Positions 1 to 42,334 of a stretch of 42,334 bases of DNA are shown in pieces. The stretch is from a virus. A program made the translations under genes and the position numbers. Location of the stretch: the IMG/VR virus record IMGVR_UViG_3300036886_000097, positions 1 to 42,334 of that record; one strand, given 5' to 3'. The number at the start of each line of letters is the position of its first letter. The first letter of the stretch is position 1. The notes beneath the pieces are model-generated. The model did no database searches and was not told where the DNA came from. It saw only the letters and a program-made list of their open reading frames with translations.

Positions 1-2100
1 CCCTCGCCAAGCCGCGTTGGTTACAGTTACGCTATCCAAAGACGCATTGACTGAGGTGTACCATTGAGGCCCGAAGCCCGGACTGTTTACTGAGTGAATC
101 TCTGAGTAGTGGCTGTTGCTGGTAGCCACGGAGAAGAAGTCGGATTCCAGCCCGTCTACTCCCCCGGAGTCCTCCAGGGCGATGGCGCGCCACACGTTGC
201 GGTAGCCGAACAATTCATACGCGCCGCACCCGGTCACACTATATCCAACGAACCGCAAGTTCTCGAATGTTGAGTCTGCCACATAACGCAGATACAGGCC
301 GCGCTGCTTGGTGGGGGTGCCCGTGTGTCCGCTTCCATCGAACGTCAAGTTGCGGATATGCACGTTCTTAACTGGCATAACCTTGAAGATTCCTGTGGAG
401 GCGCTCGCGTCGAGCGGAATCACAATCGGGTCTGAGAACCCTACTGTGTTGGTAGATTTCGACTTGATAATGCTCGTCTGGTCATACAGGTAAGTTGCGT
501 CATTGTACCTTAAAAGAACATAATCGCCTACCGTGTACGCCGCAGCACTGTCAACGTCGATAGTGGCACTGGTGGTAGTTGCACGATCTGCAAACGCACG
601 GGTCGTAGCGGGTCCGGTTTCACTCCCCGCTGAACCGTAGATGCTGAGGGCATTCACGCTCTCACCGTTCGCGGTAGGTTGCCAGAGCGTGCCCCCACCA
701 TCTAACGTGAAGTCGCCATCGGCCATTGTTAGATCAGCGGTGACTTTGTAGGTCTTGGTGAGCATGAGCGTCTTGCCCGTGCCCACCACTGCATCCAAGG
801 CGTCCTGGAGCGCACTGGTGTCATCCGTAGTGCCATCGCCCACCGCTCCGTAGGTCTCAGCCCAAACGATGTTTTGCGTATTGACGACAGGGAGGGCGGT
901 GCAATTCTCGGAAGCGCCGCTCGCGTCCACACCAAGCGGATAGTTACCAGCCGAGCAGTTAGCGCCGTTGGCGGCAAGGGCCGTCGCGGTGTCCGCTACC
1001 CCTGCCGTGCTTGCCTTACCGCTCGTATTGGCAGCATTGGCTGGGATGTCAGCCGAGACTAGGGCACGGAACGTGGGAGCCGCAGCCGCGCCCGTGGCAG
1101 GGCCACTATAGACGTAGTTCGCGGTCTGGTTGGGGATCTCCTCAAGCGTGCCGTCTGCGGTGCTCACACTCACAACTTTGTGATCGGTGGTCAAGGAAGC
1201 CGCGCCGCGTACCAGGCCCGCAGAATCGGTCAGGTCAGTAGAGGCACCCCCGCCCGTCGCATCTGCCGCGCACACCCACGCGCCCGCGCCGTTGCGCTTG
1301 ATGATTTGGTTCTCAGTGCAGGAGAGGGCGGCGATGGCGGTCAGGTCGGCGTTTCCGGGCTGATAGTCGCTCCCAGCCGATGCCGCGCTGGGGATGCCCT
1401 TGGTCATCTTGACTATCGTGGCGTCGAGCGTGCTCGGCTCGATTGCCTTCGCTCCGTCGTTGCCTACCGTCATCTGCCCCTTGCCAATAGTCGAGGGGGC
1501 CGTCACTGCGCCAGCGGTACCGCACGCCACAGAGGAACCGCCCACCAGGACGCAGTACGAGGCGGTTCCTGTGACCACGGAGGGCGCACCGCTGCTGGCC
1601 TTGATAACCCCGGTCAGTGTGCCAATCGCCAGAGTAGCGGGGGCGTACGACGATCCGCTCCATCGTAGGTATTGTCCGACCGTCGCCCCGCCCTGAGCGA
1701 TCTGGGAAAGCGCGAAGACCGAGGTTGCGGAGGGCACCGTCGCCACGGCCACGGCGTTTATCGTGGTCGGCGTGGTTCCGGTCACTACCCACGTCTGAGT
1801 CTTGGTGGTGTTTCCCCGGCTCACATAGCGAACCCCATAACTCGTGGTGGCCGGCGTGCATGTGCTGTTGGGATAGAGCGCCACGGTGAAGACGCCCGCG
1901 AGTATACTCACTACCCGCGTTTCCGGGTAGATATACACGCCGTTCGATTGCGTACAGGCGGCATTCAGCGTGATCTGCGCGACTCCGTTGAACAGCGACC
2001 CGTCCGGGTTATGAATAGTCTGCGCGACGGTGGTTTTGATGTCGGTGGCGGCGCTCAGACAGGCAGCCGCCAGAAGAAGCGCGATTATAGAACGAAGCAT
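1..2100 (-). CDS. Tailspike / pectate-lyase-fold protein with signal peptide, partial at the window edge
   Basis: An open minus-strand frame runs from ATG at 2100 to base 1 without a stop, giving at least 700 residues; the C-terminus is outside the window. The start has an AAGGGGG Shine-Dalgarno (SD) sequence 5-6 nt upstream and overlaps the preceding glycosyltransferase by 16 nt. The N-terminus (MLRSIIALLLAAACLSAA) is a typical Sec signal peptide. Residues about 25-400 are low-complexity Thr/Ala/Gly fibre-like sequence. Near residue 410 is AETYGAVGDGTTDDTSALQ, the signature that opens right-handed beta-helix tailspikes of the Pectate_lyase_3 type, followed by beta-helix-like sequence to the edge. 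The role is probably host-glycan binding or cleavage at the tail tip. The signal peptide is odd for a virion protein assembled in the cytoplasm. The fold is a firm call; the enzymatic activity is inferred. Confidence 0.82.
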   Translation of the reverse strand, partial: MLRSIIALLLAAACLSAATDIKTTVAQTIHNPDGSLFNGVAQITLNAACTQSNGVYIYPETRVVSILAGVFTVALYPNSTCTPATTSYGVRYVSRGNTTKTQTWVVTGTTPTTINAVAVATVPSATSVFALSQIAQGGATVGQYLRWSGSSYAPATLAIGTLTGVIKASSGAPSVVTGTASYCVLVGGSSVACGTAGAVTAPSTIGKGQMTVGNDGAKAIEPSTLDATIVKMTKGIPSAASAGSDYQPGNADLTAIAALSCTENQIIKRNGAGAWVCAADATGGGASTDLTDSAGLVRGAASLTTDHKVVSVSTADGTLEEIPNQTANYVYSGPATGAAAAPTFRALVSADIPANAANTSGKASTAGVADTATALAANGANCSAGNYPLGVDASGASENCTALPVVNTQNIVWAETYGAVGDGTTDDTSALQDALDAVVGTGKTLMLTKTYKVTADLTMADGDFTLDGGGTLWQPTANGESVNALSIYGSAGSETGPATTRAFADRATTTSATIDVDSAAAYTVGDYVLLRYNDATYLYDQTSIIKSKSTNTVGFSDPIVIPLDASASTGIFKVMPVKNVHIRNLTFDGSGHTGTPTKQRGLYLRYVADSTFENLRFVGYSVTGCGAYELFGYRNVWRAIALEDSGGVDGLESDFFSVATSNSHYSEIHSVNSPGFGPQWYTSVNASLDSVTVTNAAWRG

Positions 2101-2834
2101 TGTTCCCCCTTGATCCCGGCGCGTTGGCGCTTGCGTTCCTGAAGTTGCGCGACCATCTTGTGTAGCGAAAGCCGCTGTTCTTCGCCCGTCATGACCTGGT
2201 TGAAGCTGGAGGAATACTGCTTCCCGCCGTAGCCGTGCTTCACGACGGCGTCCCCGGTCACGGCCAGCGTGTACCCAGCCTCCATGGTCCGGTCGCAGTA
2301 GTCGTCATCGTCCCCGCCGTAGCCCGTGAAGGATTCATCCAGTGGGCCGACGGCCTCCAAGACCTCGCGCTTGATGTAGACGCACACAAAGCACAGCCGG
2401 GAGGTGGATTCCGCACCGTGTCCGATAGAGTAGCCGAAGCGTTGCATGGGGTTGCCCACAACACCGATGATCTGCGGCGAGACAATCCCGATGCGCGGGT
2501 AGCTGTAAGCTACGGCCTGTAGCGTTGCGATGGTCCCCGGCTTCAGAAAGGCCACGTCATCGTTGACGAGCAGGATGTCCGGCTTCACAAATGGGATGTC
2601 AGGGTTGAAAGGCGACTTCGAGGCTCTCGCAATTCCGATGTTGGCGTTGCGGGCGAACACGAAGGGCTCTACCCCTTCAACAAAAATCCAATGGGGGTCT
2701 AAACTCTGGAACTCCCCGCTGGTGACCGCGATTTGGTCGTGGTCCGGCTCGTACAGGTCCAGGGAATCCGCTAACATGCGGAATATCTCCGTGAACCGCG
2801 TCAACGTCACTATGGCTACTTCCGGCATTCGCAT
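2085..2834 (-). CDS. Family 2-type glycosyltransferase
   Basis: A 249-residue protein of GT-A fold. Visible features are the N-terminal nucleotide-binding strand (VAIVTLTRF), NDDV at residues 91-94 (DxD-type metal/nucleotide-sugar site), GPLDESF at 163-169, and the acidic GGDDDDYC at 173-180 followed by H200, which is the usual acceptor-side ED/H pattern of GT2 enzymes. It should transfer a sugar from a nucleotide donor to a glycan or protein; the acceptor is unknown. It is the last gene of a four-gene glycan block and overlaps both neighbours. ATG is at 2834, with a second ATG two codons in (2828), so the exact start is uncertain by two residues. It may modify the host surface polysaccharide or the adjacent spikes. 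Confidence 0.8.
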   Translation of the reverse strand: MRMPEVAIVTLTRFTEIFRMLADSLDLYEPDHDQIAVTSGEFQSLDPHWIFVEGVEPFVFARNANIGIARASKSPFNPDIPFVKPDILLVNDDVAFLKPGTIATLQAVAYSYPRIGIVSPQIIGVVGNPMQRFGYSIGHGAESTSRLCFVCVYIKREVLEAVGPLDESFTGYGGDDDDYCDRTMEAGYTLAVTGDAVVKHGYGGKQYSSSFNQVMTGEEQRLSLHKMVAQLQERKRQRAGIKGEQCFVL

Positions 2835-3421
2835 TCTCTCTCCAAAACGGACTTAGCTCTCACTCGCATGGCGTCGGCAAGCTGGCCGTGATCCGGTTGC
2901 TTATACAGGCGGTTGGGTGCGGTGGCCCATGGGAGATGGGTGATAGGGAAGTCCACCACCTTGACGGGATTCAGGCAGGTGAACAGGCGTCCCGCTTCCC
3001 GGCGCATCAGCGGGTCTTTCGTAAATCCCGCGTCCAGGTATCGGTTGAATGTCTTGTTGACCAGCACCTTCTCGAATACCGAACCGAAGCCCATGAGGCG
3101 ATCCGGTCTCTCCGCGTAGTTCGCCTGATACTCCCGAGGCATGTTGCAGACTATGAATCCCGGTTTCCACTGGCCGATGATGGCCTCCGGGTCGCTCACG
3201 ATCACGTCATCGTCCTGGAAGTAGACGACGGCGTTCCGTGCCTGAAGTGCCAAGTCGAACTGCCCGTACGGCCCGAGGTCCGGCAACCTAGACTCAGCCC
3301 TCTTGGCGTTGTCGCAGACCAGAACCTCGTCGAACCGGGCCGCTGCTAGGGACGAAAATATCTTGCTCATGTCCACGTCCCCACGAGTTACCAGTACTGC
3401 CGTGCAAAGTCGAGGAGTCAC
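2816..3421 (-). CDS. GT-A-like glycosyltransferase
   Basis: A 201-residue protein with an N-terminal alpha/beta half (LCTAVLVTRGD, then DEVLVCDNA) and QDDDV at residues 69-73, the DxD-like motif of GT-A glycosyltransferases. It is shorter than most GT2 enzymes and I do not recognise a specific family; the C-terminal half (HLPWATAPNRLY) resembles hydroxylase/GT proteins that carry a conserved His after the sugar-binding region. Translation starts with GTG at 3421 in a GTGA overlap with the upstream gene, so it is probably translationally coupled. It overlaps the next gene by 19 nt. Its role in the same glycan pathway as its neighbours is inferred from position. Confidence 0.65.
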   Translation of the reverse strand: MTPRLCTAVLVTRGDVDMSKIFSSLAAARFDEVLVCDNAKRAESRLPDLGPYGQFDLALQARNAVVYFQDDDVIVSDPEAIIGQWKPGFIVCNMPREYQANYAERPDRLMGFGSVFEKVLVNKTFNRYLDAGFTKDPLMRREAGRLFTCLNPVKVVDFPITHLPWATAPNRLYKQPDHGQLADAMRVRAKSVLERECECRK

Positions 3422-4158
3422 TTTTGAAGGAGTGCAGAAAAATACTTGAGAGCGGCTGCCTGGTCAACCTGAACCCCGCGCGTCTGGCCGCAGAACAGCG
3501 GGTCCAGGCCACTTCCCAGGTCGATCATGGTCCGACCCGGCTTCCTCTTCATCAACCCCGCCATAATGAGTTTGGACGCCCGGCCTGCACAGAAGATCAG
3601 GACTTCCGCAGTCGATCGGTCCAGGCGTTCAACCGCCTCTTCAGCCACTTCCCACGCGGTTGCCAGTGGGATCTCGTACAGCGAACACCTCAGCATCCGG
3701 CAAGCGCCTGAGAGCCTCGCAGGGGCCACTAGGACCTTCTCTATGGGGTCTGACCGAAGCACCTCGTAGAAGTGCCGGAGTTCCGGGCTGAGGCGGTTCG
3801 ACAGGAGCGCCTCCATGTGTACCAAAGTCGGCAACGGACCCGGCCACGGATTCACGCCGGCCAACGCTACCATCTCTTCCCACTCCGCGAAGTGCTTCTG
3901 CTCGTCGCGCGGCCCAAAGTCGCTGTACGTCTTGAAGTCGGCCACGTAGGATGTCGGCTGAGATGCCAGCGTCATCCACGCCAACCACAACCCGGCGCTC
4001 AGAGCGGGGCAATTCACTTCTCCATCGGCGGTGCGCCCGTCGCGCAGGTTGTACATGAACTGCACGTCGCCGTCACCGAATTTGGTGAATATGAACGGCT
4101 CACGCTTCTGGAGTTTGGCCGCCAGAATAGTGCAGGTTTCTTCGGCTGAAGGTGTCAT
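3418..4158 (-). CDS. Putative glycosyltransferase with GT-D-like FGDGD motif
   Basis: A 246-residue protein. The N-terminal segment FIFTKFGDGDVQFMYN resembles the R/K-x-G-D-G-E motif of DUF1792/GT-D glycosyltransferases, and the C-terminal part (AEVLIFCAGRASKLIMAG, then MIDLGSGLDPLF) has the Rossmann-like strand and D-x-G pattern of that group. The start chosen is ATG at 4158, which gives a one-base TGATG overlap with the deacetylase stop; an upstream in-frame start at 4176 would overlap more. It sits between a PIG-L deacetylase and two other glycosyltransferase-like genes. Function as a glucosyltransferase is a guess from the motif; the acceptor is unknown. Confidence 0.5.
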   Translation of the reverse strand: MTPSAEETCTILAAKLQKREPFIFTKFGDGDVQFMYNLRDGRTADGEVNCPALSAGLWLAWMTLASQPTSYVADFKTYSDFGPRDEQKHFAEWEEMVALAGVNPWPGPLPTLVHMEALLSNRLSPELRHFYEVLRSDPIEKVLVAPARLSGACRMLRCSLYEIPLATAWEVAEEAVERLDRSTAEVLIFCAGRASKLIMAGLMKRKPGRTMIDLGSGLDPLFCGQTRGVQVDQAAALKYFSALLQK

Positions 4159-4625
4159 CAGTACCAGGTCCAGCATCCAGCGGCTTCGTACGCCGCTTTG
4201 ATGGCGCGGAATATCTTCGGGTCTTTCCCGTTTACGGGGCAGTCAAACGCTTCCATGCAGGCGTTATGCACGAGGATGTGGTCGGGGTGCTGGTACTCGC
4301 CCATCGCGTTGTGCGTGGTAACTTCGTCGGCCTTGATCGCTTTCAGGAGCCTGACGACGTGATTCGCGTTGTTCTTGTGGCACCACTGCGCGTTCACGTC
4401 GTCGGCCTTGTGGAAGATCCCCGATTCGGTCACGTCCAGGCAGATGATGCGATCCTTGAGCGGGTGCGCTTCAATGGCCTTCAGCCGTGCGGGTCCGAGT
4501 CCCGGTCTGTCTGGATGGCCTGAGAACACGATGACGATGCGGTCGAAGGACTCAGGGGACCACCAGAGGGCCTCGTCATCGGGGTGAGCGCAGACTAGGA
4601 GTTTCATTGGCGGTGCTAGGGTCAT
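4158..4625 (-). CDS. PIG-L family deacetylase (GlcNAc de-N-acetylase-like)
   Basis: A 155-residue protein with the zinc-binding AHPDDE motif at residues 13-18 and the second metal/catalytic segment GEYQHPDH at 109-116, both diagnostic of the PIG-L/LmbE family. Members remove acetyl groups from N-acetylglucosamine-containing glycans or glycolipids, using Zn2+. It is shorter than the usual 200-270 residues, so it is a minimal version, but both metal motifs are intact. ATG at 4625 is used; an ATG six codons later (4607) would keep all motifs. It lies upstream of three glycosyltransferase-like genes, which fits a small pathway that builds or edits an amino-sugar glycan. The target (host envelope or virion) is not shown. 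Confidence 0.82.
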   Translation of the reverse strand: MTLAPPMKLLVCAHPDDEALWWSPESFDRIVIVFSGHPDRPGLGPARLKAIEAHPLKDRIICLDVTESGIFHKADDVNAQWCHKNNANHVVRLLKAIKADEVTTHNAMGEYQHPDHILVHNACMEAFDCPVNGKDPKIFRAIKAAYEAAGCWTWY

Positions 4626-4650
4626 GTCAGATTAGGAACGCGGAGCAGTA

Positions 4651-5229
4651 TTATAGGTACCTGATTGCTGGGTTTTGGGGTACAATAGGAGCAGGCTGGA
4701 AGGGCGTTAGAAGCGCCACTCCCAAGTTACTTCCACCATCCACGCTGTTGAATCTAGCGAACTCCCCAAATACTTCAGCGGCCTTGAGGTTGTAGGCCGT
4801 CGCCGCGTCGGCTTCCTTGACGAACAAGCCCGACCAAACTGCCTTACCATTTAGCGATACACGCGCTAGCCACTTGCCCGCACGTTTGTCCCAGCAGACG
4901 CCCCTGAAGCGCGAAGTGCCGCCCTTGGCGCAACCGTTCGCAGTGTTCATGCTCTTGTTGGCGGGGCGCAGGTTGTCACGCCGATTATTGAGGCCGTCGC
5001 CATCCTTGTGGTCCGGCATGAATCCGGGAGAGCACGGACACACCATCTGGTGAAGGTAGACGAACTTCTTCTTCCCTTCCGGCGTTCGCTCCCACCGTCC
5101 GCAGTAGACCACCGAGGTCCCGTTCTTCCGCTTAATTACGACGGCGGTCCACCTCTTCAGTGCAAGGCTGGCGTCTTCATCATCCACGAAGGCGACATAG
5201 CCGCGCTTCGTCCTGATCTCGACGCTCAT
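4651..5229 (-). CDS. HNH-AP2 homing-endonuclease-like protein
   Basis: A 192-residue protein. The HNH core is at about residues 59-88 (LHQMV, then DHKDGDGLNNRRDNLR), followed by an AP2/ERF-type DNA-binding domain at about 105-161 (SRFRGVCWDK, KWLARVSLNGK, EADAATAYN). This order is the known free-standing homing endonuclease architecture of phages. ATG at 5229 is preferred because family members begin just before the RGYVAFVDDED strand; an in-frame ATG at 5286 would add 19 residues. It interrupts the tail gene block between the GH18 gene and the glycan block and is flanked by a 240-nt non-coding stretch. Likely a mobile intruder that cuts related phages lacking it. Confidence 0.85.
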   Translation of the reverse strand: MSVEIRTKRGYVAFVDDEDASLALKRWTAVVIKRKNGTSVVYCGRWERTPEGKKKFVYLHQMVCPCSPGFMPDHKDGDGLNNRRDNLRPANKSMNTANGCAKGGTSRFRGVCWDKRAGKWLARVSLNGKAVWSGLFVKEADAATAYNLKAAEVFGEFARFNSVDGGSNLGVALLTPFQPAPIVPQNPAIRYL

Positions 5230-5375
5230 CTTGCCCGTTCCGAAACAACAGCGATTGTCTTCATGCCTCAAGTTTGCGCCCATCATTTCAACAACTCAAG
5301 GAATCAGGGAACGTAACCCCTATTACTTTTCGTTCACCAGTTCTCGGAACATCAAAGCCGACTACCACCGTTGCT

Positions 5376-5397
5376 GCCCCTCGTTTGTTTGAGGGGC
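5376..5397. other. GC-rich hairpin between GH18 and HNH-AP2 genes
   Basis: GCCCCTC (5376-5382) and GAGGGGC (5391-5397) form a perfect 7-bp stem with an 8-nt AT-rich loop. It lies in the 240-nt gap 5230-5470, the longest non-coding stretch of the left half. There is no U-tract on either strand, so it is not a standard intrinsic terminator. It may attenuate read-through or protect the mRNA end. No clear promoter was seen in the gap. Confidence 0.4.
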
Positions 5398-5470
5398 GCT
5401 TGAGGGCGGATTCGGGTTGGATTCGCTCTTTCATTTTTAGGGACACTTTGCAAAATTTAGTGTGCCTGCC

Positions 5471-6991
5471 TCATCGCAGGCCCATGCCTGATTTCAGCAG
5501 GGGGGGCTTGTCGTAGATCGCGCTAAGCAGGGGGTGCGGCTTTAGAGTTCCTGCTGTGTAATCCGCGCCGAGTTCCCAAATCATCCACCCCCCAAAACCT
5601 TGCGCAATAATATACTGGATCTTGGCTTGGATTGACTGCGGATCGTCATAGGTAAGATACCAATAAGTATTCGGCGTCGTTCCCACGTGGCTGAGATAGG
5701 GGACCAAGGCTACGGTATCCCAGTGGTACTCCTGCGTAGTAATAAGAGAGATAAGTGAATTGTAGTAGAGAGGTTGCTGCGTTGGGGCGTTTCCTGACTT
5801 CCACATTTGCCGTGGCCCACTGATACCTTGATTGTTGTCTGAATCTAAAATGCCGCCGGTCCAGCGAATCCCATAGAACGGAATACCTATCCCAAGTTTA
5901 GTAGCAGGAAGCCCCTGCGCCAGAAAATGGCCCGCGAAGGACTCGACTGAATATACGGAATTTCCGTAGATGGGGGAATTAAACCACGGATACCCATCCC
6001 AGTCCGACCCGTTCATGTCGTAGGTCATTAGGTTTACGCGGTCAAAGCTGCCATGATTCGCACCCCAATACGCATATCCCTGAGTCTGCGCTGGAGCAGC
6101 AACGGTCAACACCTTAGTCCCAAGTGCTGTACGAAGCGCCGCCGAGAATGCCGTCATGTGTACTCCGCTGGTGGCGACTGTAAATGGTTCCCAGTTGAGA
6201 TCCACCCCATCAAAATTGTAATTATTCACGACGGTCATTATGCTGCTGACCAATGTAGACAGATGCGATCCAATTGCGGTGTTCCAATTCGCCTCCGAGT
6301 CAGCCTTCAAATCCACAATCGCCATGACCTGGTGACTGTGTGCTGCTGCCACTAGAGCTGCGGCACTGGTTGAGAACTCAAGCGTTGTGAGATCCAAAGT
6401 CCCATCGGCGTTTACCAGCGTACCAACTTGGATTACGTGCGTGAGTCCGTTCCACTGTATAGCGGAGACGGGAAGATTAAACCCGTAGCCGGGGTAGTAA
6501 GAGTTGTAGTATCCCATGCTCCATTGGTTCATTGTTGATGCAGGAAGTGCAAGAGGATGCAAAGTCAAACCCGTCAAGGTATTGGTTTGCGAGTAGTCCC
6601 AAGTCGTGATAACGACGATCAGCGATGTATAAGATCCGCTGCTGAAGGTTTGAGAACACGCTTGGGGAGTACCGTTAAGGTTATATACATGGTAAGATAA
6701 AGCTGTTCCCCAGTCATCCCCGAAAATCTCTACGGTAAGCCCGGAGCTAGACGACGGGCTGGCACTGGCCATTACCTCGAAAGTGTAATTAGTGTTTGCA
6801 GAGACGGCTATAGAAGTTTGGTGCAACATTGGGTTTCCGCTGGCTGCGGTAACCCATGTCGTCGCGCCACTAGCAGAACTATCCGTTTTGTGCCAAGCAG
6901 CGTTGGTTATATCTGAGGGGCTGGTTAGAAGGTTCTGCGCTCCGCACACACTAGCTACAGCAAGGGTTATAACTACAAGTTTGGTTGGCAT
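5471..6991 (-). CDS. Secreted GH18 (chitinase/endo-beta-N-acetylglucosaminidase-like) glycosidase
   Basis: A 506-residue protein. The start at ATG 6991 gives a Sec signal peptide (MPTKLVVITLAVASVCGA); AAAGGA lies 11 nt upstream. Residues about 20-150 look like a carbohydrate-binding beta-sandwich, and residues about 155-500 are a GH18 TIM barrel: FDGVDLNWE around residues 260-268 (family motif DxxDxDxE, with the catalytic Glu near 268), MTYDMNG, GIGIPFYGIRW and the late WMIWELGAD tryptophan strand. In the motif the third Asp is Asn here, which may lower or alter activity. GH18 enzymes cleave beta-1,4 bonds next to N-acetylglucosamine by substrate-assisted catalysis. It is next to fibre/spike genes and no ordinary endolysin exists in the window, so it could be a depolymerase or the lysis enzyme. 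Confidence 0.85.
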   Translation of the reverse strand: MPTKLVVITLAVASVCGAQNLLTSPSDITNAAWHKTDSSASGATTWVTAASGNPMLHQTSIAVSANTNYTFEVMASASPSSSSGLTVEIFGDDWGTALSYHVYNLNGTPQACSQTFSSGSYTSLIVVITTWDYSQTNTLTGLTLHPLALPASTMNQWSMGYYNSYYPGYGFNLPVSAIQWNGLTHVIQVGTLVNADGTLDLTTLEFSTSAAALVAAAHSHQVMAIVDLKADSEANWNTAIGSHLSTLVSSIMTVVNNYNFDGVDLNWEPFTVATSGVHMTAFSAALRTALGTKVLTVAAPAQTQGYAYWGANHGSFDRVNLMTYDMNGSDWDGYPWFNSPIYGNSVYSVESFAGHFLAQGLPATKLGIGIPFYGIRWTGGILDSDNNQGISGPRQMWKSGNAPTQQPLYYNSLISLITTQEYHWDTVALVPYLSHVGTTPNTYWYLTYDDPQSIQAKIQYIIAQGFGGWMIWELGADYTAGTLKPHPLLSAIYDKPPLLKSGMGLR

Positions 6992-7011
6992 TTTCTTAAA
7001 TTCCTTTAGGC

Positions 7012-7890
7012 TTACTGAGCCGCAAAGGTCTTGAATCTCCACGGCCTTGACGCATTGCTTACCCACTTGGAACCGTCAAACGCCGCATTTGTTCCTGAGG
7101 TATATCCGGGCGTGTTGTTGTAGCCCGCCTGTGCGTAGTTGCTCATACTGATTGTGAAATCCCCGGCAATCACTAAAGCATAGAAACTGTTGTTCGTAAT
7201 TGCTGGCATGGTGTTGAACGAGAAGGTATAATCTGCAAAGCTGGTCGTGAGAGAATCAACGGTAATAATCCGGCTGGTAGCAAGTTTGGTAACTGGAAGG
7301 TTGGCTGCGGAAGTCCACACCTCCATCCAAAGGTTGCCACTCGGAGAACCTGTCTTCTTGAGCGCCACAAGACCTTGCGCTAGGATATAGGTGGCCGTTG
7401 CCAAAAAAGGCATACCATCTGAGGTGTTACCAGAGTTGTAGCGGATTACCTGAGCTGTGCTCGCGGAAGGAAAGTATGAATCGACGAGTCCGACAGTCAA
7501 CGTAGTGAACTGAATTGCGGTGAACTTGTAGCCCGTTTTGGAGTTCGTATCGTAGCCCGCGATGATTGGGTCGGCCCCTGCTCCGTATATTTGAAAAGTC
7601 AGATTGTTCTGCGGGATAACTAATGTTTCGGCGCTCCAGTCCCCACCCGCCTTGAAGCCGATAGAATCTCCAGAAGAGAAACTGGCTGCGTTCACTTTTG
7701 CAACTGTGGCCCATGGTAACTCTAACGTCCCTGGGTTATCGTCCGACCCAGCTACCGAATCCACGTAATAGATCGTGTTGGGACTTTGGCCGTGAACGCC
7801 CATAATCATCTGGGCTCGCGCTACCTTGGATATCAGTCCCAGTGCCGGTACCCACAATGCACCACATTTAACGAATGCGCGTCTTCTCAT
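7012..7890 (-). CDS. Beta-helix/spike-like protein with Tat-type signal
   Basis: A 292-residue protein starting at ATG 7890 with AAGGTGA just upstream. The N-terminus MRRRAFVKCGALWVPALGL followed by ISKVARA has a twin-arginine RRxFxK motif, a hydrophobic core and an ARA-type cleavage site, so it looks like a Tat signal. After it comes YYVDSVAGSDDNPGT and PWATVAKVNA, the opening of parallel beta-helix proteins (DUF1565-like). The C-terminal half (YALVIAGDF, GSKWVSNASRPWRFKTF) resembles a jelly-roll/anchor-type domain of secreted bacterial proteins. It lies between GH18 and a fibre-like gene in the same operon, each with its own signal peptide. Export of a folded protein is implied by the Tat motif; glycan binding is inferred from fold and context. 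Confidence 0.65.
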   Translation of the reverse strand: MRRRAFVKCGALWVPALGLISKVARAQMIMGVHGQSPNTIYYVDSVAGSDDNPGTLELPWATVAKVNAASFSSGDSIGFKAGGDWSAETLVIPQNNLTFQIYGAGADPIIAGYDTNSKTGYKFTAIQFTTLTVGLVDSYFPSASTAQVIRYNSGNTSDGMPFLATATYILAQGLVALKKTGSPSGNLWMEVWTSAANLPVTKLATSRIITVDSLTTSFADYTFSFNTMPAITNNSFYALVIAGDFTISMSNYAQAGYNNTPGYTSGTNAAFDGSKWVSNASRPWRFKTFAAQ

Positions 7891-7899
7891 GGCGTCACC

Positions 7900-9156
7900 T
7901 TAGTTAGCCGTCCATGTTCCAACGTAGGACATCACGGCATAGTGGGTTGCGTTGTATCCCAGCACGCAAATCTGATTGGTGACAGCCGCTCCCGATACCA
8001 AGGTCCCTCCCGACGAGCCCCACCCAGTACGATTCGGTTTCGAATAGTAGATGTTAGTACGAGCCGCCAACGTGATTGCCGTCGATACGTTGCTGTCGGA
8101 GCGCACGCAGAACTCATAGCCGGCAGCAGGAACGGGTAGCGTCACGGAACATTCCGTCGCGGTCGTGCAAAAGAAGTATTCCCGTGGTGCAACCATTTCG
8201 TGTGTGGTGGCTGCGATGCTGACGGGAGTTGGTGGAACCTGTGCGGCAGGAAGTCCTGTAGCGTTCGTAAGTACCAAAGCAGAGGGGGTACCAAGAGCCG
8301 GGGTTGTCAGCGAGGCGTTCGTGATGGCCGTGCCGCTAGTCAACGTGCCGGGTAGATCCGCTGCCGCAATCGCCGCCGTCGCTTGGATGCCAGTGGTCGG
8401 GATATGGGTTACAAACTGATTCGCCACGCGAGACGCAACGGCCTTGGTCTGCGCATAGACAACGCCATTCTGATCCTTCGTCTTGAGCGTGTAGTCGGTC
8501 GAGTCCCACCACTCAAAGATGGAACCCGCTGGAGGATTCCCCGCAGGGGCTGACTGTGTGACGATCACGCCCGGTCCACCGTCCACCGTGGCGCTCAGTA
8601 GGCGAGCCGCAGCGCCGTCCCAGTAAAAGAGTTCCTTAGTACAGGAACTCGCAATCGGAGAAGGTGCAACCGCCTCCGTGAATCCCGTAGGCCACGCCAC
8701 CGTGCGCCCGCCTGTGCCGTCCTGACACATGCGGAACGAGAGCACGGCGCCCGTCGCGCACGATGCCAGCGTCGAACTGGTGATATTGGCCGTCAGCGCG
8801 GTGCTCAGGCCGAACTCCACAACAGCATTAGCCGACGGGGGACAGGTGAAGGTCGGCGTGGCAGAGAAGGTCGTCGTCACAGGGCCGATGATATCGGCTA
8901 CTGCCCCGCCCGTCGCCGGAAGCACTCTAGTCCCGATCGTAAAGTTTCCGTTGGCGTCTAGTCCGGGCTGCAACGTCCAGACGCACGGTGACCCCTGGCC
9001 GACGTACTGCCCCGCAGTCGCAGCGGTCTTATAGAACACGTCGCCAACGGCGCAAGTTCCGGGCAGAGACGCGCCGCTCCTGATCCTTGCGGCCGTCCCG
9101 AACTGCCCGTACGCGATGGACGCGCACAGCACGAGCATCGTCAAAAGTTTGTTCAT
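7900..9156 (-). CDS. Tail-fibre-like protein with Sec signal peptide
   Basis: A 418-residue protein starting at ATG 9156 behind GGGAGG. Residues 1-18 (MNKLLTMLVLCASIAYGQ) are a clear Sec signal peptide. The body contains phage fibre-type sequence: a short GDVFYKTAATAGQY motif, beta-rich Thr/Ala segments, and the ALGTPSALVLTNATGLP stretch widely seen in phage tail fibres. The C-terminal 110 residues (SVTLPVPAAG, ICVLGYNATHYAVMSYVGTW) match in pattern the small protein encoded at 27325-27726, so the same domain is used twice. It is followed 9 nt later by the Tat-type spike gene. Probably a host-contact fibre; why it should be exported is unexplained. Confidence 0.65.
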   Translation of the reverse strand: MNKLLTMLVLCASIAYGQFGTAARIRSGASLPGTCAVGDVFYKTAATAGQYVGQGSPCVWTLQPGLDANGNFTIGTRVLPATGGAVADIIGPVTTTFSATPTFTCPPSANAVVEFGLSTALTANITSSTLASCATGAVLSFRMCQDGTGGRTVAWPTGFTEAVAPSPIASSCTKELFYWDGAAARLLSATVDGGPGVIVTQSAPAGNPPAGSIFEWWDSTDYTLKTKDQNGVVYAQTKAVASRVANQFVTHIPTTGIQATAAIAAADLPGTLTSGTAITNASLTTPALGTPSALVLTNATGLPAAQVPPTPVSIAATTHEMVAPREYFFCTTATECSVTLPVPAAGYEFCVRSDSNVSTAITLAARTNIYYSKPNRTGWGSSGGTLVSGAAVTNQICVLGYNATHYAVMSYVGTWTAN

Positions 9157-9166
9157 GATTGCCTCC

Positions 9167-9544
9167 CTAGCTGAGGTATTTACGCAGCACGAGCCTGAAC
9201 GTCCGGGCGGCCGTGGCTTGCGCAACCGCCGCGTCGGCGCTGCTGACTGCCACCAGCTTAATGAACGGCGCGTTCACGGCATCGGCGAATTGCGCGTGCA
9301 GGCTGGCCGTGAACGGGGCCTTGATAACGCCGCCTGAGGAGTTCACGCTGTCTACGAACGTGTCGCCCACCGCAACCGCGCTCTGGAGCTTGACCGCCAC
9401 AGTGGTGGCCTCCACGGCAGACGGGGTAAACACAGACACGGGCGTTGCGCCGCCGGTGTTGATGGCTTCCGACGCGCTCTCTCCGATGGCGATAGTTGCC
9501 TCGATTACATACAGATTCGATGCGGTTTGCTCGATGACTTTCAT
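9167..9544 (-). CDS. Small virion-associated protein, function unknown
   Basis: A 125-residue protein rich in Ala, Val and Thr with alternating polar/hydrophobic residues typical of beta-rich structural proteins; no recognised motif, no signal peptide and no membrane segment. ATG at 9544 has AAGGAGA eight nt upstream. The gene stops 10 nt before the fibre-like gene and follows a 67-residue gene by 14 nt. Its place between internal-virion-type proteins and the fibre cluster suggests a tail-tip or head-decoration component, but that is inference from position only. Confidence 0.6.
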   Translation of the reverse strand: MKVIEQTASNLYVIEATIAIGESASEAINTGGATPVSVFTPSAVEATTVAVKLQSAVAVGDTFVDSVNSSGGVIKAPFTASLHAQFADAVNAPFIKLVAVSSADAAVAQATAARTFRLVLRKYLS

Positions 9545-9558
9545 GGGATGTCTCCTTG

Positions 9559-9762
9559 CTAAGTTCGATAGTGAGAGCCGGGGCCACTGGCGACTCTGGG
9601 TGCTTGCGCTGGGCGGCGTGGGGCGGCGGGTCCTCGCCTGGCAGGATGCTTCTTCGCGGGCTTCTCTTGGGCCACCACAGGCAGAGCGTCCTCAATCCCG
9701 AGGATGGCGTAGCCCTTTGCCTGCGGAGCGTCTTCGATCCCGAGTATGCGGATTCCTGGCAT
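9559..9762 (-). CDS. Small basic protein with an ILGIED repeat, function unknown
   Basis: A 67-residue protein. The first half carries two copies of an ILGIEDA motif (around residues 6-12 and 20-26) and the second half is Pro/Arg/Lys/Ala rich (KPAKKHPARRGPAAPRR), probably disordered and nucleic-acid-binding. ATG at 9762 lies 4 nt after the stop of the upstream 594-residue protein, so it is likely co-translated. No family is recognised. Confidence 0.5.
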   Translation of the reverse strand: MPGIRILGIEDAPQAKGYAILGIEDALPVVAQEKPAKKHPARRGPAAPRRPAQAPRVASGPGSHYRT

Positions 9763-9766
9763 GTCG

Positions 9767-11551
9767 TTAAACCTGCGTCAGTTGCCCGTTCACCCACTGG
9801 TAGTATTCAACATCGGACCCGTTAGCGAGACGCGCTCTTTTGCTGTCTCCCATCGCGGCAATCTGCATAATCTGATCGGGGGAGATGCCGGGCAGGACCC
9901 GCTGTATTTCCGAGACCCTCTGCTGTGGGGTCTGCGAGACAACTGGCGGGGCGGTGCTGGGAGGCGGGGCGGGTGCCGGGGTGACAGGGGTAGCCGCTAC
10001 CGGCACGGGTGTGGGCGGCTCGGGTTGCGGAACGGGTTCCTGCACACCCTGAGAGCTCGATATCGAAGTAGCTGAAAGAGCGGGGGCTATGGACCGCGCC
10101 GCGCCACTCGCCCCCACCAGAAGCGTCGGAGCCTTAGAAATCAACGTCATCAGTTCCCCCATCAGTCTGGGGGAGGCTAAAGCCGCAGACACCGCCAACG
10201 CGCCCGCTTCCATCGGATTTGCGGCGTGGGTAAACAAGATGCGCCCCAGCTCGAAGGCTCCGCCCGCACCCGCGAGTGGCCCCATGATTCCACGGGGAGC
10301 CCATCTATTCATGGACTGGCCCGCCAGCATCCCCTCCAAATCCTTTGGGGTGTACTGTGACAACTTTTCCGCAAGCATCTGCCGATAGCCGTTGTTCTGA
10401 TTCAGTAGTGTCGTCAACTTGCGGACTGCCGTGCCGGGGTTCGCGCTCTCAAGAGAAAGGTCCTTCACTTGGTCCAGGAATTGTGAAGACTTGGCATAGC
10501 CTGCCGTCATCTCTTTATATCCGGGGACTCCATCGAGCACCTGGCGGGCGGCGTTCTTGGTGTTCTGCACGATAACCCGCGCTGTGCTGGAAGGTGAATA
10601 GGTGTCGTCAATGCGGCGCTTCAGCGTGTCCACTCCGGCCAGCGTGAGGTCCCCCGACTGGCTTCCCCAGTCCATCACGTCACCGTAGATCCCCTTGACT
10701 TCGTTCTGCGCGGCGGCGTCCCTGATGGTAGAGCGGGAAAAGTCCAGTTCCCCCTTCGGACCGATCTTGACGTTGAATTTCTGGAGTTGCCCGGCAAGGG
10801 TAGCGCGAATTGGAGCAATATTCAGCGGTGCGCCACCCTGCGGAATCGCCTGCAACTTCGCTTGGTATTCTGCGCTCCGGGCGTCCTTCACGTTCTGTAA
10901 GGCGGTCTTGAAGCTGCCCACCATCTCGGTATCCGTCACTCCACCGCGCATGGCGTTGGTCAGATCCGCCGATGGGTTATCAATCGCACGCCTGAGAGTG
11001 GGAGCGCCAACCCCGGTGGTCTTTCCCAGAACTTCAGTAGCGGCAGTCTTGGCCGCTGATGCAATCGGGCCTTTTAATGCCGCCGCCGCTTCCGGGATGG
11101 CGACAGTGCCCAGAAGTCCCGCGAAGTTGCCCGCAGCGCGCCTCGGTTGACCGGACCCCGCCATGTCCGTCATGCTCTCCACTGCGGGGCCAAACACCGG
11201 GACTATACCGGGGGCGTTGCGGATCGCCCCCATCAAGTCGCCCTTGCCTATCGCTTGTGCGGTCTTGCCCGCATACTCGAAGGGCTTGGTTATCAGTGAC
11301 TGCTGGAGCCCCGTGGCGACTCCCTTGAGGGTGTCGATGGGGCGAGACGTCAAGCCGCCTGCCAGCCCCACCACGGGGCCTACGGTGGACTCGTACAGCC
11401 CCGACAGGAAGCCGGGGTCCTCAGGTGTGGCGTACTTCCCCTTGAAGTCGTTGACGACCGTTTGGACGTTCGCCTCCGGTTCCTTGTTGGCGGACATCTG
11501 CTGCACGATGCCATCGAGTTGTTTACGCCGGGCTTCAGAGAGTTCTGCCAT
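9767..11551 (-). CDS. Large internal-virion-type protein (594 aa)
   Basis: A 594-residue protein. The N-terminal 70 residues are polar (ARRKQLDGIVQQMSANKE). Residues about 75-175 contain several amphipathic/hydrophobic helices (VVGLAGGLTSRP, NAPGIVPVFGPAVESM, AAIPEAAAALKGPIA-like), as in proteins ejected from podovirus heads to form a channel. Residues about 430-495 hold further Ala/Gly/Leu-rich helices, then a Pro-rich linker (EPVPQPEPPTPVPV), and the C-terminus ends in GSDVEYYQWVNGQLTQV. It starts one base after the upstream stop (TGAAATG). It is the third of three consecutive large proteins in the place where T7/P22-like phages encode ejection proteins. No lytic transglycosylase motif was seen. 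Function is inferred from composition and position. Confidence 0.6.
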   Translation of the reverse strand: MAELSEARRKQLDGIVQQMSANKEPEANVQTVVNDFKGKYATPEDPGFLSGLYESTVGPVVGLAGGLTSRPIDTLKGVATGLQQSLITKPFEYAGKTAQAIGKGDLMGAIRNAPGIVPVFGPAVESMTDMAGSGQPRRAAGNFAGLLGTVAIPEAAAALKGPIASAAKTAATEVLGKTTGVGAPTLRRAIDNPSADLTNAMRGGVTDTEMVGSFKTALQNVKDARSAEYQAKLQAIPQGGAPLNIAPIRATLAGQLQKFNVKIGPKGELDFSRSTIRDAAAQNEVKGIYGDVMDWGSQSGDLTLAGVDTLKRRIDDTYSPSSTARVIVQNTKNAARQVLDGVPGYKEMTAGYAKSSQFLDQVKDLSLESANPGTAVRKLTTLLNQNNGYRQMLAEKLSQYTPKDLEGMLAGQSMNRWAPRGIMGPLAGAGGAFELGRILFTHAANPMEAGALAVSAALASPRLMGELMTLISKAPTLLVGASGAARSIAPALSATSISSSQGVQEPVPQPEPPTPVPVAATPVTPAPAPPPSTAPPVVSQTPQQRVSEIQRVLPGISPDQIMQIAAMGDSKRARLANGSDVEYYQWVNGQLTQV

Positions 11552-11552
11552 T

Positions 11553-13157
11553 TCAGTACCCGTACTTCTTGCGAAGGTCTACGACGTTAGATCCGCCCGC
11601 CGTTGGCGGAGAACCTGCAGGCCCCTTGTAGTTCTTCCCCACTCCGAACAGGTTCCATACGCCTTTACGCGCCGACTCTACACTGCGTTGGAGGACTGGA
11701 GACATCTTGGCCGTCGAGTTCCTAACCGAATCTTCAAGACCCTGAAGCGAACCGCTATCAATGCCCTTCTTAATCGTGGCCTCGGCTCGCCTCAAATCTC
11801 CTTCGTCCGACTGTTTCAGTGAACCGTCCGCGTTGACTTGCCCCTGCGCGATGAGGTTATATGCTACGATCTCGCTCCTCAGCTGTTCCAAGTGAAAGGC
11901 GTACTGTTGCGCGGTCGGGTCGTTGACTTCTTGACCCGCCCAAATCTTTGCCACGTTGGTCCATCTTAGACGGCGCAGGCTCGCGTCATCCGCTACGGCC
12001 TTTAGATTCTGGATGGTTCCCTGAATTTCCTGCTCTTGGACGGTCGCCATGCTCTGGCGCGTTAGGTTGAACGAGAGAACCTTGTTGTACGTGGTGTACT
12101 GCGATGGCAGCGTGGAGATGTCAACGCCTTTCGCTTTGGCGAATTTTTGCGCCTCAAGCGCTGCTTTATTGCGCGTTGCCTGGTCGCGGGGCAACTGTGA
12201 GGCTTGGCCGGTTAGGAGGCGAAACGCATTTATCGAAAGCCCGGTCTGGCCCAGGATTTCCGAGGCTGCTGGGTCGGCCATGCCTGGCGCGTCAACTAGG
12301 GTGGCCCCTCCGGCCGCAGCGGGCGGATGCAGCCGCTTGTATTGCGCTTCCTCTTCCGGTGTCAGGAGCTTGGTGGGCTTCGGCATCGCCTCGGTCGCCA
12401 GATTGTGCCGCTCGGTTTCCATCCTCTGAGCGGTAGTGTTCATTGACGTTTCGTTGGCCGTATTCGTCAAGCGCCGGTTGGTGACATCCACCTGATCTGC
12501 CAGTTCCCGATTGCGCCGCTCTGTCTCCAACTGCTTTGCGGTGTTGACCTGCTCCGCTACGGCGGCGGCCTGCTTTGCGACCCGCGCCGCTTCTACTGCC
12601 CGCTTTTCAGCCGTTTGCGCGCGGGTTTCCGTTGCCGTTGCCCGAACCTCTGCCGACGCAGCCGCAGCCTTCTTCTGGTCGTACATCTCCTGCTCGCGAG
12701 CCTTCGCTTGCGGCATCGCCAGACCCATCGACAGAGCCCGCATGATGTCCGTACCGCCCCCGCCCGCGACGTTGGGCATGGACGCGCCGGCAGCAAAGCC
12801 TTCCAGCATTCCAGGTGCTCTCGCTGCCAGCGACTTCACCCACGGACGCGCTACCTTCGTCGAACCCACGACGGGAGGCAGCACTCCGCCGAGAGAGACG
12901 GTCTCCCTCATTGGCCCGGTGGACCCTGGAGGTTGCGCTCCCGTGGCGTCGGTCCAGTAGCGACCATCCGTGTCGGGGTGAAGCCCCATTGCCTGAACCA
13001 ACGTCGGGTCTGTCACCTCCACCATGCGAGTAGGGCCCACATCCATGGTCGGTTCAGAACCGTAGATGGGCTTGTCTTGAGTGAAGGCACTCCCGATTAC
13101 GCGCGGGACCGCCTTCATCCCGCCACCGATGTCGCGTAGAAACGATCCTAGTGACAT
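11553..13157 (-). CDS. Coiled-coil internal-virion-type protein (534 aa)
   Basis: A 534-residue protein. Residues about 150-260 form a long Ala/Glu/Arg heptad region (QKKAAAASAEVRATATETRA and following), a strong coiled-coil candidate; a Gly/Ala segment precedes it and a Ser/Thr/Gln-rich helical region follows. The C-terminus ends in a basic, Gly/Pro-containing tail (VVDLRKKYGY). No enzyme motif is visible. It lies between two other large virion-type proteins with 1-12 nt spacing, supporting a role as a minor structural or DNA-ejection protein. The family is not recognised. Confidence 0.6.
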   Translation of the reverse strand: MSLGSFLRDIGGGMKAVPRVIGSAFTQDKPIYGSEPTMDVGPTRMVEVTDPTLVQAMGLHPDTDGRYWTDATGAQPPGSTGPMRETVSLGGVLPPVVGSTKVARPWVKSLAARAPGMLEGFAAGASMPNVAGGGGTDIMRALSMGLAMPQAKAREQEMYDQKKAAAASAEVRATATETRAQTAEKRAVEAARVAKQAAAVAEQVNTAKQLETERRNRELADQVDVTNRRLTNTANETSMNTTAQRMETERHNLATEAMPKPTKLLTPEEEAQYKRLHPPAAAGGATLVDAPGMADPAASEILGQTGLSINAFRLLTGQASQLPRDQATRNKAALEAQKFAKAKGVDISTLPSQYTTYNKVLSFNLTRQSMATVQEQEIQGTIQNLKAVADDASLRRLRWTNVAKIWAGQEVNDPTAQQYAFHLEQLRSEIVAYNLIAQGQVNADGSLKQSDEGDLRRAEATIKKGIDSGSLQGLEDSVRNSTAKMSPVLQRSVESARKGVWNLFGVGKNYKGPAGSPPTAGGSNVVDLRKKYGY

Positions 13158-13169
13158 AAGTACCCTCCC

Positions 13170-14474
13170 CTACGGTTTTCTAGCGATTACTTTAGCTACT
13201 GGTCCGGCTGCCGCGCCGACCGCACCCATAATCCCCTTCAGCCCCCATCCGGCGTTTTGAGACGCGATGCCGTAAGTGGTTCCAGCGGCGTTGGCACCTT
13301 GGCCTCCCCAGCCCTGTGCGACTTGCGCAGCCTGAAGCGCCCGGTTGTACTGATCGGTGCTCAACCCCAGGAGTTGCCCAATCTGCGCGTTGAGCGTGGA
13401 GGACGCATCGTTGGTGAACCCCTGCCCCAACTGGTACTGCTTCAACTGAAGATCCAGGGCCGTTAGTTCCTCGTCGCTCTTGCCCTGGAGCAAGTCCTTC
13501 GCCGTGGCGTAGTCCTGCTGCTCCATTGCGCGGGTCAGCGTGGCGAGATTGTTGGACTGGCTGAGCCAATCCGCAGAGCGGGTGTAGGCTGCATCGCTCA
13601 CGCCCATCAACTGAGCCGTCTTCTGCGCGCCCAGCGATACGAGCGAGCCCAACTCTTCCTTCGCCATCCCGGTCTTTGCAGAGAGCGCATCCACGCTCAA
13701 GCCAGACTGAGCGGCCAGCTTGTTTAGAGCCAACCCGGTCTGGGTCGTCAACTGGTCCTTCGTCAGGCCAATCTTCGCTGCCACGTAAGCCTGCGTACCG
13801 GAAGCCAGTTGTTCGTCCATCGCGCGGGCCTTGTTCACATCCACAGAACGCATCGCGGCGGCGCCCTCGGGAGAGTTGGGGTCGATCCCGTACTTCCGCA
13901 ACGTGGAAGCCGTAGCGGCGGCGGCTGGCGCGAAGGACCGTGCGGCTTGCGCGGCGGCGGCTTCACTCCCGGGCCGCATTTGTTCGACCGTCTTGGCCAT
14001 ATCCGTGTAGGCGTTTCCGCTATTCAGCGCGGCGGTGTCATAGGCGCTCCCCACATCCGTTCCGAGTTTCCCGTACACGCCGGCAGTGTCGGCCTGCATC
14101 CCAGAGTAGCCCTTCGTCACGAGATCCTTGTTCGACCCGTAGCCCTCATTCACGAGCGCCGTCAGGTCCGCCACGCTCATGTTGTTCAGCTTGGCGAGTT
14201 GGTCAAGGTTCCCGCTGATGGTGTCTGCCGTGCCGGAGGCGGGCGTGAGTTTGTCTGCCTGCGCCTGGAGGTCCGCAAGGTTCTTCTGCCGAGCGGCGAG
14301 GGCGTCATTGACACCAGGAAGTATCCACTTGCCGGCTTCCTGATTCTGCTGAACCGTGGTCGGGTTGGCAATCTGCCAGTCCAGAAGGGAGCCTCCCACA
14401 TTCTGCGAGACCATCGCTTGGTCCGCATAGGCGGGAATCCGGTTGTTCCAGTCGGTCATGTTCCCGAGCGCCAT
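13170..14474 (-). CDS. Internal-virion-type protein (434+ aa) with unclear start
   Basis: An Ala/Gln/Leu-rich helical protein with repeated segments around residues 225-290 (IGLTKDQLTTQTGLALNKLA, QSGLSVDALSAKTG, LGSLVSLGAQKTAQ), resembling a heptad-like solenoid, and a glycine/alanine C-terminal end (GIMGAVGAAAGPVAKVIA) that could insert into membranes. The first ATG is at 14474, but the frame stays open upstream and reads as plausible protein (GIYTGFWGLDQAGKDAQ) back to 14546, right after a strong GAGGAGG at 14548-14554 and 7 nt after the upstream HNH stop. The only start-like codons there are ATC (14546) or ACG. Either initiation is non-canonical or the HNH insertion removed the original start. 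Likely a DNA-ejection/internal virion protein by position. Confidence 0.6.
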   Translation of the reverse strand: MALGNMTDWNNRIPAYADQAMVSQNVGGSLLDWQIANPTTVQQNQEAGKWILPGVNDALAARQKNLADLQAQADKLTPASGTADTISGNLDQLAKLNNMSVADLTALVNEGYGSNKDLVTKGYSGMQADTAGVYGKLGTDVGSAYDTAALNSGNAYTDMAKTVEQMRPGSEAAAAQAARSFAPAAAATASTLRKYGIDPNSPEGAAAMRSVDVNKARAMDEQLASGTQAYVAAKIGLTKDQLTTQTGLALNKLAAQSGLSVDALSAKTGMAKEELGSLVSLGAQKTAQLMGVSDAAYTRSADWLSQSNNLATLTRAMEQQDYATAKDLLQGKSDEELTALDLQLKQYQLGQGFTNDASSTLNAQIGQLLGLSTDQYNRALQAAQVAQGWGGQGANAAGTTYGIASQNAGWGLKGIMGAVGAAAGPVAKVIARKP

Positions 14475-14553
14475 AGGGGCGTACCCCGTCAGCGTCTTCT
14501 GCGCGTCTTTGCCTGCTTGGTCTAAACCCCAAAAGCCCGTATAGATACCCTCC

Positions 14554-15042
14554 TCAGGCAGTCACCTGAACCCAGGCCTTGCCCGACACAATATTACTTA
14601 CTACGCTCGAATGAACGTGGAATATCCCTGCCGCACGTTTCTGTGTGTACCCGCTCGCCACCATGCGCAGTATCTCTAGAACCGCTTCCTCGTTGAGCTT
14701 CGCTTCCCAGTGGGATGCCCCGAACGGCATGTTCGACCTGTTCCTCACCGCCCGGTCGCGCATGTTATCTACCGCGTTCCCGATGTAAAGGTGCTCCGGA
14801 TTCACACACGGAGGGTTGTCACACTTGTGAAGAATCCACATCCCGTCTGGTATCGGACCAACGGAAAACTTCCAGGACAGACGATGGGCTCGTTCTGGCG
14901 AATTGTGCCCATCCGTGAACTGCCCATATCCCTTGGGACTAAGGCCTGCCGTCCAAATCCAGCACCCCGAAGGATCGGACTTGTCCACCTTCTCCCAGAA
15001 CCGATCTGCTAACGGTCTACCGTTGCGGCCCCTGCTAACCAT
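14554..15042 (-). CDS. HNH homing endonuclease (HNH_3 type) with C-terminal HTH
   Basis: A 162-residue protein. Residues 11-45 (RFWEKVDKSDPSGCWIW, GYGQF) and HRLSW at 53-57 lead into the nuclease core LHKCDNPPCVNPEHLYIG at 71-88, which is the standard HNH_3 zinc/His motif of phage homing endonucleases. The C-terminal 50 residues (LNEEAVLEILRMVASGYTQK, AGIFHVHSSVVSNIV) form a helix-turn-helix that would recognise the target. ATG 15042 overlaps the upstream stop by 8 nt. It separates two virion genes and may have disrupted the start of the next gene. Likely selfish, with the cleavage site in cognate phages at this junction. Confidence 0.9.
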   Translation of the reverse strand: MVSRGRNGRPLADRFWEKVDKSDPSGCWIWTAGLSPKGYGQFTDGHNSPERAHRLSWKFSVGPIPDGMWILHKCDNPPCVNPEHLYIGNAVDNMRDRAVRNRSNMPFGASHWEAKLNEEAVLEILRMVASGYTQKRAAGIFHVHSSVVSNIVSGKAWVQVTA

Positions 15043-15280
15043 CCTGCTTCACCGCCTCGGCTTCCGCCGTCTTCACTACGATTTGCCCGCTGTCCAGATC
15101 GACAGCGAACTCCGCTTTGTCGAATCCCGCGTCGGCCACGATGGACTGTGCGTATGCGGCCCCAAACTCTTTCAGGTCTTCAATGCGCTGGTTCGCGCGG
15201 ACTACTGCGATGGCCTTCTGCTGTTCCAGGGATGCCAGAAGGTTCCGCTGGCTTTTCGTTAGGATGATGGTTTCGCTCAT
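15035..15280 (-). CDS. Small hypothetical phage protein (81 aa)
   Basis: An 81-residue acidic/helical protein (ILTKSQRNLLASLEQQKAIA, NQRIEDLKEFGAAYAQ) followed by a beta hairpin (EFAVDLDSGQIVVKTAE). ATG 15280 has GAGAG five nt upstream. It is the first minus-strand gene after the plus-strand cassette and may need its own promoter, divergent from the one at 15290-15319, although none is obvious. No family is recognised; it could be a small virion or assembly protein because it heads the internal-virion block. Confidence 0.55.
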   Translation of the reverse strand: MSETIILTKSQRNLLASLEQQKAIAVVRANQRIEDLKEFGAAYAQSIVADAGFDKAEFAVDLDSGQIVVKTAEAEAVKQDG

Positions 15281-15289
15281 TGTTCTCTC

Positions 15290-15319
15290 TTGACAACGTG
15301 TACCGTTGTGGTGTATGCT
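15290..15319 (+). promoter_or_regulatory. Sigma70-type promoter of the plus-strand cassette
   Basis: A perfect -35 TTGACA at 15290-15295 is followed after 18 nt by TATGCT at 15314-15319 (4/6 to TATAAT). The first gene's ATG begins at 15326, only six bases after the -10 box, so the transcript would be leaderless or nearly so. The promoter is opposite to the surrounding late operon. Confidence 0.6.
15293..15309. promoter_or_regulatory. Candidate operator (inverted repeat) inside the promoter
   Basis: ACAACG-tgtac-CGTTGT is a perfect 6-bp inverted repeat that starts within the -35 box and covers the spacer of the promoter at 15290-15319. A dimeric repressor bound here would block RNA polymerase. 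The first gene of the cassette encodes a ribbon-helix-helix protein, so autorepression is the simplest reading. Confidence 0.5.
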
Positions 15320-15325
15320 CGTGCC

Positions 15326-15463
15326 ATGCTACGAATCGGCGTCTACGTGACAGAGAAGCAAGCGAAGTCCCTCAAGCGTGAAGCCGCCAGAACGGGCCTA
15401 CGCCAATCCGAACTGATCCGCCGCGCCATCGACCAATTCCTGAAAGGATTACAAAAACCATGA
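15326..15463 (+). CDS. Ribbon-helix-helix (CopG/MetJ-like) regulator, 45 aa
   Basis: A 45-residue protein. The N-terminal strand RIGVYVTEKQAKSLK and the two helices EAARTGLRQSELIRRAIDQF match the ribbon-helix-helix fold: the strand pairs in a dimer to read the DNA major groove, and the G-x-S-x-L-I-R-x-A-I pattern is the conserved helix turn. It starts at ATG 15326, six nt behind the -10 box, and its TGA overlaps the ATG of the next gene (ATGA). It faces an inverted repeat in its own promoter, which suggests autoregulation. It could also be the antitoxin half of a two-gene module, but the partner does not look like a known toxin. Confidence 0.75.
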   Translation: MLRIGVYVTEKQAKSLKREAARTGLRQSELIRRAIDQFLKGLQKP

Positions 15464-15795
15464 AAACCCTTGCCGTACTGCTACTCTCCGCTTGCGTCCT
15501 GATGGGGCAGAACAACGGATGGTACAGAGCGTCCATCGTCACTCAAGTTGCGGCACATTCTGCCGACATCGCTACCTCTATCGGAGGACACGAGCAGAAC
15601 CGACTTTTCGCCACAGCCGATGGCCGTTTCTCCACGCCGAAGAGCATTGCTATCAAGTCCGCCTGGGTCGCCGGAATGGTAGCGATCTACAGCACCGCGT
15701 GGGGCAAGAGGAACCGCCGCCTCTGCACTGTTATCAACTTCGGGCAGGCGGGCATAGTGAGCGTGGTGGCTGTCCGCAACCTTGGGCGTAGATAA
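15460..15795 (+). CDS. Exported small protein of the plus-strand cassette (lipoprotein or Sec substrate)
   Basis: A 111-residue protein. The N-terminus MKTLAVLLLSACVLMGQ is a short export signal; LSAC at residues 9-12 fits a lipobox, so lipidation at Cys12 is possible, with signal peptidase I cleavage after G16 as the alternative. The rest contains HSADIATSIGGHEQN, a possible amphipathic or membrane segment (AWVAGMVAIYSTAW) and a second (FGQAGIVSVVAV) with a basic end. The gene is coupled to the ribbon-helix-helix gene by an ATGA overlap and runs against the late genes. It looks like a moron product acting in the envelope, perhaps superinfection exclusion; this is inference. Confidence 0.65.
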   Translation: MKTLAVLLLSACVLMGQNNGWYRASIVTQVAAHSADIATSIGGHEQNRLFATADGRFSTPKSIAIKSAWVAGMVAIYSTAWGKRNRRLCTVINFGQAGIVSVVAVRNLGRR

Positions 15796-15803
15796 TTGCT
15801 CCC

Positions 15804-17585
15804 TCACGAAATTGCACTCACAATTCCGTTGGTAATTGTGATAGAGGTTACGGCTCCGGTGAAGGTAGCTACCCCGTTAGCGGACTTTACGTTACCTGAG
15901 GAATCAATGACGGTTGCTGCGCCTACCATATACCCGTATCCAGAGTTAGCCACAAACCCATTGGCTTGGGCGGTATACTCCCCAACGCACCCAAAAGACC
16001 TACATCCGACGCCCCCATCCGTGTTGAGCATTTGCAACCAGGAGCTATTCACATACACCTGCACTGGGCCTTTTGTGCGGAGGGCCATATCCGCGACTAC
16101 GTCGCCAGTGGTGTGAATTCCAGACGCGCCTATACCGGTGGAGTAACCCCCCGTAGTTGTAAAGGTAAAACCAGCGCCCACTGCAATACTCGCCCCACTC
16201 CATGACGTGATCTTGTCAACCGCGAGGCTGGCGATCTTCCCGCTAGTGACCTGCAAGTCGCCGATTTTCGCTTCCAGGATCGCGGCGTTTGCGATGAGCC
16301 CCGTGGTGATCGCCAGGAGTTGAATATGGCCGGTCCCGACCGCCAGATTCTCGATTCGCACCGCGTCGATGATGGGGGCGTAGGCTAACTTCGCCTGCGA
16401 CACAGCGAAGGCACCCAGCAAATCCTCAGTGATCCCGAGCGGCTTGATGCCCAGAACCCCCGCCGCAATCTGAAGCGCGGACGACAATTTCGTCTGGTCG
16501 ATCTTCGCGGCGTCGAACTTCCCGGCGTCCGAGCCGATGGAGATGTCAACGTAGGGGGTTCCGCCCGCGCCCTCAGCGAGGGAGTTCGTGCGGCCTGCCT
16601 TATCGTAGGACCGGAAGAAGATCCGCCAGGTCTGCGCGGTGATCGGGCAATCCACAAGGAAATTGGCCGCCACGGGGGTGCGCGCAAGCTGCTCCCAGAT
16701 CGGGCCGGGGCGCTTCGCGTCGATCTCCACGCCGCCCCACCGGGGATCACTGGGGGCGGTGAAGGTGACGGCTAGGCGGGTCCGCGTCAACCCGTTCGCG
16801 TCTTTGACCTCTGTGACCGCACACGCCGGGCTGGTGATGTGTCCGGTAAGTTCGACCCCTACTGTATCATTGGGAACCGGCGTCAGATTAACGTTTCTGT
16901 GGGGAGATGCGACAACCTCCAGCGCCCCTCCAAAGGTTGTAGTGATCGGGGAAAGCCATACGGTGATTGCAGCCGTCTCCGCCGGGACTTCCTGCGCAAA
17001 CCAATAGTCGTAGGACCCGGAACTAGAACACGGACCCTCACCTACCTTGACCGGGTCCGCGGTGGTGGGGTTCGCGCAGTAGACCGCAACCCCTGTTATG
17101 TCCGCGATGGTGGAGTTGTAGAACGCCTTCACGATCCAGAAGCGCAGCCCGAAATCGTTCGGATCGCTCAAGACTGCCGTGAGGGCGGTGAAGTACAAAA
17201 ACTGCGAGTCGGGAGGCACGGGAGGAATAACCTGTTGATTCCCGTCCTGGCCATACGCCGCCCCAAAGCCGACCCTCCTGCTCTCCAAGCCGGAGATCGC
17301 GTTGTAGGACGACACGGTAAACGTGTCCCCCCGGAACAACTGAAGCGACCGCTGCCCTGCCGACACTTCGTAGTCTGGTGCGCCCCCGTCCTGGTCTATC
17401 CTGATGCGATAGTGCGTGATGTTGGTCGTGTTGGGCGGAGCCAACCAGGAAAGCAGGTTATCAACGAACCTGAGTTCTCGCGGCGGGTCCGGCCTGCGGT
17501 TCGAGACCTGGAGCATCCGCAATGCCGCCCGCTCGGTGGCGGTGCGCGCCTGCTCTTTGCGTGTGCTGGTTTCGATCTCGCTCAC
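15804..17585 (-). CDS. Central tail / tail-fibre protein (593 aa)
   Basis: A 593-residue protein. Residues about 30-330 contain fibronectin-III-like or similar beta-sandwich domains (RPDPPRELRFVDNLLSWLAP, VEIDAKRPGPIWEQLA, WRIFFRSYDKAGR), and residues about 345-470 have the A/K/I/L-rich trimeric stem pattern found in phage host-specificity proteins (DAAKIDQTKLSSALQIAAG, ITTGLIANAAILEAKIGDLQ). The C-terminal 120 residues are a beta-rich tip (GYSTGIGASGIHTTGDVVAD). It starts with GTG at 17585 in a GTGA overlap with the nozzle candidate. It probably connects the tail to the receptor-binding fibres. There is no signal peptide, unlike the left-end fibres. Confidence 0.7.
   Translation of the reverse strand: MSEIETSTRKEQARTATERAALRMLQVSNRRPDPPRELRFVDNLLSWLAPPNTTNITHYRIRIDQDGGAPDYEVSAGQRSLQLFRGDTFTVSSYNAISGLESRRVGFGAAYGQDGNQQVIPPVPPDSQFLYFTALTAVLSDPNDFGLRFWIVKAFYNSTIADITGVAVYCANPTTADPVKVGEGPCSSSGSYDYWFAQEVPAETAAITVWLSPITTTFGGALEVVASPHRNVNLTPVPNDTVGVELTGHITSPACAVTEVKDANGLTRTRLAVTFTAPSDPRWGGVEIDAKRPGPIWEQLARTPVAANFLVDCPITAQTWRIFFRSYDKAGRTNSLAEGAGGTPYVDISIGSDAGKFDAAKIDQTKLSSALQIAAGVLGIKPLGITEDLLGAFAVSQAKLAYAPIIDAVRIENLAVGTGHIQLLAITTGLIANAAILEAKIGDLQVTSGKIASLAVDKITSWSGASIAVGAGFTFTTTGGYSTGIGASGIHTTGDVVADMALRTKGPVQVYVNSSWLQMLNTDGGVGCRSFGCVGEYTAQANGFVANSGYGYMVGAATVIDSSGNVKSANGVATFTGAVTSITITNGIVSAIS
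15818..15841. other. Perfect 8-bp hairpin at the converging gene ends
   Basis: TCACAATT and AATTGTGA form an 8-bp stem with loop CCGTTGGT, inside the last codons of the minus-strand tail gene and 23 nt past the stop of the plus-strand cassette. There is no U-tract. It may weakly terminate or stabilise the plus-strand mRNA 3' end. Confidence 0.35.
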
Positions 17586-19717
17586 GCGCGATTCCCTCCG
17601 TGCGCCGTAACTGCCACTAAAGCCTTCAGGATCGAACCGACGAAGTTGGACGCCAGTCGGCCTTCCGTCTCAGGGCTGGGGTAGTACGCCTGCACGGAAG
17701 GCCCTGTCAGTCGGAAGATGAACTTGTAGAAGAACCGCTGGCAACCACCCTTCAGGAGGTTGCGGATTCCGGGCCATCCTTGCGGCGCCGGGGCGGATTC
17801 AGCCGCCTTTTCGTTAGTGTCGGTGACCGCTTCCAGGACGCCATCCGTATCCGCGAACCAACCCAACGTCAAGCCGGGATCGCCCATCGTGTCAATGTGT
17901 GTGACCTGCTTCCGCAGGTTGGCGTCCGCGTAGTCTTCCCACTGGCCTTCCCACTCGCCGGCGATGGGGGTGTACGTGACGTTTTGGCCGCTGTCGAAGT
18001 CTTCATCCACCCGGGGGATCAGACCCCCAATCCCCTGCCCGTCGGTGCTGTACAGGTGCTGCTTTGCCGCGTAGTGCCACTTCCGCCACGAATGGTCCGT
18101 CAGGGTCGCGGCGGCGGTGTAGTCCTGATTCAACGCGGTCGTGAATGCGCCCGTGATGAAGTCGTAGACCAGTGCGGTTCCGTCCGTGAAGAACACCCGG
18201 TACTGATTGATCTCGTTCAGCGGGTCGAGGATCGACTGCGCGAACCGTGGCGCCTTGCCGCTGAGAAGGTTCTGGCACCCCTCGCTCAACCACTGAAGCT
18301 GCCCGGACTTCGTGAGGAGTATCACCTCATTGCGCTGCGACACCCAGCAGGCGCCGGCCTGCGTCTCAATGAGCGTCTCCGCAACCGCAATCCCGTGGAT
18401 CGGACTCACGACGGTCCATTCGTGGATCTTGTCGAGCGCCTCCTGCACCAGGAACGAATGTTGGCCCGTGAGCACAAGCAGCACCCTCCCGTCGATAGCG
18501 GGGCAGAAGGCCAGCGGGATCTCTGAAGTCGGCGTCGGCGTGAAGTTGCTCACCGGCCAGCACTCTTCCGGGTTCCCGAGCGGTGCCTTGTCCGTATAGT
18601 CGGACGCCGCTGCGGAATACACCAGGCCGCCGTAGTAGCGGGAGTTGCTGTACGTGTAGGAGAAGTCCAGGCGATTGCCGCCGGTGATGTCCGGTTGCTC
18701 GATGGCAGACCCCGCGCCGCCCCCTAGCGGTATCCCGTACACACGGCCATTCACCCAGGCGATCTTCTTCATGGGGCGCGGCGGGAAGTTGTCCGTGGGC
18801 ATCTCCGCGTCCAGGTTCAGAATCCAGCCGTTGATGGTGTCCGCCACAAGCGACAGGGAGATGGTATCGGCTCCGTCTACCGCCATCGTGAGAGGGCCGT
18901 CAAGCGTGGCGTTGAGGATCTGATACGGAACCTGCCCGCCGTCCACTGTGGCGTAGAAGACGTAGAACAGTTCAGCCTCTTCGCTGGCATCCTTGGCCGC
19001 ATAGGTGAGCCGGTCCAGGTTGCTGACCGTGATCTCGTCGCCGGTGGACTCGGGATCGGTAGCCAGAATCTCGCCGGCATAGACCCCGTTCGAGTAGTGC
19101 CCGGACCCGGAGTTGTACAACCCAACCCAAATCCGCACATGGGTCAGGACCGTGTTCAGTGCGTACTGGGATGCTGCAGACGCCACTGTGGGATTCCCGC
19201 CCACGCAGAAGGCGTCCAAGCCAAAGTACCGTGTGACCAGCAACCCGGTCCCGGTCGAGAATGGCGGCTTGCTGTCGGAATCCCCCCGCACGCCCAAGCC
19301 GTTATACATCACAACCCGGTCGCGCACCATCGCAATGGCCGCTGGCTTCGTCAGGGCGTACCCGGAGTCATACGCCGTGGCGATCTGGAGCGAGTAGGTG
19401 TCTCCCCACAACTGGAAGATGTCGCACTCGATTTCCCGCCAGAATGCCGCACCGACGCCAGAGATCGGCAACACCAACTGAGCGAACGGATGAGTCGTCG
19501 TAGGGTCCCCGCCCGGAGCGTCGAAGAACTGGTAGAATGTGCCGGCGGCGATGTACTCCTTTGCGATGCGCCCGCCGCGCAGGCGAAGATAATTCCCCGG
19601 CATCACGCGAAAGTTCTCGCACGTGACGGCGGAGGAGCGCGGGCGGGCGAGGGGATGCCCCGCCGTCTGCACTCCCGCGAACGCGATTTGCGGAACCGGA
19701 GGATCTTGTTGCGGCAT
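17582..19717 (-). CDS. Tail nozzle / beta-propeller-type tail protein (711 aa)
   Basis: A 711-residue protein of dominantly beta structure. The N-terminal ENFRVMPGNYLRLRGGRIAK region resembles the start of podovirus tail-tube/nozzle proteins (P22 gp10-like in function), which begin with a short 'regions of the phage ... rlRpG' segment. Later sections have repeated W-x-V/x-G-R strands (KIAWVNGRVYGIPLGG, GACWVSQRNEVILLTKSG, GRVLLVLTGQHSFLV) as in a beta-propeller. It sits directly after the adaptor gene (TAACGATG) and before the central tail gene, as expected for a nozzle. Identification rests on position, size and strand pattern, not on a definitive motif. Confidence 0.6.
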   Translation of the reverse strand: MPQQDPPVPQIAFAGVQTAGHPLARPRSSAVTCENFRVMPGNYLRLRGGRIAKEYIAAGTFYQFFDAPGGDPTTTHPFAQLVLPISGVGAAFWREIECDIFQLWGDTYSLQIATAYDSGYALTKPAAIAMVRDRVVMYNGLGVRGDSDSKPPFSTGTGLLVTRYFGLDAFCVGGNPTVASAASQYALNTVLTHVRIWVGLYNSGSGHYSNGVYAGEILATDPESTGDEITVSNLDRLTYAAKDASEEAELFYVFYATVDGGQVPYQILNATLDGPLTMAVDGADTISLSLVADTINGWILNLDAEMPTDNFPPRPMKKIAWVNGRVYGIPLGGGAGSAIEQPDITGGNRLDFSYTYSNSRYYGGLVYSAAASDYTDKAPLGNPEECWPVSNFTPTPTSEIPLAFCPAIDGRVLLVLTGQHSFLVQEALDKIHEWTVVSPIHGIAVAETLIETQAGACWVSQRNEVILLTKSGQLQWLSEGCQNLLSGKAPRFAQSILDPLNEINQYRVFFTDGTALVYDFITGAFTTALNQDYTAAATLTDHSWRKWHYAAKQHLYSTDGQGIGGLIPRVDEDFDSGQNVTYTPIAGEWEGQWEDYADANLRKQVTHIDTMGDPGLTLGWFADTDGVLEAVTDTNEKAAESAPAPQGWPGIRNLLKGGCQRFFYKFIFRLTGPSVQAYYPSPETEGRLASNFVGSILKALVAVTAHGGNRA

Positions 19718-19719
19718 CG

Positions 19720-20394
19720 TTACCTGGCGAACACTGCCTTGTTCCGGGGACCGGGTTCCTTGCGCGAGATGAAACTCAGGATGGCCTGCTCGTACTTCTG
19801 CATCTCAGTGGAGAACCGCTGGTCTCCCTTGCTGTAGCGGTCATTGAGGATTTCGGCCTTCAGGAGATGCACCAGCGGGAACTGGGATTGCTTGGGAATG
19901 TACAGGTCCAGGTCCACTTCGGTGGTGTCGTCAACGAAGGGAATCAACCGGATGTAGGTTCCGCGAAGCGTGAACGCGCTCTCGGGGGGCACGTTCAGTA
20001 CAAGGGACATAACCCCGAGATGGGTTATGTCCGTCTCTTCCCGCGTCAGGTAGTAGCCAGAGGGTTCGTCCTGATCTGTGGCGGCCTCCGCCGCCGCGAC
20101 CGCGGCCGCGTCCTCCCCGATGTACGTCAGAGGAGCAACCACGTTAGGGTCGTCCGTGCTGACGTACCCGATCTCCTCAAAGTGGCTGAAGTCGTCAGGG
20201 AGTTCGTACTCTCGCAGTGCCGCCGTAACGGCTTGGCTCCAACGAACCCGACGCCACGAGACGCGACCGATCACGCCATCCAGGTCCAGTAGGAACTTTG
20301 GGATGACCACATTCCTGAACATGGCCTGGAGCGGGAAGTCCGGTGTAGCGGTACCGCTAGAGTTTGCCAGTGATTCGATCTGTGCAGTCGTCAT
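19720..20394 (-). CDS. Head-tail adaptor (SU10 adaptor-like)
   Basis: A 224-residue protein. The C-terminal half (LDLYIPKQSQFPLVHLLKAEILNDRYSKGDQ and following) has the pattern of the phage adaptor family found downstream of SU10-type capsid genes, where helices contact the portal and a strand domain contacts the nozzle. The N-terminal region contains a DNA/portal-contact type WRRVRWSQAVTAALREYELP segment. It begins at ATG 20394 in an ATGA overlap with the glycosyltransferase-like gene and ends 2 nt before the nozzle gene. Connector role is supported by gene order portal-scaffold-capsid-adaptor-nozzle. Confidence 0.65.
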   Translation of the reverse strand: MTTAQIESLANSSGTATPDFPLQAMFRNVVIPKFLLDLDGVIGRVSWRRVRWSQAVTAALREYELPDDFSHFEEIGYVSTDDPNVVAPLTYIGEDAAAVAAAEAATDQDEPSGYYLTREETDITHLGVMSLVLNVPPESAFTLRGTYIRLIPFVDDTTEVDLDLYIPKQSQFPLVHLLKAEILNDRYSKGDQRFSTEMQKYEQAILSFISRKEPGPRNKAVFAR

Positions 20395-21083
20395 GCGGCC
20401 TCCGGGTTCCAGTCAGCCGGCCCGTAAAACTTCTCTCCTACGTGAAGCACGGCGGTTCCGGTGTCGATCGCCATTGGGATATTCAGGCGTATCATTTTTT
20501 TGCAGACCGAGATGTCTTCGCCCAACTGTTGCTCGTCCTCTCCGACGAGGTACTCGAAGATGCGAAGAGTCTTGTCGGACTTAAAGTTCGCGCGCCTCTT
20601 CTCTTCCTTGCGCTGGCGTTCCTTCTCTCGCCACTCGCTGCGGACGTGAAGGCGGTTCATCTCCTGCGTCCTGTCGTCAAGCCAGTCGCGCGCCGAAAGG
20701 TAGTATTCCTTCAACTTCTCCACGGTGTCTCTCCGCAAGAGAAGGAACGCCGCTCCCACCGCGAACGGCCCACTAAGGAGCGTGTTCTCCGGGAACGCCT
20801 CGCCGGGAGGTATCCACCCATCGACCTCCGCGCTGTACAGCCGTACCGCTGGCCGAACCGGAGGAAGACGCGAGGTGCAGAGTGCCGAGATCGCCGGAAC
20901 ATCGAACTTCAGAAGCCGCACCAGCGCGGCATTCTCCGGCACCATGTCATCGTCCAGGAACAGCACCCAATCCGAATCTGGGCGCATCGAAGAAATCAGG
21001 TTGTTCCTGGCCGCGTGGATCAGCGCGTTCCCGTAGGGCACCAGGCGAACATCCCAGCCTTGCGCCATCGTGTACTCGCACAT
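20391..21083 (-). CDS. GT-A glycosyltransferase-like protein inside the head-tail block
   Basis: A protein of 230 residues from ATG 21083. Motifs are NALIHAARNNLISSM, WVLFLDDDMVPENAALVRLL (DDD metal site), GEDISVCKKM and the late DTGTAVLHVGEKFYG with a conserved His, the usual order of GT2-like enzymes. A charged insert (REKERQRKEEKRRANFKS) interrupts the C-terminal half. The frame is open upstream of ATG 21083 and reads VIPKVDVALASYRSFSV, the expected first strand of the fold, back to an ATC at 21155 preceded by GAGAGG; there is no ATG, GTG or TTG in between. The true start is therefore probably upstream and non-canonical. It may glycosylate a virion protein. Confidence 0.75.
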   Translation of the reverse strand: MCEYTMAQGWDVRLVPYGNALIHAARNNLISSMRPDSDWVLFLDDDMVPENAALVRLLKFDVPAISALCTSRLPPVRPAVRLYSAEVDGWIPPGEAFPENTLLSGPFAVGAAFLLLRRDTVEKLKEYYLSARDWLDDRTQEMNRLHVRSEWREKERQRKEEKRRANFKSDKTLRIFEYLVGEDEQQLGEDISVCKKMIRLNIPMAIDTGTAVLHVGEKFYGPADWNPEAA

Positions 21084-21142
21084 CCTGTGAACATTCAGGA
21101 AGGCGTTTACGGAGAACGATCGGTACGACGCGAGCGCAACGT

Positions 21143-21553
21143 CTACTTTTGGGATGACTGCCTCTCTTGCGCTTTGTTCAGCCGCTTCTGAAGGTCCTGA
21201 ATCAGCACGTTCTGGCTCTCAATCTGCCGTTGCGCTTGCTGAACCTGCACGTCGGCGGGAGTGGTCCTACGCGAATACTCGGCTCCATCGAAGATGTCTC
21301 CAACGGTGGCCTTGCGGTCTTCCAGGGCCGCGATCTCGACGGGGTCACTGGTGACGTACATCCCGAAGCCGTCCGCTTGGGGGTGGAACTGGATCATCGG
21401 ACCCTCGATCATTTCGGTAAGGCCGGAGCTTCCGAAGATCCGCTTGACGGTGGCCCTTGAGCCCAGTTCGACAGGGGCGTAGAACGTCAACGCTCCCCGC
21501 TGTGAATAGAATGCCTGGGGCTGAACTGCTTGCCCGGTTGCTTGCTCTTCCAT
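21143..21553 (-). CDS. Small protein with C-terminal coiled coil, downstream of the capsid gene
   Basis: A 136-residue protein. Residues about 35-105 are beta-rich (TVKRIFGSSGLTEMIEGPM, DGFGMYVTSDPVEIAALED), and residues 110-136 form a coiled coil (VQVQQAQRQIESQNVLIQDL). ATG 21553 with AGGAGAG just upstream is the start; the longer in-frame extension lacks an SD. It lies 67 nt after the major capsid gene, where phages often encode head-completion or decoration proteins. The family is not recognised. Confidence 0.6.
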   Translation of the reverse strand: MEEQATGQAVQPQAFYSQRGALTFYAPVELGSRATVKRIFGSSGLTEMIEGPMIQFHPQADGFGMYVTSDPVEIAALEDRKATVGDIFDGAEYSRRTTPADVQVQQAQRQIESQNVLIQDLQKRLNKAQERQSSQK

Positions 21554-21620
21554 AACTCTCCTGAGAAGTGCGGGGCAGAAGGTGGTCTCCTGCCCCGCCA
21601 GAATCACTGCAACGCGGCGA

Positions 21621-22835
21621 TTACGCCATGTAATCGGTCACGTCATACAGCAGGCCGTGGAACTTCTCCTGCTTGATCTTGTAGCCGTATTCGGTCAAGA
21701 TCTCGTCCTTGTAGCCGTCCGCGCCGTCCTTCAGAACGTCGGGGTACATCGCGGTGTCGCGGTTGATCCCGTTGTTGTTGAGGAACACGTACCAGATCTG
21801 GTCCAGATCGACCGAGAGCGCCATGCCGCCGAAGCCGTTCTTACCGGAAACGCCGTCTTCCAGCATCCAGTCGCGCACCATGCGCCAGACGCCGTGCGGG
21901 GTCTGAACGGTCTGAATGTTCAGGCCGAACTTCTTCTCGCTGGAGGTGATCATCAGCTTGGCCGATGCCCACGCCTGGATCGCCTCGACCACAATGGGGG
22001 ACGCCAGAAGGATCTTCTCTTCCGCGCCGTACCGGAAGCACATCCGGCTGAACTGCATGAGCTTCTTCGGGGTGAGGATGCCGCCGCCGTCCAGAGTGTT
22101 GGTGCTGATGACGTTCCGGAGGCCCTGCTGGCCGCGAATCGGGTAGCCGGTCGCCCCGCCCGTGAGGTTTTCGTACTGCTGGCCCCAGAGCAGTGTAGCG
22201 TTCATCTTCTGCTTGTGCTCGACGAGCTTGTCTTTGTGCTCGCGGTCGCGGTCGCCCTGCGGGGCGCCGTAAGCCTTCGATGCCGCCGCGGTGATGGACA
22301 TGTCGCAGGCGGTCTTCTCGATGCCGAGGTAGGTGATCTTCTTGACGGGAGCGGCGGTCTTCATCGACGGGACCGAACCGTACTCCTCGTGTGCGCTGCC
22401 CAGGATGCGGATAGCGCCGTTGGCTTCGATTGCCGCAACGCCGGAGCCGCCCACATTGCGGACCACCGTCAGCACGTCCCCGGTCTTCCCGGTAATGCGG
22501 CAGATTTCGGGGGCCGCCGAAGAGGCGACTGCGGTCGGCACGCAGAACTGCTCTCCGATCACAAACAGGGTTCCGTCCGTGACCGTGACGGTCGTGGACG
22601 CGGTGGCCGCTCCAACGGCGGCAGCGCTGTTCTGCGCCCAGCGGGCGACGTAATCCGACTCGAACCACTCGACGCGGGTCGAATCGACAGCTTCGCGCTG
22701 CTTCGCTTCGTTCAGGAAGGTCAACAGCGGACCAGTGCGGGGCTCGACCCTGGAAATGTCGGCATCCACGCGCCGGACCAAACGCTCTTCAGTGATTGCG
22801 TGTCCGGTATTGCGGGGGACAATGATGTTAGCCAT
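21621..22835 (-). CDS. Major capsid protein, SU10/DUF5309 type
   Basis: A 404-residue protein of the HK97-like fold, SU10 major capsid subfamily. Diagnostic pieces are the N-terminal arm (ITEERLVRRVDADISRVEPR, GPLLTFLNEAKQREAVDSTR, VEWFESDYV), the beta-hairpin insertion (TVTDGTLFVIGEQFCVP), the spine-helix segment (DREHKDKLVEHKQKMNATLL, WGQQYE) and the P-domain end (LVRDWMLEDG... region around residues 320-340). Size fits the family. ATG 22835 is preceded by AAGGAGG in the loop of a hairpin (22841-22857). It follows the scaffold gene with a 22-nt gap. It should form the icosahedral shell. Confidence 0.85.
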   Translation of the reverse strand: MANIIVPRNTGHAITEERLVRRVDADISRVEPRTGPLLTFLNEAKQREAVDSTRVEWFESDYVARWAQNSAAAVGAATASTTVTVTDGTLFVIGEQFCVPTAVASSAAPEICRITGKTGDVLTVVRNVGGSGVAAIEANGAIRILGSAHEEYGSVPSMKTAAPVKKITYLGIEKTACDMSITAAASKAYGAPQGDRDREHKDKLVEHKQKMNATLLWGQQYENLTGGATGYPIRGQQGLRNVISTNTLDGGGILTPKKLMQFSRMCFRYGAEEKILLASPIVVEAIQAWASAKLMITSSEKKFGLNIQTVQTPHGVWRMVRDWMLEDGVSGKNGFGGMALSVDLDQIWYVFLNNNGINRDTAMYPDVLKDGADGYKDEILTEYGYKIKQEKFHGLLYDVTDYMA

Positions 22836-22840
22836 GACTT

Positions 22841-22857
22841 ACGGCCTCCTTGGCCGT
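22841..22857 (-). promoter_or_regulatory. Hairpin displaying the capsid-gene SD sequence
   Basis: On the minus strand ACGGCC-AAGGA-GGCCGT forms a perfect 6-bp stem with the SD core AAGGA in the loop, ending five bases before the capsid ATG and starting right after the scaffold stop. The structure could tune capsid translation or mark an mRNA processing site between scaffold and capsid. Confidence 0.55.
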
Positions 22858-24111
22858 CTATTCGAATAGTCGTGACAACTTATTGCCCGGCAGATCAACA
22901 AGCGTATCGACGTAGGTTTTCTCGGTCTTGGGTTTCCCAAGGCCGGTGGCGCCGGAACCCGCATTCAGACCTTGACGGACGCGGTCTTGCCCGTTTTCGC
23001 GCTTGGCGATAGTGGCTCCCGTCCGTACCAGATCCTTTGCTTCGTCCCGGCTGATGCCCTTGTTCTGACCCGCCTTGATGAGTTTCGCGGCGGCCAGGAA
23101 ACGTGCGTGCAGTGTCAACGCCTTAGCTTTGATGGGATCCTTGTGCTCCACGTTGATTTTCAGGAGTTCGTCATTCTCCGCCAGCACCCGGTTGAGGGGG
23201 CTGTTCGGGAACTTCTCCCCATCCACGATCAGCGGTTCTTCGCTGTCCGCGTCAAACATGGTGTCCACGATGGGCTTCAGGCCAGGGATGCTCTTCAGTT
23301 CGGTGACGGCCATCTCGTGAGCTTGAGACTGTTGCTCCTGTTGGACCGACCTGCGAACCGACGGGAGCACATCTCCCAGGTCCTTCTGGAGAAGTTCGCT
23401 CTTGAAGGATTCAAGCCGCTTCTCCATCGCCATCATCGTGAAGGGCAGGCCGATGGACAGCATCCGGCGCTTGAACAGGGAAGTCTCGATCTCCGAGGCT
23501 TTCCTGTAGTTGCCTTCCTGCCATGCCGCGTTGTACGCTTCGGCGGCCTGTTCTCCGTTCTCCCACACGTCCCCGATGTCGTTCAGTTTCAGCCGGTCAG
23601 ATGGTGCTGCCACGACCTCTTCCTTGAGCTTCTCGGTGGGCGTTACTTCAGGCGTTTCCTCGGTGTCTTCCGCTGCGGCGGCTGCTTCGCCGTCCAGCTT
23701 CTTCTGGAAGTCCGCGAGGTAGTTCTTCGATTCCTTGGCCCCTGTTGCGGCTGCACCCTTCTGCAGCTTCTGGATCATTGCCTCTTTGTCGGCAAGGCGC
23801 TTTGCAATGAGCTTCTGGTGCTCGTCCTCTAAGTCGAGGTGGTGCTCCTTGGCAAATTGCTGAATGAGCGCTTCAATGTCGGCATCAGCCGATCCATCTT
23901 CGCTTTCGGTGGAGCCGGTTCCGTCCTCGGGTAGTCCCTTGGTTTCTTCGGAACCTTCCGGTTCTGCTTTTGGTACTGACTCCTCGGTGCTGGCTTCTGA
24001 GGACGGAGTAGCCTCGACTGTTCCACTGTCTGCCGGATCTGAGAACAGCCTGGACATGGCTCCGCTGCCAGAAGACACACTAGGTGCCGGAGTCGCTTGC
24101 GGTGTTTCCAT
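22858..24111 (-). CDS. Capsid assembly scaffolding protein
   Basis: A 417-residue, very acidic, Ser/Glu/Pro-rich N-terminus (about residues 1-85) followed by charged helices (ADIEALIQQFAKEHHLDLED, QKLIAKRLADKEAMIQKLQK) and a long helical middle; the C-terminal 50 residues are basic (RENGQDRVRQGLNAGSG). This composition and the place directly before the major capsid gene match phage scaffolds, which template procapsid assembly and then leave. No protease motif is seen. ATG 24111 has AGGAGG 9-10 nt upstream, next to a hairpin at 24125-24140. The next gene upstream is 64 nt away. Confidence 0.75.
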   Translation of the reverse strand: METPQATPAPSVSSGSGAMSRLFSDPADSGTVEATPSSEASTEESVPKAEPEGSEETKGLPEDGTGSTESEDGSADADIEALIQQFAKEHHLDLEDEHQKLIAKRLADKEAMIQKLQKGAAATGAKESKNYLADFQKKLDGEAAAAAEDTEETPEVTPTEKLKEEVVAAPSDRLKLNDIGDVWENGEQAAEAYNAAWQEGNYRKASEIETSLFKRRMLSIGLPFTMMAMEKRLESFKSELLQKDLGDVLPSVRRSVQQEQQSQAHEMAVTELKSIPGLKPIVDTMFDADSEEPLIVDGEKFPNSPLNRVLAENDELLKINVEHKDPIKAKALTLHARFLAAAKLIKAGQNKGISRDEAKDLVRTGATIAKRENGQDRVRQGLNAGSGATGLGKPKTEKTYVDTLVDLPGNKLSRLFE

Positions 24112-24124
24112 CTAATACGACCTC

Positions 24125-24140
24125 CTGGGGTGGTCCCCAG
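24125..24140 (-). promoter_or_regulatory. Hairpin overlapping the scaffold-gene SD sequence
   Basis: CTGGGG-ACCA-CCCCAG on the minus strand is a perfect 6-bp stem whose last bases are part of CCCCAGGAGG, so the stem abuts the AGGAGG site of the scaffold gene. It could limit scaffold translation or act as an RNA end after processing. There is no U-tract, so it is not an intrinsic terminator. Confidence 0.5.
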
Positions 24141-24175
24141 ATTTGAATTTCCAGGCGGGTGGTCCCGACGTGGGT

Positions 24176-24529
24176 TTACTGCTGAGGTTTTTCCGTTCCC
24201 TTGTGCAGCTTCGCGTAGCGCGCGAAGGCGATAGGGAACTCTTCAAAAATCGTAATGCCTGCCTCGAAGTGTGTGGCCCCGTTCAGATTCCCGGCACGTA
24301 CTGCGGCGCGCAACTGCTCCGTGAGAGACTCGACCTCTGCGTTCGCCATTCCAATCAGCACCCGGGGGAACGCCTCGCCCTGCATCAAGTCCCGCAGGAA
24401 CGACTCGTGTTCAAAGTCGTAGGGGAGCCGTGACGGCTTCGGAGGGTTAGGATCGAACGGCAACGGCGGCTCGAACGCCCACTTAATCACGGTGACTAGA
24501 ACGATCCAGATTCGCTTCAGGCGACTCAT
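24176..24529 (-). CDS. Small protein with N-terminal hydrophobic segment, downstream of portal
   Basis: A 117-residue protein. Residues 4-17 (LKRIWIVLVTVIKW) form a hydrophobic, possibly amphipathic helix, followed by a Pro-rich linker (FEPPLPFDPNPPKPSRL) and a helical domain (FLRDLMQGEAFPRVLIGMAN, EVESLTEQLRAAVRAGNL). ATG 24529 overlaps the portal stop as ATGA, so it is translationally coupled to the portal. No family is recognised. It may be a minor head protein or a membrane-associated assembly factor. Confidence 0.6.
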   Translation of the reverse strand: MSRLKRIWIVLVTVIKWAFEPPLPFDPNPPKPSRLPYDFEHESFLRDLMQGEAFPRVLIGMANAEVESLTEQLRAAVRAGNLNGATHFEAGITIFEEFPIAFARYAKLHKGTEKPQQ

Positions 24530-26688
24530 TGTGCGGGTGCTCCGGCTTCAGGCGGCGGCCCGGCGGGGGCACCGGGCAGAGGCGGGCCGGCCGGCGGGGG
24601 TGCGCCCGCGCCGGGTTGCCCCTGTTGCTCGGCCAACTTCTTCTGAAGGACCGCCTTCACCATTTCGAGGGGTGGCGGGCCGGCTGGTCCAGGTCCTGGA
24701 CCTTGGGATGGCGGACCCGCCGGGCCTTGGCCCGGGGGCATTTCAACCGCCACTTCGATACCAGCCCGCGAGAGGAACTGTTTGCGCTCTTCGTCGGTCA
24801 ACTCGATCCACTTTGCCGAGATGGTGATGTTCGGCTTGACTTCAGGCGGAGGTGGCGGAGGCGGCGGCCCGGCGGCCCATGCCTTCAACTCGCGCCCCTT
24901 CCCCATCGCCACCAGGAGGTTATCCCGCGCCTTGGTCTGGTTGAACAGGTCCGGCCTGGAGAACGCGGCCTGCGCGATCTCACGGGCCTTGGTGAGCATG
25001 GTGTCGTCGTCGTCAGCCAGCATTGAACCGACCTCCGCGACGATCTCTCCGTCCATCTGGAACATCGCCGGGATCACCTTGACCCAGCTCTCTCGAACTG
25101 TGTCTTCCTGCGAGGAGTACGTCCGGTTGTAACGGCCCGCGTCGAACTCGATGGGCTCAGACAGCTCCGACCGATTCAGCAGGAACATCATCTCGGCGGC
25201 GTCCGTGACGGAATACCCCCACATATCGTTGATGTCCTTCGTGAGAACGTCCTGCGTCATCGCCATGATCGAAGCGCCTTTGGCTGTCTGATTCTGCTTC
25301 GGATCGACGTTGGCGGCCATCGACATGTTGTTCTCGCCGGTGGTCATTTGCGCCATACGCATGATGGCGCTCTCGTCCTGCAACCCCGCGGCGGCGGCGG
25401 CCATGGCAGCCTGCTCGCCCTGCACCCACATCTCGCCGGGTCCGCGCATGTGGACCAGGCGGAACCCGCTGTGCCGCTTGATGAGGTCCGGCTCCTCCAG
25501 GAGGCGCATGTTGGACGTGCCGATGAGCGGTCGCAGGATGTTGTAGATGAGATCCTGCCGCCGGTTCATCTGCCGCTCGTGCATGTCGTGGATGCCGGAC
25601 ATGGTCTGAACGGTCGAGTCCCCAATCCCGCAAATCAGGTCGTCAATCAGGACCGCTTCCGTGAAGGCGATCTTCCCGTCGAGCGAGTAGGGGTAGTCTA
25701 TCTCCCCGATCCAGATGTCGCCCTCCCCGACGTAGGTGAGCTTCTGATCCTCGCCGGTGGTGTGCTGCTCCAGGATGGTCCACTCGGCGGCGCGTTCCTT
25801 TTCGGTGGTCTCACGCAGGTTTACGGAGTCCCGCGCCATCACGGCCAGCATCTTGTCCTTCAGGTTGCGCTGGTCTCGGTTGACGGACACCGGCGCCGTG
25901 CCGTCAGGGAAGCGATCCATCAACTCCTGGAACCCGGCCTTGAGTTCGGGAATGCTCTCCGCCACGTTCTCGATCCATGCCTTATTGCGGCGGCGCTCCA
26001 CAATGAACCAATTGCTCGCCTGAAGCCTGGTGAAGTTTGGCTCGGGGTAGCAGTCCCCGATGAACAGGAAATCAGCCTTCGGACCCTCGTAGGCTTTGTA
26101 CATCTGCTTGACGGGCAACATCCCACCGCGGCTATTCTTTTCGAGCAGCCGGCGCAGAACCCTGTCCGTCAACTGCGGGTCCGCCTGGAGGTACTTCGGA
26201 TTGATCTTGTAGGTGGATGCAATAGCATCCAGTGTTTCCGGGTCGAGCGGCGCGCCCATCACGTCCACCCGTTTGTTGCGAACATACTCCTCGACGGCCC
26301 AGTACCACGCCTCGACGCTCCAGCCGAACAGCGAAGCCTGGAGGAAGTGCTTCTTCTTACCGCGCTGGAGTTTCGCTTTGTCCCACTGCATCATCAAGGT
26401 CCGCGAGATGAGTTCCGCGACCTCGTGGTCTTTGGCGTGGAAGCGCAGATTCGGAGGCTGCGCCGTGCCCCGCGCGACAGTGCGCCGAACATAACTCCAG
26501 GTGAGCGGGCTGCCAACGGAACTCAGGTCCGGGTCCGGTTTTCCGTCCGACCCTAACTCTGCGTCCCGTACGGCGTGGTAGTGCTTGTACGCCCGCTCCC
26601 ACGCGGAGTAGTAGTTGCGCTCAAGCCAGTCGAAAGACTCTTTGCGCCGGTGGCTTACGGTCTGCGCTTTGTCGTCAGATTTGGGCAT
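24526..26688 (-). CDS. Portal protein, podovirus type (720 aa)
   Basis: A 720-residue protein. The sequence around residues 20-140 (WERAYKHYHAVRD, PLTWSYVRRTVARGTAQPPN, HFLQASLFGWSVEAWYW) and the central region (ERRRNKAWIENVAESIPELK, DDLICGIGDSTVQTMSGIHD, HERQMNRRQDLIYNILRPLI) have the pattern of large podovirus-like portals. The C-terminal 130 residues are Pro/Gly-rich (PPPPPPPEVKP, GPGPGPAGPPPLEM). The dodecameric portal at the capsid vertex is the channel for DNA packaging and ejection. It begins directly after the HNH gene (TAAATG). It is longer than most siphovirus portals (about 450), which fits a podovirus. Confidence 0.8.
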   Translation of the reverse strand: MPKSDDKAQTVSHRRKESFDWLERNYYSAWERAYKHYHAVRDAELGSDGKPDPDLSSVGSPLTWSYVRRTVARGTAQPPNLRFHAKDHEVAELISRTLMMQWDKAKLQRGKKKHFLQASLFGWSVEAWYWAVEEYVRNKRVDVMGAPLDPETLDAIASTYKINPKYLQADPQLTDRVLRRLLEKNSRGGMLPVKQMYKAYEGPKADFLFIGDCYPEPNFTRLQASNWFIVERRRNKAWIENVAESIPELKAGFQELMDRFPDGTAPVSVNRDQRNLKDKMLAVMARDSVNLRETTEKERAAEWTILEQHTTGEDQKLTYVGEGDIWIGEIDYPYSLDGKIAFTEAVLIDDLICGIGDSTVQTMSGIHDMHERQMNRRQDLIYNILRPLIGTSNMRLLEEPDLIKRHSGFRLVHMRGPGEMWVQGEQAAMAAAAAGLQDESAIMRMAQMTTGENNMSMAANVDPKQNQTAKGASIMAMTQDVLTKDINDMWGYSVTDAAEMMFLLNRSELSEPIEFDAGRYNRTYSSQEDTVRESWVKVIPAMFQMDGEIVAEVGSMLADDDDTMLTKAREIAQAAFSRPDLFNQTKARDNLLVAMGKGRELKAWAAGPPPPPPPPEVKPNITISAKWIELTDEERKQFLSRAGIEVAVEMPPGQGPAGPPSQGPGPGPAGPPPLEMVKAVLQKKLAEQQGQPGAGAPPPAGPPLPGAPAGPPPEAGAPAQ

Positions 26689-27300
26689 TTAAGCGACCCT
26701 CACTAAGCGCATTGGCTTACGCCTTGCGTCCGCGATCCTGTCTAGCCATGTGATAAAGCCATCGTAAGGCATAGATGCTTTCGCCCGGTTACACAACCAA
26801 CAACACGCCACGCAGTTATCTGGGGTGTACCCGATGTTGTTGTCAACCCGGTCTATTCCGTTGTAGAAGAAGGAACCACTCAAGCCCGACCCTGCCTTTT
26901 CCCTTGACGGCGGGATGGAGCAGTAATGGCAGCTAGAGGTAAGTAGCTTATTGGCTATTTCCCTGTTCAATCCCCACTCTAGGCCTCTGCTCCTCGAAGA
27001 TCCAATATATGCGCCGTACACCCTATTAAACGCCCCCACTCCAGGCGGGAGTATATTGTGGGGCCTGCCGCCATCCAGAAGACTCTTGCTCCAATCCCTA
27101 CACTGTTCCCTACACTGCTCTTTCCTAATACAACCGCAAGACTTGGAACGGCCACGCAAAAGGGAATCCCTTAGCACCACTACTCGATTCCCGCACTCGC
27201 ACACGCAGTTCCACATCGACCTGTTTTTTGCTGACGCAGTAAAGGAGAGGGCGGTTAGCCTGCCAAACTTACGACCAGTTAGATTCCTGCGTTGTGACAT
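26689..27300 (-). CDS. HNH endonuclease with N-terminal zinc-binding module
   Basis: A 203-residue protein. The N-terminal module NLTGRKFGRLTAL with MWNCVCECGNR and SCGC (Cys32/34/36 and 55/57) is a typical small DNA-binding zinc module of phage homing endonucleases. The nuclease core has CHYC at about 124-127, NGIDRVDNNIGYTPDNC around 147-163 and CWLCNRAK around 167-174, matching HNH motifs. It lies between the small head protein gene and the portal gene, which it directly abuts; this is a favoured homing site because portal and terminase genes are conserved. A weak AAGAA lies upstream of ATG 27300. Confidence 0.85.
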   Translation of the reverse strand: MSQRRNLTGRKFGRLTALSFTASAKNRSMWNCVCECGNRVVVLRDSLLRGRSKSCGCIRKEQCREQCRDWSKSLLDGGRPHNILPPGVGAFNRVYGAYIGSSRSRGLEWGLNREIANKLLTSSCHYCSIPPSREKAGSGLSGSFFYNGIDRVDNNIGYTPDNCVACCWLCNRAKASMPYDGFITWLDRIADARRKPMRLVRVA

Positions 27301-27324
27301 TGATTGTAAATTCTTGAAAGCGCG

Positions 27325-27726
27325 CTAACTGGCGGCGTTTACCCAGGTTCCCTTTTCACTTACGATGGCGTATTCGGTCGAACTAATTCCGAGCAAAGTG
27401 CAGACCCCGAAATCCGCGGTGGTCACGTTCTTGTAGACCTGGCCGCTCGTTCTGCCTCCGATGCTGACTCCGCTCGGTGCCTGGAGCACGATGAAATGCG
27501 CTGCCACATCCGCCTTGACGAACGTGAACCGCATCCCGGCGGCCGGCGTGGGCAGTGTGAACGTGATCGAGCCAGTCGCTCCGGCGTTCGTGAAGATGGT
27601 CCCGGTTTCGAGAGCCTTGACCGTGTAGGCCGCGGTCTTCGCTACCGGACCCTTGCCGAAGCTGCCGTTGTCGGCGCGCCTGTAGCCGTCGCCGCAATCC
27701 ATCAAACCAAGTTGTGGTTGATCCAT
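27325..27726 (-). CDS. Small beta-rich head/decoration protein candidate
   Basis: A 133-residue protein beginning with a short polar N-terminus (MDQPQLGLMDCGDGYRRADN) and then a beta domain (AYTVKALETGTIFTNAG, ITFTLPTPAAGMRFTFVKAD, YAIVSEKGTWVN). The pattern of TLPxPAAGxxF, a Cys-Leu-x-G and a final GTW matches the C-terminus of the fibre-like protein at 7900-9156, so it is a shared domain. ATG 27726 has GGAGGAG upstream. It sits between the terminase nuclease gene and the HNH/portal. Decoration or fibre use are both possible; the role is not shown. Confidence 0.6.
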   Translation of the reverse strand: MDQPQLGLMDCGDGYRRADNGSFGKGPVAKTAAYTVKALETGTIFTNAGATGSITFTLPTPAAGMRFTFVKADVAAHFIVLQAPSGVSIGGRTSGQVYKNVTTADFGVCTLLGISSTEYAIVSEKGTWVNAAS

Positions 27727-27748
27727 TTTGTTCTCCTCCGCGCGTCAG

Positions 27749-28696
27749 TTAAGACGCGGCTGATTTCATGAAAGTAAAATCCGCGCACGCCAGATAACGC
27801 AACAGGTCAAGCAAGTGGGAGCGTGCTTCCACGGCATCTTGCTTCAGGTCCTTCTCGTCCGAAAACGTGCGGCTGGGCTTGTAGCGGTGCCGCAGAAATT
27901 CCAAGGTCAATTCCGCGAGGCTCGCCGCAACGTGCAACTTCGGCCAGACGCCGCGCTGATCGTGACGCCGCGGCTTAAGCAAGTCGCGGATGGCGTCCTC
28001 TCCGGCCTCGTGAGACTTGCGCGGGTCGCGGCAGTCGATGCCGTACCGCGAATAGCGCCGGGCGTAGGTCTCGATCCGGCTGGCCTCATCGGACGCCTTG
28101 AACGCCTTGCCGGCCTGATCCATGTAGCGTTCCAGGACCTTCTCGCCGCCGTTCATCTTCCGGTAGACGCCGTACTCGTCGCCGTCTTCGGCATGATGCC
28201 ACTCGATTCGGTTTCCTTCGAGCAGCGCCAACGTCTCAGCGTAATCGTGGATGGTGTACGCCTTCTCCTCGTCGGAGTCCTTCAACATCCGGGGGTCGCC
28301 GTAGACCACTGAGGGCCACAGTTCCCGGTAGGCGTACCAGTCGTTCCATTGATCGACCAGAATCCACAGGAAAGCGTGCGGCGTGCGCGGATGCGGGTCG
28401 ATTGCCATAAAGCGGCAACCAACCCTCGGGATCTTGTCGTCCGCGATGACGTGAGTGGCGACGTCGAACTCTGGGTACACGCGCTGTCCCGAAAGGGCGT
28501 GCGCCTCTCCCAGCATCTCCCGGCGCCATATGGCCTTATTGGTGTACTTCGCCTCTTCCCGCGCGGCCCACGCTGGATTCTTATCCGGGTCCGCCCAATA
28601 CCGCAGTTCAAGGATCGGGATGCCTTCCGGCGTCCGCGTCATCCATATCCCCGGAATGGGGCTGATGGACTTCGGAATTTGGATGGCCTGGGTCAC
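27749..28696 (-). CDS. terL: Terminase large subunit, nuclease half (split gene)
   Basis: A 315-residue protein that equals only the C-terminal half of a large terminase. Residues about 15-85 (GIPILELRYWADPDKNPAWA, NKAIWRREMLGEAHALSGQR) are the linker that normally follows the ATPase, and CRFMAIDPHPRTPHAFLW at about 94-111 is the first strand of the RNase H-like nuclease with its catalytic Asp at 100. Later acidic segments (HHAEDGDEYGVY, AGEDAIRDLL) may supply the other metal ligands. ATG 28696 overlaps the upstream stop as ATGA. The ATPase half is encoded separately at 29650-30381. Together they give about 558 residues, a normal terminase size. The protein should cut concatemeric DNA during packaging. 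Confidence 0.85.
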   Translation of the reverse strand: MTQAIQIPKSISPIPGIWMTRTPEGIPILELRYWADPDKNPAWAAREEAKYTNKAIWRREMLGEAHALSGQRVYPEFDVATHVIADDKIPRVGCRFMAIDPHPRTPHAFLWILVDQWNDWYAYRELWPSVVYGDPRMLKDSDEEKAYTIHDYAETLALLEGNRIEWHHAEDGDEYGVYRKMNGGEKVLERYMDQAGKAFKASDEASRIETYARRYSRYGIDCRDPRKSHEAGEDAIRDLLKPRRHDQRGVWPKLHVAASLAELTLEFLRHRYKPSRTFSDEKDLKQDAVEARSHLLDLLRYLACADFTFMKSAAS

Positions 28697-28956
28697 TTAT
28701 GGGCGAACTCTTTGTCGGGCTTCGACATCTGCATCTGCTTCATGGCCGCCACCCGCATGGACGGGAATTTTTTCTTGACCTTGGCCTTGATCTTTTTCAG
28801 GCCGGCAGGACCGGCGAACCGACTGCCCAACGAAAGCGCACTCTTGGCATGACTGACGTTGGGAATCGGATAGCTCCCGGCACCGGGGGCCTTCCCCGGA
28901 AACACGAAGTTGGACTTAGGCAACGCCTTGCGTTGCACAGAGGACAGTGTCGCCAT
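28693..28956 (-). CDS. Small basic phage protein (87 aa) between terminase halves
   Basis: An 87-residue protein. The segment ALPKSNFVFPGKAPGAGSYP followed by IPNVSHAKSALSLGSRF matches a small domain (LPxxxFxxPGxRxxPIxDxxHxxxAL) seen in many phage structural proteins and small phage proteins. The C-terminal half is very basic (GLKKIKAKVKKKFPSMRV). It overlaps the glycosyltransferase by 41 nt and the terminase nuclease by 4 nt (ATGA). I do not know its role; its DNA-binding look and site suggest a packaging helper. Confidence 0.65.
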   Translation of the reverse strand: MATLSSVQRKALPKSNFVFPGKAPGAGSYPIPNVSHAKSALSLGSRFAGPAGLKKIKAKVKKKFPSMRVAAMKQMQMSKPDKEFAHK

Positions 28957-29653
28957 CGAATTTCTCCTTACCGAAGAACCAATTCCACAGATGCGCCTGT
29001 TCAGGCCCGTACCGCTCCCACGGGCGCTGCCAACCCTTCGCTTCGTACTCTTTCGTCAGGCTGGCGCACGGTTCCACTGGAATCCGGTCCAGCAGCACCA
29101 CGGGAATGGATGGCTGAATCCAGGACCGCTTGATTTGCTGCTGATTCTGCCAGTCCTGCCAGCCGTAGTAGATACCGTGGCTCTCAGGGAGCTTCTTACC
29201 CTGGAAAATGTCGCGCCGCGCCAAGAACAGGCCACCAACGAACGCGGCCGGGGCCGGTCGATAGGGCAACCCGCCCTCTAGACCCCAGTACTCGAGCCCC
29301 ACGAGGTCCGTCTTCGGCTCACCGGCAATAACTTCCATCGCCACATCCAACCACCCGGGCGGAAGAAGCGTATCGTTGTCGATTTTCGCTATAAATTGGG
29401 TCTTACACTCGAAAACCGCGTCATTGGCGATAGAAATGGGCGATCCGATATTGGTTCGGCGGACTTCCGACTCAATCGGAACGAAATGCGCTGCATCTTC
29501 GAGCACAAGGTCTGTGCCATCCACCGATCCGTCATCGTTCAGCCACAACTTCTCGACCAGATCCCAATTCGTGTTGCCCAGTAGCGACGTCAGGCTCCAT
29601 TCCGTAAATTGCTTGCGGTTCTTCGCCACGAAAAGGATACTGACCGGGCTCAA
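28916..29653 (-). CDS. GT2 glycosyltransferase inserted between terminase halves
   Basis: A 245-residue protein. The N-terminus VSILFVAKNRKQFTEWSLTS, NDDGSVDGT at residues 39-47, the DND metal site at about 92-94 (IAKIDNDTLLPPGWL) and GGLFLARRDIF are all hallmarks of GT2/GT-A enzymes. The C-terminal 60 residues (GYGWQDWQNQQQIKRSW-like, then YEAKGWQRPWERYGPEQ) are less conserved. ATG 29653 overlaps the terminase ATPase stop (ATGA). Placement exactly between two halves of one packaging enzyme is unusual. It may be a cargo gene that was inserted where the terminase gene was already split, or may itself have caused the split. Confidence 0.85.
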   Translation of the reverse strand: MSPVSILFVAKNRKQFTEWSLTSLLGNTNWDLVEKLWLNDDGSVDGTDLVLEDAAHFVPIESEVRRTNIGSPISIANDAVFECKTQFIAKIDNDTLLPPGWLDVAMEVIAGEPKTDLVGLEYWGLEGGLPYRPAPAAFVGGLFLARRDIFQGKKLPESHGIYYGWQDWQNQQQIKRSWIQPSIPVVLLDRIPVEPCASLTKEYEAKGWQRPWERYGPEQAHLWNWFFGKEKFDGDTVLCATQGVA

Positions 29654-30381
29654 GCCGCCTCCGGACCGAATTTAGGCCACACCACCGGCCGTGCGCTGGC
29701 GCAAAGGTCCTCGAAGAAGCCCGGCCCTGCGCTCGACAGCAAAATCAGGTGCTTGCAGAGTGTTGCTACGGCCACGTTGTACGCTTCTTCTCCCCGGTCC
29801 ATCCAGGCGATCTCATCCAGGATGACGATGGTGGGGTGCTTCGACCGAATCTTGTCGGGGTCTCCAGGAATTGCCATGAAAGACGACCCGTGAGCGGTAG
29901 TGAATTCGTGGTCCGGCTGCTTTTCCAGCGCCTTTTCGAGCGGCCAGTGCTGCCGCAGCAGCGGGTCGCTGTTTTTCCACAACTCCTTGGCGTATCCGAC
30001 GCAAGTAAGCGCGGTGTCCTCGTCCCGGCTCTGCACTACCGCCAGAATCGCCGGGTTACAGAGGACCTGGTGGGTCGCCCAGGCCGTCACGACCCAGGAC
30101 AGCATCATAGTCCGGCTCTTCTTAATGCCCTTGACCGGGTTCGGCTCGTACCGGAGATAGTTCAGCACCAGCCGCAGGTATTCCTTGTTCGGGAACGGAC
30201 GGTACGGCTCTCTGCTTTGCTCGTCTTTTGTTTTGGTGCATTCCGTCATCCAGAAGAAGGGGTCGCGCAGTGCCAGGTTTGCCTTGAGCAGATCCCTCCG
30301 CTGCGCCAATTCCTGCAACTGCTTCTGGGCCAAGCTGGCTGGCAAGGCGTTCGATGCTACCACGGAGGGCGGCGTACTCAT
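29650..30381 (-). CDS. terL: Terminase large subunit, ATPase half (split gene)
   Basis: A 243-residue protein covering only the N-terminal ATPase of a large terminase. Residues 30-60 (LKANLALRDPFFWMTECTKT) are the usual start. KSRTMMLSW at about 88-96 is the deviant Walker A, TIVILDEIAWM at 184-194 is Walker B with catalytic DE, and SSAGPG at 216-221 is the coupling motif. The protein stops about 22 residues later, exactly before the linker to the nuclease. ATG 30381 is the start; it overlaps the small-subunit candidate by 260 nt. The nuclease half lies at 27749-28696. ATP hydrolysis drives DNA into the head through the portal; the two halves presumably act as a complex. Confidence 0.85.
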   Translation of the reverse strand: MSTPPSVVASNALPASLAQKQLQELAQRRDLLKANLALRDPFFWMTECTKTKDEQSREPYRPFPNKEYLRLVLNYLRYEPNPVKGIKKSRTMMLSWVVTAWATHQVLCNPAILAVVQSRDEDTALTCVGYAKELWKNSDPLLRQHWPLEKALEKQPDHEFTTAHGSSFMAIPGDPDKIRSKHPTIVILDEIAWMDRGEEAYNVAVATLCKHLILLSSAGPGFFEDLCASARPVVWPKFGPEAA

Positions 30382-30823
30382 TCGCTAACTCGTCCTTCGA
30401 GAGGTTCACGATCAGGCTGCGGTTGTTCACTTCGATCTGCTCTGCCGGGAATCCTCCGTGCATCTTGATGGTCTGGACCGCGGCCTGCAAGCGCGTGGCG
30501 TTGTCGGGGGTTTCGATGATGTCCACGACCTCGCCGTCCTTGTTCGTGACGACGCGCTTCTTCGTGGCGTTCATGGACTGCGCCAGCGTGGAGATGCCCT
30601 TGACCAAGCACGCCCCCACTAGCCCGCCCAACTGCTGCGCGTGCGTCCGAACCCCAGTGGCAACCGCTTCCAGATATGTCTGATTGGCCTTGGCGCATAT
30701 CTCGCGGACCTGATAGTCCTCGATCCCGATACGCGCCGCCGTGCCGGCTACCCACGACTCGTAAGGCAGTCCGGACTGCGGCCGGGCCGCCTCGTAGGAC
30801 TCCCAGACTTCCCGCATCACCAT
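30122..30823 (-). CDS. Terminase small subunit candidate
   Basis: A 233-residue protein from ATG 30823. The region VREICAKANQTYLEAVATGV with LGACLVKGISTLAQSMNATK-like helices, and the helical middle, fits a DNA-recognition small subunit, and it lies directly upstream of the terminase ATPase gene. The frame stays open upstream and reads PIAARKSEYGPDKDPL back to an ATC at 30868, behind GGAGG (8-nt spacing), with an in-frame stop just before; no standard start codon exists there. The C-terminal third is dual-coding with the ATPase for 260 nt and looks low-complexity. Family not certain. Confidence 0.55.
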   Translation of the reverse strand: MVMREVWESYEAARPQSGLPYESWVAGTAARIGIEDYQVREICAKANQTYLEAVATGVRTHAQQLGGLVGACLVKGISTLAQSMNATKKRVVTNKDGEVVDIIETPDNATRLQAAVQTIKMHGGFPAEQIEVNNRSLIVNLSKDELANEYAALRGSIERLASQLGPEAVAGIGAAEGSAQGKPGTARPLLLDDGMHQNKRRAKQRAVPSVPEQGIPAAGAELSPVRAEPGQGH

Positions 30824-30891
30824 CAGCGGATCTTTGTCCGGTCCGTATTCCGACTTCCGTGCGGCGATAGGTCATCCCTCCGGCTACGCGC

Positions 30892-31056
30892 TCACTTGCC
30901 CGTGATCCAGCGCCAAAGCCGCGACCACGTAGACGGTGCCACGTAAAGCCCAGCCACGTAGATCGGCACGGGCGGGGCCGGTTTGATCGGCTCCACCGCT
31001 GCGGGTTTCCGCCTGACAATCGACACGCGCTTGACTGGCTTCTTCTTTTCCGCCAT
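30892..31056 (-). CDS. Small Lys/Pro-rich protein (54 aa) near the lysis region
   Basis: A 54-residue protein from ATG 31056, starting 4 nt after the stop of the membrane-protein gene. The first 30 residues are basic and Pro-rich (EKKKPVKRVSIVRRKPAAVE) and the last 22 are hydrophobic/aromatic (IYVAGLYVAPSTWSRLWRW). It has no clear signal peptide; the tail may associate with membranes. It fits between the membrane gene and the terminase gene and could be a lysis accessory or a virion peptide. Its shortness makes it easy to overlook. Confidence 0.5.
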   Translation of the reverse strand: MAEKKKPVKRVSIVRRKPAAVEPIKPAPPVPIYVAGLYVAPSTWSRLWRWITGK

Positions 31057-31060
31057 ATGA

Positions 31061-31426
31061 TCAGGTCCTCTCCCGGCGTTTGAATATCCCGACCAGCCCG
31101 TGAAGCAACGGCAAGCAGACGGCTCCCAACGTAGCCCAGCCGATTTTCATGAGTGCGGATAGGTTTGACTCGATGCTCGCCACACGTTCGCGTAGGACGG
31201 TGATCTGCTCTCGTACATTAGCCGACTTCAGTCCGTCGGTGTACGCCTCGATCACGGCAACCCTCGAGTTCTCCTGGCTCATGTACCGGCTGATTTCCTG
31301 GTGCGAGGGATACTCCGCCTGAGCCGCCCATACGGTAGGTGCCGTCCAGGCCAGCACAATACAGGCGCTCGCCAGGATCGACGTGCAGAAGAATCCGTTG
31401 AAGGCTAGCTTCGTGCGAGCACTCAT
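31061..31426 (-). CDS. Membrane protein with two hydrophobic segments and a coiled coil (holin- or spanin-like)
   Basis: A 121-residue protein. ATG 31426 is in an ATGA overlap with the upstream gene. Residues about 10-35 (LAFNGFFCTSILASACIVLA) form a signal-anchor or signal peptide; the middle is a coiled coil (VIEAYTDGLKSANVREQITV, ERVASIESNLSALMK); residues about 95-115 (WATLGAVCLPLLHGLVGIF) form a second transmembrane helix with a basic tail (KRRERT). Two membrane segments around a helical periplasmic part fit a holin/spanin-type protein but are not specific. No endolysin is adjacent. Confidence 0.6.
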   Translation of the reverse strand: MSARTKLAFNGFFCTSILASACIVLAWTAPTVWAAQAEYPSHQEISRYMSQENSRVAVIEAYTDGLKSANVREQITVLRERVASIESNLSALMKIGWATLGAVCLPLLHGLVGIFKRRERT

Positions 31427-31578
31427 TGCAACCGCCATTGTGGGAATGTAGTCAAGATCGAAGCCCAATCAATTCGCGCGATCTCCGCCAGCGGGTAGCA
31501 GCGGAGAACGGGGGCAGCCGTAACCACCCCCGTTTCGGGAGGAGGAGGCGCAGCATTCGCCTCGGGTGGGGGAAACAT
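31423..31578 (-). CDS. Small protein (51 aa) upstream of the membrane protein gene
   Basis: A 51-residue protein from ATG 31578, Pro/Ala-rich at first (MFPPPEANAAPPPPETGVVT) and then hydrophobic (YPLAEIARIDWASILTTF). Its stop overlaps the next start as ATGA, which supports that it is translated. A longer reading from GTG 31665 would overlap the upstream gene by 55 nt and is less likely. No family is recognised. Confidence 0.45.
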   Translation of the reverse strand: MFPPPEANAAPPPPETGVVTAAPVLRCYPLAEIARIDWASILTTFPQWRLQ

Positions 31579-31610
31579 TCCGCGATCTCTTGCGATCCAC
31601 TTAGCTCCAG

Positions 31611-32432
31611 TCACGCCAGCGACGACCCGCTTTTCGTCTGCGGCTTGGAGTAATCCTCGGGCCACGGCATGCGCTCGTTGAAGCGCTTCTGAATCTCGGC
31701 CTTCGAAGGGAACCCGACAGGCAACGGCGTCATCGTGTAACCAGACTGGTTTGGCTCAAGGCCGCAGGCGTTCATAGCGGCCGGCACACTCCCAAATCTG
31801 TGCTCCAAGACGTGCGGGTTGATCCCAGCCTTGACCAAAGCGTCGCGCCCCGGAGTCCTCCCGATGGTTGCCGCCAACCGCTGCACTTGGTACAAGAGCT
31901 GTGCCGCGCATCGGTTGGCTTTGTTTTGGACTTCTACGGGGTGGGGGCCGAAAGTTCGACCCTTGACTTTGCCCTTGCCGGAAGCCCTACCGGCGATGAA
32001 CCGCTTGTCAGAAGTGCCCCGGCCCTGCTTTGCTTCCCGGATTTGCACATCCCGGCGCTTGGCCCGCAGCCCTAATCCAGAGATCGCGGTATTGCGACTC
32101 AGCCCGTGCGTGGCGTTGTACTCTGCCCGCCCGATCCCATGATTCCGGTGTATGCGCGACCCGAGAAACCGGAACCACTCCCCGCATTCGTGACACTTCG
32201 TGGTGTCGTCGGCGGTATTGTATTCCATCGCGCCCAGAACAGACTTCCCGGATGCCACAAACGGCTGTTTCTCTGCCCACGTGAAAACGTGCCCGCGAAT
32301 GATTACGCTCCCGTGGGCTTTCTGTGGCGGAAACGAGATGCTCTTGACGCCGCCGACGTTGCCCGACGCGGCGCGCGTGGCGCTTCCGGTTACTCTGCCA
32401 GACGGAGGACCGTAGTGAGCAGTTAACGCCAC
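31611..32432 (-). CDS. MucR-type zinc finger protein fused to an HNH-associated repeat
   Basis: A 273-residue protein with GTG at 32432; an internal ATG at 32228 would give 205 residues. Around residues 80-120, CHECGEWFRFLGSRIHRNHG and EYNATHGLS match the Ros/MucR zinc finger (C80, C83, H95, H98), a DNA-binding module of transcription regulators. Around residues 190-232, RLAATIGRTPGRDALVKAG followed by RFGSVPAAMNACGL matches the short helical repeat found next to HNH nucleases in homing endonucleases. No HNH catalytic motif is visible. The pair of domains suggests a DNA-binding remnant of a homing endonuclease or a regulator. It sits near the start of the late operon. Confidence 0.65.
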   Translation of the reverse strand: MALTAHYGPPSGRVTGSATRAASGNVGGVKSISFPPQKAHGSVIIRGHVFTWAEKQPFVASGKSVLGAMEYNTADDTTKCHECGEWFRFLGSRIHRNHGIGRAEYNATHGLSRNTAISGLGLRAKRRDVQIREAKQGRGTSDKRFIAGRASGKGKVKGRTFGPHPVEVQNKANRCAAQLLYQVQRLAATIGRTPGRDALVKAGINPHVLEHRFGSVPAAMNACGLEPNQSGYTMTPLPVGFPSKAEIQKRFNERMPWPEDYSKPQTKSGSSLA

Positions 32433-32447
32433 GATTCGTATCCCCGT

Positions 32448-32843
32448 TCAGGCTGACGCCGCCACAAGCACATCCAGCAATACTCGCTGGAAGACCGCCT
32501 TCACATGCCGGTCATCGTTCCCGTTCCGATCCTTCGGCACGAGCACGCGCCCGTCACCCCGTTGCCCGTCCAGCCGCTTCAGCGACCACGGGCGGCATCC
32601 CGCACTCAGGTTCTCTACGAAGCTGTACCGCGTCCCGCCGAAGGGCCGATCTATCGTTCGGCTATGATCGTCCCGCTGCTTGTGCAGATACGCCCGCTTG
32701 GCCAAACCGGCCTTCGAGCGCACCACAGTCACCAACCCCAAACCCTCCAGCCGCAGTAACCGCGACAGGGAGATCGAGTCAATGGCTTCTCGCTCATGCG
32801 AGTACAACGGGTACACTTCGGCATCAGAGGCAAGTGAGGGCAT
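32448..32843 (-). CDS. First gene of the late operon, small basic protein of unknown function
   Basis: A 131-residue protein from ATG 32843. The N-terminal half has a helix-loop-helix look (SHEREAIDSISLSRLLRLEG, LVTVVRSKAGLAKRAYLHKQ), possibly a winged-helix DNA-binding unit, and the second half is Arg/Asp-rich (LDGQRGDGRVLVPKDRNGND). It is the first gene after the promoter candidate at 32901-32929 with a leader of about 50 nt. It may regulate late genes; the motif is not diagnostic. Confidence 0.5.
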   Translation of the reverse strand: MPSLASDAEVYPLYSHEREAIDSISLSRLLRLEGLGLVTVVRSKAGLAKRAYLHKQRDDHSRTIDRPFGGTRYSFVENLSAGCRPWSLKRLDGQRGDGRVLVPKDRNGNDDRHVKAVFQRVLLDVLVAASA

Positions 32844-32900
32844 TGGATGAACCTGCGTGGTATTCTCGCCGCCACGGCGGGCGCACTGCTATCTCCTGAA

Positions 32901-32929
32901 AGTGTACAGGAGCATCTTGAATCTGGCAA
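32901..32929 (-). promoter_or_regulatory. Promoter candidate for the late minus-strand operon
   Basis: On the minus strand TTGCCA (32929-32924, 5/6 to TTGACA) is followed after 17 nt by TACACT (32906-32901, 4/6 to TATAAT). It would give a leader of about 50 nt before ATG 32843, and no other strong minus promoter is evident for the 32-kb late block. It adjoins DnaA-box-like sites at 32933-32952. Confidence 0.45.
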
Positions 32930-32932
32930 TAC

Positions 32933-33009
32933 TTTTCCACACGATTTCCACACTTATTTTCTAAGTGCTTTTTTACTAACGTGTTACATGATGAATTTCC
33001 TGTGAATAT
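32933..33009. promoter_or_regulatory. AT-rich segment with DnaA-box-like sites
   Basis: TTTTCCACA at 32933-32941 fits TTWTNCACA exactly; ATTTCCACA at 32944-32952 has one mismatch; TGTGAATAT at 33001-33009 is a one-mismatch match in the opposite orientation. They lie in an AT-rich stretch between divergent genes. A phage-encoded DnaA domain IV-like protein exists at 41112-41513. It could be a DnaA-responsive promoter or a secondary origin. Confidence 0.4.
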
Positions 33010-33053
33010 CCTGCTAACAGGTAGGCTTTGATCGAATCCGCGAAAAGTAGCTA

Positions 33054-33083
33054 TTGCAATTCCGATTCAACCTGCCGTAAAAT
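33054..33083 (+). promoter_or_regulatory. Plus-strand promoter candidate for the DUF559 gene
   Basis: TTGCAA (33054-33059, 4/6) and TAAAAT (33078-33083, 5/6) are 18 nt apart. The transcript would have a leader of over 200 nt before the coding start, with structured segments at 33111-33139 and 33268-33281. Confidence 0.4.
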
Positions 33084-33110
33084 CAAACCCGTACCAAGTC
33101 CACTAGAGCG

Positions 33111-33139
33111 CCAGGGTTCAGTCACTCGTGACGGCCTGG
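33111..33139 (+). other. Nested hairpin in the long leader before the DUF559 gene
   Basis: CCAGG (33111-33115) pairs with CCTGG (33135-33139), and inside it GTCAC (33121-33125) pairs with GTGAC (33128-33132). A further hairpin, GTGGT-TTGA-ACCAC, is at 33268-33281. The 33084-33312 stretch has no convincing gene and may be a structured leader or small RNA. A tRNA fold could not be completed. Confidence 0.35.
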
Positions 33140-33312
33140 TGAGGTCAGTGGCCCGGCGGTCGCAACACCGGCACCGCTGAGAATCCCTCGATCCTCCGCA
33201 AGAACAAGGCGGTAAATGACGCCGAGCGAGCGGGGCAAGGATCTGGCTGTTGCGTAAGCAGGCCATGCGTGGTTTGAACCACCGGCGCACGGAGGGTAGG
33301 GAGGTCTTTGTT

Positions 33313-33768
33313 TTGTTGAGCCCTGTCACCAGCTACCGCCGCAAGATACAACCGAGAAAGTGGCGATTCGCCGTCCAGATGCGGCTACACCCCACCAACG
33401 CCGAGGCCATGATCTGGAAACGCCTGGTCGGGAAGCAGACCGGCTTCAAGTTCCGACGCCAGCATCCCATGATGGGTTGGATTGTGGACTTCTGCTGCAA
33501 CTCGCGCAAGGTCATCGTGGAAATCGACGGTCCGGTACATGATACGCCGGAATCGCTTGCGTACGACAAGAGGCGCGAAGACGCACTCGCCGCCATGGGG
33601 TTTCGCACACTGCGGTTCTCCAACGAACAAGCCACCCGGCACACTCAGCAAGTGATTCGATCAATCCTTGAAATCTGTGACGCGCGACCAGTCTTCAACT
33701 CTTGGAACCACGGCATCAGAAGCAGTATCAGCCCCGTCAATGCCGTTTTCCCAAACCCAACTTCATAG
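33313..33768 (+). CDS. DUF559 (Vsr-like) endonuclease-related protein
   Basis: A protein of about 151 residues. The core AEAMIWKRLVGKQTGFKFRR, PMMGWIVDFCCNSRKVIVEI with DGPVHD, and LAAMGFRTLRFSNEQA is the DUF559 pattern, a PD-(D/E)xK-like relative of very-short-patch-repair endonucleases: the VDF Asp and the EID acidic residues are present. A TTG start at 33313 sits 8 nt behind GGGAGG; an ATG at 33265 is the alternative. It is a lone plus-strand gene between the control region and a convergent gene at 34114. It may be a nuclease cargo (moron) or part of mismatch-type DNA repair; no cognate methylase is next to it. Confidence 0.8.
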   Translation: MLSPVTSYRRKIQPRKWRFAVQMRLHPTNAEAMIWKRLVGKQTGFKFRRQHPMMGWIVDFCCNSRKVIVEIDGPVHDTPESLAYDKRREDALAAMGFRTLRFSNEQATRHTQQVIRSILEICDARPVFNSWNHGIRSSISPVNAVFPNPTS

Positions 33769-34010
33769 AATTTTCTGGAATCAAGCATAGCCGAACCTGA
33801 AAGCCCACGGAAGCCCCACAGAAACACCCACCCCGCTCAACGTGAACCTGCCTTAACGCCAGCACGGAATCGAGAAACGGGATTGTACTGCGGTTCTGGA
33901 GTCCCTATTGATAGACCAGCCCCCTCCCCTCGACCGGCTGGATCGGAAATCGACCCCCACCCCATCGAAACCCGAGAGCCGCAGCACACTGAAAACAAAG
34001 GGCGTAACCT

Positions 34011-34026
34011 GATAATCACTATTATC
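34011..34026. promoter_or_regulatory. Inverted repeat, candidate operator
   Basis: GATAAT-CACT-ATTATC is a perfect 6-bp inverted repeat in the 345-nt gap 33769-34113 between convergent genes. No promoter could be assigned next to it, and the stem is AT-rich, so it is a protein-binding site candidate rather than a terminator. The rest of the gap shows nothing else but the palindrome at 34075-34095. Confidence 0.35.
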
Positions 34027-34074
34027 GTGAGCTTGAAACAGAGGCGCTACAGGGCAAGGGAACAGGACAGCCAG

Positions 34075-34095
34075 TTGCAACTGAGTTGCAGGTAG
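34075..34095. repeat. Palindromic element shared with the integrase gene (copy 1)
   Basis: TTGCAACTGAGTTGCA followed by GGTAG. The core TGCAACT-G-AGTTGCA is a perfect palindrome of 15 nt. The same sequence, reverse-complemented with one mismatch in 21 positions, occurs inside the recombinase gene at 38490-38510. Copy 1 is intergenic, beside the stop of an excisionase-like gene, so it may be a binding site for the recombinase or its partner. Confidence 0.45.
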
Positions 34096-34113
34096 AAGGC
34101 TGCGGACTGAGTG

Positions 34114-34461
34114 CTACACTACTTTGAGCGTATCTACTACCCGCATTTGAGGGGAGACGGAGGTATACGGGCCAGGATACGGGCAGGGAGGCATGACCTC
34201 AGCCATTGAGACGCGGTAAGCGCCGAGCCTGCCATATCGTTGCACCTTGCCCTGCTGCATCCAGCGGCGTAGGCAGCGCTTGGTGATGCCAGCCCACTTG
34301 AGAGCCACCTTGATTGGGACCAGATCGGCAGGTGTGCCGGCTGGGGCCGGCGGCAGAACAGGGTCCGGGTGTTGCGGAGGCGGCAGGCGGAGGGTGGCCG
34401 AGAGGGATGCGAGGTCGGCGGACGGCAGGACGTTGACGCTACCGAGTGGGCGGCCCATCAT
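34114..34461 (-). CDS. Excisionase/MerR-like winged-helix DNA-binding protein
   Basis: About 115 residues. The central segment VPIKVALKWAGITKRCLRRW followed by MQQGKVQRYGRLGAYRVSMA matches a winged helix-turn-helix (excisionase or MerR-like): helix-turn-helix, then a wing ending in R-x-G-x-x-x-V. The N-terminus is Ala/Pro-rich and the C-terminus has PCPYPGPYTSV. Tandem ATGs at 34461 and 34458 with AAGG upstream are the start; it overlaps the upstream gene by 20-23 nt. The plus-strand recombinase gene lies 3.6 kb away, and a palindrome shared with that gene lies 19 nt past this stop, which favours excision or regulation of integration. Confidence 0.6.
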   Translation of the reverse strand: MMGRPLGSVNVLPSADLASLSATLRLPPPQHPDPVLPPAPAGTPADLVPIKVALKWAGITKRCLRRWMQQGKVQRYGRLGAYRVSMAEVMPPCPYPGPYTSVSPQMRVVDTLKVV

Positions 34462-34696
34462 CCTTGCTCTCGTGGTTGCCGGCCCATGATGCTGTGTTGA
34501 GCCTACGGACGGCGTCCAGCTCATTCAGATCACACGGCGAGGCTGCCTGCGGCTGACTGTCCAGCTCCGCCCACGGCATCCGGGCCTCGCTCTCGTGGCT
34601 GATGCCCTCGGAATCGAGGTAGCTCACGTGCTCCATGCGGTAGGTGCCCAACTCCCCGCCACGTCGTCGGCAGGCTGTGAATGTATCAGTGTCCAT
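34439..34696 (-). CDS. Small accessory protein (85 aa), unknown
   Basis: A protein from ATG 34696, which overlaps the preceding stop by 11 nt. It contains TACRRRGGELGTYRMEHVSY and a Ser/Asp-rich end (SKDDGPPTR). A short Cys-Arg-Arg segment is visible but no known domain. It is part of a three- to four-gene operon of accessory proteins that ends with the excisionase-like gene. Confidence 0.5.
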   Translation of the reverse strand: MDTDTFTACRRRGGELGTYRMEHVSYLDSEGISHESEARMPWAELDSQPQAASPCDLNELDAVRRLNTASWAGNHESKDDGPPTR

Positions 34697-35171
34697 TGAT
34701 GTGCTCTCGCGGCATGATCGGCTCATTGATGGTGGCTGCTGAAATGGAGCAATCGGAGATGTGCGTGTCGAGGGCGCCGAAAGTCGCAGGTTCGACAGAT
34801 CCATCGGATATATCAGCGTGCTCGAATTCGGGGGATACAACACCATCAGGTGCCCCCGGCGGATTGCATGGCGGGGCGCTCACATATCCGATGGAGCCGC
34901 CTGTCAGCACAGCAGACTCAACGCCAGGCACTCCGTGCCCAGAGACAGATCCATCGGATATATCAGCGTGCTCGAATTCGGGGGATACAACACCATCAGG
35001 TGCCCCCGGCGGATTGCATGGCGGGGCTGCTAGGGGCATGTTTGCAGGCATGTTGAGGGCTTTCCGTGCCCAAGCGCACATTCCGGGGCCGTACTGCTCC
35101 GGGTGCTCCAGGATGATTCGGGCGGCAGATTGGTTGGCCTTACCGTATTCGATGGGGATCTTATTTGCCAT
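34686..35171 (-). CDS. Accessory protein with a duplicated 28-residue segment
   Basis: A protein of 161 residues from ATG 35171. The N-terminal 40 residues (IPIEYGKANQSAARIILEHP, EQYGPGMCAWARKALN) are conserved-looking. A 28-residue unit starting APPCNPPGAPDGVVSPEFEH occurs twice, 50 residues apart, from a perfect 84-bp DNA repeat. A shorter related pattern (ISDGS, HISDCS) appears between and after. It overlaps both neighbours by 11 nt. No family is recognised; the Pro/Gly-rich repeats look like a flexible linker or a decoy-type repeat. Confidence 0.55.
   Translation of the reverse strand: MANKIPIEYGKANQSAARIILEHPEQYGPGMCAWARKALNMPANMPLAAPPCNPPGAPDGVVSPEFEHADISDGSVSGHGVPGVESAVLTGGSIGYVSAPPCNPPGAPDGVVSPEFEHADISDGSVEPATFGALDTHISDCSISAATINEPIMPREHINGH
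34794..35027. repeat. Perfect 84-bp direct repeat (34794-34877 and 34944-35027)
   Basis: Both copies are identical over 84 bp, are 150 bp apart start to start (50 codons) and keep the reading frame of the gene on the minus strand. The absence of any silent change means a recent duplication or gene conversion. Confidence 0.9.
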
Positions 35172-35397
35172 CTCGCCTCGTGCGCCTATTCGCAGCCTTG
35201 CCGCCGGCTGATGCGATCTCGCGGCGGCGCTCGGGGGATAGGGTTGCAGCACGAGCTGGTCCGCCTTTGAGCCCTGCCTTACGCTTGGCCTGTCTGATCC
35301 GCTCCGCTTTGCGCTTCCCGATCATCCTTGTAGTAGCATAGCACAGAACGGGTTGGCGCTTGACAGGTTTCTGCGACTCTATTGCCAGTGTTTGCAT
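35161..35397 (-). CDS. Small basic DNA-binding-like protein
   Basis: A 78-residue protein from ATG 35397, with GGGGAAG as possible SD. The C-terminus LSPERRREIASAGGKAANRR, preceded by the very basic IGKRKAERIRQAKRKAGLKG, is a pattern seen in many short phage proteins with the LSPERRREIA-type motif. It is the first gene of the small minus operon and diverges from the plus-strand operon; its promoter is not clear. It may regulate one of the two directions. Confidence 0.55.
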   Translation of the reverse strand: MQTLAIESQKPVKRQPVLCYATTRMIGKRKAERIRQAKRKAGLKGGPARAATLSPERRREIASAGGKAANRRTRRDGK

Positions 35398-35437
35398 GAA
35401 CTTCCCCACAATCTGATGGCAGCATGTGAAATAGTGC

Positions 35438-35466
35438 TTGACAAAGTAATGGATCTCCTGTAATAT
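35438..35466 (+). promoter_or_regulatory. Near-consensus sigma70 promoter of the recombinase operon
   Basis: TTGACA (35438-35443, 6/6), 17-nt spacer, TAATAT (35461-35466, 4/6 by position to TATAAT). The ATG of the first gene is at 35474, 7 nt after the -10 box, so transcription would start at or beside the start codon and give a leaderless mRNA. Confidence 0.75.
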
Positions 35467-35473
35467 CGTGAGT

Positions 35474-35686
35474 ATGAATAACAACAAAGCAGTCCGCAAC
35501 GTAATCGACGCCGGGTCTGGATATGTGGTCTATCCTAGCGGCACAGCGGCCAGCACATTGGCTAAGGCCACTGTGCGAGCACGGCAGGAGAGTAAGACTG
35601 AGCGGGACGGCTGGGCGCGGGTAGAACGGTGCAGCGATAATGCCATCCTGCAGCACGTGTTCATGGGCCGGATCACCGCCCGCTGA
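35474..35686 (+). CDS. Small leaderless first gene of the recombinase operon
   Basis: A 70-residue protein (NNNKAVRNVIDAGSGYVVYP, SGTAASTLAKATVRARQESK). It has a charged helical middle and no known domain. The start is ATG 35474 at the predicted transcription start; a GTG at 35468 lies inside the promoter's initiation region and is less likely. It precedes the DUF3560-methyltransferase by 12 nt. It may be an early phage regulator; no function is recognised. Confidence 0.55.
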   Translation: MNNNKAVRNVIDAGSGYVVYPSGTAASTLAKATVRARQESKTERDGWARVERCSDNAILQHVFMGRITAR

Positions 35687-35698
35687 GGACCCCCCACG

Positions 35699-37567
35699 AT
35701 GACCACCAACCAAATGCAACCCGCAGTCGGACAGACGGAACACGCAGCAACCTACAGCCCGGAAGATAACAAACTCCGGCTTTATCCCGCGTGCCGGCTG
35801 GATCCTGACGAATACGCCAAGATGAAGGCGGCCGGCTTCTCGTGGGCGCCGAAGCAAGAACTATTCGTCGCGCCGGTGTGGACGCCGACCCGCGAAGACC
35901 TACTTGTCGAGATGTGCGGCGAGATCGGCGACGAAGACACGAGCCTCGTTGACCGATCCGAACAGCGCGCGGAACGCTTTGCGGACTACAGCGACAATCG
36001 CCGGGCCGACGCCGAGCGGTCCCACGAGGCGGTTAGCGCCATCGTGGATGGCATCCCAATGGGACAGCCGATCCTGATAGGGCACCACTCCGAGAAGCAC
36101 GCGCGCAAGGATGCCGAGAAGATTCAGAACGGAATGCGGCGCGCCGTGAAGATGTGGGAGCAGGCGAACTACTGGAAGTCGCGGGCGGCCGTTGCTATCC
36201 GCGCGGCGAAGTACAAGGAACTTCCAGCGGTTCGGGCGCGACGGATCAAAGGGATCGAAGCGGACATCAGATCGTATCGGGCCAGCTACACGCCGCATGA
36301 CAACCAGCCTGCGATCATGCAAACCCGGTGGAACGCAGAGAAAGACGCGCCGGCGATTCCCCACGTTTGGGTTGGGCCGAAGGGCCGCGGCGGGCATTGG
36401 GTGCCGCTGGAGGACCTGCCACGCATCGAAGCGGGGGCGCAGCGATGGTTGGAGCACCTTCAGAACCGCCTGGAGTACGAGCGGGCGATGCTGGCCGAGG
36501 GCGGAGGGTTGGCGGCGGATGGGTTTGACATTCAGATCGGCGGGCGGGTGTTCGACGGCGGGAGTTGGCTCGTCGTCACCAAGCTGAACCGCAAAGACGG
36601 CGCACTTTTCAGTGTGTCCGTGTTGGGCCGCTGGTCTGCCACTCTGCCGGTCGAGCAGGTCCGAGATTACAAACCGCCGGAGGCGGGAGACGCTGAGAAG
36701 GTCGCGGCGGTTTCCAAACTCGCCCCGCTGTGCAACTTCCGTGCCGAGGGCTGCATTGAGTTGACCTCGGAGGAGTGGAAGCGCAAGCAACGGATTTCTG
36801 ATAGCTACTTCGTCCACACGTTCAAAGCGACCGAAACGACGGGCGCCTACCGACTGCGGACGGCGCACGGACCGAACTGGTCGCGGCTGCCGGTGTTCCT
36901 GACCGACGCGAAGGTCGTAGAGGCTCCCGCTCTGAAGCCCGCGCCCGAACCGGTTGCGTTCGCGCCGATCAAAGATGCACGCGAGTGGAAAGCCTACCAG
37001 CCACCTGAGCCTACCAAGTTCGACGCACTGCGCGAGACGCTCAAGGCTGGCGTGCAGGTGGTGACGGCGGATCAGTTATTCCCGACACCGCCAGACCTGG
37101 CAGCGCGGATGGTGGAAGCGGCGGACATCCAGAACGGAGACCGAGTACTCGAGCCCAGCGCGGGGACGGGGAATATTGCGCGCGCGGTTTTCACCGCGGC
37201 TCCCGTGCACGTTGTCGCCGTTGAGATCAACCGCGATGTTTTGAACGCTTTCGAGGCACAGTATCACTCATGGAACAATAGCCGAATCGAGACGCACTGC
37301 GCCGACTTCCTGGCCTGTAACGACAACCTCGGAAAGTTCGACCGCATCTTGATGAATCCACCTTTCAGCGACGGCGCCGACGTCAAGCACATTCGGCACG
37401 CGCTCACGTTCCTGAAGCCTGGCGGGCGGCTGGTGGCGATCTGCGCCAACGGACCGCGGCAGCGCGAGGCGCTCATGGGGCTGGGAACCTGGGAAGACCT
37501 GCCGGCCGGCACGTTCAAGGCGTCTGGAACCGGAGTAAATGCGGCTATGCTGATTGTGAATGCTTGA
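35699..37567 (+). CDS. DUF3560 protein fused to a SAM-dependent methyltransferase
   Basis: A 622-residue protein. Residues about 10-220 (LRLYPACRLDPDEYAKMKAA, FSWAPKQELFVAP, HHSEKHARKDAEKIQNGMRR) are DUF3560, a domain found in plasmids and phages. Residues about 456-622 are a methyltransferase: PTPPDLAARMV, DRVLEPSAGTGNIARAV (SAM site, about 480-496), VVAVEINRDVLNAF and NPPF at about 552-555, the catalytic motif of N6-adenine or N4-cytosine type DNA methylases. ATG 35699 has GAGG about 10 nt upstream. It may methylate phage DNA against restriction, or host DNA. It is in an operon with the recombinase. Confidence 0.85.
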   Translation: MTTNQMQPAVGQTEHAATYSPEDNKLRLYPACRLDPDEYAKMKAAGFSWAPKQELFVAPVWTPTREDLLVEMCGEIGDEDTSLVDRSEQRAERFADYSDNRRADAERSHEAVSAIVDGIPMGQPILIGHHSEKHARKDAEKIQNGMRRAVKMWEQANYWKSRAAVAIRAAKYKELPAVRARRIKGIEADIRSYRASYTPHDNQPAIMQTRWNAEKDAPAIPHVWVGPKGRGGHWVPLEDLPRIEAGAQRWLEHLQNRLEYERAMLAEGGGLAADGFDIQIGGRVFDGGSWLVVTKLNRKDGALFSVSVLGRWSATLPVEQVRDYKPPEAGDAEKVAAVSKLAPLCNFRAEGCIELTSEEWKRKQRISDSYFVHTFKATETTGAYRLRTAHGPNWSRLPVFLTDAKVVEAPALKPAPEPVAFAPIKDAREWKAYQPPEPTKFDALRETLKAGVQVVTADQLFPTPPDLAARMVEAADIQNGDRVLEPSAGTGNIARAVFTAAPVHVVAVEINRDVLNAFEAQYHSWNNSRIETHCADFLACNDNLGKFDRILMNPPFSDGADVKHIRHALTFLKPGGRLVAICANGPRQREALMGLGTWEDLPAGTFKASGTGVNAAMLIVNA

Positions 37568-37639
37568 CTGTTGGCTATGCCTGACTTACAACACCAGCCG
37601 GGCATAGACGAGCGGTACAAGCACAGAAAGGGAGATGAA

Positions 37640-38044
37640 ATGGAAACCAAACAGACAACGAAATACACACCAGGGCCGTGGAAGTTAGACGGCGGGGAAG
37701 GCACGCGCGGGCAGTTGTACGTGTGGTCTGACCGCGATGAGCGCGGCAAGGGTCTCATCGGTACTCACGAAATCTGTGTGGCTATCATCCAACCCAACGC
37801 ACGATGTGAGGGTAGCGCGGCCTACGCGGAAGAGGAGATCAAAGCCAACGCCGATCTAATCGCAGCCGCGCCTGCAATGTATGAGGCGCTGGAAGCGGTA
37901 GTGCAAACCATCTGGGCCGATTGCCGAATACCAGCCGAGGTCCGCAAGGACTGGGAGTCGGTGTATCATACCGTGATTCTGTCCGCAATGAGAGCCGCGC
38001 GTGGAGATAAGTTAGATGTTGCCAGCAATCGTACAAACCGATAG
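37640..38044 (+). CDS. Small conserved phage protein with TPGPW motif
   Basis: A 134-residue protein from ATG 37640 behind AAAGGGAG. TPGPWKL near the N-terminus and EEIKANADLIAAAPAMYEAL in the middle are the known signature of a small, widespread phage protein family of unknown function. The C-terminal 40 residues are helical. It overlaps the recombinase start by 29 nt. The role in phage biology is not known; it is often found next to early genes. Confidence 0.75.
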   Translation: METKQTTKYTPGPWKLDGGEGTRGQLYVWSDRDERGKGLIGTHEICVAIIQPNARCEGSAAYAEEEIKANADLIAAAPAMYEALEAVVQTIWADCRIPAEVRKDWESVYHTVILSAMRAARGDKLDVASNRTNR

Positions 38045-38921
38045 CCTCCTCCCCCTCGTGCGCCTGGTGACGGACTCAGTTACCAGCCCGCACAGCAGAC
38101 GGGCATACAGCCGGGCCCTGACATCGTACCTGACATGGCATCGCGCCACGGGGCAGGGGGGATTCTGCAGGGCCTCAGTGCAGGCGTACCGGACGTACAT
38201 GGAGGGCTTGGGGAACCGGCCCCCCTCGCTCAATCAGGCGCTCTCGGCAATCCGCAAGCTCGCCAGCGAGGCAGCCGAGGCGGGTCTGCTCGATGAGGGC
38301 ACGGTCGCCAGCATCCAGCGGCTCAAGGGTCCGCCGCAGCGGGGCCACCGCGCGGGCCAGTGGCTCACGCTACCCCAGGCGCGGGTACTGTTGGCGGCTC
38401 CCGATGCCAGCACGCTCAAGGGCTTGCGTGATCGCGCATTGTTGGGTTTGCTGCTGGGCTGCGGGTTGAGACGGGGTGACATAACAGGGCTACATGCAAC
38501 TCAGTTGCAAGAGCGAGAGGGGCGGCTCTGCCTGGTGGACCTGACCAGGAAGGGCGGCCGAATCCAAACCATCCCCATGCCCGAGGGTGTCGCCGACGCT
38601 GTACTCGCGTGGATGGACCGCGCAGCTATAGCTGCCGGGTGTGTATTCCGGGAGGTCGACAAGGACGGGCGGCTCTCAGGGGATCGGCTGTCCGGGGCTG
38701 GAATCTGGTACATCGTCCGGGAGTACGGCGCGCGGATTGGGATGCCGGAACTCGCGCCCCACGATTTGCGGCGCACGTGTGCGGGGCTGGCTTTGAAGGG
38801 TGGCGCGACTTTACGCAAAATCCAGCAAATGATGGGGCATGGAAGCCAGGGCACCACCGAGATTTATCTTGAAAACATCATGGACTTACAAGACCCCGCC
38901 TGCGATCACCTGGGAGTGTGA
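38016..38921 (+). CDS. int: Tyrosine recombinase / integrase
   Basis: A 301-residue protein. The N-terminal SAM-like core-binding region is residues about 15-100 (SPHSRRAYSRALTSYLTWHR). The catalytic domain shows GLRRGDITGL (R at about 152), K at about 179 (TRKGGRI), HDLRRT (H249, R252), MGHGSQGTTEIYL (H275) and Tyr284 as nucleophile, so all five key residues are present. It can join phage and bacterial att sites or resolve dimers. ATG 38016 is preceded by GGAGA. It is the last gene of the operon from 35438 and ends 40 bp before a convergent minus gene. The gene contains a 21-bp palindrome-like element (38490-38510) shared with 34075-34095. Confidence 0.92.
   Translation: MLPAIVQTDSLLPLVRLVTDSVTSPHSRRAYSRALTSYLTWHRATGQGGFCRASVQAYRTYMEGLGNRPPSLNQALSAIRKLASEAAEAGLLDEGTVASIQRLKGPPQRGHRAGQWLTLPQARVLLAAPDASTLKGLRDRALLGLLLGCGLRRGDITGLHATQLQEREGRLCLVDLTRKGGRIQTIPMPEGVADAVLAWMDRAAIAAGCVFREVDKDGRLSGDRLSGAGIWYIVREYGARIGMPELAPHDLRRTCAGLALKGGATLRKIQQMMGHGSQGTTEIYLENIMDLQDPACDHLGV
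38490..38510. repeat. Palindromic element in the integrase gene (copy 2)
   Basis: CTACATGCAACTCAGTTGCA plus A. It is the reverse complement, with one mismatch, of the sequence at 34075-34095. The core is a perfect 15-nt palindrome. Position inside a coding region means the sequence is also under protein constraint (HATQLQ). Confidence 0.45.
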
Positions 38922-38960
38922 TGGCCCCCAATAGAATCCCTGCGCACGCCATGAAGTTGC

Positions 38961-39281
38961 CTATGCATGTATCCCAGCGTTTTTTACGTTGCACTTCCCG
39001 AAATTCACTTTCTGCCATTGCTGCTTCGCCTTCCTCTTCTCCGCGCTGGCCTTCGCGGCTAATCCGTAGGCCAATCGCTCAATCATTTCGGCCACCGTCA
39101 TTTGCAGCACGTCGATTTGCGCCGTCTCGATAATTTCCTCGCTTAGGCGTTTGCGGACGTGCTGGATTCCTTCTACCAATTCGATGTAGATGCCCTGATA
39201 GGGCACGTTGTTCCCTAACGACCACTCCCTGTGCGGGGCGGCGCTGTGCCATTTCAGCAACAGATCGGTTGCGTTCGTCAT
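38961..39281 (-). CDS. Early hypothetical protein (106 aa), last gene of the small operon
   Basis: A 106-residue protein from ATG 39281, in an ATGA overlap with the preceding gene. It has an acidic helical middle (YIELVEGIQHVRKRLSEEII, LQMTVAEMIERLAYGLAAKA) and a basic end. No family is recognised. It ends convergently with the integrase, 39 nt away. Confidence 0.6.
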   Translation of the reverse strand: MTNATDLLLKWHSAAPHREWSLGNNVPYQGIYIELVEGIQHVRKRLSEEIIETAQIDVLQMTVAEMIERLAYGLAAKASAEKRKAKQQWQKVNFGKCNVKNAGIHA

Positions 39282-39433
39282 GCTTTCTTCCTCGCTTTCG
39301 CGCTGGCCTGCGCCGCCCGCTGCTGGTGCGCCCGCAACTGCTCCGGCGTCAGGGATCGCAGGTAGGCGCCGCGGCCGGCGAGGCCGCCGAGCTTCCCCAA
39401 AGCCTGGGCGTGCGGGTTCTTCGCGGGCTTCAT
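39278..39433 (-). CDS. Small basic protein (51 aa)
   Basis: A 51-residue protein starting at ATG 39433 (ATGA overlap with the upstream gene). KNPHAQALGKLGGLAGRGAY and SLTPEQLRAHQQRAAQASAK resemble the small LTPEQRR/LSPERR-type phage proteins; the end is basic (KARKKA). Function unknown; likely DNA- or RNA-associated. Confidence 0.5.
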   Translation of the reverse strand: MKPAKNPHAQALGKLGGLAGRGAYLRSLTPEQLRAHQQRAAQASAKARKKA

Positions 39434-39630
39434 AATGCTTTCGCTACGAATCGCGCCCCGTTGTCCACTTCTCCCTGCTCGACGCGGATTCGATCCTCGC
39501 GTTTCTCCCAGACTCTCGCGCACTTTTCGGCTGCCTGCATAGTGCGATGAGTATGATTACACCAGCCGGATTCAGAGTAATGGCCGCAAGATTGAGTTTC
39601 CAGCACTGCCTGATATTGTTTGTTTTCCAT
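39430..39630 (-). CDS. Small Cys/His-rich protein (66 aa)
   Basis: A 66-residue protein from ATG 39630 behind AGGAGA. Cys15-Gly-His, Cys24-Asn-His and Cys37 spaced in 23 residues suggest a zinc site; the remainder is helical (VWEKREDRIRVEQGEVD). The gene is coupled to the next by ATGA. No family name can be given. Confidence 0.6.
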   Translation of the reverse strand: MENKQYQAVLETQSCGHYSESGWCNHTHRTMQAAEKCARVWEKREDRIRVEQGEVDNGARFVAKAL

Positions 39631-39639
39631 GATGATCTC

Positions 39640-39843
39640 CTAGCGGACGGCGCGGTCATACTCCCGCGCAATCTCGGACACGCACACCATAACGCCATCC
39701 AGGTACATGTCGCGTAATTGGCGGCACCGGCTGTTTAGGCTGCGGCGATTGATCTGCGCGTCGGTCACGGAGATGATCTTGGTCCCCATTGGCGTCTCTA
39801 CCGTTGCGGTGTAGGTCCTGCTGGCTGCTTTATCGTTTTCCAT
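39640..39843 (-). CDS. Small protein (67 aa), first gene of the 39843-38961 operon
   Basis: A 67-residue protein with a beta-rich first half (RTYTATVETPMGTKIISVTD) and a helical second half (RQLRDMYLDGVMVCVSEIAR). ATG 39843 lies 6 nt after a TAGGAT -10-like box on the minus strand, so a leaderless start is possible. No domain is recognised. Confidence 0.55.
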   Translation of the reverse strand: MENDKAASRTYTATVETPMGTKIISVTDAQINRRSLNSRCRQLRDMYLDGVMVCVSEIAREYDRAVR

Positions 39844-39849
39844 GTCCCA

Positions 39850-39878
39850 ATCCTAGCACCGTAGCGCTATGGGTGCAA
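39850..39878 (-). promoter_or_regulatory. Weak promoter candidate of the small early operon
   Basis: On the minus strand TTGCAC, a 17-nt spacer, TAGGAT, and ATG 39843 six bases later. The -35 is only 3/6 and the -10 4/6 to consensus, so this is tentative; it gains weight because two other operons have the same near-leaderless spacing. Confidence 0.3.
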
Positions 39879-39903
39879 TACCCTCAAAGGGGTAAATGTT
39901 AGG

Positions 39904-39928
39904 CCCCCGCAAATGGGGGTATTCTTTT
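39904..39928 (+). terminator. Plus-strand hairpin with partial U-tract
   Basis: CCCCC-gcaaat-GGGGG followed by TATTCTTTT on the plus strand looks like a short intrinsic terminator. A second hairpin (TACCC-tcaaag-GGGTA, 39879-39894) lies just before it. It would stop plus-strand transcripts from the recombinase operon that read through the convergent small genes, which it follows by 60 nt. Confidence 0.4.
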
Positions 39929-40002
39929 CCGCCCTACGGCGCGTCGAGTCTTTTCCGCGTGGGTAACAGCGCCCAAGGCCCCCAACCGGCCCTGCTGGGG
40001 AG

Positions 40003-40347
40003 CTAATGCACGGCGCTGCCCACTGTACGCAGTTCCGCCACCGCCATCTTGAGCAGTTCGGCGTATTCCCGGAGCGTGCCCCGCTCTCCGGCGTCGGCTA
40101 CCCGGTGGGCAGCCTCCTGACAGGCAGCGGCTAGCGACCCGTGGTACGTCACCGCTTTTGTCGTCTCCTCGCCTGGCGTGGCGGCGTCTTTCCCGCGCTT
40201 TCCGAGCGTGGCGACTTTCCAGCTCAATTCGTCTCGGCTTATACGTACTCCGTGGCATTCGTAAAATATTCTCTCGGACTGTTCTCTTTTCATATTTCTC
40301 CTGTTCACGCTGTCAACTGTTTTCATGCCGTCGCCGCCTTCTTTCAC
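40003..40347 (-). CDS. Early hypothetical protein (114 aa)
   Basis: A 114-residue protein with GTG at 40347 in a GTGA overlap; an ATG at 40326 is also possible. FYECHGVRISRDELSWKVAT and the helical second half (YHGSLAAACQEAAHRVADAG, GTLREYAELLKMAVAELRTV) are visible; no known motif. It is the last gene of the right-end early operon. Confidence 0.55.
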   Translation of the reverse strand: MKEGGDGMKTVDSVNRRNMKREQSERIFYECHGVRISRDELSWKVATLGKRGKDAATPGEETTKAVTYHGSLAAACQEAAHRVADAGERGTLREYAELLKMAVAELRTVGSAVH

Positions 40348-40460
40348 CTAATCGGCCATTTTCCGATGCTCGCTCCCCAGTTGGTTTTCGTCGGCTCCCA
40401 TTTCGGCTTACGGGTGTTCGTGCGATCGTACGGCGCGCGGATGGTCTTAGGCTGCTTCAT
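40344..40460 (-). CDS. Very small basic protein (38 aa)
   Basis: A 38-residue protein (MKQPKTIRAPYDRTNTRKPK then WEPTKTNWGA) with ATGA overlap upstream and GTGA overlap downstream, which supports real translation. It is basic and Trp-containing; function unknown. Confidence 0.5.
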   Translation of the reverse strand: MKQPKTIRAPYDRTNTRKPKWEPTKTNWGASIGKWPIR

Positions 40461-40801
40461 GCCATCCTCCGCAATAAATGCGGCTTGTTCTCCGAACGAT
40501 ATCGCGCCATCACCCGCTGGTGACTCTCCTGCTGCGCTTGGTGATAGCATTCCGGCCGGCAAACAGGGCACCATCGGCAGCGGGTCGAGGACATGTGCTC
40601 GGCGCCGCAGTGATCACAGACGTTGAGGACGGCCTTTGCCGGAGACTTGCGCGACGGTTTGCGCTTGCGCCGCTCCTGATGTTGGCGCATCTCCAGATTC
40701 GCAATCTGCGACCGCAACTCCGCCACGCACGGGCACCGCAGACAGCGACCGCGGCAAGGTTGCGGGTCCTCGTGGTCCATCCCACATGAGGGGCAGGGCA
40801 T
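40457..40801 (-). CDS. Zinc-ribbon-rich protein (114 aa)
   Basis: A 114-residue protein with several Cys pairs: CPSC at residues 3-6, CLRCPC around 20-25, CDHCG around 62-66 and CPVC around 77-80, plus a His-rich end, forming at least two zinc-binding units. It also has a strongly basic middle (QERRKRKPSRKSPAKAV). It likely binds nucleic acids. It starts with a TAATG overlap. Confidence 0.6.
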   Translation of the reverse strand: MPCPSCGMDHEDPQPCRGRCLRCPCVAELRSQIANLEMRQHQERRKRKPSRKSPAKAVLNVCDHCGAEHMSSTRCRWCPVCRPECYHQAQQESHQRVMARYRSENKPHLLRRMA

Positions 40802-41115
40802 TAGAGCTCCCTCGCTTTCCGCAGAGCGTCCACGGCGGCATCCACCTGCATGATTGTGCCCTTGCAGTCGCGTGCTTTCTCCGCCGCGTCGAGTACTGCT
40901 TCCTTGCAGGCGGAGACGGCATCGGCCTTCTGCTTAGCCTGCTCTTCTGCGGCCCACTTTGCCCGCCATTCCACTAGTTCTTTCGCTCCACGATCTGGAT
41001 GATGCAGCTTGCAAAACCCTTCCGTGATTGCGTTACGCGGGCAAGGCGATTGGTCGTAATGCCACTTGTCGCCCTTTGTGATCGTGCCCTTGCACTTCAC
41101 TTTCGCTTCTTTCAC
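40801..41115 (-). CDS. Small Cys/Lys-rich helical protein (104 aa)
   Basis: A 104-residue protein with GTG 41115 in a GTGA overlap. The N-terminus (KVKCKGTITKGDKWHYDQSP, then CPRNAITEGFCKLHHPD) has a C/C/C/H-H arrangement consistent with a zinc site, and the rest is an Ala/Lys helix (AAEEQAKQKADAVSACKEAV). Function unknown; position next to the replication proteins suggests DNA metabolism. Confidence 0.55.
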   Translation of the reverse strand: MKEAKVKCKGTITKGDKWHYDQSPCPRNAITEGFCKLHHPDRGAKELVEWRAKWAAEEQAKQKADAVSACKEAVLDAAEKARDCKGTIMQVDAAVDALRKAREL

Positions 41116-41513
41116 ATCGCCCTCCTCTCCAACAGCGCCTCAATCCTGTCCAGCCGCTCGGCAAGAGCCAGGTTGCTGATCCCTAACGGGCTCGGGTCTT
41201 GCTTCTCGCGCTCAGCCAGCCGAATGCGGATCTTGTCCACGCGCACGGCGACCTCGGGGATTCGCATCTGCTCCAGGCCGATCTTTATCCCGTACTGAAT
41301 GCTCGTATAATGCTTGCCTGCGTAGAATTGCCCAATCCTGCGCATTGAATATCGCGCGCCCACAACTCCTCGCACCTCGCGCGACAAAACGTACGCGATT
41401 CTTCGCGGCGCCACGACCTCGCTCATGTTCGATTTCTGCCGAATGGCGTTGGGCGTGATGCCGAATTCCTCCGCTACCGCGGCGGCGATCTCGGCCAGGG
41501 AAGGGGGCCTCAT
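41112..41513 (-). CDS. DnaA domain IV-like DNA-binding protein
   Basis: A 133-residue protein. ATG 41513 overlaps the upstream gene by ATGA and begins at MRPPSLAEIAAAV, the normal start of DnaA domain IV. The helix-turn-helix (SEVVAPRRIAYVLSREVRG) and IGQFYAGKHYTSIQYGIKIG align with IGxxFGGRDHTTVxxA of DnaA, which reads DnaA boxes. Here R is K, D is H and H is Y, so specificity may differ. There is no AAA+ ATPase. The last 40 residues are a coiled-coil-like tail (LALAERLDRIEALLERR). It could recruit host DnaA-box DNA, compete with it or help the initiator encoded just upstream. Confidence 0.8.
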   Translation of the reverse strand: MRPPSLAEIAAAVAEEFGITPNAIRQKSNMSEVVAPRRIAYVLSREVRGVVGARYSMRRIGQFYAGKHYTSIQYGIKIGLEQMRIPEVAVRVDKIRIRLAEREKQDPSPLGISNLALAERLDRIEALLERRAM

Positions 41514-42316
41514 GCCGCACCGCCGGACATCGTGACGACCTTCGCCAGTCCAGGCCGCGCCGGGTGCAGGAGTTTCGCAATCATCGGCGGGAACCATCCC
41601 CAAGACTGCGACGGCAGACCCTTGGACTTGTGAAGTTCCCGGAGCGTCTGACCGATTAGCGGCAGGCTGGCCTCCCCGCCAGCGTCAAGGCATTGCCGAC
41701 AGAGTTCGTCGTCAGGTAGGCCCCATACCTGAACTTGCCGAGCCTCCGGGCCGCCCATGTAGCCGATCAGGCTGTCTCGCATCCAGGCGATCCGATTTCC
41801 CGGCACCTCCGAGCTTTGGTTCTCTCCCTCGGGGAGTTTTAGCGGCGGCAGTTCTCCCGACTCCGACGCTCGACTATCGACTACGACTCCGCATTCGACT
41901 ACGACGCGCGGCTGCGCGCGCGAGGCGGGCAGAGGACCGTCATCTGACCGGCATATGACCGTCATATGACCGTCAGGAGATGGGCATTTACTGTGCTCTG
42001 CTCGAACTCGTTGCTTGAAGTTATTGATTTGCAAGTACTTCTTTCCGTTCTCACATTGATAAACTGTGACGAGGGGATGACCGTCATCTAAAAGCGTTTG
42101 ACTGACCTCTGACAGCCATCTGACCGTCATCTGACCGTCAATTTCGGTGAGGCGGCGGGGGAAACACTTCACCCGGAGTAGCTCCGGGTCCGCTTCGTAC
42201 CTCCCGTAGTCGTCCACGATGGACATCAGGCACCGGTAGAACAGTTCGGCGCCGATCGAAAGGCAGGCAATCGCCCGGCTATCAATAATTCCGTCTCTAA
42301 GAATTCGACTTGGCAT
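41510..42316 (-). CDS. Replication-initiator-like protein with winged-helix N-terminus
   Basis: A 268-residue protein. The N-terminal 105 residues (IDSRAIACLSIGAELFYRCL, IVDDYGRYEADPELLRVKCF) match the winged-helix domain at the start of many phage replication organisers (lambda O/DnaD-like). The middle is low-complexity, and the C-terminal 90 residues are helical (IAWMRDSLIGYMGGPEARQV). Inside the coding sequence (41935-42143) lie phased 11-bp repeats flanking an AT-richer stretch, exactly as lambda's origin lies within O. It likely binds those repeats to start replication and then loads a helicase. It is coupled to the DnaA-like gene by ATGA. The start ATG 42316 is 18 nt from the window edge. 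Confidence 0.7.
   Translation of the reverse strand: MPSRILRDGIIDSRAIACLSIGAELFYRCLMSIVDDYGRYEADPELLRVKCFPRRLTEIDGQMTVRWLSEVSQTLLDDGHPLVTVYQCENGKKYLQINNFKQRVRAEHSKCPSPDGHMTVICRSDDGPLPASRAQPRVVVECGVVVDSRASESGELPPLKLPEGENQSSEVPGNRIAWMRDSLIGYMGGPEARQVQVWGLPDDELCRQCLDAGGEASLPLIGQTLRELHKSKGLPSQSWGWFPPMIAKLLHPARPGLAKVVTMSGGAA
41935..42143. repeat. Phased 11-bp direct repeats (iteron-like) flanking an AT-richer segment: candidate origin
   Basis: Cluster A has four back-to-back units at 41935, 41946, 41957 and 41968 (GACCGTCATCT, GACCGGCATAT, GACCGTCATAT, GACCGTCAGGA). Cluster B has a unit at 42079 and contiguous units at 42100 (degenerate), 42111, 42122 and 42133 (GACCGTCATCT twice in exact or near-exact form). 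About 100 bp of lower GC lies between the clusters (41979-42078). The 11-bp period is one helical turn and is not a multiple of three, so the repeat is maintained at DNA level and not for the protein. This resembles an initiator-gene-embedded phage origin. Confidence 0.7.
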
Positions 42317-42334
42317 TATGATTCGACCTCGAAA

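Follow-up and report, generated by a model that had tools for sequence, protein, structure and literature searches.

A putative replication origin with phased iterons and a hexamer array inside the initiator gene of a tailed phage

Background

The question raised by this locus is whether short phased repeats that lie inside a gene resembling a replication initiator form the origin of the phage that carries them and, if they do, which DNA elements such an origin would consist of. The window, by which we mean the whole stretch of DNA that was analysed, is the entire IMG/VR record IMGVR_UViG_3300036886_000097 of 42,334 bases, and a gene for an SU10-type major capsid protein (window 21621-22835, 2.6e-32) marks it as the record of a tailed phage. 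Elsewhere in the window a gene for a methyltransferase domain fused to DUF3560 (35699-37567, 1.4e-34) adjoins one for a tyrosine integrase (38016-38921), and near the tail region there is a carbohydrate-related gene cluster (2085-7066) with galactosyltransferase-like, PIG-L deacetylase, HNH/AP2 homing-type and GH18 glycosyl hydrolase members.

Origins inside initiator genes are already established for phages and plasmids (PMC6316719, PMC3155836, PMC5703833). In Bacillus phage SPP1, oriL, made up of direct repeats and an unwinding region, lies in gene 38, which codes for the origin-binding protein (PMC6316719), and in the RepA_N plasmids pSK41 and pAD1 the initiator has a winged-helix N-terminal domain and the origin boxes are central in the rep gene (PMC5703833, PMC3155836). 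An initial annotation of the window had called the locus an undescribed initiation module, which is too strong since the general layout is known; what is new, as far as the literature searched goes, is a second element, a hexamer array, which was absent from that account. No account of a hexamer element in the origins of phages was found in this literature, subscription reviews being outside its scope, and an earlier description is possible.

Results and discussion

The initiator gene and its protein

The gene is on the complementary strand at 41510-42316, contains the putative origin and encodes a protein of 268 aa. When compared with PHROGs, this protein matched phrog_5810 (4e-12), phrog_2149 (1e-9) and phrog_1408 (2e-9), all of which are named 'replication initiation protein'. 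In Pfam no family was found at E-values up to 1, so that a match to RepA_N (PF06970) is absent, and the N-terminal domain has no match to Phage_rep_O and no sequence match to lambda O. A structure model built from an alignment of 42 sequences has a winged helix at the N-terminus that is predicted with confidence (pLDDT >90 across most of residues 11-100), followed by a disordered region and by a C-terminal part that is helical at lower certainty. The winged-helix domain, which covers approximately residues 1-110 and is encoded at 41987-42316 on the complementary strand, is the conserved part of the family and presumably the iteron-binding domain. A Foldseek search of the PDB with the model gave nothing significant (best E 0.1). 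VIA-align returned winged-helix neighbours in the PDB with Z up to 7.9, including 4pql and 4pt7, and at Z <8 this shows the common winged-helix arrangement only. The titles of these two entries say just 'N-Terminal domain of DNA binding protein' and 'Structure of initiator', and we take both to be the N-terminal domain of a staphylococcal plasmid Rep. The PHROGs families and the model bear out the claim of the initial annotation that the repeats lie inside a winged-helix initiator-like gene, and together with the DnaB-like helicase that adjoins the gene in relatives they agree with the initiator of a layout of the lambda O type.

Iterons in the window

The repeats had been described as two clusters of GACCGTCATCT-type units, with strong enrichment at this locus alone as the expectation. 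When up to two mismatches were allowed, 28 matches to GACCGTCATCT were found in the window compared to 12.4 +/- 3.4 in shuffled sequence, where none of 100 shuffles reached 28, and 11 of the 28 fall in 41931-42143. The core TGACSGTCA is even more restricted, as it has five sites in the whole 42-kb record, all within 41956-42140, and the enrichment at the locus is thereby confirmed. Cluster 1, on the 5' side of the gene (42079-42143), has units at 42079, 42100, 42111, 42122 and 42133, and cluster 2 (41935-41978) has four units at 41935, 41946, 41957 and 41968. The spacing of exactly 11 bp that had been reported holds in both runs of four units but not for the unit at 42079, which is isolated and off the 11-bp grid, 21 bp ahead of the 42100-42133 run.

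The gene was compared with 2000 synonymously recoded versions of itself. Five copies of TGACGGTCA were observed where the recodings had a mean of 0.4 and a maximum of 3, and the self-match at 11 bp was 27 of 33 positions, which the recodings never equalled (maximum 25). The iteron repeats are therefore selected at the DNA level, as had been argued from their spacing, and phased iterons kept as DNA within the gene are what the lambda O type of layout has. Between the clusters there is a low-GC segment (41975-42071) with 42% GC compared to 51-68% in the rest of the gene, so that the clusters do flank a lower-GC stretch, which is a candidate unwinding region. In relatives this dip is mild (49-53% GC) and is absent in GC3, and we therefore rejected a conserved low GC between iteron clusters; with so shallow a dip in relatives, the low GC in the window is likely to be partly protein composition. 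A perfect 9-bp palindrome also failed as a general definition of the iterons (118 found versus 80 expected), and the excess is partly due to one word, CCGACTCGG, located in the conserved N-terminal domain. The GC-skew inflection that had been expected near 42 kb was not clearly seen, and since the linear record stops at the gene, GC skew cannot decide the position of the origin.

Phased repeats in relatives

Relatives of the initiator were found at 169 viral loci, of which 80 were kept, with period and array statistics on 74 non-redundant genes, and 10 further relatives were found in bacterial genome contigs, including those of Variovorax and Paraburkholderia. Most of the identity among relatives lies in the first 115-130 residues, and directly after the N-terminal domain nearly all of them have phased repeats, the letters of which vary between phages (TGACGGTCA, TGCTAAGCA, ATGCCCGCGCG, TGCCNGGCA and others). 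DNA repeats are thus kept in the same place where the protein is conserved, as the initial reading would have it, although their letters differ. In the 74 genes the leading period before the array is 11 bp (z>3 in 33 genes), followed by 22, 10 and 20, and the codon-multiple periods 9, 12 and 15 give almost no signal. The relative L010/L051 has a second repeat cluster upstream as in the window. Some relatives share an O-like C-terminal part, and one of them, L031, matches O-like PHROGs only C-terminally.

A hexamer array after the iterons

An imperfect hexamer array is found at 41856-41906 on the complementary strand of the window, where the coding strand reads CGTAGT-CGAATG-CGGAGT-CGTAGT-CGATAGT... 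with two 7-bp steps. It is short and 68% GC, and its score of 12 was reached by none of 200 codon shuffles and none of 200 synonymous recodings. The position of the array is conserved in relatives, most of which have a tandem (CGNAKN)n directly 3' of the iterons on the coding strand, for example CTTAGACGTAGTCGAAGACGAAGACGATAA. Scored as CGNAxx, the array beats codon shuffles in 65 of the 74 genes and synonymous recoding in 58, and 16 members do not beat synonymous recoding when scored for exactly this motif. A period-6 self-match of at least 22/30 was found in 41 of the 74 initiators compared to none of 277 further long ORFs at these loci. When all viral contigs were scanned blind with an array pattern of 22 bases, 44 stretches matched; 35 of them belong to the initiator family, lie on the same strand throughout and directly follow the iterons. 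The looser pattern (CGNAGN)5 was unspecific, most of its matches being CCGTAG-type arrays in unrelated genes. The array is inverted relative to the initiator gene in the initiator genes L143 and L161 and in L276-L294. In L101 (4001-5173) and its near-twin L102 an additional stretch of about 100 residues that looks nuclease-like by eye is inserted between the N-terminal domain and the array, which is retained at nt 761 compared to the usual position near 385.

It is conceivable, but we consider it unlikely, that the array is a repeat prone to slippage, coding for a flexible interdomain linker and without function as DNA. The array does lie within the part of the protein that is predicted to be disordered, some arrays are perfect repeats, and in pSK41 the origin codes for a linker peptide that is dispensable (PMC5703833), with which the free choice of reading frame of the array would fit. 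What argues against a linker is that, of 65 genes, 52 have the C of the hexamer at codon position 3, 12 at position 2 and one at position 1, so that the peptides are wholly different by frame (DVVEDEDD, SETESETE, SRSRKRSR) while the DNA motif stays constant. Most arrays are imperfect, with CG and A conserved and the other bases variable, which plain slippage would not yield, and the 58 arrays that exceed synonymous recoding stand against it as well. When arrays were defined by CG alone, without use of the fourth base, that base was A in 83% of 365 hexamers. The codons on the even beats of the arrays have the same bias, as valine is GTA in 84 of 89 cases compared to 16% outside arrays and glycine is GGA in 89 of 100 compared to 19% outside, and single arrays alternate between GTC and GTA or between GGC and GGA, which a linker would not explain. 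The hexamer array is thus kept at the DNA level, and the bias for A at the fourth base, the valine and glycine codon bias and the presence of arrays in other initiator families all argue that it is selected as DNA.

By nearest-neighbour means the stability of the duplex in the array is average (-1.49 kcal per step compared to -1.50 in the part encoding the N-terminal domain), and a classical A+T-rich thermodynamic unwinding element was therefore rejected, as the array is no weaker than its surroundings. If the array acts in opening, it should act by its sequence, since its duplex is not weak. We also considered DnaG primase sites, as one strand often shows CTN at 6-nt intervals. CTG, however, is avoided (C as the third base in 3%), and such sites were rejected as a general explanation.

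Arrays in other initiator families

Among the blind-scan matches outside the family, three (L267, L236 and L245) are initiator-like proteins that belong to other PHROGs families, and iteron-like repeats precede their arrays. A search with the L236 protein matched only itself, and tblastn with the L277-family initiator gave no match in a named phage. In relatives of the L245 protein, repeats resembling TGCTACTAGCA precede (CCGTCT)n, which is the same array on the other strand. In the more distant initiator-like L301, L299 and L296 the arrays are (ACAGAT)n or of the AGAGAA type, and in the O gene of Erwinia phage PEp14 ACAGAG repeats come after the iterons. The rep gene of the Lactococcus phage Tuc2009, which is annotated as containing the origin, resembles the window in that 11-bp-phased iterons, CAACCAAATGN, are followed by a short-period array. 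This array is of the GGATA/GGTTA type (L304:3485-3557) with a 25/30 match at period 5, and since 5 is not a codon multiple it looks like a DNA element. Tuc2009 differs from the window in this period of 5 and in that its protein belongs to another PHROGs family, that of a DnaD-like helicase loader. In 80alpha ORF20, for which a putative origin is annotated, iterons are followed by AAT triplets at the place of the array, and in lambda O by an A-rich stretch. The place of the element is thus constant across these initiators and its period is 6, 5, 3 or loose.

The N-terminal domain of lambda O binds the iterons and the C-terminal part recruits the helicase machinery. The comparison with the lambda origin within O that the initial annotation had drawn is apt, as in both cases the iterons come just after the winged-helix part and are followed by a distinct short element on the coding strand; lambda differs in having 18-bp iterons and an A-rich element where the window has units of 11 bp and a hexamer array whose stability is average. 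RepA_N plasmids share with the window the winged-helix N-terminal domain and the central origin in the initiator gene, but they are Firmicutes plasmids and the window protein does not match RepA_N in Pfam. To our knowledge no hexamer array of this type occurs in RepA_N plasmids. When the window is set against the published description of SPP1 oriL, the latter differs in its A+T-rich unwinding element.

The region as a probable replication origin

The matches to initiator families, the iteron core that is unique in the record, the recoding tests, the phased repeats in 74 relatives and the adjoining DnaB-like helicases suggest that this region is very probably the replication origin of the phage, placed inside its own initiator gene and with the iterons and the hexamer array as its cis elements. 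The same order of elements in Tuc2009 rep, lambda O and 80alpha ORF20 also argues for it. Origin function is assigned by way of relatives and of analogues in which the origin has been mapped or annotated, and a role for the array is inferred only.

Initiators of plasmids and phages often autoregulate, and the iterons could on this ground be an autoregulatory or partition-type site, used for repression of the gene itself or for segregation, with the real origin elsewhere. We regard this as improbable, because the repeats are 170-385 bp inside the coding region, away from a promoter position, and because repeats and array are found together in dozens of relatives in the layout of the annotated Tuc2009 and 80alpha origins.

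Next to the initiator gene, at 41112-41513 on the complementary strand, is the gene for the free-standing DnaA domain IV protein (PF08299, 2.5e-11), the ORF of which as listed starts at 41603 with TTG and the probable ATG of which is at 41513. Since this gene appears to overlap the stop codon of the initiator gene, the two are probably co-translated. The sample of neighbours comprised 65 proteins, the window's own and 64 from relatives, each encoded by the first or second ORF downstream. A DnaB helicase C-terminal domain was found in 26 of them and PF08299 in one, the window's own. The domain that had been reported is thus real but it is not a conserved partner, and as judged from one or two downstream ORFs per locus the DnaA-like protein is not part of the conserved module. 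That the locus is a DnaA-like origin, with this neighbour as the main or required DNA-binding factor, is very improbable, as the domain is absent from the relatives' sampled ORFs, the iterons do not look like DnaA boxes, and the DnaA boxes that such an origin would have are absent near the site, TTWTNCACA being found in the record only at 29973 and 32933, no more than chance (1.0 expected).

At an origin inside the initiator gene, the winged-helix domain would bind the iterons, which at about one per helical turn lie on one face of the DNA, and the assembled complex would open the DNA beside the iterons and bring in the replicative helicase. This helicase would be of the DnaB type, encoded by the phage next door in many relatives and presumably supplied by the host for the phage of the window. 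The hexamer array would be a second cis element that is read as DNA in a sequence-specific manner, and we propose that it is a strand-opening or helicase-loading element, to one strand of which the initiator, a loader or the helicase would most likely bind, setting the place and direction of opening or loading. The inversion of the array in some relatives strains such a strand-directed model more than anything else. For the window, the first melting is likelier in the low-GC segment between the clusters than in the short and GC-rich array.

Short elements of which one strand is bound are known from other origins. The DnaA-trio of oriC consists of short repeats beside duplex sites, the single strand of which is bound by the initiator and which are needed for activity (PMC10797057), and in RK2 the initiator likewise binds one strand of the 13-mers, which are required for activity (PMC4081077). 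The candidate array differs from these in its 6-nt steps, in not being A+T-rich and in lying within a coding region. By this analogy we suggest, tentatively and at somewhat less than even odds, that the array may be an unrecognised origin element common to several phage initiator families, that is, a counterpart of the DnaA-trio with 6-nt steps and no A+T-richness, one strand of which would be bound so as to direct strand opening or helicase loading, and which would be conserved at the DNA level in any reading frame.

Conclusions

The array is a clean case of one DNA signal that overlaps coding sequence in each of the three reading frames. If it is functional, origins would be recognisable directly from the sequence, uncultured phages included, by iterons and a short-period array in an initiator gene, and the array would provide a concrete target for how initiators that have no AAA+ domain open GC-rich DNA.
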